Origin: Janthinobacterium sp.
GTDB lineage: Bacteria > Pseudomonadota > Gammaproteobacteria > Burkholderiales > Chitinibacteraceae
Length of the DNA stretch: 33,592 nt
Assembly (NCBI GenBank): GCA_025360045.1
Contig: JANYCY010000004.1
Location: forward strand, 1-33,592
Direction: 5' to 3'
Under the pieces are notes generated by a model. That model was not told the DNA's origin. It ran no database searches and was given only the letters and a program-made list of their open reading frames with translations. Of the stretch, positions 1 to 33,592 are shown piece after piece. A program made the position numbers and the translations under genes. Position 1 is the first letter of the stretch. Each line of letters begins with the position of its first letter.

Positions 1-207
1 TTCGGCCAGGGAGCGAGGAACGAGCCAATCCCGCCTGCCGCCGACTCGATTGTCCGCAGCGCAGGGGCTTTCGTGTTTCGTGGGGTCGCCTTCTTTGCTT
101 ACTTTCTTGGCGAAGCAAGAAAGTGAGGCCCACGCGGGGGACTCCCGCACCAAAACCAACGTGCCGCAGGCACTAAAAAAATCTTTTTGACTTTACTTAG
201 CACACAC
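1..207 (+). repeat. R1 structured repeat, copy 1 (left end outside window)
   Basis: This is the right-hand part of a GC-rich repeat found seven times in the window; the left end lies beyond base 1. It carries three hairpins. H1 is a 12-bp stem, CTTACTTTCTTG (98-109) with CAAGAAAGTGAG (116-127), containing one G-T wobble and the loop GCGAAG. H2 pairs GCGGG (134-138) with CCCGC (144-148). H3 is GTGCCGCAGGCAC (161-173) followed by an A run. A short tail resembling ACTTTACTTAGCACACAC is shared with copies 3 and 6. It lies 3' of the minus-strand YgjP-type gene. Its function is unknown. Confidence 0.85.
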
Positions 208-215
208 AGCGCCCC

Positions 216-890
216 CTACCAAGCAAACAGCTTCGCCCCATTTTGCTTCAGCCAGAGTCGGTGAGTTTTCCACTCTGGGCAGGCGCTGGCGACGATGGCC
301 CAGAAGCGCGGGGAGTGGTTTAGCTCTTGTAGATGCGCCAGCTCGTGAATCACCACGTAATCGATCACTTGTGGCGGAGCCTGCATTAAGCGCCAGTTCA
401 GGCGAATATCCCCTAAGGCAGTACAACTTCCCCAGCGGCTTTTGGCCGAGCTTAAAAAAAGCTGCCGTGGCTGCAGGCCCATTGCCTCGCTCCAATATGC
501 CAGCCTTTGCAAGAAATAAGGCTTGGCGCTGCGCTGATAAAAGCGCGTTAGCGTAGCGGGCAAAGGCGTTTGTTCTGATACATACAAAATATCTGTATCC
601 AGCCGAGTACGGCCAGCGTAGCGCTGCACAAATTTAGCTTGCCCCTGCCAAAGCACGCTACTGCCCACCGCCAATGCAGTAGGCGCCATTATCGGCGTAG
701 CCAGCTTAGCCAAAATCCACTTTAATTTGCTCTCGATGGCGCGCTCGGCTTCTTTTAAAGGCGCGCGGGCGGGCAGGATCACGGTTAAACCATCGGCGGT
801 GATTTTCAAACCAATCGAGCGCCGACGGCTGCTGCGCTCCAAATGATAAGGCAGCTCACGATCAGCCAAGCGCAGCGAATACGTGCTCAT
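216..890 (-). CDS. YgjP-like (DUF45/M48-type) metal-dependent hydrolase
   Basis: Protein of 224 aa. The HELAH motif (His182, Glu183, His186) followed by LNHSPRFW (His192) is the zinc-binding signature of the YgjP/DUF45 family of putative metallohydrolases. The upstream SRWGSC motif near residues 151-156 is also typical of the family. There is no signal peptide, so it is probably cytoplasmic. The start codon overlaps the stop of the upstream acyltransferase gene in an ATGA arrangement (887-890), so the two are translationally coupled and this is the last gene of the glyQ operon. The substrate is not known for the family; a proteolytic role is assumed only from the fold. Family assignment is secure, function is not. 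Confidence 0.9.
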   Translation of the reverse strand: MSTYSLRLADRELPYHLERSSRRRSIGLKITADGLTVILPARAPLKEAERAIESKLKWILAKLATPIMAPTALAVGSSVLWQGQAKFVQRYAGRTRLDTDILYVSEQTPLPATLTRFYQRSAKPYFLQRLAYWSEAMGLQPRQLFLSSAKSRWGSCTALGDIRLNWRLMQAPPQVIDYVVIHELAHLQELNHSPRFWAIVASACPEWKTHRLWLKQNGAKLFAW

Positions 891-1621
891 TTTTTAGGCG
901 AATAACAGGGGCCAACGCCGCCAAAGCGCTGGATTTCATTCTCGATCCACGTTTCAACTTCTTGCGTTAGCTCTAGTGGGCTACGGCCAGCAGGCTCAAT
1001 CGGCTTACCAATCACCATGGTGATTTCACCCGGCCATTTTAAGAATGAATTTTTCGGCCAGAATTCGCCCGAATTAAGCGCCACAGGCACAATCGGCACT
1101 TCTAAATCGAGAGCCAAGCGTGCCCCGCCCTGCTTATAAGGCTTGTAGCCACCAGAAGGAACACGTGTGCCTTCGGGGAAAATTACAATCCAAAAGCCTT
1201 TAGCCAAGCGATCTTTACCTTGGGCAATCAGCTGCTTTTGCGCCTCGGCACGGTTGGATCGATCAATTGCAATCGGCGATAAAGTAGCCAAACCCCAACC
1301 AAAAATCGGCAATTTCAGCAGCTCTTTTTTTAGCACCCAAACTTGCGGCGGAAACACATGCTGCAAGGCCAGTGTCTCCCATGCCGATTGATGCTTGCAC
1401 ATCACCACAGCTGGGTCTGCAGGCAGATTTTCAACGCCTTCTACGCGGTAAGTCAGGCCGCAGGTGAATTTCAGCCACTTGAGCATAATCCACGACCAGC
1501 CACGAATAATCCGATATCGCAGCACAGGAGGCAGCGGCAGAATCAAAATCGCAATCACACAAAAAAGGGGAGTTACTACAGGAACAGCCAGCCAATACAG
1601 AATGGAGCGCAACCAAATCAT
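887..1621 (-). CDS. plsC: 1-acyl-sn-glycerol-3-phosphate acyltransferase (PlsC family)
   Basis: Protein of 244 aa with an N-terminal hydrophobic stretch (about residues 5-30) that would anchor it in the inner membrane. The acyltransferase motif I is KHQSAWE with His77 and Glu82, an HX4E variant of the usual HX4D. Motif III is FPEGTR (148-153). The expected reaction is transfer of an acyl chain to lysophosphatidic acid in phospholipid synthesis. The start codon at 1621 follows the gmhB stop directly (TAAATG), and the gene overlaps the next one by 4 nt, so it is part of a tight operon. A paralogue with another lysophospholipid substrate is possible, so the symbol is by family. Confidence 0.88.
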   Translation of the reverse strand: MIWLRSILYWLAVPVVTPLFCVIAILILPLPPVLRYRIIRGWSWIMLKWLKFTCGLTYRVEGVENLPADPAVVMCKHQSAWETLALQHVFPPQVWVLKKELLKLPIFGWGLATLSPIAIDRSNRAEAQKQLIAQGKDRLAKGFWIVIFPEGTRVPSGGYKPYKQGGARLALDLEVPIVPVALNSGEFWPKNSFLKWPGEITMVIGKPIEPAGRSPLELTQEVETWIENEIQRFGGVGPCYSPKK

Positions 1622-2170
1622 TTAATCTTCACCCTCTGGTGCTAATAAATGCGCAGCAAATGCCGCTAAATCGTCAAATACCTGCGTGCCGTCCGGCAGC
1701 AAGCCTTTCTGTTCTGTTTTTATGCCATTGCCAGTGCGAACCAGCACCGGCTTGCCGCCCACCGCTGCAATAGCTTGTAAATCTCTCAGGGAATCGCCCA
1801 CCATCGCCAATTGCGAGGTAGGCACATGAAAACGACTGGAAATATCTAAGATCATGCCGGGATTGGGCTTACGGCAAACGCAACCATCATCAGGCCCATG
1901 AGGACAGAAAAACACCGCATCCACATGCCCGCCTTGCTCGGCAATGGCACGATGCATCTTGGCATGAATCCGGTTGAGCGCATCCACAGCAATCATTTTG
2001 CGGCCAATCGCGCTTTGATTGGTCGCCACCACAATCGTCCAACCCGAACGAGATAACTCACCGATGGCTTCTAAACTACCTGTAATCGGCAGCCACTCTT
2101 CCGGCGTTTTGATGTAGTTCGGACTATCTTCATTGATTACGCCGTCGCGGTCGAGAATCAATAACTTCAT
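1622..2170 (-). CDS. gmhB: D-glycero-beta-D-manno-heptose 1,7-bisphosphate 7-phosphatase
   Basis: HAD-superfamily phosphatase of 182 aa. The start MKLLILDRDGVIN is chosen because a GGAG ribosome site lies just upstream and the protein then begins at the catalytic strand; an open frame extends 17 codons further upstream but lacks similarity. The nucleophile and acid/base are Asp7 and Asp9 of DRDG. A zinc loop of the pattern CPHGPDDGCVCRKP and the late GDSLRDL motif are typical of GmhB. It removes the 7-phosphate in ADP-heptose synthesis for LPS inner core. It lies between glyS and plsC; a nested palindrome (2206-2389) separates it from glyS, so it may be partly uncoupled from the upstream genes. 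Confidence 0.93.
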   Translation of the reverse strand: MKLLILDRDGVINEDSPNYIKTPEEWLPITGSLEAIGELSRSGWTIVVATNQSAIGRKMIAVDALNRIHAKMHRAIAEQGGHVDAVFFCPHGPDDGCVCRKPNPGMILDISSRFHVPTSQLAMVGDSLRDLQAIAAVGGKPVLVRTGNGIKTEQKGLLPDGTQVFDDLAAFAAHLLAPEGED

Positions 2171-2205
2171 ACGCGACTCCGTGTGTTCGTATAAACCCAA
2201 GCATT

Positions 2206-2389
2206 TGTAGGGTGGGCACAAGCACCAAGGTTAAGCCAATGACATGCAGCGTATCTTTTGTAGGGCGGGTGAAACCCGCGAGCGATGCTAAAAAATACGC
2301 GGGTTTCACCCGCCCTACGAATGACTCAATGCCTGATGATCAATGCCTAACTTGATGCATATAGGGCACAAAAGCATACCCACCCTACA
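2206..2389. repeat. R3 nested palindromic element between glyS and gmhB
   Basis: Outer arms TGTAGGGTGGG (2206-2216) and CCCACCCTACA (2379-2389) enclose a second perfect inverted repeat. Its arms are 2260-2280 and 2298-2318 (21 bp, beginning GTAGGGCGGGTGAAACCCGC) with a 17-nt loop. Similar GGGCGGGT...ACCCGCCC palindromes occur at 12149-12296, 23032-23089 and 26227-26289. It resembles a REP-type intergenic element. It could end or stabilise the glyQ-glyS message, but no T run follows the hairpin. Confidence 0.85.
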
Positions 2390-2395
2390 TTATTC

Positions 2396-4468
2396 TTACT
2401 CAGCCAATAAAGACAGCTCAGCCACGCGGTTCATCAGGCTGGCTAGTGCGGCGAGCAGGGCTTGGCGATTGCCACGCACGGCTAAGTCTTCTGCCATCAC
2501 CATCACCGAATCAAAGAAAGCATCTACAGGCTCTTTTAAAGCGCTCAGTGCTTTCAGTGCGCCGGTAAAGTCTTGGCTTGCTAAGGCACTGCTAACCACA
2601 GGCTGCAGCTTTAATAGCTCGGCATGCAGGGCAATTTCAGCAGCGTCGCTCAGCAGAGCAGCATTCAACTCAGGCAAATCGCCTTCGACTTTTTTCAAGA
2701 TATTGCGAATACGCTTATTGGCTGCCGCCAGAGCAGTTGCTTCTGGCAGGGCTTTAAACGCCGCAACGGCTTGCAGGCGAATCACCATCTCGTTCAGCAG
2801 CGTTGGGTTTAGCGCCAAGACGGCATCGATATCGGCAGCAGGGTAATCGGCCGCCAGATAGTTTTTCAGGCGATCTTGCATAAAGCCATACACGCCCTCA
2901 ACCGTACCATCCGCCACCACACCAGCAGGGAAAGCTTCCGCAGTAATACTGAGCAATTCTTTCAGGTCTAGCGGTAAATCCAGCACCATGCGCAATACAC
3001 CCAGTGCGGCGCGGCGTAAGGCAAATGGGTCTTTGTCACCCGTTGGGATCAAGCCAATGCCATAAATCCCCACGATGGATTCCAGCTTATCCGCCAAGGA
3101 AACAGCCTGTGCTACTGCGCCAACGGGTAGGGAGTCCCCTGCAAAACGCGGGTGGTAATGGCCTTCAATTGCATTGGCAACGCTTTCGTTTTCGCCATCG
3201 ATACGGGCGTAATACATGCCCATCACGCCTTGCAGCTCAGGGAATTCGCCCACCATATCGGCAACCAAATCGGCCTTGGCTAAATAAGCGGCGCGTTTGC
3301 AATCGGCCACATCAGCATTCAGCTTCACCGCAATGGCCGCAGCAATTTTTTGCAGGCGCTCTACGCGCTCAAGCTGGCTACCGATCTTATTGTGATAAAC
3401 CACATTGGCGAGCTGCGGCACGCGGGATTCAAGCTTCTTCTTTTTATCTTGCTCAAAGAAGAACTCGGCATCCGAAAGACGCGCACGCAATACGCGTTCG
3501 TTGCCATGAATAATATGGCTAGGGTCTGGCGTCTCTAGATTAGAAACCACTAAAAATTTAGGCAGCAATTTGCCGTTTTGATCGAGCAGCGGGAAGTATT
3601 TTTGATGCTGCTGCATCGATAAAATCAAGCATTCTTGCGGCACATCCAAGAATTTCTCATCGAAATTACCGGTGTACACCACCGGCCATTCAACCAAGGC
3701 AGTCACTTCATCGAGTAAACCATCTGATGGTGCAATCTGTGCGTTCAGCTCAGTGCAGGCGTTTTTTAGCTGATCGGCGATCAGGGCGCGGCGCACATCA
3801 AAGCTCGCCTCTACAAAGCCATCGTCAAACAAGCGTGTTGCGTATTCATCGGCATTAGCCAATTCAATCGCGCCGCTCGACAAGAAACGATGGCCCAGCG
3901 TGCTGCGGCCCGCTTCTAAATGCAGAAATTGTGCTGGCACTACGTCGCTACCGTGCAGCACCACAAGGCCATGCACGGGGCGAATAAATTGGCCGTCTCG
4001 CTCACCCCAGCGCATCATTTTTGGCGCGGGCAGTTTTTTAAGCGTGGCGGCAATAATGCCCGACAAAACTTTAGTCAGTGCTTCGCCAGCCTTGACCGAG
4101 GAAAAGACATAAACATCTTGCTTGCCATCCGAGCCTTGCGCTAGTTGCGAGACATCCACACCGCAGCTACGGGCAAAGCCCGCTAGGGCAGGTGTAGGCA
4201 CACCATCTTTTAAGCCAGACGCCACCGCAGGGCCACGGCGCTCGATGGCTTGATCTGGCTGCACAGCCAGCACATTCGCAATCGATACGGCAAGGCGGCG
4301 TGGGCTAGCAAACGACTCCACTTCGGCATCTTTCGCTACAAAGCCCAGTTTGGCCAATTCATCAAAAATGCCACTCGCAAACACTGCGCCCAATTTAGGC
4401 AGTGCTTTAGGCGGCAATTCTTCGGTAAAAATTTCAATCAGCAGTGTTTGAGATACAAGATTGGACAT
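2396..4468 (-). CDS. glyS: Glycine--tRNA ligase beta subunit
   Basis: Protein of 690 aa, close to the 689 aa of E. coli GlyS. The N-terminus (LLIEIFTEELPPKALP) and internal segments such as WPVVYTGNFDEKFLDVPQE and GIGLIPTGDKDPFALRR are characteristic of the beta chain of the bacterial alpha2-beta2 glycyl-tRNA synthetase. It contains the HD-like and tRNA-binding regions and acts with GlyQ to charge tRNA-Gly in the cytoplasm. The start is 5 nt after the stop of a small lipoprotein gene that sits between it and glyQ. The frame is intact with no sign of decay. Confidence 0.98.
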   Translation of the reverse strand: MSNLVSQTLLIEIFTEELPPKALPKLGAVFASGIFDELAKLGFVAKDAEVESFASPRRLAVSIANVLAVQPDQAIERRGPAVASGLKDGVPTPALAGFARSCGVDVSQLAQGSDGKQDVYVFSSVKAGEALTKVLSGIIAATLKKLPAPKMMRWGERDGQFIRPVHGLVVLHGSDVVPAQFLHLEAGRSTLGHRFLSSGAIELANADEYATRLFDDGFVEASFDVRRALIADQLKNACTELNAQIAPSDGLLDEVTALVEWPVVYTGNFDEKFLDVPQECLILSMQQHQKYFPLLDQNGKLLPKFLVVSNLETPDPSHIIHGNERVLRARLSDAEFFFEQDKKKKLESRVPQLANVVYHNKIGSQLERVERLQKIAAAIAVKLNADVADCKRAAYLAKADLVADMVGEFPELQGVMGMYYARIDGENESVANAIEGHYHPRFAGDSLPVGAVAQAVSLADKLESIVGIYGIGLIPTGDKDPFALRRAALGVLRMVLDLPLDLKELLSITAEAFPAGVVADGTVEGVYGFMQDRLKNYLAADYPAADIDAVLALNPTLLNEMVIRLQAVAAFKALPEATALAAANKRIRNILKKVEGDLPELNAALLSDAAEIALHAELLKLQPVVSSALASQDFTGALKALSALKEPVDAFFDSVMVMAEDLAVRGNRQALLAALASLMNRVAELSLLAE

Positions 4469-4473
4469 GGGAT

Positions 4474-4953
4474 TTAATTCTCTTCTAATTTAGCTTTAGC
4501 TTCTTTCTCGGCCATGATTTTACAAACTTGGCGAACAAAATCACCGCCAAAGCTATTGGCTGGTGGCTCATCGAATTCCCACTGAAAACCAGGAATATCA
4601 TAACGGGCCACCTGCTCGTTTTCTGTATCGCGCAAATCGCTCAGAGTGCCCGCCATTTTTTTAGATGGGCAATCAATGGCGTGGCGCGAATACTTCAGGC
4701 GAAATTTCTTTTTGCTTGTTTCATCGGTTTGATCTTCCTTAAACTTCTGTTGCAACCAAACATAGGTGTACTTGGTTGGTGCGTAATCATCGTCATGCGT
4801 AATCGATTTTACATCCACCAACATTTCGTAATCCGCCATCGTGCCGTAACTACGCCAGTCGCCTTCTTTTGGAACTTCAAGCGGGCCGTAAACCGCATCT
4901 TCAAATTTCCCACAGCCAGCTAAAAGAGTAATCAACAGCAGATAGCGAATCAT
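4474..4953 (-). CDS. Small lipoprotein, possibly surface-adhesin E-like
   Basis: Protein of 159 aa. The first 14 residues form a lipoprotein signal with lipobox LLAGC, so Cys14 would be lipidated and the protein exported to the periplasm or outer membrane. The ATG at 4953 is preferred over a GTG three codons upstream because an AAGG ribosome site overlapping the glyQ stop is correctly spaced for it. The mature part has two further cysteines (AIDCP and RQVC) and a Lys/Glu-rich C-terminus. The YGTMADYEMLVDVKSI segment recalls the surface-adhesin protein E family, but that is from memory and tentative. It lies between the two glycyl-tRNA synthetase genes with gaps of about 10 and 5 nt, so it must be co-transcribed with them. 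Confidence 0.8.
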   Translation of the reverse strand: MIRYLLLITLLAGCGKFEDAVYGPLEVPKEGDWRSYGTMADYEMLVDVKSITHDDDYAPTKYTYVWLQQKFKEDQTDETSKKKFRLKYSRHAIDCPSKKMAGTLSDLRDTENEQVARYDIPGFQWEFDEPPANSFGGDFVRQVCKIMAEKEAKAKLEEN

Positions 4954-4963
4954 CGATATCACC

Positions 4964-5854
4964 TTAAGCCGTTTGGCACATAGGGAAACCTAATGCTTCA
5001 CGCGAATCGTAATAAGCCCGAGCCACAAGACGTGAAAGCGTACGCACACGGCCAATATAAGCCGCGCGCTCAGTTACCGAAATTGCACCACGAGCATCCA
5101 GCAGGTTAAACACGTGCGAGCACTTCATCACCATCTCATAGCCTGGCAAGGCCAAATTGGCTTCCATCAGGCGTGCGGCTTCACTTTCAAATTTATTGAA
5201 TAAATCGAGCAGCAGCGGCACATTGGCGTGTTCAAAATTGTAAGTCGATTGCTCTACTTCATTTTGATGATAGATATCGCCGTAAGTGACTTTTTGGCCA
5301 TTTGGATAAACTGTCCAGATCAAGTCGTAAACGTTTTCTACGCCTTGCAAATACATGGCCAAACGCTCAACGCCGTAAGTGATCTCACCCAAGACTGGCT
5401 TGCAATCAATACCGCCAACCTGTTGGAAATAGGTGAACTGGGTGACTTCCATCCCGTTCAACCACACTTCCCAACCTAGGCCCCAAGCACCCAAGCTCGG
5501 ACTTTCCCAATCGTCTTCTACAAAGCGAATATCGTGCACGCTAGTATCAATACCCAGCTCGCGCAAACTACCCAAATACAAATCTTGGATATTGTCTGGT
5601 GACGGCTTTAACGCCACTTGGAATTGATAATAGTGCTGCAAGCGGTTCGGATTTTCACCGTAACGCCCGTCTTTAGGGCGACGCGAAGGCTGCACATAGG
5701 CCGCATTCCAAGGCTCTGGGCCGAGTGAGCGCAGAAAGGTTGCGGTATGGAATGTACCCGCACCTACTTCGATATCGTAAGGCTGCAATAGCGCGCAGCC
5801 ATTACGACCCCAGTAGTTTTGTAGCGTGAGCAGAATTTCTTGGAAAGTCAGCAT
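4964..5854 (-). CDS. glyQ: Glycine--tRNA ligase alpha subunit
   Basis: Protein of 296 aa, near the usual 300 aa. It starts [20 protein letters not shown] and contains the class II core segments [21 protein letters not shown] and [20 protein letters not shown] that are nearly invariant in GlyQ. It supplies the adenylation site of the alpha2-beta2 synthetase. It is the first gene of the minus-strand operon that runs to base 216, and GlyS is encoded after one intervening lipoprotein gene. A GGGAAC stretch directly before the ATG could serve as a weak ribosome site. Confidence 0.98.
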
Positions 5855-6244
5855 GTTCCCATTCTCAGTTCTTTATTCTTAAACGAGGCTGATTCTACTT
5901 GCTTTTACCCTGTATCGGGAGAAAGGTACTCAGTAAATCAGGCATGATTAATCACGGGTGATACACCACTTCAGTCAATATAAACGCCTCAAAATAAACA
6001 TCACCTAGGGTGTCAATCGCCTTTGCAGCTAAATTCTACTCCTTAGCGATTACTCTTCACTTTCAGCTTCTGAATACAACAAGACATACACAGAAAATAC
6101 CCGCACTGAATATATTTGATATGTTAGGAGAAATTTTTGGTGAATCACTCCATATTGCGATAAATTTTACTTCTTTGAAACGCCCAAGCGAGCCATTTTG
6201 AATCATTGAAGCCAAACATAAAATGATTCACTCATCCATTACAC
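5855..6244. other. Intergenic region between glyQ and the hybrid kinase
   Basis: This 390-bp AT-rich stretch must hold the glyQ operon promoter at its left end and the 3' end of the kinase transcript at its right end. I see no convincing gene, no strong terminator hairpin and no copy of the repeats found elsewhere. A 63-codon plus-strand frame (6010-6201) has no recognisable features and is not called. Confidence 0.6.
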
Positions 6245-9200
6245 TTACTCTAATTCACTCGAAAATTGATGGGCATCTGATAATAGCTGCATCGCTAGCT
6301 TAAATTGGCGCTCTTGAACGGCTTTTTCTATTTGCAAAAAATATTTAGGCAGCGCAGCAGATAATAAGGCGGCATTTTCTTTTAACAGCGTCTCTGCATG
6401 ACTATCCGCATTTGCCAAATACTTAAGCAATTGCAAGCAAACTAAATCACGCTGCAATGGATCAAAATTAGCCTCCGTAATAATGGGCACTATCGAAAGC
6501 AAAGCGGCATTGATTGTGGCAATTTGTTTGGCCAGCGAGGCTTGCAACACCGACAAGGTTTCTTCCCTAAGTGTTGAGCTATGAATATCCTGTTCAACCG
6601 CTGCAGCAACTCGCTGTAAACTGGCCGCACCCAAATTAGCCGCCAAGCCTTTTAAGGTATGCGCCAAACGCTCAGCGCTTTTCTTATCCCCACGATCTAA
6701 AGCGCTACGAATATCTAGGACCGCATTCACCTGATTAAGACTGAAGCCTTGTAACATCGCGATATAACGCTCTTCTTTTCCCAATACACGCCGCATGCCA
6801 GCCACCCTATCCAAGCCTAAAATTTGCTCAGGCAAACGACTAGGGCCAGCGATTGGCTGCAAGTCTGGTACAACGCCGTTGAGTCGTGGCTTAATCCAAC
6901 GTAGTAATGTTTTAAAGAACTCTTCAGGCTCAATGGGTTTACTTACAAAATCGACCATTCCTGCTTCTAAACAGCGCTCTCTATCGGCTTGCATCGCATT
7001 AGCCGTCATCGCCACAATCGGCAAATTGACTAATTCAGGTAAGGCACAGATGGCCGATGTCGCTTCAAGACCGTCCATTTCTGGCATCTGCATATCCATC
7101 AAAATAATATCGTAGGGCTTTGCCTGCGCCATTTCCAAAGCGATACGGCCATTTTCCGCAATTTCCACCACTAAGCCCGCATCTCGCAACAATTCAGCGG
7201 CCACCATTTGATTAATTAAATTATCTTCTGCCAATAAAACCCGCGCTCCTTGAATCGCCGTTAAATTACCCAATAAGAGTGCCGAGCTATTCTGGGAGTG
7301 TGACTCAATCAATTGCTCACCCAGCATATGCATTAAGGTATCAAACATAAGAGAAGCATTAATCGGCTTAACCAAAATATGCTCAATACCCGTATCTTTG
7401 CACTGCTGCAAAATATCATCACGGCCATAGGCCGTCACAATAGCAATATGGGGCTTGGTTTTTAGCTCAAGAGCCTGAATAAGCTCAGCCGTTTCTATTC
7501 CGGTCATGCCAGGCATTTGCCAATCTAGCAAAATAATATCGTAGGGCTGAGCGCTGGCCTGCATCACGGCATCAATGGCCGCCTCGCCCGATGCAGCTCG
7601 GCTCACCATAAAATGCATGCCACTCAACATATCGGCCAATACGGCACGCGCGCTATTATTATCGTCAACCACCAAAACACGCAGCGAATGCAAATCTCGA
7701 GCGGGCATGCTGCGCTTGGGGGATTCAAGCACACCCACGCTAGCAGTAAACCAGAACGTTGATCCTTGCCCAAATTCGCTCTCAACCCCTACCTCGCCGC
7801 CCATCAACTCCGCTAATTTTTTGGAAATCGCCAAGCCCAAGCCTGTTCCACCATATTTGCGTGAGGTGGATGCATCGGCCTGCTGAAAGCTTTGGAATAA
7901 ACGGCTAACTTGTTCCGCCGTTAGCCCAATCCCTGTGTCTTTCACCGCAAAATAAAGCAGCACGTTGCCATCCATAGCTTCCCGCACGCGGATAACAACG
8001 TCGATTTCGCCTTGCTCGGTAAACTTAACGGCATTATTAGCGTAATTAATCAGTATTTGGCTAATCCGTAAGGAGTCCCCAATAAGATGAGTCGGTACAT
8101 CTAAACCCACGTCAAAAATTAATTCTAAATTCTTTGAATAGGTTTTTTCAGAAACTAAATTAGCCACATTATCCAGCAGTGTTTCCAAATCAAATTCACG
8201 TTGTTCTACAGTTAGCTTACCTGCTTCAATTTTAGAAAAATCCAATACATCATTAATAATTCCTAATAGATGTTGCCCTGATTGTTGAATTTTTCTTAGA
8301 TAATCACTTTGACGAGGATTAAGCTCAGTTTTTAATGCCAAATGGCTCAAACCAATAATCGCATTCATGGGGGTACGAATTTCGTGGCTCATATTGGCCA
8401 AAAAATCAGATTTCATTTGTGTGGCATCTTCGGCGATTTCTTTAGCACGCCGCATCGCGGTTTCGGCCTGTTTCTGCGAGGTAATATCTTTGCAGCTGGC
8501 AATCACCAGCATTCTTTCATCGTATTCAACTAAGGAGGAGGTGACTTCTACATTTAGAATAATGCCATCGGCACAACGATGCCGTGTTTCAAAGGTATGG
8601 GGCTTAGCTGTGTCGCGCAAAGACTGTACTGCGCTATGGTAACGATCTAAATCAAAATCAGGATCGATATCTGGTACAGTCAAATTCAAGCATTGCTCCG
8701 CCGAATAACCCAAATATTCAATGGCGGCTTTATTTGCATATTGTATTCTTGCCGTTTCTGCATCAAGCCAAAGCATAGCCCCTGCATTTTCAACGACATA
8801 ACGATTAAATAAAATTTTTCTTTCCGCACACTTTTTCTCAGTAATGTCATCCAAGGTAAATTGCAATAATTGCCGACCATGATAATTAAACAGCATGAGA
8901 TAAACCATCCCATCCCATATTTCACCATTGGCTCGCTGATGCCGCCACTCAAAGGCCTCGATGCCATGCTCAAGAGCCGAATGATCTTGCCGCTCCATTG
9001 CCGTTTTGCTATCGATTCCGTCGTATTGAAAAGGCGCTGAAACATCGAGCGGTGTTTTACCAAGCAATTCTTCCTTACTAGCAAAGCCATAAATTTTAAC
9101 TGCCGCTTCATTGCAATCAATAAAGCCATTTACCAATGGATCATGGACCACTAAGGGGCGATGCGATTCTTGGAATAACATTTTATTATAGGCTTCGCTT

Positions 9201-9901
9201 TCACGCAGCTCGTCTTCGGCATGTTTACGCTCGGTAATGTCTTGGTAATACCCATTCCAAACAATCCAATCATTCGGCGCTAATATCGAAGGAAAACTAC
9301 TAAATAAAATCCAGTGCAATTGATCATTGAGTATCACTCTAACAATCAGCTCCACAGTCGTGGCTTTTTCTCCAGCACGAATCTTAGCGGATACATCACG
9401 AATCACATTCTGTGCAAGTGCCTTATCTTGCTCGTGCACATATTGCCAACGTAGCTCAGCATTATCTTTTAAAGCTTGAGCAGAAACACCGAAAACATCA
9501 TTCACTTTTTGATTGATAAAAGTGTAATGGCTCACTCCATCACGCCCCACCTGCATTTGAAAAACCACCAAAGGCAAAGCGTTCGACATTTCCACCACCT
9601 GCTGATGCGCCAGCTCTGCCTCGGCACAAGCCTGCTCAATGGCTTGCTCAGCACTAGATAAACGCTGATTTTTTTCAAGCAATAGCGCCTGCTGCCTAAT
9701 CAGAGCGTGGTTTTCTCTTCGCAGCTGCATTATTTGCTTGAGTTGTACAAATAAGCACGCAACTAAAAAAAGTACGATCTTTAATGGTAGTGGAATATTT
9801 TGGGAAGAAGCGATGACTACCCCGCCAACAATCAACAGCGGTAGCCAAGCAGCCCTCAACTTAAACGCAGTTAGTAGCCTTTGGAAAAATCGTTGCTGCA
9901 T
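6245..9901 (-). CDS. Hybrid sensor histidine kinase (3 PAS, 2 receiver, Hpt)
   Basis: Protein of 1218 aa. Two membrane helices lie at about 18-32 and 39-56, followed by a coiled coil (58-105). Three PAS/PAC sensor units follow (about 105-225, 235-358, 362-478), each ending in a DITE/DITS-type motif. The kinase core has His506 in [13 protein letters not shown], an N-box around NYANNAVKF and GTGLGLAI near 685-692. Receiver 1 (740-860) has Asp793 and Lys845; receiver 2 (886-1003) has Asp936 and Lys988. An Hpt domain carries His1081 in [12 protein letters not shown]. The layout fits a BarA/ArcB-like multistep phosphorelay with mostly cytoplasmic sensing. A tail of about 90 residues after the Hpt is unassigned. 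No response-regulator gene is adjacent, so it is an orphan kinase and its output is unknown. Confidence 0.95.
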
Positions 9902-10247
9902 CAGGCGTCTATTCCAAGTTAATTAATAAATATTTAATAGATCGCAGAGCAAGGCACTACACCAGTAAAAATAGACCGCGAACGAACATCGTGCCACGTT
10001 AGACTCAATCAAGAAATACGCAAAACCAAGCACTATGCTCAAAACAGCATTGAATTCCCCTTACCCAAGCATTAATAAATCATAAAGTAAGCTAAGCCAT
10101 GGAATATTCATTCACAGAACGTCAGCCCCATACTGACTTTAATAGGTGAAAAAGCAATTATTTTCCTCTTTTACAATTACTGACCTACGAATATCCACAA
10201 GGCTCGGTTATGCTGCTACAGCCTGCCCCATTCATATACAAAGAACT
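9902..10247. other. Divergent promoter region between kinase and slt
   Basis: This 346-bp AT-rich region separates two divergently transcribed genes and should contain both promoters. A/T-only tracts lie near 9919-9940, on the kinase side. An in-frame upstream start for the transglycosylase exists at 10146 but would place 34 non-signal residues before the signal peptide, so the region is treated as non-coding. I see no repeat or operator I can name. Confidence 0.5.
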
Positions 10248-12146
10248 ATGAAAAAACTTTTATTGATTGTCTCTCTCTCTCTTGGCGCCAGTGCCCACGC
10301 GCGCTTGGATTTGTCAGTCCTGCGTGAAGCTGCCCGTAGCCGAGATCTACCCGCAATCGCCAAGATGGCAGATGCAAGCAGTGGTGAAGCGCTAGAAATG
10401 TACCCACGCTACTATTGGCTGATCAGCCAGCTCCCCTCCATTAGCGAAAATGACGCACAAAGCTTCCTAAAAAACTATGACAATAGCCCGCTGACCGAGC
10501 GCTTTCGCGGTGAGTGGTTAAAAGAACTGGGACGCCGTAAGAGCTGGGTGAGCTTCAATGTGGAATATGCAAAAGCAGACGGCCCTAATAATGAATTGCA
10601 GTGTTTGCGTGCGCAATCAGCCATCGCCAACAATGAAGCAGCACCACTATCGGCAGCCAAACCACTCTGGTTTTCTGCCAAGCCACAGAGCGAAGCGTGC
10701 AACCCAGTATTTGATGCCTTATTTAATAACAATGAGCTAAGCCAAGCCGATGCTTGGGCGCGTATTCGCTTGGCTCTAGCCGACAATCGCACCGACCTTG
10801 CCCGTCAACTAGGCGCTCGAGCAGGCAACCCTAGCGAATTCACCGCAAAAAACATCAGCGCACTCGCTGCTAATCCAGAAAATCAATTTGCGAGGCAATC
10901 CGTCTCGACTCAAGCAGGCCGAGAGCTAGCCATTTATGCTTTGGGCCGCATTGCACGCAGCAATCCTGATCGCGCAGCAAGCTTGCTCAGTGGAATAGAA
11001 AACCAATTACCCGCCATTGACCAGCGCTACGCTTGGCAGCAATTGGGCTTAATTGCTGCAAAAAAACAACATGAACTCGCCTCGAACTGGCTAAGCAAAG
11101 GCGATAGCTTGGGCATGGATAGTGAAGATCGCGCTTGGGCGATTCGCGCCGCATTACGTTTCTCAGATTGGGAAACAACCCTCGCCCGTATTGAGGCTTT
11201 GCCAGCCAAAGAACAACAGGAAAGCACTTGGCTTTATTGGAAAGCGCGAATTTTAAAAGGCCAAAACAAAACCATAGAAGCCAATCAACTATGGGCCACT
11301 GCAGCAGAAAACCATGATTTTTACGGCCTGCTCGCAAGAGAAGAGCTTGGCCCAACAATGGAAGCGGCGAATATTCGCTACAAGGCCAACGATGCAGAAA
11401 TCAAGCAGATCCGTGCCATGCCCGGTGTACAACGCGCCTTAGCGCTGATAGACCAAGACTGGCGTCTTGAGGCAATTCGCGAATGGAACTGGGCAATGAA
11501 GGGCCTAACAGACCAGCAGCTACTCGCGGCCGCCGAATTAGCACGCAAACAAAACTGGTACGACCGCTCGATTTATTCGGCCGAGCGCACCCGCCAGCTG
11601 CATGATTTTTCACTGCGCTACCCTACGCCTTATTTAGATTTGATCGAGCCCGCAGCGAAAAATGAAGGCATTGATCCGGCTTGGGTTTACGGCCTGATGC
11701 GACAAGAAAGCCGCTTTATTAGTATTGCCCGATCTGGCGTTGGGGCCAGCGGCCTGATGCAACTGATGCCCGGCACCGCCAAATGGGTAGCCAGCAAAAT
11801 GGGTAAAAAACACTTTAATCCAGCAGAAGTTAATGAATTAACGACCAATATCAGCTTTGGTACCTTCTATTTGCGCTATATATGGGAGCGCTTAGACGAC
11901 AACCAGATTTTAGCCACCGCTGGCTACAACGCAGGCCCGGGCAGAGCAAGAGCATGGCAATCCAACCAAGCATTGGATGGAGTGATCTATATCGAAACCA
12001 TTCCTTTTAACGAAACGCGCGACTACGTTAAAAAAGTAATGGCCAACGCCATCCACTACGCCCACGCCTTTGAAGGCCAAGGCCTGCCTTTGAAACAACG
12101 CATCGCCAAAGTAGCGGGACGAGGTCAGGCAGTAGACGCACCTTGA
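10248..12146 (+). CDS. slt: Soluble lytic murein transglycosylase (Slt family)
   Basis: Protein of 632 aa. The start at 10248 gives a classic signal peptide (MKKLLLIVSLSLGASAHA), so it acts in the periplasm. Residues from about 25 to 440 form the alpha-helical superhelix (U and L domains) of Slt70-type enzymes. The C-terminal catalytic domain has Glu487 in GLMRQESRF, followed by SGVGASGLMQLMPGTAKW and AGYNAGPGRARAW, all diagnostic of goose-lysozyme-like family 1 transglycosylases. It cleaves peptidoglycan to 1,6-anhydromuropeptides. The length matches the family. The stop is followed 3 nt later by a nested palindrome and then an R1 repeat. Confidence 0.95.
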   Translation: MKKLLLIVSLSLGASAHARLDLSVLREAARSRDLPAIAKMADASSGEALEMYPRYYWLISQLPSISENDAQSFLKNYDNSPLTERFRGEWLKELGRRKSWVSFNVEYAKADGPNNELQCLRAQSAIANNEAAPLSAAKPLWFSAKPQSEACNPVFDALFNNNELSQADAWARIRLALADNRTDLARQLGARAGNPSEFTAKNISALAANPENQFARQSVSTQAGRELAIYALGRIARSNPDRAASLLSGIENQLPAIDQRYAWQQLGLIAAKKQHELASNWLSKGDSLGMDSEDRAWAIRAALRFSDWETTLARIEALPAKEQQESTWLYWKARILKGQNKTIEANQLWATAAENHDFYGLLAREELGPTMEAANIRYKANDAEIKQIRAMPGVQRALALIDQDWRLEAIREWNWAMKGLTDQQLLAAAELARKQNWYDRSIYSAERTRQLHDFSLRYPTPYLDLIEPAAKNEGIDPAWVYGLMRQESRFISIARSGVGASGLMQLMPGTAKWVASKMGKKHFNPAEVNELTTNISFGTFYLRYIWERLDDNQILATAGYNAGPGRARAWQSNQALDGVIYIETIPFNETRDYVKKVMANAIHYAHAFEGQGLPLKQRIAKVAGRGQAVDAP

Positions 12147-12148
12147 TA

Positions 12149-12296
12149 CGTAGGGTGGGTTAGGCCAGGAAATGCATTAAATATAGGCGTTGCCGTATCT
12201 TGGCCGTAACCCACCGCAGCACAGTGTCATGGTGGGTTACGGCCGACATAAATCAGCGCACTAATGAGCATCAATATCGGCCTAACCCACCCTACG
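12149..12296. repeat. R3-type nested palindrome after slt
   Basis: It begins 3 nt after the slt stop codon. Outer perfect 18-bp arms, CGTAGGGTGGGTTAGGCC (12149-12166) and its complement (12279-12296), enclose inner 14-bp arms GGCCGTAACCCACC (12202-12215) and GGTGGGTTACGGCC (12231-12244). The same nested design is seen at 2206-2389. It could fold into a large cruciform or RNA hairpin at the 3' end of the slt mRNA. Confidence 0.9.
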
Positions 12297-12301
12297 CAAC
12301 T

Positions 12302-12538
12302 GCATGGGGCTTAAATCACCCCTTGAAACACGCCGGAGCGAGGAACAAGCGGGGCGGGGTTTCGCTTGGGAGCGAAGGATCCAGCCAGTCCCGCCTGCCG
12401 CCGACTCGATTGGACCGCAGAAGGGGCCTTCGTGTTTTGCTGTTGTCGCTTGGCTTCGTTTCTTGGCGAAGCAAGAAAGGAAGGCCCACGCGGTGGCTAC
12501 CGCTCCAAAATCAACGTGCCGAAGGCACTAAAAAAATA
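12302..12538 (+). repeat. R1 structured repeat, copy 2
   Basis: Complete R1 copy of about 237 bp, from GCATGGGGCTTAAATCACC to the A run after GTGCCGAAGGCAC. H1 here is CTTCGTTTCTTG (12454-12465) with CAAGAAAGGAAG (12472-12483), loop GCGAAG, with one mismatch. H2 is GCGGT/ACCGC, a compensated change from GCGGG/CCCGC in copy 1. It ends directly at the AGGA ribosome site of the next gene, so it forms the distal part of that gene's leader. Open frames across it are fortuitous. Confidence 0.88.
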
Positions 12539-12546
12539 GGACTCGC

Positions 12547-13479
12547 ATGTCAAAGATCTTATTAATCGGTGGTAGTGGATTTATTGGCCAACAACTGGCA
12601 GCCAAGCTGACAAAATCAGGACACCAAGTCACCCTACCTACCCGCCACAGAGAAAACAAACGTGCCGATCTGCTGCTCTTGCCCTACCTCAGCTTGGTCA
12701 GTGCCGATATCAATGACGATGCCGCACTCAGCCAGCTAGTCGCCGGGCAAGATGTGGTAATTAATTTGGTCGGGATTTTGCAAGGCAATGAGGCCAGCTT
12801 TAAAAAAGCCCACGTCACTCTTACCGAAAGAATTATCGCGGTCTGTACTGCACAGAATGTAAATCGCTATCTGCATATGAGCGCTTTAGGTGCAGATATC
12901 CATGGCCCTTCGATCTATCAGCGCAGCAAGGGCGAAGCCGAGGCGCGAGTGAAAGCCAGCCGCTTAGACTGGACAATTTATCGCCCATCGGTGGTATTTG
13001 GCCAAGAAGACCAGTTTCTCAATCTATTTGCCAAGCTGATTAAAATCGCCCCATTTGTGCCATTGGCCGGTGCAGATACACGTTTTCAGCCTGTTTGGGT
13101 GCAAGATGTCACACAAGCTTTTGCCATGGGTGTAGTAGATAAATCGCTGATCGGCAAAACACTAAGCCTTGTCGGCCCAACTATCTACACACTGAAAGAA
13201 CTAGTTGCCTACACAGCACAAACCATTGGCGTTTGTCGCCCAATTATTTCCTTACCCAACTTCCTAGCTCGGGTACAAGCTAGTGTAATGAGCCTATTGC
13301 CTAATCCACCGCTAAGCCACGACAATTTAGATTCGCTGCAAGTTGATAATATCGACCCAGCGGGCTTTGCCCCAGAATTAGGCTGGCAGCCAACGGCACT
13401 AGAAGCCATTGCGCCTCTTTATTTAGTAGGGAAACAAAGCGCTTTTAATCAGCTACGCAGCCACGCTCACAGAAATTAA
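12547..13479 (+). CDS. NDUFA9-like NAD(P)-binding epimerase-type protein
   Basis: Protein of 310 aa of the extended/atypical short-chain dehydrogenase superfamily. It starts MSKILLIGGSGFIGQQLAAKL, a GxxGxxG dinucleotide-binding motif. Other family features are VINLVGILQG, the segment SALGADIHGPSIYQRSKGEAE with a Tyr-x3-Lys-like YQRSK, and YRPSVVFGQEDQFLN. These resemble the complex I NDUFA9 subfamily common in betaproteobacteria; the substrate is unknown. A ribosome site AGGA lies 6 nt before the ATG. It is first of a likely plus-strand unit with the RRM-like protein and D-lactate dehydrogenase. Confidence 0.85.
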   Translation: MSKILLIGGSGFIGQQLAAKLTKSGHQVTLPTRHRENKRADLLLLPYLSLVSADINDDAALSQLVAGQDVVINLVGILQGNEASFKKAHVTLTERIIAVCTAQNVNRYLHMSALGADIHGPSIYQRSKGEAEARVKASRLDWTIYRPSVVFGQEDQFLNLFAKLIKIAPFVPLAGADTRFQPVWVQDVTQAFAMGVVDKSLIGKTLSLVGPTIYTLKELVAYTAQTIGVCRPIISLPNFLARVQASVMSLLPNPPLSHDNLDSLQVDNIDPAGFAPELGWQPTALEAIAPLYLVGKQSAFNQLRSHAHRN

Positions 13480-13516
13480 GCACGTCTTTTCTATCAATTT
13501 AAGTAAGGGGAACACC

Positions 13517-13774
13517 ATGCAAATTATGATAGGTAATCTTCCACTAGAAACCACCGTAGAAGATGTTCGCAGCCTGCTGACCGATGAAATTGGTCTCAAT
13601 GAATTTGGTGATATCAGCCTCGCGGATGGCGGCAAAGATAGCGTGATTGCCATGGTGCTACTACACACTCAAAGCCCCGCTGCAGCCGATGTGTTGACTG
13701 AAAAAGTCTCCAATTTTTTCTGGAAAGACCGCAATCTCACAGCCACTCATACCCATATGTTCACAGAGGAATAG
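13517..13774 (+). CDS. Small RRM-like protein
   Basis: Protein of 85 aa with a strong ribosome site (AAGGGGA) before the ATG. The N-terminus MQIMIGNLPLETTVEDVRSL matches the RNP2 strand and first helix of an RNA-recognition motif. A clear aromatic RNP1 octamer is missing; the equivalent region reads DSVIAMVLL, so RNA binding through the classical face is uncertain. It lies 37 nt after the epimerase-like gene and 9 nt before the D-lactate dehydrogenase gene, so it is probably co-transcribed with them. The fold call is a moderate-confidence inference from the strand/helix pattern. Confidence 0.7.
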   Translation: MQIMIGNLPLETTVEDVRSLLTDEIGLNEFGDISLADGGKDSVIAMVLLHTQSPAAADVLTEKVSNFFWKDRNLTATHTHMFTEE

Positions 13775-13783
13775 GCCCTTCCA

Positions 13784-14779
13784 ATGAGAATTGCCGTTTT
13801 TGATAGCAAACGATACGACCGAGCCACCCTTAGCCTAGCCAATGAACACCATGGCCATGAGCTGGTATTTTTTGAAGACCGCTTAAATATCCAGACCGCC
13901 GCTCTCGCGTCTGGCTTTGAAGTGGTCTGCCCCTTTGTAAATGACCGAGTCGACGCCCCCACCTTGGCGCAGCTTGCCAAGCTAGGCGTGAAACTAGTTG
14001 CGCTACGTTGCGCAGGGTTTAATGGCGTCGATTTAGCCGCAGCAGCAAAACATGGCATCAGCGTGACGCGCGTTCCGGCTTATTCCCCCGAAGCTGTGGC
14101 CGAGCACGTTTTTGCTCTGCTACTCACGCTAAGCCGCAAAACGCATCGCGCTTATAACCGAGTTCGCGAAGGCAATTTCTCGCTCGATGGCTTGGTGGGT
14201 TTTAACTTGCATGGCCGCACTTTTGGCATCGCTGGTGCAGGTAAAATTGGCGCGGCCACTATTGCCATTGCCCGAGGCTTTGGCTGCAAAGTACTAGCAT
14301 TCGATCGCAGCCCCTCGCCCGAGCGCGAGGCCGCATTAGGCTGCACCTTTGTTTCGCGGCCCGAGCTGCTGGCACAATCGGACATCATCTCGCTGCATAC
14401 GCCGCTGACCAATGAAACCAAGCATATGATTAACGCCGATACACTGGCGAGCATGAAGCCGGGCGCGGTGATTATCAACACCAGCCGAGGCGGCCTCATC
14501 GATAGCAGCGCCCTGCTCGACGCGCTAAAAAGCGGCCAAGTGGGCGGTGTGGGCTTGGATGTTTACGAGTACGAAGAAGGCGTGTTTTTTGAAGACCTGT
14601 CCGGCTCGGCATTAGAAGACGACGTTCTAGCAAGGCTCACCACCTTCCCCAATGTCATGATCACCTCGCATCAGGGTTTTTTAACCGACGAAGCGCTAGA
14701 AAATATCGCCGATACGGTACTGTGCGAAGTCAGCGCTTTTGCCCGAGGCGAACCGCTGATTAATCCGGTGCAGCAATAA
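13784..14779 (+). CDS. ldhA: D-lactate dehydrogenase (2-hydroxyacid dehydrogenase)
   Basis: Protein of 331 aa, the size of E. coli LdhA (329). The NAD site is GIAGAGKIGAATIAIA (148-163). The catalytic trio Arg235 (NTSRGGL), Glu264 (YEYEEG) and His296 (TSHQGFLT) falls at the same numbering as in E. coli LdhA. The segment EYEEGVFFEDLSG is characteristic of the fermentative D-LDH branch rather than of phosphoglycerate or hydroxypyruvate enzymes. It reduces pyruvate to D-lactate in the cytoplasm. It lies 9 nt after the RRM-like gene. Confidence 0.94.
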   Translation: MRIAVFDSKRYDRATLSLANEHHGHELVFFEDRLNIQTAALASGFEVVCPFVNDRVDAPTLAQLAKLGVKLVALRCAGFNGVDLAAAAKHGISVTRVPAYSPEAVAEHVFALLLTLSRKTHRAYNRVREGNFSLDGLVGFNLHGRTFGIAGAGKIGAATIAIARGFGCKVLAFDRSPSPEREAALGCTFVSRPELLAQSDIISLHTPLTNETKHMINADTLASMKPGAVIINTSRGGLIDSSALLDALKSGQVGGVGLDVYEYEEGVFFEDLSGSALEDDVLARLTTFPNVMITSHQGFLTDEALENIADTVLCEVSAFARGEPLINPVQQ

Positions 14780-14816
14780 GCATCACCTCAAATGGCCATC
14801 GATTAAAAGGTGCTCT

Positions 14817-15389
14817 GTGCAAAAAGTTTACTTTATTACCCCCCCTGAAGTGCTGATTGCCCCAGATATTCCGGTTACCCAGTGGTCATTGTCTGAAAAA
14901 GGGCGGGAGCGTATGACCGCCTTTCTTCAGCAAGCATTTACTCCTTCTTTAACCGCGATTTATAGCAGTGAAGAAACCAAAGCCATTGAAGCGGCGGAAA
15001 TACTGGCGGCTGCAAATAATATAAAAGTAGAAAAATTAAGCAATCTCGGGGAAAACGATAGAACGGCCACCGGCTTTTTACAAAAAGAGCAATTTGAAGC
15101 AGCAGCAGATCAATTTTTTGCCCACCCAGAAAACTCTTTTCAAGGCTGGGAGCGTGCTTGCGATGCGCAACAACGCATCATCAAGGCGGTAGAACACATC
15201 ATTCAAAAAAGTGCGGGCAAAAACATTGCCATTGTGGCCCACGGCGCAGTGGGCACGCTCTATAAATGCCATCTCAAAAACATAGCCATCAGCCGTAGCG
15301 AAGATCAGCCATCGCAGGGGCACTATTATTGTTTTGATGTAAAACACCGCCAGCTGGAACACGATTGGCTTCCGATCTCGGCAAGCTGA
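14817..15389 (+). CDS. Histidine-phosphatase-like protein lacking the catalytic RHG motif
   Basis: Protein of 190 aa with a GTG start and an AAAAGG ribosome site 6 nt upstream. The fold is recognisable from LSEKGRERMTAF, IYSSEETKAIEAAEIL and IVAHGAVGTLY, the latter carrying the second conserved histidine. The first strand, however, reads VYFITPPEVLIAP where phosphoglycerate-mutase-like phosphatases have (R)HG. The nucleophilic histidine is replaced by proline, encoded in a run of seven C residues. A single base change (CCC from CAC) would restore a histidine. It is therefore either an inactive or non-catalytic member, or a sequence error. It follows ldhA by 37 nt. Confidence 0.8.
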   Translation: MQKVYFITPPEVLIAPDIPVTQWSLSEKGRERMTAFLQQAFTPSLTAIYSSEETKAIEAAEILAAANNIKVEKLSNLGENDRTATGFLQKEQFEAAADQFFAHPENSFQGWERACDAQQRIIKAVEHIIQKSAGKNIAIVAHGAVGTLYKCHLKNIAISRSEDQPSQGHYYCFDVKHRQLEHDWLPISAS

Positions 15390-15392
15390 TTT

Positions 15393-15416
15393 GAGTGCGG
15401 GCAAGTTCCCGCACTC
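15393..15416 (+). terminator. Candidate hairpin terminator after the phosphatase-like gene
   Basis: A perfect 9-bp stem GAGTGCGGG (15393-15401) / CCCGCACTC (15408-15416) with loop CAAGTT starts 3 nt after the stop codon. Only TTCA follows, so the T tract is poor; it could act as a weak terminator or 3' stabiliser. Confidence 0.5.
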
Positions 15417-15488
15417 TTCACCGCCCCTAAACCCAAGCTTTCCTAGACAATTGCTGACATCCGTGGATAATTAACCTTTCATTAGGTT

Positions 15489-15505
15489 ACCCGACCTTTT
15501 CGGGT
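15489..15505. other. Short perfect hairpin in the kinase leader
   Basis: ACCCGA (15489-15494) and TCGGGT (15500-15505) form a 6-bp stem with a 5-nt loop, 21 nt upstream of the proposed TTG start. No T run follows. It may be an operator half-site pair or an RNA hairpin affecting initiation at the weak start. Confidence 0.4.
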
Positions 15506-15525
15506 CGACTCCTTGGCTTATCAGA

Positions 15526-17772
15526 TTGACTCTGCACTCTATCACCTTCTCACCTCGCATCAGCCGCTGGCTGCAATTACTGCCCGGCCTAATCGCCGCG
15601 CTATTTACTCTAGCTTTTGCCAGCTGGCTGCTGCTGAACTCAGGCGAAGAGCAAAAGCAGCGTAGTAATCAATTAGAGCAAGATTTGCTCTGGCAAAAAC
15701 AAGCAATTCAGCAGCAAATTACCGCCAATACCGACGCCATCAATGCCCTTGCGGTTACCGATTACAACAAGCAATCGGCGCTGTTTCAGGCACGCGCTTT
15801 TTCTTTAATTCAAAACAGCCCAGAAATCGTCAGTTTGGTGGTCAGAAATCAGGATGATTTCAAAGTCTGGTGGTCTGCCCCCCAGCAAAAAATACTGCCT
15901 TTTAATGGCGAAAGTGGCTGGACCACACTGCGTACCAAGCCCGGCCAGCCGCCTTTGGCGCAATACGCCGTGCCGAGTGCAGACGGGCATAATTTTATTA
16001 TTGCCACCTTCTCATTTGAGCGGCTCTTGCAGCAGCAAGTGCCTTGGTGGATTGCGCAGCGCTATCAAGTGTTACTGCTTAACCATAATTATGTAACGCT
16101 GGCAGCCAAATCCAGCCGCCAGCTTGATCCAAGCGGCCTGAGTACCCGCATTACACTCGATACCCCGCCTTTGGGATTATCAATACAAGCCGAGCTTTAC
16201 CATGTGCCCCGCCACCGGCTAACCGAATCGCTGCCTTGGGTGCTGCTGTTTTTAGCCATCGGCATGCTGGCCTCCACGGCGCTTTTACACCGCGTGATGC
16301 GTGTTCGCTCTCAGGCAGAAATGCAATTACGCGCCGAAACTGCGCTGCGCCAAGCGATGGAAGACTCGCTGGTCAGCGGCATGCGGGCAATGGATAAGGA
16401 TGGTCGCCTCATCTATGTAAACCGCGCATTTTGTGAAATGACCGGTTTTAGCGCCGACGAATTACTTGGCCAACAACCCCCGCTGCCTTACTGGCCACCA
16501 GAAGAGCTAGAGCGCTGCCAAGCGGCTTTTGATGCCATTCGCCAAGGCCGTGCCGATCCTAATGGCCAAGCTGTGCGCTTTATGCGTAAAAATGGTGAGC
16601 GCTTTGATGTCAGCCTGCATGGCTCTAGCCTAATTGACGGATCGGGACGGCATATAGGATGGATGGGCTCGCTCTATGATATTACCGAGCTAAAACGGGA
16701 GCGCGAGGTGCTGCAAGCCTCGCACCAGCGCTTTGTGACTGTGCTCGATGGCTTAGATACCGCAGTGGCCGTGAGCGACGCCGATAGTGGTGAGCTGCTG
16801 ATGAGCAATCGCCAATTTGATCGCTCGTTTAATCTGCCCGATTGGCGAGGCCGCTGCTGTATCGTGCCCTTTAGCGCCCGCCGCTTTGATACACCGATCG
16901 ATTCAGAATGGTATGACCCAGTCAAAAAGCGCTGGTTTCAGATTAAAAGCCGCCACAATCTATGGGTGGATGATTCGGATGTTTGGCTAGAAGTCGCGAC
17001 CGATATCACCGCGCTTAAATTGGCCGCCGAGCGCGAGCGTCTGCAAAACGAAAAACTACAACAAACCAGCCGGTTGATTTCGATGGGCGAAATGGCCTCT
17101 AGCCTTGCCCACGAGCTAAACCAGCCCTTGGGCGCAATTGCCAGCTATGCATCGGGTTGCCGCAATATTCTGGCGAATCCCACACCTAATTTGCAGCAGC
17201 TATCGCAAGCGATCGAAAAAATGGGCGAGCAAGCCAGACGCGCAGGGCAGATTATTCGCGGCATCCGTGAATTTGTGCAGCGCCGCGCACCGCATCGCCG
17301 CCGCTGCACCATTACCGGCTTACTCGACACCGTGCTGGATTTGCAATCGCACGAGGCAGTAAGGCGAGGTGTCGCCATCAGTATCTCGGAATCGAGCGAC
17401 CTACCGCCTTTATATGTCGATCCTATTATGCTGGAACAGGTATTATTCAATTTAATCCGTAATGCCATGGAAGCGATGAGCGATACGCCCGCAGCGCAGC
17501 GTACTCTGGCCATTATGTTGAGTAGGGAGCATGATTACTTACAAGTTATCATTGCGGATCGCGGCACTGGTATTAGTCCCGAACAAATGGAACAATTGTT
17601 TAAACCGTTTTACACCACCAAAGACACCGGCATGGGAATGGGGCTGAATATTTGTCGCTCTATTATCGAGTATCACCAAGGCCGTCTTTGGGCAGAAAAC
17701 AATCCTGGCGGCGGTTGCCGCTTTATCTTCACCGTACCGTTTTCCGAGGAAACCCAGGCTAATGAACCCTGA
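15526..17772 (+). CDS. PAS-domain sensor histidine kinase (partner of FixJ-type regulator)
   Basis: Protein of 748 aa. Membrane helices at about 18-37 and 236-255 flank a periplasmic sensor domain of about 200 residues. Two PAS-like units follow (about 273-390 and 396-495). The kinase core has His529 in SLAHELNQPLGAIASYASG, a pattern typical of kinases paired with FixJ/DctD-like regulators, then the N-box Asn646, DRGTGIS and GMGMGLNI. The start is a TTG at 15526; no ATG lies near the first membrane helix and no clear ribosome site is visible, so the start is uncertain. The last codons overlap a duplicated copy of the regulator's 5' end. The ligand is unknown. Confidence 0.92.
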   Translation: MTLHSITFSPRISRWLQLLPGLIAALFTLAFASWLLLNSGEEQKQRSNQLEQDLLWQKQAIQQQITANTDAINALAVTDYNKQSALFQARAFSLIQNSPEIVSLVVRNQDDFKVWWSAPQQKILPFNGESGWTTLRTKPGQPPLAQYAVPSADGHNFIIATFSFERLLQQQVPWWIAQRYQVLLLNHNYVTLAAKSSRQLDPSGLSTRITLDTPPLGLSIQAELYHVPRHRLTESLPWVLLFLAIGMLASTALLHRVMRVRSQAEMQLRAETALRQAMEDSLVSGMRAMDKDGRLIYVNRAFCEMTGFSADELLGQQPPLPYWPPEELERCQAAFDAIRQGRADPNGQAVRFMRKNGERFDVSLHGSSLIDGSGRHIGWMGSLYDITELKREREVLQASHQRFVTVLDGLDTAVAVSDADSGELLMSNRQFDRSFNLPDWRGRCCIVPFSARRFDTPIDSEWYDPVKKRWFQIKSRHNLWVDDSDVWLEVATDITALKLAAERERLQNEKLQQTSRLISMGEMASSLAHELNQPLGAIASYASGCRNILANPTPNLQQLSQAIEKMGEQARRAGQIIRGIREFVQRRAPHRRRCTITGLLDTVLDLQSHEAVRRGVAISISESSDLPPLYVDPIMLEQVLFNLIRNAMEAMSDTPAAQRTLAIMLSREHDYLQVIIADRGTGISPEQMEQLFKPFYTTKDTGMGMGLNICRSIIEYHQGRLWAENNPGGGCRFIFTVPFSEETQANEP

Positions 17773-17833
17773 TCGCCGCATTGCAATTGATAGTGCCATT
17801 CACGATGCAGCGCTTTTTTCTATCCTTAGCTAA
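17746..17833 (+). pseudogene. Duplicated, decayed 5' fragment of the FixJ-type regulator gene
   Basis: Bases 17746-17811 align with 17847-17918, the ribosome site and first codons of the real regulator gene, at a constant offset of 101 until a short deletion. The fragment's ATG (17762) overlaps the end of the kinase gene. It would encode MNPDRRIAI followed by DSAIHDAAL..., against MNPDRRIAIVDDDDAIRDAL in the intact gene. It has lost the acidic DDDD residues and stops at 17833 after 23 codons. It is a remnant of a tandem duplication; the old overlapping start may still be translated. Confidence 0.85.
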
Positions 17834-17862
17834 CCGGTCCCCCTCAGAGGAAATCCACGCAA

Positions 17863-18477
17863 ATGAATCCTGATCGCCGCATTGCAATCGTTGATGACGA
17901 TGACGCCATTCGCGATGCCCTCGTATGGCTCTTTTCTACTCGCAATCACCGCGCCGACAGCTATGCCAGCGCAGAAGCGCTGCTCGCTGATTACACACCT
18001 GAGCGTTACGGCTGCTTGCTGCTCGATGTGCGGATGCCCGGCATGGGCGGCTTAGAGCTATTTGATCGAATTAAAGAGCATCCTTATTGCCCACCCGTGG
18101 TGTTTTTAACTGGCCACGGCGATGTACCCATGGCAGTGGGCGCTTTGAAACAAGGCGCTACCGATTTCGTTGAAAAACCATTTAACGATAACGATATCGT
18201 TGATCTGGTTGAGCGCTGCCTTGTCAACGACGCAACCAAGCGCGGCATTTGGCAAATAAAAATGCAAATCACTAAACGCCTAGGCACCCTCACCCCGCGC
18301 GAGCGCGAAGTGATGAAGCTGATTCTGACTGGCCGTTTAAACAAGCAAATTGCCGATGATTTATCCATCTCAATGAAAACCGTCGAAGTTCACCGCGCAC
18401 GGATTTTAGAAAAGATGCAAGTCAAAACCGCCATGGAACTCGCCGCCCTGCTGCGTGGATCTGGGGTAGAGCCTTAA
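17863..18477 (+). CDS. FixJ-family response regulator
   Basis: Protein of 204 aa. The receiver domain (about 5-120) has the acidic pocket IVDDDD at 9-14, phospho-acceptor Asp55 in LLLDVRMPG, Thr83 and Lys105 in VEKPF. The output is a LuxR/FixJ helix-turn-helix with LTPREREVMKLILTGRLNKQIADDLSISMKTVEVHRARI, about residues 142-180. It is the evident partner of the kinase 90 bp upstream and would act as a DNA-binding activator. An AGAGGAAA ribosome site precedes the ATG. The stop is followed 16 nt later by a large palindrome made of R2 repeats. Confidence 0.95.
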   Translation: MNPDRRIAIVDDDDAIRDALVWLFSTRNHRADSYASAEALLADYTPERYGCLLLDVRMPGMGGLELFDRIKEHPYCPPVVFLTGHGDVPMAVGALKQGATDFVEKPFNDNDIVDLVERCLVNDATKRGIWQIKMQITKRLGTLTPREREVMKLILTGRLNKQIADDLSISMKTVEVHRARILEKMQVKTAMELAALLRGSGVEP

Positions 18478-18492
18478 GCTTCATAGGGTGCA

Positions 18493-18620
18493 CAAAACCC
18501 AAACCTTAAACCACGGAGGAAAGGAGAACACGGAGGGTCACGGAGAAAAACATAACATTAAGGTTTTCTCCGTGTAGCTCTGTGTCCTCCGTGTTCTCTG
18601 TGGTTCAAGATTTGGGTTTT
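18493..18620. repeat. R2 repeat pair forming a large palindrome
   Basis: The left arm begins AAAACCCAAACC and holds CCACGGAGG, AACACGGAG and TCACGGAG units (18493-18550). The right arm (18564-18620) is its near complement, ending GATTTGGGTTTT. The loop is about 13 nt. It starts 16 nt after the fixJ-type gene and ends 36 nt before yaaA. As RNA it would form a stem of nearly 60 bp, likely a bidirectional barrier or stabiliser. Single R2 copies occur at 19438, 25014, 27157, 29843 and 33271. Confidence 0.88.
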
Positions 18621-18656
18621 ATTCTGTTAACAACCATCCCGCGCTCAAAGTCCGCC

Positions 18657-19421
18657 ATGCTTATGCTGCTCTCTCCAGCCAAAACGCTGGATTACACCAC
18701 TGCTCCCATCACCAAAGAATTCAGCCAGCCTGATTTTCTGGATCATTCTGCCAAGCTGATTGCTTTGCTCAAGCAGCAGACACCTGCGCAAATTGCCAGC
18801 CTGATGAAATTATCTGACCCGCTGGCGGTGCTCAATGTAGGCCGCTATCAAGCTTGGCATCCTGATTTCACGCCGGAGAACGCCAAGCAAGCTGTACTGG
18901 CCTTTATGGGCGATGTGTACGAGGGCCTAAATGCAGGGCAAATGACGGAGCAAGAATTGGCCTATATCAGCCAGCATTTGCGCATCCTATCTGGCCTTTA
19001 CGGCCTGCTGCGCCCGCTGGATTTAATACAGCCTTATCGCCTAGAAATGGGCACATCTCTGCCCAATGCGGCGGGGAATAATCTCTACGCTTTTTGGGGC
19101 GAGACCATTACGGCAGCAATTAACACGATGCAGCCCAAAGTCGTCGTCAACTTAGCCTCGACCGAATACTTTAAATCAGTCAAACCCAAGCTCTTAAACT
19201 GCACGCTGATTACGCCGGTATTTCAAGACTGGAAAAACGGCAAATACAAAATCATCAGCTTCTACGCCAAACGCGCCCGCGGCCTGATGGTGCGCTGGGC
19301 GGCAGAGCACAACATGACTCAGGCCAGCGATTTAAAAGCGTTTAATGCGGAAGGCTATGCCTTTGACGCCGATGTATCCAATGGCGTGAGTTGGGTGTTT
19401 AGACGGCAATTGGCGGATTGA
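18657..19421 (+). CDS. yaaA: Peroxide stress protein YaaA
   Basis: Protein of 254 aa (E. coli YaaA is 258). The start MLMLLSPAKTLDY aligns with the family N-terminus; an open frame extends upstream into the palindromic repeat but that part is not protein-like. Other signatures are LNVGRYQAWHPDF, AFMGDVYEGL, LRILSGLYGLLRPLDLIQPYRLEMG and NLASTEYFK. YaaA lowers free iron and limits oxidative damage during peroxide stress. No OxyR-type site was identified. The gene is flanked by R2 copies on both sides. Confidence 0.95.
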   Translation: MLMLLSPAKTLDYTTAPITKEFSQPDFLDHSAKLIALLKQQTPAQIASLMKLSDPLAVLNVGRYQAWHPDFTPENAKQAVLAFMGDVYEGLNAGQMTEQELAYISQHLRILSGLYGLLRPLDLIQPYRLEMGTSLPNAAGNNLYAFWGETITAAINTMQPKVVVNLASTEYFKSVKPKLLNCTLITPVFQDWKNGKYKIISFYAKRARGLMVRWAAEHNMTQASDLKAFNAEGYAFDADVSNGVSWVFRRQLAD

Positions 19422-19437
19422 TGTGGCATGACGTGAC

Positions 19438-19486
19438 AAAACCCAAATTCTGAACCACAGAGAGCACTGAGTTTCACTGGGAAGAG
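19438..19486 (+). repeat. R2 repeat after yaaA
   Basis: A degenerate R2 copy, AAAACCCAAATTCTGAACC then CACAGAGAGCACTGAG and TTTCACTGG, starting 17 nt after the yaaA stop. It is followed by a spacer of 74 bp and then R1 copy 3, the same order as at 25014, 27157 and 29843. Confidence 0.8.
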
Positions 19487-19560
19487 CATTTTTACAAAAA
19501 TAATTTCCTTGGCATTTTAAAACATGTTCAAAACCAAGAGCCTGTAATTTATTAGCGCTC

Positions 19561-19737
19561 ACGGCATGGGGCTTCAAATCCCCCCTTGAAACACGCTGCA
19601 GTGAGGAACAAGCAGGGAGGAGATTGCTTAGGGGCGAGGAACGAGCCAGTCCAGCGGGACGCCCGCACCTACATCAACGTGCCGAAGGCACTAAAAAAGC
19701 ATTACTTTTGACTCTGCTTGAAGCCTAAAGCACACAC
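19561..19737 (+). repeat. R1 structured repeat, copy 3 (internal deletion)
   Basis: Both ends of R1 are present: the left GGCATGGGGCTTCAAATC and the right GTGCCGAAGGCAC A run plus the GCACACACC tail. About 110 bp in the middle are missing, joining CGAGCCAGTCC to AGCGGGACGCCCGC. The long H1 hairpin is lost; H2 (GCGGG/CCCGC with a 3-nt loop) and H3 remain. Confidence 0.85.
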
Positions 19738-19757
19738 CACGCTGAATTCTTTTAATC

Positions 19758-20177
19758 CTATAAATAAAGCTGGTTATATAAGGAATCTAATTTAGATTGA
19801 TTTAAAGATGCAGAGGTCATCGGCAAAGATGGTTTAGTAATTAAATTGTCTAAATTACTTTTTAAAGCATTCAACAATAAATTATTATCGACAGTAGTAG
19901 ATTTAATAAGCGTAAGTTTCTTAGCGTTTGTAGATTCCCATTCATCTGGGCTTAACGCTGGGACGCCAGGTTTATTTGCTAATCCAAAAGAGCAAAGATA
20001 AGTAGCATATTCCTTGCTAACAGCAATTCCATGACTCGAAAAGGAAGCTTGCTCATGCGCAATAGCAACTTCAGGGGATTCAAAAACCGCCTCATGCATA
20101 GGCGGGACGTCATTCCCAACACGAGAAGAACGAGACAATGACATCGTAGAAGACGTACCAATAGACAAACTAGACAT
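19758..20177 (-). CDS. Hypothetical protein, Ser-rich N-terminus
   Basis: Protein of 139 aa; I do not recognise the family. The ATG at 20177 is preferred because a TTAGGG sequence lies about 9 nt upstream; the frame is open to 20429 but the extra part differs in composition and looks non-coding. The N-terminus MSSLSIGTSSTMSLSRSSR is Ser/Thr-rich and unstructured, the middle has one Cys and a GLANKPGVPALSPDEWES segment, and the C-terminus is rich in Leu, Asn and Ser and likely helical. There is no signal peptide or membrane helix. The coding region is more AT-rich than its neighbours. A Ser-rich start of this kind is seen in some secreted effectors, but nothing else supports that here. Confidence 0.6.
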   Translation of the reverse strand: MSSLSIGTSSTMSLSRSSRVGNDVPPMHEAVFESPEVAIAHEQASFSSHGIAVSKEYATYLCSFGLANKPGVPALSPDEWESTNAKKLTLIKSTTVDNNLLLNALKSNLDNLITKPSLPMTSASLNQSKLDSLYNQLYL

Positions 20178-20632
20178 GACGGCTACCCTAAGAAAAATGC
20201 TAGCAAGAAAAGCATAGCAGATTTCAAAATAAGTAATTAATAAATCAATAGGAAGTAAATGGGCACAGAACACCCATCTCCCCCTGCTGCCTGCTCTTGG
20301 ATCTGCAAAAACCACTGATCTCGACCCGATCACTGCCCCGCTGGGGCGCTGGCACCTAGAGCTAAATCGAAAAGCCCGCAAGAAGGCGTTTCTAGCCCTA
20401 CACTCACCACAAGCGAAACACACCCACAAACAACCGGATTCGAGCTGTTACCTGATATGGCTATTTGGACACCCAATTAAGGACGGAAGGGATCAATCCA
20501 GCTCAAGAGCAATTTGACAAACACTAATACCTCTTGCGTGCATCAATCGCGCACTTACCCGAATCAGATTCGGTGCATCCTTCTCGTCCTTGCAACAAGG
20601 CCAATAACGCAAAACGCTACGGGTTGCAAAAT
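20178..20632. other. Intergenic region with GC-richer unassigned segment
   Basis: Bases 20233-20517 lack stop codons in one plus-strand frame but have no start codon in it; the minus strand is also open to 20429. The composition is richer in GC than the flanks. A perfect 7-bp palindrome CCGAATC-A-GATTCGG lies at 20559-20573, downstream of the potassium channel gene. Nothing here could be assigned to a known gene or element. Confidence 0.5.
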
Positions 20633-22351
20633 TCAAACAGCCCCTTCCTTCTTCCCCTGCTGCCAATCCGCCAATTTACGAAACACCCAGCTTTGCGGTT
20701 CGGTTTTGCCTGTACGGGCAAAATCCAGCAGGTGGGTGGCTTCTTGCATGGCTTCATGCGCGCTTTGTGCTTCGCGATTACCCGCAAAAAGCAGCTGATC
20801 GCCAAAAGTAAGTGGCGTATCTAAGGATGGCCATGCCTGCAGCTCGTCGCCATGCACGCGTAGCAGCGGCAGGCATTGCAGCTTGTAGCCATGATCAAAG
20901 GGATTATTTATCCAGTGCGCGAGGCGTAAAGGCGGCGATGGATTGGCTAAAAAGGCGTGCACGGCAGCGGTGTTTTTAGCGTCTAGCGTAATACTCCAAA
21001 TTTCCGGCACTTTTTGATCGCATAATAAAGCCAATTGATCAGACAATGCCTTCGCCCAAGCTTCGTCTTCTTCTTTAATTAAATCTAAAAATTGCGCCAA
21101 TAAAGGCGTTTCAATGGCGCGTAAACATTCATGCGCCACAATCTCGCTGCGAACAGAGGTGATATCAGGCTTAAAGGCTTCAAACAATAAGCGGTTATCA
21201 CGCAGATTCTGCCTTGCCACAATAAACAATTTAGGATTAATCGCTCTGGCCGTTGCTAATGCAGATAAATTATTAATATCGTGATCATGGCAAACCAATA
21301 GGCCCGAAGCGTGTTCAATACCTGCGGCAATGAGTGAATCGGCATTCACACCAAGCGCCTGCACAAATTGCTCGGGCAATAAATCAGGTTGAGGCTCTGG
21401 ATCAATCACCGTAACCGTAGCGCCTTCTTTCAGCAGTGCGGCCCGCATTGATATGCCAAAGCGGCCATAACCCACCACTACCCAATGCCCACATGGCGGG
21501 CGCACTAAAGCGGCGATCGGTAGCCCAGGAAAATCAGAAAGCAAATTCCATAAACGATAGCTATGCGGCGCATGCAGTAGCATTTGAAAACGCTGCCCCA
21601 CGGCATTAAACATATTGATGACTTTATTCGCGCCAAACGACTGCATATTATCGGCTACGGCCTTATTTTTGCAGCGACAGACCGACACCAGCGAGGGCTG
21701 CAAAACAAAGGCAGCCATTGCGATAGCCAGATTAACATTTTCATCGCCGGTAATGGCCAATACTCCTCGGCAACGCGGATGGGTAATACCCGCAATTTTT
21801 AATAGCTCAGGATTAGAAGCATCCCCCGCATAAAAAATGGGGTCGGAATGAAAATCAGCTAGGGCTAAATTATTAACGCGCTCCTCTCTAAGCTCAATTA
21901 CAACAAAACGAATATTAATTCGATCCAATACTTTGCAAAGCAAACGCCCCGTTTGCCCATAACCACAAATTAAATAAAATGGCTCACGCAAGCGCCTAAC
22001 TTTATTATTAAAACGCGCATACTGAATGGCTTTTTTTAAAGCCTGATCATTAAATAAAGTAAATACAGCCCCTAAATTATAAGCCCAGCCCGTTACTGAT
22101 AAATAAATACAGCATAAAACCCACAGGCGCTGAGAATAAGAAAACGCATAGGGTGTTTCGCCAAAACCAATCGAAGTCGCGGTATAGCTAATAAAATAAA
22201 AAGCGTGGAAAAATCCCATTTGATAAGGCTTGCCCTGATCATCCACACCAGGAATCAGCACAAGGCCCAATACGGCAATAGAATAAATAAGAATCAGGGT
22301 AATAATTGGCGCACGCATGCGCCGCATCACCATAAAAAAGATATTGGGCAT
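20633..22351 (-). CDS. Potassium channel with two RCK (TrkA-N) domains
   Basis: Protein of 572 aa. Two membrane helices (about 15-33 and 75-97) flank a pore loop with filter SIGFGE (60-65), a variant of the TVGYG filter. Two cytoplasmic RCK domains follow, with nucleotide-binding motifs CGYGQTGR (129-136) and VGYGRFG (293-299) each leading to an acidic strand end (VIELREE, VIDPEPQ). This is a two-TM, tandem-RCK channel related to Kch/MthK-type proteins, gated by nucleotide or ion binding. It lies 2 nt after a small membrane protein gene, so the two are an operon and may work together. The exact ligand cannot be read from sequence. Confidence 0.9.
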   Translation of the reverse strand: MPNIFFMVMRRMRAPIITLILIYSIAVLGLVLIPGVDDQGKPYQMGFFHAFYFISYTATSIGFGETPYAFSYSQRLWVLCCIYLSVTGWAYNLGAVFTLFNDQALKKAIQYARFNNKVRRLREPFYLICGYGQTGRLLCKVLDRINIRFVVIELREERVNNLALADFHSDPIFYAGDASNPELLKIAGITHPRCRGVLAITGDENVNLAIAMAAFVLQPSLVSVCRCKNKAVADNMQSFGANKVINMFNAVGQRFQMLLHAPHSYRLWNLLSDFPGLPIAALVRPPCGHWVVVGYGRFGISMRAALLKEGATVTVIDPEPQPDLLPEQFVQALGVNADSLIAAGIEHASGLLVCHDHDINNLSALATARAINPKLFIVARQNLRDNRLLFEAFKPDITSVRSEIVAHECLRAIETPLLAQFLDLIKEEDEAWAKALSDQLALLCDQKVPEIWSITLDAKNTAAVHAFLANPSPPLRLAHWINNPFDHGYKLQCLPLLRVHGDELQAWPSLDTPLTFGDQLLFAGNREAQSAHEAMQEATHLLDFARTGKTEPQSWVFRKLADWQQGKKEGAV

Positions 22352-22353
22352 AA

Positions 22354-22737
22354 TTAGCGACGATGTTGCAAGGTTTCACCAATCAATAGCACCACCGACA
22401 CCACATTTGCGGCCAGTGCTCCGGCAGAAAAAGAAACCACCATCGACGTCACTCCCGGCGTCATTCCCACTTGGCTCACATACATTGCATTTCCCCACAC
22501 CAAGGCAGCAGCAACTAATTGCAAATCAGCCACTAGGCTCGTCGCTAAATGTAGCGCCCCCACTTGAGTACGATCACCAAATTTAATGACAGTCGCAATA
22601 AAGCTCACCACCATGGCACAAAATAACTCAAATACATCATGTTGATGTGGCACATCAATTTGGCCCATTACAAAGCCAAAATTAAGCGTAAATGCCAATA
22701 AAATAAAAAAACCAAAAACAACTTTCTCAATATTCAT
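22354..22737 (-). CDS. Small four-helix membrane protein (DUF6394-like)
   Basis: Protein of 127 aa with about four membrane helices (roughly residues 7-25, 38-53, 65-82, 95-118) and short loops. It contains FVMGQIDVPHQHDVFELF and SLVADLQLVAAALVW, which I associate from memory with the DUF6394 family; this is not certain. It is immediately upstream of the RCK potassium channel gene (2-nt gap), so it could be an accessory subunit. No enzyme motif is visible. Confidence 0.8.
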   Translation of the reverse strand: MNIEKVVFGFFILLAFTLNFGFVMGQIDVPHQHDVFELFCAMVVSFIATVIKFGDRTQVGALHLATSLVADLQLVAAALVWGNAMYVSQVGMTPGVTSMVVSFSAGALAANVVSVVLLIGETLQHRR

Positions 22738-23332
22738 TTTTCATATTATCCGTAGCAATAATCAGGGCATGATAAATCATAGAATATATACCGCAATTTA
22801 TATCTTAACTTTGTAGGAAATTACTTATTCAAGGTTAAAAGCCAAAAAATAACCCTCTCTATAAGCCACTTAGATTTCTATCTACGACAAGCAGCAAAAG
22901 AGCCTTTTATATGCTTGCTCATCAACTAAGCTAAAAATCTTCCTTGGGGCAAGCTTCGCCCCACCCCTATCAACTTAAGATCAAAAAGGGCTAAGGCTTG
23001 GTCTGATAAAGGGTAATCGATCATAAATAGCTTAGGGCGAGTGAAACCGTTTTTATTCAGCATGGCTCGCGGGTTTCACCCGCACTACAAGAACCAAATT
23101 CAACCTTCATCCCATAAACGATGGCTAACACGCCCGCAATAGATGGTGCCACACCGATCAGCAGAGCAAGAGCGCCAGTCGGAATGACTGCTATTTCAAA
23201 CCCTTGCCAAGCAAAAACCAAAGTTAGATGCCAGCGTCTATCCATTCAAGCAGGCTCATTATGCTATTGCGCCTTTCTTGCCAATTTTAGGCTAGGGCTG
23301 GCGATTCTTTATTATTTGAGAATGTGCTCTGG
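22738..23332. other. Intergenic region with R3 element and possible gene remnant
   Basis: The right end of the small membrane protein's promoter region, an AT-rich stretch, an R3 palindrome (23032-23089) and a short minus-strand frame (23057-23245) lie here. That frame has a hydrophobic core (IPTGALALLIGVAPSIAGVL) but its 3' end runs into the palindrome, so it looks like a truncated remnant of a membrane protein gene rather than a functional gene. Confidence 0.5.
23032..23089. repeat. R3 palindromic element
   Basis: Arms resembling TTAGGGCGAGTGAAACCG and CGGGTTTCACCCGCACTA flank a loop of about 20 nt. It is a diverged relative of the palindromes at 2260-2318 and 26227-26289, with several mismatches in the stem. 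Confidence 0.75.
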
Positions 23333-24229
23333 CTAAGCCAAATCTCCCAAAATCTCATCCGATTTTTGAAACTCCTGCCTTAGCCAATCCAAAAACACTA
23401 AGCGCCGCTCATCTTGAGCAAACGGTTCTGCGGACAATACAACATAGCTAGAGCCATCAGCCACCAAGCCATAAGGGGCAATCAGGCGGCCATTTTTTAG
23501 CTCTTCTTCTATCATATAAGCCGACGCAATCGCCACGCCTAAGCCTGCCATTGCCGCCTGCAAGCTTAAATAAAAATGTTCAAAATATGAATTTTGATGA
23601 CTCGTCACCCCCTGCTGCGCCAGCACGCCCCAACGCGCCCAAGCATCCGGGCGAGTACGCGTGTGTAAAAGGCGACTCTGCTCAAAGTTAATCTGCCCAT
23701 CTTGCCGCTGCTCGGGCACACACACCGGCCCCACTTTTTCCTGCCCTATTTCTTCTGAGTAGCAATCTTTCCCCCAGTTGAAATCATTGCGCCTGATCGC
23801 TAAATCAATATGCCCACCTTTAAAATCAACCACACCCCCCGCTGTAAATAAATGCAGCTGAATCGCCGGATAGCGGGTATGAAAATCGCTTAAACGAGGA
23901 ATCAGCCAGCGCATGGCAATCGTTGGCTCACACGACACTACTAAGGGCCTGTCGTAAGGATTTCCCTTGAGTTTTTGCAATGTAATCGCCAGCTGCGCCA
24001 GCATCTCTTGGCAAGTGTTTTTAAGTAACTCACCTTCTCTGGTCAAAAAAATCGCCCGATTACGACGCTCAAATAACAACACGCCAATGCTTTCTTCTAA
24101 CTGCTTAATCTGGCGACTTACCGCTCCCTGCGTTACAAACAGCTCTTCTGAAGCGCGAATCAGGCTGAGATGGCGTGCTGCAGCCTCAAATACCCGCAAA
24201 GCATTAAGTGAAGGAATTCTGACGCTCAT
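23333..24229 (-). CDS. LysR-family transcriptional regulator (GcvA-like)
   Basis: Protein of 298 aa from the ATG at 24229; an ATG 11 codons upstream is also in frame. The N-terminal winged helix reads LNALRVFEAAARHLSLIRAS then TQGAVSRQIKQLEESIGVLLF, typical of the GcvA branch. The rest is the periplasmic-binding-like effector domain. It is transcribed divergently from a LysE-type exporter with a gap of about 117 bp, so it most likely controls that exporter in response to an amino acid or related ligand. LysR boxes (T-N11-A) are expected in the shared region but were not pinned down. Confidence 0.9.
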   Translation of the reverse strand: MSVRIPSLNALRVFEAAARHLSLIRASEELFVTQGAVSRQIKQLEESIGVLLFERRNRAIFLTREGELLKNTCQEMLAQLAITLQKLKGNPYDRPLVVSCEPTIAMRWLIPRLSDFHTRYPAIQLHLFTAGGVVDFKGGHIDLAIRRNDFNWGKDCYSEEIGQEKVGPVCVPEQRQDGQINFEQSRLLHTRTRPDAWARWGVLAQQGVTSHQNSYFEHFYLSLQAAMAGLGVAIASAYMIEEELKNGRLIAPYGLVADGSSYVVLSAEPFAQDERRLVFLDWLRQEFQKSDEILGDLA

Positions 24230-24346
24230 CGTTGACTTTTTCTCATGTATTTTCATGAGCATAAATCGATTTTACTGAAACAACAAGACAGCCAAAATAA
24301 AGGAATAAATAGAAAATCTGAATTTAACTTTCTTTAGGACGAGCCA

Positions 24347-24958
24347 ATGAATGAAATTTTTGCCGTTGCCCTGATCACTATTCTTGCCGTCATCAGTCCC
24401 GGCGCTGATTTTGCAATGGTCACCCGCAATAGCTATCTCTATGGGCGAAAAGCCGGTTTATTGGCCGCGCTGGGGATTGCCTTGGGTGTGCAAATCCATG
24501 TGATGTACACCATGCTGGGCGTGGGACTCATCATTTCACAATCGCCTGCACTGTTTACAGCCATCAAAATAGCGGGCGCTATTTACTTGATTTATATCGG
24601 CTACACCACGTTCACCAGCAAAAGCAGACTCAATATCGATTTAAGCGCAGATGCGGGTTTAAGCCCTTTTGCTGCCTTCAAAAATGGCTTTTTAACCAAT
24701 GTGCTTAACCCGAAAACCACACTGTTTGTGGTGAGCACCTACACCCAAGTCGTTAACCCAAGCACCCCGCTAGCGCAGCAAATTGGCTATGGCTTATTTA
24801 TGTCTTTGGCGCACGGCGTATGGTTTTCACTCGTGGCGCTGTTTTTCTCTCACCAAGCATTAAGATCCGCCATGATTAAGGGGCAAAGCCTGCTCAATAA
24901 AATCATCGGCAGCGCCCTATTTGGCCTAGGCGTATCGCTCGCCTTTGCGCCGCATTAA
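24347..24958 (+). CDS. LysE/RhtB-family amino-acid exporter
   Basis: Protein of 203 aa with about six hydrophobic helices. The N-terminal segment ISPGADFAMVTRNSYLYGRKAGLLAALGIALG matches the conserved first half of the RhtB/LysE family, and FLTNVLNPKTTLFV matches the central LNPK motif. It would export an amino acid or derivative across the inner membrane. An AGGA ribosome site precedes the ATG by about 8 nt. The divergent LysR gene is the probable regulator. The stop is followed by R2 at 25014. Confidence 0.93.
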   Translation: MNEIFAVALITILAVISPGADFAMVTRNSYLYGRKAGLLAALGIALGVQIHVMYTMLGVGLIISQSPALFTAIKIAGAIYLIYIGYTTFTSKSRLNIDLSADAGLSPFAAFKNGFLTNVLNPKTTLFVVSTYTQVVNPSTPLAQQIGYGLFMSLAHGVWFSLVALFFSHQALRSAMIKGQSLLNKIIGSALFGLGVSLAFAPH

Positions 24959-25013
24959 AATCGATCCGCTAAAGAACACAAAACTTTAGGCAATGAACTG
25001 ATATTACTCAGCC

Positions 25014-25070
25014 AAACCCAAATCTTGAACCACGGAGGACACAGAGAACACGGAGTTTCACGGAGAAAAA
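25014..25070 (+). repeat. R2 repeat after the LysE-type gene
   Basis: AACCCAAATCTTGAACC is followed by CACGGAGGACACAGAGAAC, ACGGAGTTTCACGGAG and an A run. The CACRGAG core repeats at about 8-10 bp spacing. It starts 56 nt after the exporter stop codon and is followed after 74 bp by R1 copy 4. Confidence 0.88.
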
Positions 25071-25144
25071 CCTTTTGAATTGAGCCATTTGCATTGAGTT
25101 TTTGAGCATTTTCAAATCTAGCAATCTAAATTTTTATCACAACT

Positions 25145-25388
25145 CATGGCACGGAGCTTAAACCTCCCCTTGAAACACGCCGGAGCGAGGAACAAGCGGG
25201 GCGGGGTTTCGGCCAGGGAGCGAGGCAGCGAGCCAATCCCGCCTGCCGCCGACTCGATTGTCCGCAGTGCAGGGGCCTTCGTGTTTTTGGTGTTGTCGCT
25301 TTGGTTCTTTTCTTGGCGAAGCAAGAAAAGAACGCCCCCGCGGTGGCTACCGCTCCAAAACACCGTGCCGAAGGCACTAAAAAGAAGA
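25145..25388 (+). repeat. R1 structured repeat, copy 4
   Basis: Complete copy of about 242 bp. H1 is a perfect 12-bp stem, GTTCTTTTCTTG (25304-25315) with CAAGAAAAGAAC (25322-25333), loop GCGAAG. Three stem positions differ from copies 1 and 5 on both sides, preserving pairing. H2 is GCGGT/ACCGC. An upstream stem can pair GCGG+GGCGGG (25196-25205) with CCCGCC (25238-25243) and CCGC (25246-25249). The copy lies between the 3' ends of convergent genes. Confidence 0.9.
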
Positions 25389-25409
25389 TCGCTGTGTAAC
25401 ATTGACCAA

Positions 25410-25955
25410 TTAAAACGAACTCGGCGTATTGGCGCTAATCACTTCAGCAGCGCCAGCGCCGATATTGCGGAAACGGTGCGGCAAATTACTGGGGAAGTAA
25501 TAGCCATCCCCCGCTTGCAATAGATGCACTTGCCCATCTATGGTCAGCTCCATATGGCCGCTGACCAACACCCCACATTCCTGCCCCTCGTGCTGCAACA
25601 TCTCGCTGCCGGTATCGGCCCCCGGCTGATATTGCTCGCGCAGCAAGCCAATTTTCCTCTCCGTAACCCCTGAGCCAACCAAATGCATTTGCACAGACGC
25701 ATTGCCTAAATTGGGCTGCGTGCTTGCGGGAAAAATATAGCTGGGCACGGCCATTTCTTGCTCAAAAGTAAAGAATTCCGCAAGGGACATGGGAAACCCT
25801 TCCAGCAATTTTTTTAATGAGCTAATCGACGGGCTAACCCGATTTTGCTCGATCAAAGACACCGTGGCATTGGTCATCCCCGCCCGCTTGGCTAATTCGC
25901 GCTGAGATAAAGCAAACCGCCCTCGCACTACCTTAAGCCTTGCCCCTACGTCCAT
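25410..25955 (-). CDS. puuR: XRE-cupin transcriptional regulator, PuuR-like
   Basis: Protein of 181 aa. An N-terminal XRE helix-turn-helix (about 5-60: LSQRELAKRAGMTNATVSLIEQNRVSPSISSL) is joined to a C-terminal cupin (about 105-178: EGQECGVLVSGHMELTIDGQ then GDGYYFPSNLPHRFRN). This is the build and size of PuuR (185 aa in E. coli), the repressor of putrescine use. The context supports this: puuD-, puuA-, spuC- and gabT-like genes follow, and a PuuR-box-like sequence lies at 26122-26136 in its upstream region. The symbol is assigned by similarity and context. Cupin ligands in this family are small amines. Confidence 0.85.
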   Translation of the reverse strand: MDVGARLKVVRGRFALSQRELAKRAGMTNATVSLIEQNRVSPSISSLKKLLEGFPMSLAEFFTFEQEMAVPSYIFPASTQPNLGNASVQMHLVGSGVTERKIGLLREQYQPGADTGSEMLQHEGQECGVLVSGHMELTIDGQVHLLQAGDGYYFPSNLPHRFRNIGAGAAEVISANTPSSF

Positions 25956-26121
25956 TGGGCTACCCGTTCAAAATAATCAACACGCTCTTAAAATATGCCA
26001 TGCCCACGCAATTAGCCAGAAAGGTTTCCATTCTGAAGCTACAGCACCACATAGCAAGCAAGCGAGGTTTTATCCAGCGTACAGGAAAATAATTACTGCC
26101 AAAACAACAGCAAAAACTTGT

Positions 26122-26136
26122 CAAATATAATTAACG
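26122..26136 (+). promoter_or_regulatory. Candidate PuuR-binding site
   Basis: CAAATATAATTAACG matches 12 of 15 positions of the E. coli PuuR box as I recall it (AAAATATAATGAACA), including the nine-base core AAATATAAT. It lies between the PuuR-like gene and puuD, where the repressor would be expected to act. The consensus is from memory and the site is untested. Confidence 0.55.
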
Positions 26137-26160
26137 AACTAAGCTTAAAACTATGTTGGA

Positions 26161-26178
26161 TGGGCATAGTTATGCCCA
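26161..26178. promoter_or_regulatory. Perfect palindrome in the puuR-puuD region
   Basis: TGGGCAT and ATGCCCA form a 7-bp inverted repeat separated by AGTT, 25 bp downstream of the PuuR-like site. It may be an operator or a small hairpin; no T run follows, so it is not a terminator. Confidence 0.4.
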
Positions 26179-26226
26179 ATGCGCATCAAGTTAAGCGATT
26201 GCCATAGCCGCAAACATTGAATCACC

Positions 26227-26289
26227 TTAGGGCGAGTACTTACCCGCGTATTTATTCAATATTGCTCGCGGGTAAGCACCCGCCCTACA
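26227..26289. repeat. R3 palindromic element upstream of puuD
   Basis: Arms resembling AGGGCGAGTACTTACCCGCG (26229-26248) and CGCGGGTAAGCACCCGCCCT (26267-26286) pair with a few mismatches around a loop of 18 nt. It belongs to the same family as 2260-2318. It lies in the puuD leader or promoter region. Confidence 0.82.
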
Positions 26290-26380
26290 AAAAATGCACT
26301 GCATGCTATTGGCTAATGATGCGTATGGGGAGGGAATAATTGATGCCCCCCAACGTATCACACGTACACCGAGGCCTATC

Positions 26381-27133
26381 ATGACTCAGCCTGTTATCGG
26401 GATACCCTGCTGCCGCTGGTGGTTAAAAGACAGCCATTTTTTTCACCTTGCGGGTGAAAAATATATCCATGCTGCGTTGGCGGCCGGTGGTATCCCACTG
26501 CTGATTCCAGCCCTTGGCGACGCCAGCCAGATTGCGCAAATATTGACGACTCTTGATGGCCTGCTGCTGACCGGCAGCCAATCCAATATCGAGCCGCAGC
26601 ACTACCACGGCAAGCTATTAGAAGGTGATTTTAACGACCCGCAAAGAGACGCCACCACCCTGCCGCTAATCCGTGCGGCGGTCGCTTTAAACATTCCCCT
26701 ATTTGGAATTTGCCGAGGCGCACAAGAAATGAATGTGGCCTTTGGTGGCACGCTGGAGCAAGCCATCCACCAACAAACAGGCATGCTCGACCACCGCGAA
26801 AAAGACGGCAGCACCGATGAAATGTACGAGGAAGCACACGATATTCAGCTGATTGCAGGCGGCTTACTTGAGCAGCTCTACGGCCAGAGCACAGCCAGAG
26901 TGAACTCACTCCACCATCAAGGAGTGGCAAAACTCGCTGACAAGCTACAAGCCGAAGCCCTCGCCCCCGATGGCCTGATCGAAGCCTTCAGCGTAAAAAA
27001 CACCGCCTTCGCACTCGGCGTGCAATGGCACCCAGAGTGGAAATTCCAAAACAACCCGCTATCGCTCGCCCTACTCGCAGGCTTTAGCACCGCCTGCAAA
27101 AAACGCCATTTGGCAAGGATGCTGAATCAATAG
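26381..27133 (+). CDS. puuD: Gamma-glutamyl-gamma-aminobutyrate hydrolase (PuuD-like)
   Basis: Protein of 250 aa (E. coli PuuD 254). The class I glutamine-amidotransferase-like fold has nucleophile Cys111 in FGICRGAQEMNVAFGG and His217/Glu219 in VQWHPEW. The sequences SLHHQGV and the N-terminal IGIPCCR are typical of PuuD. It releases GABA from gamma-glutamyl-GABA in the Puu pathway. The ATG at 26381 has a GAGG ribosome site. It is divergent from the PuuR-like gene and is followed 24 nt after the stop by an R2-R1 module, which separates it from the next genes. Confidence 0.92.
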   Translation: MTQPVIGIPCCRWWLKDSHFFHLAGEKYIHAALAAGGIPLLIPALGDASQIAQILTTLDGLLLTGSQSNIEPQHYHGKLLEGDFNDPQRDATTLPLIRAAVALNIPLFGICRGAQEMNVAFGGTLEQAIHQQTGMLDHREKDGSTDEMYEEAHDIQLIAGGLLEQLYGQSTARVNSLHHQGVAKLADKLQAEALAPDGLIEAFSVKNTAFALGVQWHPEWKFQNNPLSLALLAGFSTACKKRHLARMLNQ

Positions 27134-27156
27134 CGGGTGACTGGCAATGAAATAGT

Positions 27157-27214
27157 AAAACCCAAATCTTGAACCACAGAGGGCACAGAGAACACGGAGT
27201 TTCACGGAGAAAAC
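27157..27214 (+). repeat. R2 repeat after puuD
   Basis: AAACCCAAATCTTGAACC then CACAGAGGGCACAGAG, AACACGGAG and TTTCACGGAG, starting 24 nt after the puuD stop codon. It is followed by a 76-bp spacer and R1 copy 5. Confidence 0.88.
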
Positions 27215-27290
27215 CAAGTCTTAAATTAAGCTTTTTTAGGTTTTAAGTATTTTAAAACTCAGCAATTAGAATTCGCATCGCAGCTAGTGG

Positions 27291-27532
27291 CATAGGGCTT
27301 GAAAATCCCCTTGAAGCACGCCGAAGCGAGGAACAAGCGGGGCGGGGTTTCGGCGAGGATGTTTGAGCGAGCGCAGCGAGTGAGTCCCGCAGCCGCCGAC
27401 TCGATTGTCCGCAGTGAGGGGTTTCGTGCTTCGTGGGGTCGCCTTCTTTGCTTACTTTCTTGGCGAAGCAAGAAAGTGAGGCCCACGCGGGGGACTCCCG
27501 CACCTAAACACCGTGCTGAAGGCACTAAAAAT
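27291..27532 (+). repeat. R1 structured repeat, copy 5
   Basis: Complete copy of about 241 bp. H1 (27451-27480) has the same sequence as copy 1, CTTACTTTCTTG/CAAGAAAGTGAG. H2 is GCGGG/CCCGC and H3 is GTGCTGAAGGCAC, where a T-G wobble replaces one C-G pair. It differs from copies 1, 2 and 4 in a central segment (TGTTTGAGCGAGCGCAGCG). It lies between convergent genes. Confidence 0.88.
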
Positions 27533-27602
27533 AACGGTTTTAGAGTTTTCTTGATGCAACACCCAACACAACAAAGCCACCACCATGCCTCAATCCACAC
27601 AC

Positions 27603-28382
27603 CTAACGCTTCAAAGCCTCCAGCCAGCCAGCACCACCATGTGGACGTTTGGGCTGGCGAAAATGGGCGTGCAATACACCAGAAATACCGCACAACCATT
27701 GCTCGTAAACATGATCGGCAAGCTGATGCAGGGCGGCTACCTTTTCATCCAGACGATGCAGAATCTGCGCCTCACTTTGCACCGAGCTTTGTCCTTGCCA
27801 CTGCAGCAACACTTGCCTATCCTCGGCACACCACTGGCGAATACTTTGCGCCGTCACTTCCAGATGCGATTGCAAACCCAGATGCGGCCCCAGCGCAAAG
27901 CCCTTATTCATGCAGTAATAGCCAAACAGGGTGCGCTTAGCACCGCGTGGCACTTCAAAGGTATCGAAGTGCCAGTGAAACATATCCAGCTCCCGCTTCT
28001 CGCCCATCCATTGGCGCGACTCATCAAACTTGGTCACCAGCACTTTGCCCCAGCCGATCTGCGGCACCACATTACGACGTACCTGGCCCCCCAAGCTTTT
28101 GGATAGCAGCTGCCCGCCAAAGCAATGGCCAAGAATGGGGCGCTCCAGCCTTAATGCATCTTTAAGCAAAGCCTCCTCTCTTTGAATCCAGGCCAAGCCA
28201 TCATTAACACCCGCATTCGAGCCCAAAACCACTACACCGCTAAATTCGGCAGCGCAACGAGGAGGTGTATCCCCCGCATCAATGGCAAAAACACGATAGG
28301 GAATAGCGTGCTTTTCTAAAAAAGACTGTAAATAACCTGGCCCTTGAATGGCTTCATGACGACAGATTGCAATGGGTTTCAC
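27603..28382 (-). CDS. Class I glutamine amidotransferase (GMP-synthase-like domain)
   Basis: Protein of 259 aa from a GTG at 28382, chosen because the conserved part begins MKPIAICRHEAIQGPGYL and a GGAAA sequence lies upstream. Nucleophile Cys87 sits in LGHCFGGQLLSKSLGG and the His173/Glu175 pair in GLQSHLEVT. The fold is that of stand-alone type 1 amidotransferases. It is transcribed against its neighbours, 125 bp divergent from puuA, and its location between puuD and puuA suggests it hydrolyses a gamma-glutamyl compound or supplies ammonia in polyamine metabolism. The substrate cannot be stated. Confidence 0.88.
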   Translation of the reverse strand: MKPIAICRHEAIQGPGYLQSFLEKHAIPYRVFAIDAGDTPPRCAAEFSGVVVLGSNAGVNDGLAWIQREEALLKDALRLERPILGHCFGGQLLSKSLGGQVRRNVVPQIGWGKVLVTKFDESRQWMGEKRELDMFHWHFDTFEVPRGAKRTLFGYYCMNKGFALGPHLGLQSHLEVTAQSIRQWCAEDRQVLLQWQGQSSVQSEAQILHRLDEKVAALHQLADHVYEQWLCGISGVLHAHFRQPKRPHGGAGWLEALKR

Positions 28383-28507
28383 GACTGATTTCCAAAGGAG
28401 TAATCGACACCTCAAGCCTAAGCAATCCAAAGATAAGAAACTGTAAAAACACGCACGGCCTGCATCAATTTTCTATAAAAATGCCCCCTTCAAACACGGA
28501 GTCAACC

Positions 28508-29836
28508 ATGAGCGTCATCAGCGACTGGCTGCGAGAACGTCGAATCACTGAAGTTGAATGCGTTACGCCCGATTTCACTGGCATTGCCCGCGGCAAAATC
28601 GTGCCCAAAGAAAAATTCAGCGAAGACGAAGGCATGCGCCTGCCCGTTACCGTACTGGTGCAAACCGTGACCGGTGAATACGCCGAACACATCACCCCCA
28701 TCACCGATCCCGATATGCTGTTGATTCCAGACCCCAACACCATACGCATCATTCCATGGGCCAAAGACCCCGTTGCGCAAGTGATTCACGATTGCTTTCA
28801 TTTTGACGGCACGCCGGTTGAGCTGTCCCCTCGCTATGTGCTGCGCCGAGTGCTGAAGCTCTATGAAGACCGGGGCTGGAAGCCGGTCGTTGCGCCTGAA
28901 ATGGAGTTTTATCTGGTTGATATCAACCGTGATCCGGATCTGCCCTTACAACCGCCCGTGGGACGCACCGGCCGCCCGGAAACCGGCCGCAAAGCCTATT
29001 CCGTCGATGCAGTAAATGAATATGACGACCTGTTCGAAGACGTTTACGACTATTGCGATGCACAAGGTCTGCAGATAGATACGCTGATCCACGAAATTGG
29101 CGCCTGCCAGATGGAAATCAATTTTTTGCACGGCGATGCACTGGAGCTGGCCGATCAGGTGTTTCTGTTTAAACGCACGGTGCGGGAAGCGGCCATCCGC
29201 CACAATATGTACGCCACCTTTATGGCCAAGCCAATGGAAAACGAGCCAGGCTCGGCCATGCACATTCATATGAGCGTAGTGGATGAAGTCAGCGGCCAGA
29301 ATGTGTTTTCGAATGTGGACGGCACGCCCAGCGAGGTGTTTTATCAATCGGTAGCGGGCATGCAAAAATACTTCCCGCAAGTGATCGCGCTATTCGCCCC
29401 CTTTGTAAACAGCTACCGCCGCCTGACCCGCTACTACGCCGCGCCCATCAATGTGCAATGGGGTTTTGATAACCGCACCTGCGGCATACGCGTGCCGCAC
29501 TCCGACCCCGTGGCCCGCCGCATAGAAAACCGCCTACCCGGCGTCGATTGCAACCCCTACCTCGCCCTCGCCGCCACACTGGCCTGCGCCTATTTAGGCA
29601 TAGAAGAGCAGCTTACCCCCAGCGAGCCCCTCACCGGCGACGCCTACACCCTGCCCTTCGCCTTCCCCAGAGGTCTGGATGCCGCCACGCAAATCCTAAG
29701 CGACTGCAAACCCATAGCCGCCGTCTTGGGTGAGCCATTTATCAAAGCCTATTGCGCAGTAAAAGAAGCCGAATACGTGGAATACGCAAGAGTCATCAGC
29801 CCATGGGAAAGAAAGCATTTGCTGCTGCATGTTTGA
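28508..29836 (+). CDS. puuA: Gamma-glutamylpolyamine synthetase (glutamine synthetase family, PuuA-like)
   Basis: Protein of 442 aa. The ATG at 28508 has a GGAG ribosome site at proper spacing. The glutamine-synthetase catalytic fold is shown by PEMEFYLVDINRD, EIGACQMEINFLHGDALELADQ, MAKPMENEPGSAMHIHMS, NSYRRLTRYYAAP and NRTCGIRVP. The N-terminus VECVTPDFTGIARGKIVPK is typical of the PuuA/GlnA3-like branch rather than of true GlnA. It joins glutamate to putrescine or another polyamine using ATP. Its stop is followed 7 nt later by R2. The gene lies between a divergent amidotransferase and the SpuC-like transaminase. Confidence 0.92.
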   Translation: MSVISDWLRERRITEVECVTPDFTGIARGKIVPKEKFSEDEGMRLPVTVLVQTVTGEYAEHITPITDPDMLLIPDPNTIRIIPWAKDPVAQVIHDCFHFDGTPVELSPRYVLRRVLKLYEDRGWKPVVAPEMEFYLVDINRDPDLPLQPPVGRTGRPETGRKAYSVDAVNEYDDLFEDVYDYCDAQGLQIDTLIHEIGACQMEINFLHGDALELADQVFLFKRTVREAAIRHNMYATFMAKPMENEPGSAMHIHMSVVDEVSGQNVFSNVDGTPSEVFYQSVAGMQKYFPQVIALFAPFVNSYRRLTRYYAAPINVQWGFDNRTCGIRVPHSDPVARRIENRLPGVDCNPYLALAATLACAYLGIEEQLTPSEPLTGDAYTLPFAFPRGLDAATQILSDCKPIAAVLGEPFIKAYCAVKEAEYVEYARVISPWERKHLLLHV

Positions 29837-29842
29837 TGTTGC

Positions 29843-29900
29843 ACAACCAAAATCTTGAACCACGGAGGGCACAGAGAACACGGAGTTTCACGGAGGAAAC
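29843..29900 (+). repeat. R2 repeat after puuA
   Basis: ACAACCAAAATCTTGAACC followed by CACGGAGGGCACAGAG, AACACGGAG and TTTCACGGAG, beginning 7 nt after the puuA stop. The 74-bp spacer to R1 (29901-29974) closely matches that at 25071-25144, for example TCTAAATTTTTATC in both. Confidence 0.88.
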
Positions 29901-29974
29901 CCTTTTTGAGTTAAGCCATTTTTTTGAGTTTTTGAGTATTTTCAAGCTCAACAATCTAAATTTTTATCGCTATT

Positions 29975-30249
29975 CATGGCACAGGGCTTAAATCACCCCT
30001 TGAAGCACGCCGAAGCGAGGAATAAGCGGATCGGGGTTTCGGAAAAGGGGTAGCGAGGCAGCGAGCGAGCAGCCTTTTTCGCCGAGCCGATTATCCGCAG
30101 TGAGGGGCCTTCGTGTTTCGTGGGGCGGCCTTCTTTGCTTCCTTTCTTGGCCGTTCAAGAAAGGGAGTCCCCCGCGGGGATGCCGCACCTAAATTAACGT
30201 GCCGAAGGCACTAAAAAAGATCTTTTTGACTTTGCTTAACGCACGCACA
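29975..30249 (+). repeat. R1 structured repeat, copy 6 (second subtype)
   Basis: Belongs with copy 7 to a subtype whose centre reads GGAAAAGGGGTAGCGAGG instead of the GCCAGGGAGCGAGG form. H1 is CTTCCTTTCTTG (30138-30149) with CAAGAAAGGGAG (30156-30167); the loop changed to GCCGTT but the stem is kept. An outer stem GCGGAT (30026-30031)/ATCCGC (30093-30098) plus CGG/CCG also forms. H2 is GCGG/CCGC. The tail resembles that of copy 1. Confidence 0.9.
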
Positions 30250-30281
30250 TGGGCACAGACCCCGCAACAAGGAGGCACTCG

Positions 30282-31691
30282 ATGAATCCGAATCCCATCA
30301 GCCAAGGCCACTCCAGCCCTAGCCGCAGCACCGCCGAATACCAAGCGCTGGATGCTGCCCACCATATCCATCCCTTCTCGGATACCGCCGCGCTGAATGC
30401 CCATGGCTCACGCGTGATTACCCATGCCGAGGGGATTTATTTATATGATTCTGACGGGAATAAAATTTTTGACGCCATGAGCGGACTTTGGTGCGTCAAT
30501 ATCGGCTATGGCAGGCAGGAGCTGGCCGAAGCGGCTTACCAGCAAATGCTGCAACTGCCCTTCTACAACACCTTTTTTAAAACCACCCACCCGCCGGTGA
30601 TCGAGCTATCCAGCCTCTTGGCGCAAGTCGCCCCCGAAGGCTTTAATCATGTTTTTTATACCAATTCTGGCTCGGAAGGGAACGACACCATTATTCGCAT
30701 GGTGCGCCACTACTGGGCCACACTCGGCCAGCCGCAAAAGAAAACCATCATCGCCCGCGAAAACGGCTATCACGGCTCCACCATCGGCGGGGCCAGCTTG
30801 GGCGGCATGCACTATATGCACGAGCAAGGCGATCTACCCATCCCCGGCATTGCCCATATCGAACAACCCTACTGGTATGCCAATGGCGGCGAGCTTAGCC
30901 CCAAGGAATACGGCCTGAAAGCCGCAAGGGCGCTAGAGCAAAAGATTCTGGAGCTGGGCGTTGAAAACGTCGCCGCCTTTATTGGCGAGCCGGTGCAAGG
31001 CGCGGGTGGGATTATTATTCCGCCCTCCACCTACTGGCCAGAAATCCAGCGCATTTGCGATCATTACGGCATCTTACTCATCGCCGACGAAGTGATCTGC
31101 GGCTTTGGCCGCACCGGCTCATGGTTTGGCAGCCAGCATTACGGCATACGCCCGCATCTAATGACCATCGCCAAAGGCTTAAGCTCCGGCTATATCCCAA
31201 TTGGCGGCGTGTTAGTCCACGACACCGTGGCCAAAGTACTGATAGAGGGCGGCGATTTTAACCACGGCTTTACCTATTCCGGCCACCCCGTCGCCTGCGC
31301 TGTGGCAGCCACCAATATCCGCATCCTGCTGAACGAGCGCATTATCGAGCGCATGAAGACCGACGTCGCCCCCTACGCCGCCCAGCTCTGGCACGACGCT
31401 TTCGATGATCACCCGCTGGTAGACGATGTACGCAGCCTAGGCTTTTTCTTTGCACTTACCCTCGTGGAAGACAAAGCCAGCCGCAAGCGTTTCGAGCACG
31501 GCAGCAGCATGGCCCTGCGCTGCCGAGATATCTGCCTGAAAAACCAGCTAGTCATGCGCGCCACCGGCGACAGCATGATCGCCGCCCCACCGCTGGTCAT
31601 GACCCGTGCACAGGCGGAAGAATTTGTCAGGCTGGCAAAGCAGTGCATTGATGAATACGCGAGGGAGCTGGGGATAACAAAAGGTCTGTAG
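30282..31691 (+). CDS. spuC: Putrescine--pyruvate transaminase-like class III aminotransferase
   Basis: Protein of 469 aa. A perfect GGAGG site lies 6 nt before the ATG at 30282. It closely resembles Pseudomonas SpuC as recalled: HIHPFSDTAALNAHGSRVIT, AMSGLWCVNIGYGR, NGYHGSTIGG, PIPGIAHIEQPYWY and GFTYSGHPVA. PLP is bound by Lys298 in AKGLSSGYIP, with Asp269 in LIADEVICGFGRTG. It would convert putrescine to 4-aminobutanal. It follows puuA and an R2-R1 module, and its stop codon lies inside the left arm of an inverted repeat (31685-31699). Other diamines may also be substrates. Confidence 0.92.
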   Translation: MNPNPISQGHSSPSRSTAEYQALDAAHHIHPFSDTAALNAHGSRVITHAEGIYLYDSDGNKIFDAMSGLWCVNIGYGRQELAEAAYQQMLQLPFYNTFFKTTHPPVIELSSLLAQVAPEGFNHVFYTNSGSEGNDTIIRMVRHYWATLGQPQKKTIIARENGYHGSTIGGASLGGMHYMHEQGDLPIPGIAHIEQPYWYANGGELSPKEYGLKAARALEQKILELGVENVAAFIGEPVQGAGGIIIPPSTYWPEIQRICDHYGILLIADEVICGFGRTGSWFGSQHYGIRPHLMTIAKGLSSGYIPIGGVLVHDTVAKVLIEGGDFNHGFTYSGHPVACAVAATNIRILLNERIIERMKTDVAPYAAQLWHDAFDDHPLVDDVRSLGFFFALTLVEDKASRKRFEHGSSMALRCRDICLKNQLVMRATGDSMIAAPPLVMTRAQAEEFVRLAKQCIDEYARELGITKGL

Positions 31692-31976
31692 ACACAGAGA
31701 TAAATAAGAACACAGTGAAAACCAAGCCTGAGTTTGCCTCATTTAATCAGGCACAACTCAGGCAAGTTAAGAAAATGGCCAACTCATTTTAATCGTCATT
31801 CCCGAGTGCTTCTGTCGGGAATCCAGGGGCGCTGCTGGATCCCCGATAAATACATTCGGGGATGACGGGCATTTCAACATGGGGAATCAAAACCGACTAA
31901 ATCCGAAACAACACTCATAAGCTCTAGTGTTTTTCTCTGTGTGCTCTGTGTCCTTACCGGCCTCTGTGTCTACAGA
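31685..31976. repeat. Inverted-repeat-bounded segment between spuC and gabT
   Basis: TCTGTAGACACAGAG (31685-31699) and CTCTGTGTCTACAGA (31962-31976) are perfect 15-bp complements bounding 292 bp. Next to the arms are R2-like ACACAGAG units on one side and CTCTGTGTGCTCTGTGTCC on the other, so this is an R2 pair in opposite orientations. A dRS3-like element is in the middle. The left arm contains the spuC stop codon. The right arm ends 41 nt before gabT. Confidence 0.85.
31794..31868. repeat. dRS3-like small palindromic element
   Basis: Ends CGTCATTCCCGA and TCGGGGATGACG pair with one mismatch; inside, ATTCCC...GGGAAT and ATCCCC...GGGGAT are further inverted pairs. The CGTCATTCCCG...GGGAATCC pattern is a common bacterial dispersed repeat and resembles the neisserial dRS3 unit. 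Confidence 0.75.
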
Positions 31977-32017
31977 ACTTTTTGCCCCTTTTTAACCGAT
32001 TGCCCACAGGTGAATAT

Positions 32018-33265
32018 ATGGACTGGAATGATCGCCGCCTTGCCGCTACCCCTTGTGGTGTAGGCATTAGCACGCAGGTTTTTATTGCCAAGGCAAAGAA
32101 TGCCGAGGTTTGGGACATCGATGGGCGGCGTTATATCGACTTTGCCGCTGGCATTGCGGTGCTTAATACTGGCCATTTGCACCCTAAAATCAAGGCTGCG
32201 GTGAGCGAGCAGTTGGATGCGTTTTCGCATAGCTGCTATCAGGTCATGCCTTATACCGGCTATGTGGCGCTGGCTGAAAAGCTGAACCAGCTCGCTCCCA
32301 TCAGCGGCCCGTGCAAAAGCTTTTTCCTGACCACAGGCGCAGAAGCCGTAGAAAACGCCATCAAAATTGCCCGCGTCGCGACGGGGCGAGCTGGGGTGAT
32401 CGCTTTTTCTGGTGGTTTTCATGGCAGAACGCTGATGGGCATGGCGCTCACCGGCAAGGTGGCCCCTTATAAAATCGGCTTCGGCCCCTTCCCCGCCGAT
32501 GTTTACCACTCGCCTTTTCCATCTGGCGATATCAGCTGCAGCGCGGCACTGGCCAGCTTAAAAGCACTCTTTAAAAGCAGCGTAGACCCCAAGCGCATTG
32601 CCGCCATGATCATCGAACCCGTGCAAGGCGAAGGCGGCTTTTACCCTGTGCCGCGCGAGTTTATGCAGGGCTTGCGGCAGATTTGCGATGAGCACAGTAT
32701 TTTGCTGATTGCCGACGAAATTCAAACCGGCTTTGCCCGCACCGGCAAATTATTTGCGATGGAGCATTTCGACGTTGAGCCCGATTTAATCACCGTGGCT
32801 AAATCCTTAGCTGGCGGCTTCCCGCTTTCTGGCGTGATTGGCAGGGCGGAACTCATGGATGCCGCAGCCCCCGGCGGCCTAGGCGGCACATACGGCGGCA
32901 GCCCAATCGGCATTGCCGCCGCGCTGGCGGTGCTGGAAATCATCGAAGAAGAGCAACTCTGCACCCGCGCCAATATCATCGGCAGCAAAATCAAAGCGCG
33001 ATTGGAAGGATTAAAAGCCAGCACCCCGCAAATCCACGACATCCGCGGTCTTGGGGCCATGGTGGCGGTGGAGTTCACCGAAAACGGCCAACCCTCCGCC
33101 GAATTCACGGGAAGAGTTAGACATTCAGCGCAAAACTTAGGCTTGATCCTGCTCAGCTGCGGCATGTACGGTAACGTCATCCGCTTCCTCTGCCCGCTCA
33201 CCATAGAAGACAGCGTGCTGGATGAAGCTTTGGGGATGCTTGAGATGGCGATCAAGAGTGCTTAA
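32018..33265 (+). CDS. gabT: 4-aminobutyrate aminotransferase (GabT-like, class III)
   Basis: Protein of 415 aa. The ATG at 32018 has an AGGTGA site; a TTG 12 codons upstream is not favoured. The N-terminal VWDIDGRRYIDFAAGIAVLNTGHLHP, FFLTTGAEAVENAIKIAR, FSGGFHGRTLMGMALTGK and IADEIQTGFARTGKLF are the GabT pattern. PLP binds Lys262 in AKSLAGGFPLSGV, with Asp233. It converts GABA and 2-oxoglutarate to succinate semialdehyde and glutamate, the step after PuuD or after SpuC plus an aldehyde dehydrogenase. It is last in the visible cluster; an R2-R1 module begins 6 nt after the stop. Confidence 0.93.
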   Translation: MDWNDRRLAATPCGVGISTQVFIAKAKNAEVWDIDGRRYIDFAAGIAVLNTGHLHPKIKAAVSEQLDAFSHSCYQVMPYTGYVALAEKLNQLAPISGPCKSFFLTTGAEAVENAIKIARVATGRAGVIAFSGGFHGRTLMGMALTGKVAPYKIGFGPFPADVYHSPFPSGDISCSAALASLKALFKSSVDPKRIAAMIIEPVQGEGGFYPVPREFMQGLRQICDEHSILLIADEIQTGFARTGKLFAMEHFDVEPDLITVAKSLAGGFPLSGVIGRAELMDAAAPGGLGGTYGGSPIGIAAALAVLEIIEEEQLCTRANIIGSKIKARLEGLKASTPQIHDIRGLGAMVAVEFTENGQPSAEFTGRVRHSAQNLGLILLSCGMYGNVIRFLCPLTIEDSVLDEALGMLEMAIKSA

Positions 33266-33270
33266 AAACG

Positions 33271-33370
33271 TCTGTGGACACAGAGATCCATGAGAACACA
33301 GAGCACACCGAGAAAACCCAAATCTTTAACCACGGAGGCCACAGAGAACACGGAGTTTCACGGAGGAAAC
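33271..33370 (+). repeat. Extended R2 repeat after gabT
   Basis: About 100 bp, starting 6 nt after the gabT stop. A first R2-like block (TCTGTGGACACAGAG, GAGAACACAGAGCACACCGAG) is followed by a full copy (AACCCAAATCTTTAACC, CACGGAGGCCACAGAG, TTTCACGGAGG). The spacer to R1 is shorter here, about 53 bp. Confidence 0.85.
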
Positions 33371-33423
33371 AGTTTGACTTTTGAGTAATTTCAACCACAG
33401 CAAAGATGGATTTATATTGTGAT

Positions 33424-33592
33424 TCCCCGCACTGGGCTTAAATCCCCCTTGAAGCACGCCGAAGCGAGGAATAAGCGGCTCGGGGTTTCGGAAAAGGGGT
33501 AGCGAGGCAGCGAGCGAGCAGCCTTTTTCGCCGAGCCGATTATCCGCAGTGAGGGGCCTTCGTGCTGGTCGGGGCGGCCTTCTTTGCTTACT
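33424..33592 (+). repeat. R1 structured repeat, copy 7 (right end outside window)
   Basis: Same subtype as copy 6, sharing GGAAAAGGGGTAGCGAGG and GCCGAGCCGATTATCCGC. Its left stem reads GCGGCTCGG, against GCGGATCGG in copy 6; it can pair with CCGAGCCG downstream. The window ends just at the start of hairpin H1. Confidence 0.85.

Follow-up and report, generated by a model that had tools for sequence, protein, structure and literature searches.

Our results favor, with some confidence, the view that the repeat R1 is one lineage of a large, non-autonomous, MITE-like family in which the part maintained by selection is a triplex-pseudoknot fold, probably of RNA. The sequence statistics show the pairings, the mirror rule, the strand that folds, the breadth of the family, the lack of a common neighboring gene and the presence or absence of the element at orthologous sites.

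R1 copies in the window and in its genome

The window, i.e. the whole stretch of 33,592 nucleotides that was analyzed, is one entire contig of a 4.02 Mb genome; the closest named relatives of one of its genes (30249-31691) are mostly from Iodobacter. A blastn search with positions 25145-25388 recovered the seven R1 copies counted in the preliminary description, all on the + strand, two of them cut by the contig ends and one of them a fragment.

25145-25388, + strand: reference copy of R1, core element of 244 bases (blastn query)
1-179, + strand: R1 copy, cut by the contig start (blastn)
12302-12534, + strand: R1 copy (blastn)
19560-19698, + strand: degenerate R1 fragment (blastn, 19560-19663; model match, 19605-19698, 25 bits)
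27288-27534, + strand: R1 copy (blastn)
29975-30217, + strand: R1 copy (blastn)
33429-33592, + strand: R1 copy, cut by the contig end at 33592 (blastn match, 33429-33564)
25014-25386, + strand: longer 'type II' repeat unit around R1 with a 5' flank ACCACGGAGG..ACACGGAG, which recurs among the same-genus matches listed

The genome was found to contain at least 41 R1 matches by blastn (E-values of 7e-34 to 1.7e-124, a repeat far beyond chance) and at least 85 with a covariance model, and R1 was present in all eight other same-genus genomes searched. R1 is a non-coding dispersed element lying between genes.

ORFs of at least 80 codons cross R1 in many loci, and nearly all members of two ORF clusters (46 and 32 ORFs) overlap it; therefore, gene callers may report hypothetical proteins at R1. 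A second dispersed repeat, AACCCAAATCTTGAACCACGGAGG..ACACGGAGTTTCACGGAG, was observed in the window at 18484-18621, 25004-25071, 27148-27215, 29834-29901 and 33304-33371; it lies ~75 bases ahead of R1 in several copies and elsewhere occurs without R1 or inverted. The flanks of loci L003, L007, L018 and L020 carry GTAGGGCGGGTGAAACCCGC palindromes resembling GTAG-type REPs, and within these palindromes lie inverted CATATGCGCTAACC-like ends; such inverted ends enclose only part of the same-genus copies.

Covariation in hairpins H1, H2 and H3

The stems and loops previously quoted for window copies 1, 4, 5 and 6 match the sequence. In the reference copy the hairpins are placed as follows.

25304-25315, + strand: H1 5' arm, GTTCTTTTCTTG (sequence; same-genus alignment)
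25316-25321, + strand: H1 loop GCGAAG, in which GCGA (25316-25319) is the 3' strand of a pseudoknot, pk1 (permutation test)
25322-25333, + strand: H1 3' arm, purine-rich, CAAGAAAAGAAC (sequence; same-genus alignment)
25340-25353, + strand: H2 hairpin GCGGT/ACCGC (two-sided change of UA to GC at one pair, 12 of 39 copies)
25365-25377, + strand: H3 hairpin GTGCC GAA GGCAC, then TAAAAAG (nearly invariant)

The same-genus alignment A1 held 40 rows, the window fragments at 19560 and 33429 having fallen below the E-value filter and two cut copies having been removed, and alignment A2 held 39 rows, with L013, whose H1 is rearranged, left out. Compensatory changes in H1 were confirmed, but the 12-bp stem described as intact is not so, as columns 40 and 61 are unpaired in 28 of 39 copies, mostly with G opposite G. 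The compensatory change claimed for H2 was also borne out, at one of its five pairs. GTGCC/GGCAC of H3 is indeed kept; its 39 copies contain zero two-sided changes, and H3 is therefore uninformative on covariation.

Over H1, H2 and H3 in the 39 same-genus copies, 95.6% of cells were paired, compared to 91.8% after shuffling, cells with two-sided changes numbered 25, compared to 6.4, and the covariation score was 0.100, compared to 0.038; none of 500 shuffles was as high in any of the three measures. The same copies showed no excess of pairs with a two-sided change (4 vs 2.4, with 41 of 500 shuffles reaching the value) or of further pair types (8 vs 8.2, 399 of 500 shuffles). A wider family alignment of 122 distinct rows, which was fitted to the structure and includes a few antisense rows, gave 444 two-sided cells compared to 122.5 by shuffling, and the pseudoknot and mirror tests described below are independent of this fitted alignment. 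The nulls throughout are shuffles and permutations, which ignore kinship. Locus L135 was excluded from the later analyses of relative loci, as were six further AT-rich rows from alignment A5; A5 aligned badly, and neither it nor alignment A3 contributes to the results. The preliminary description had held that single-strand folding is selected and had proposed covariation statistics on a larger alignment; the excess over shuffles, within the genus and in the wider family, supports that claim.

The sequence GCCTTCG (window 25275-25281, beside the 3' strand of stem P1, see below) can pair with CGAAGGC of H3 (25369-25375). An RNAalifold structure of the first model, in which this GCCTTCG/CGAAGGC pairing replaces H3, was dropped for the broad model and may be a real alternative.

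Pairing of the H1 loop with an upstream strand

Covariation indicates pairing between the H1 loop and a strand upstream of it, which forms an H-type pseudoknot, pk1. Its 3' strand is the start of the H1 loop plus the base preceding the loop, and the partner strand lies 5' of H1. In the window, pk1 was located at three copies.

25296-25299, + strand: pk1 5' strand TCGC, partner of GCGA at the start of the H1 loop (permutation test, contingency)
27439-27480, + strand: fuller pseudoknot of copy 27288, with pk1 TCGCC at 27439-27443 and tract L1, UUCUUU, at 27444-27449 (mirror test)
27451-27462, 27463-27468 and 27469-27480, + strand: H1 5' arm, loop and purine arm of copy 27288 (sequence)
30126-30167, + strand: covarying pseudoknot of copy 29975, with pk1 CGGCC pairing with loop GCCGTT plus the preceding G, and L1, UUCUUU, at 30131-30136 (permutation, contingency)

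Among 179 model matches, a clean stem with a six-base loop was missing in 8, and 153 copies, four of them antisense, were left after de-duplication. Parsing that accepted loops of 5 to 10 bases gave a six-base H1 loop in 48 of 48 relatives. The longest Watson-Crick run that the H1 loop can form within a 22-base stretch upstream averaged 4.84 bp over the 153 distinct copies, compared to 3.98 bp with the loops permuted (maximum 4.17, with none of 2000 permutations reaching the observed mean). Runs of at least 4 bp were found in 142 of the 153 copies, a count in which a few runs, e.g. TTCG/CGAA, may fall outside the pk1 position. When one copy was taken per loop type (37 types), the mean was 4.62 compared to 3.58, and no permutation was as high. 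Pair types include TCGCC/GGCGA, CGGCC/GGCCG, GTGGCC/GGCCAC, GTGCCC/GGGCAC, CGTGC/GCACG, CCGC/GCGG and CTGC/GCAG. The type of the pk1 strand agreed with the type of the loop in 38 of 39 same-genus copies, with TCGC accompanying GCGAAG in 21, CGGCC accompanying GCCGTT or GCCGCT in 10, and TGGC accompanying GCCACA in 7; the exception, L017, mixes strand and loop types.

A mirror tract and a probable triple helix

Between the pk1 strand and H1 sits a pyrimidine tract, L1, which is the mirror, not the complement, of the purine arm of H1: arm AAGAAAA is accompanied by UUCUUUU, AAAAGAA by UUUUCUU and AAGGAAA by UUCCUUU. The mirror and second-pseudoknot tests were carried out on 149 copies, antisense rows having been removed, and a purine run was present in the H1 3' arm of 145 of them. 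L1 read better in the parallel (Hoogsteen) direction in 78 copies and in the antiparallel direction in 2, and 65 were ties, of which 50 have purine arms that read identically in both directions. The L1 match was 6.31, compared to 5.71 with L1 permuted among copies (maximum of 5.83 in 1000 permutations), and 5.90 compared to 4.64 when each of the 10 arm types was represented by a single copy.

Loop 1 of an H-type pseudoknot follows the deep groove of its stem 2 and runs parallel to the 3' strand of that stem, and a U.A-U/C.G-C triple helix is present in the pseudoknot of telomerase RNA. Because the mirror relation and the parallel geometry of L1 are what such a triple helix requires, L1 probably forms a triple helix with the H1 purine arm. 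The UUCUUU tract is absent in 10 of 39 same-genus copies, copy 25145 among them, and the triplex would thus be dispensable for some copies.

Two loci, L146 (1073-1178, - strand) and L214 (1890-2013, + strand), have a G-rich H1 5' arm and an L1 that is also G-rich (UUGGGGG, UUUGGGG); these two cases, seen by eye, might fit a purine-motif triplex. In a Pasteurella multocida locus (L271), L1 UUUCUUUU accompanies the purine arm AAAGAAAA.

A second pseudoknot, the folding strand and domain A

Pairing across the family, evidence weaker than that for pk1, indicates that the H2 loop makes a second pseudoknot, pk2. The strand that follows H1 pairs with the H2 loop as TAGC/GCTA, GTGCC/GGCAC, GGTG/CACC, GTCC/GGAC, TCGCC/GGCGA and others, and pairings of at least 4 bp were found in 45 of 112 unique combinations compared to 11.5 expected (none of 3000 permutations). 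A run of 3 bp was missing in 39 of 147 copies with H2, partly because the automatic finder took another hairpin for H2.

25334-25336, + strand: pk2 5' strand GCC, which can pair with GGC at 25345-25347 of the H2 loop (3 bp here; family-wide permutation)
25173-25179, + strand: P1 5' strand AAACACG, closing domain A (pairs with CGTGTTT, 25280-25286)
25280-25286, + strand: P1 3' strand CGTGTTT (sequence)

The pairs of H1 comprised 1812 Watson-Crick pairs, 92 G.T, 3 A.C and 46 other mismatches, as counted by a stem finder that accepted G.T as a pair and so favored G.T over A.C somewhat. From the numbers of G.T and A.C, the strand that folds is the + strand, as written.

Ahead of pk1, stem P1 closes a variable domain A. 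Its excess is modest, with at least 8 bp of contiguous Watson-Crick pairing in 37 of 109 other-genera copies compared to 19 expected. Some copies can extend P1 with CCCC..GGGG, copy 27288 has GAAGCACG/CGTGCTTC, and in copy 25145 P1 has no folding-energy support. The folding energy of domain A, taken over a fixed 148-base stretch, gave a z of -2 or lower in 7 of 16 copies tested and above -2 in the other 9, with values of -7.4 in L164, -7.2 in L197 and -5.3 in L160; domain A of window copy 25145 folds no better than shuffles (z of +0.86).

Spread of the element beyond the genus

The preliminary description had suggested a search of related genomes, and R1 was found in the genus, in the bacterial family and in the wider phylum. 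This spread, like the two pseudoknots, the mirror tract and stem P1, is an addition to the preliminary description. Among 43 genomes of the bacterial family, 41 had matches to model R1, which represents the H1-H3 part in 117 positions, and these covered 11 of 11 genera; across the phylum, the model matched 19 of 398 genomes. A broader model, R2, consisting of H1 and H2 only, was made from 53 such matches in 39 fetched loci. Model R2 matched 93 of 398 genomes of the phylum, about a quarter (44 of 213 genera), 113 of 300 genomes of the order (59 of 135 genera) and 70 of 274 genomes of the class (62 of 222 genera), in counts that include the genome of the window, from family, order, class and phylum samples that overlap, and with the rough E-values of short-calibrated covariance models. 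H3 and the A-rich end are a feature of this bacterial family, and many relatives lack both.

Named records matched by R2 were from Variovorax paradoxus, Caballeronia sp. NK8, Chitinibacter bivalviorum, Pasteurella multocida and Ilyobacter polytropus. A plasmid of the last of these (Fusobacteriota, NC_014633.1) contains six family matches, of which L269, at 223987-224091, is AT-rich, and in P. multocida locus L271 (NZ_CP020346.1, 244419-244917) a head-to-head pair lies at a DUF484 gene and dapF. With the L161 sequence as query, blastn gave no match in 50,697 phage records or in 5,426 E. coli genomes; against plasmids, the same query matched one record, and a second, with a looser limit, gave short matches in 12 records.

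Genomic context, turnover and paired units

No protein recurred beside most copies among 813 ORFs of 86 loci (43 clusters), and the largest ORF cluster outside R1 held 7 ORFs from diverse loci. The orientation of neighboring genes, taken as ORFs of at least 110 codons rather than annotations, was determined for 109 distinct same-genus copies. R1 was rare between divergent genes (5, compared to 23 between convergent genes, p = 0.0009), and in tandem gene pairs it lay in sense in 43 cases and in antisense in 31 (p = 0.20). An initial set of 50 same-genus copies had given 19 to 9 for co-transcription with the upstream gene, a candidate that was dropped when the 109 copies gave 43 to 31.

Sites gain and lose the element. 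At the site of copy 25145, R1 was absent in six of the seven relatives with both flanks read (G001 and G003-G007) and present in G008, and at the site of copy 27288 it was present in four of six such relatives and absent in G001 and G004. At the site of copy 29975, four relatives (L031-L034) carry R1 with a pseudoknot type that differs from that of the window, and in Pseudogulbenkiania just ~80 bases separate the two aligned gene parts.

Head-to-head pairs of copies occur in many relatives; in the same-genus loci read, pairs are uncommon. On the Caballeronia plasmid pNK81, 18 of 20 matches form nine head-to-head pairs, each spanning 575 to 615 bp between its outer edges. All nine units align over the interval bounded by a stretch that flanks each H2 on its outer side and is shared, in inverted form, by the two ends. 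Their outermost bases vary, agreeing between both ends in few units; local end matches of 9-47 nt extend clearly to the tip in L289 and nearly so in L287, and in no other unit. A known transposon end had been named as a finding that would speak against a new element: the fold does lie just inside the ends of the Caballeronia units, but no named transposon was matched. Among same-genus copies, end patterns were matched on both sides in 13 of 109 and on neither in 37 of 109; with several kinds of flank besides, a single unit with fixed ends is therefore not established. No clear target-site duplication was seen, by eye, at the sites compared or at the pNK81 units, and the GGTGAAACC repeated beside some same-genus copies falls in a REP-like palindrome. 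Genome G448 contains, at five loci, composites of about 700 bp that resemble the pNK81 units. In G384 (L252-L254), the element was also seen in tandem with a period of ~254 bp.

Possible roles of the fold

We infer triplex formation, RNA as the molecule and service of the fold in movement, as follows. Selection would keep a single-strand fold of the sense strand (here +), which would consist, from 5' to 3', of P1 around variable domain A, pk1, L1 with H1, and pk2 via the H2 loop, with H3 and the A-rich end as its 3' part in this bacterial family. The major groove of H1 would accommodate L1, which would form U.A-U and C.G-C triples with the purine arm. The fold would form in RNA, or briefly in single-stranded DNA, and might act as a handle for machinery supplied in trans that copies, protects or integrates the element. 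RNA is preferred over single-stranded DNA because of the type of fold, a choice that sequence alone does not decide. More tentatively, the family could represent an unnamed class of mobile structured RNA, with a telomerase-like triplex pseudoknot and a second pseudoknot, that is copied back into genomes and is present in about a quarter of the sampled Pseudomonadota genomes and in a Fusobacteriota replicon; we regard this as possible rather than probable.

An element in 93 of 398 genomes of the phylum that has no Rfam model would be a large gap in the bacterial RNA map. The mirror rule clearly predicts a triple helix, and the family, whose pseudoknots change in sequence but not in shape, constitutes a large natural data set.

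A different explanation is that R1 is a host RNA device, transcribed with its neighbor, whose pseudoknot protects or terminates the mRNA 3' end. Triplex pseudoknots can stabilize RNA ends, and such a device would agree with the intergenic location of R1, with its preference for convergent over divergent genes (23 vs 5), and with the position of all six window copies that have an upstream ORF in view, each of which follows a + strand ORF. We nevertheless consider it unlikely, given the lack of a significant sense bias in tandem pairs (43 vs 31), the gain and loss of R1 at sites, and the lack of any gene that recurs beside most copies. A signal in double-stranded DNA, i.e. the mirror repeat as H-DNA or palindromes that bind protein, is the least probable explanation, and highly improbable in our view: polypyrimidine mirror repeats are the classic sequence of H-DNA, but here the mirror is linked with a hairpin and two pseudoknots that covary as only a single strand would require, and the wobble pairs are strand-specific.

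Two further explanations name a mobilizing enzyme, and for these we compared 30 hand-picked element-rich genomes (at least 6 matches of 12 scored) with 30 controls without a match, a comparison that ignores kinship and would overlook divergent enzymes. The first is a single-stranded DNA element mobilized by a Y1 (HUH) transposase, like REPs/REPINs or relatives of IS200/IS605, which would account for the hairpins, for the REPIN-like head-to-head pairs and for the REP-like GTAGGGCGGG.. palindromes that adjoin part of the same-genus copies. However, Y1_Tnp was found in 21 of 30 element-rich genomes and in 19 of 30 genomes without the element (p = 0.78), so that 9 of the 30 element-rich genomes had no match. 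Furthermore, a replichore bias is expected of elements that move as lagging-strand single-stranded DNA, and none was observed (33 leading and 27 lagging among 60 copies in the matches listed for five genomes, with the origin assumed at the contig start); we rate this explanation slightly below the host device. Still more doubtful is a retro-copied RNA, a bacterial analogue of SINEs, in which the fold and the A-rich 3' end would recruit a reverse transcriptase. The fold near the 3' end, the TAAAAA end in this bacterial family, and the lack of an ORF of its own and of a clear target-site duplication are consistent with retro-copying, but many relatives lack H3 and the A-rich end, and RVT_1 was matched in 12 of 30 element-rich genomes compared to 8 of 30 without the element (p = 0.41), leaving 18 of 30 element-rich genomes without a match. 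As neither Y1 nor RVT_1 differed between the two sets of genomes, neither looks required. Neither match was found in 7 of the 30 element-rich genomes, which raises the question of what moves non-coding repeats.

Relation to known systems

Dispersed non-coding repeats in inverted pairs are a kind already known. No known counterpart was found for a repeat that, by its sequence, would combine a triplex-type pseudoknot with a second pseudoknot at such breadth, and the open-licence papers searched yielded no description of R1. Like the R1 family, REPINs and BIMEs, i.e. REP pairs mobilized by RAYT, are short, non-coding, high-copy and intergenic, often in inverted pairs. REPs are reported to be 20-40 bp long, so that R1 is several times longer, and R1 has a mirror tract and pseudoknots as well. 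For Iodobacter ciconiae, REP counts have been tabulated (PMC12306157). A further difference from REPINs is the absence of a detected Y1 transposase in the 9 of 30 element-rich genomes noted above, where divergent enzymes could be missed. Bacterial MITEs, of which Correia elements are an example, are non-autonomous and short, as is the R1 family, with its Caballeronia units of ~0.6 kb and inverted halves. In contrast to MITEs, no autonomous partner was found among the ORFs beside the fetched copies, there was no clear target-site duplication, the conserved part of R1 is a strand-specific fold, and the tips of the units agree only partly. In Pseudomonas fluorescens, R0 and R2 are bacterial MITEs, and the intergenic repeats R178, of 101 bp with an internal inverted repeat, and R200, of 320 bp, have also been described (PMC2718517). 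R178 and R200 are like R1 in size and habit and could be members of the family. By analogy, the pseudoknot of telomerase RNA also resembles R1: it is H-type, and the pyrimidines of its loop 1 read in parallel with the purine strand of stem 2. No common ancestry is claimed, and the R1 fold is predicted from sequence.

The earlier statement that no known family has this set of hairpins agrees with Rfam 15, which gave 0 matches in the window at gathering scores; over 24950-25450, relaxing the limit to E<=1 still gave none. The IscB/TnpB omega-RNA (HEARO) had no Rfam match in the window or in 20 related loci, and no neighboring protein recurred at most copies. Three Rfam matches were obtained in the 20 related loci, a tRNA, ncS54 and TwoAYGGAY, and only the last overlaps an element. 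The ncS54 match, near L163 and ~140 nt from an R1 copy, was judged unrelated; ncS54 had six matches in three of five genomes searched and was absent from element-rich G448 and from the genome of the window. In one of the 20 loci, L154, domain A (1620-1725, - strand) matches TwoAYGGAY (RF01731) with 44.2 bits at a cut-off of 43. This match lies 5' of the pk1-H1-pk2 part of the R1 relative, and it is possible that some TwoAYGGAY RNAs belong to elements of this kind.
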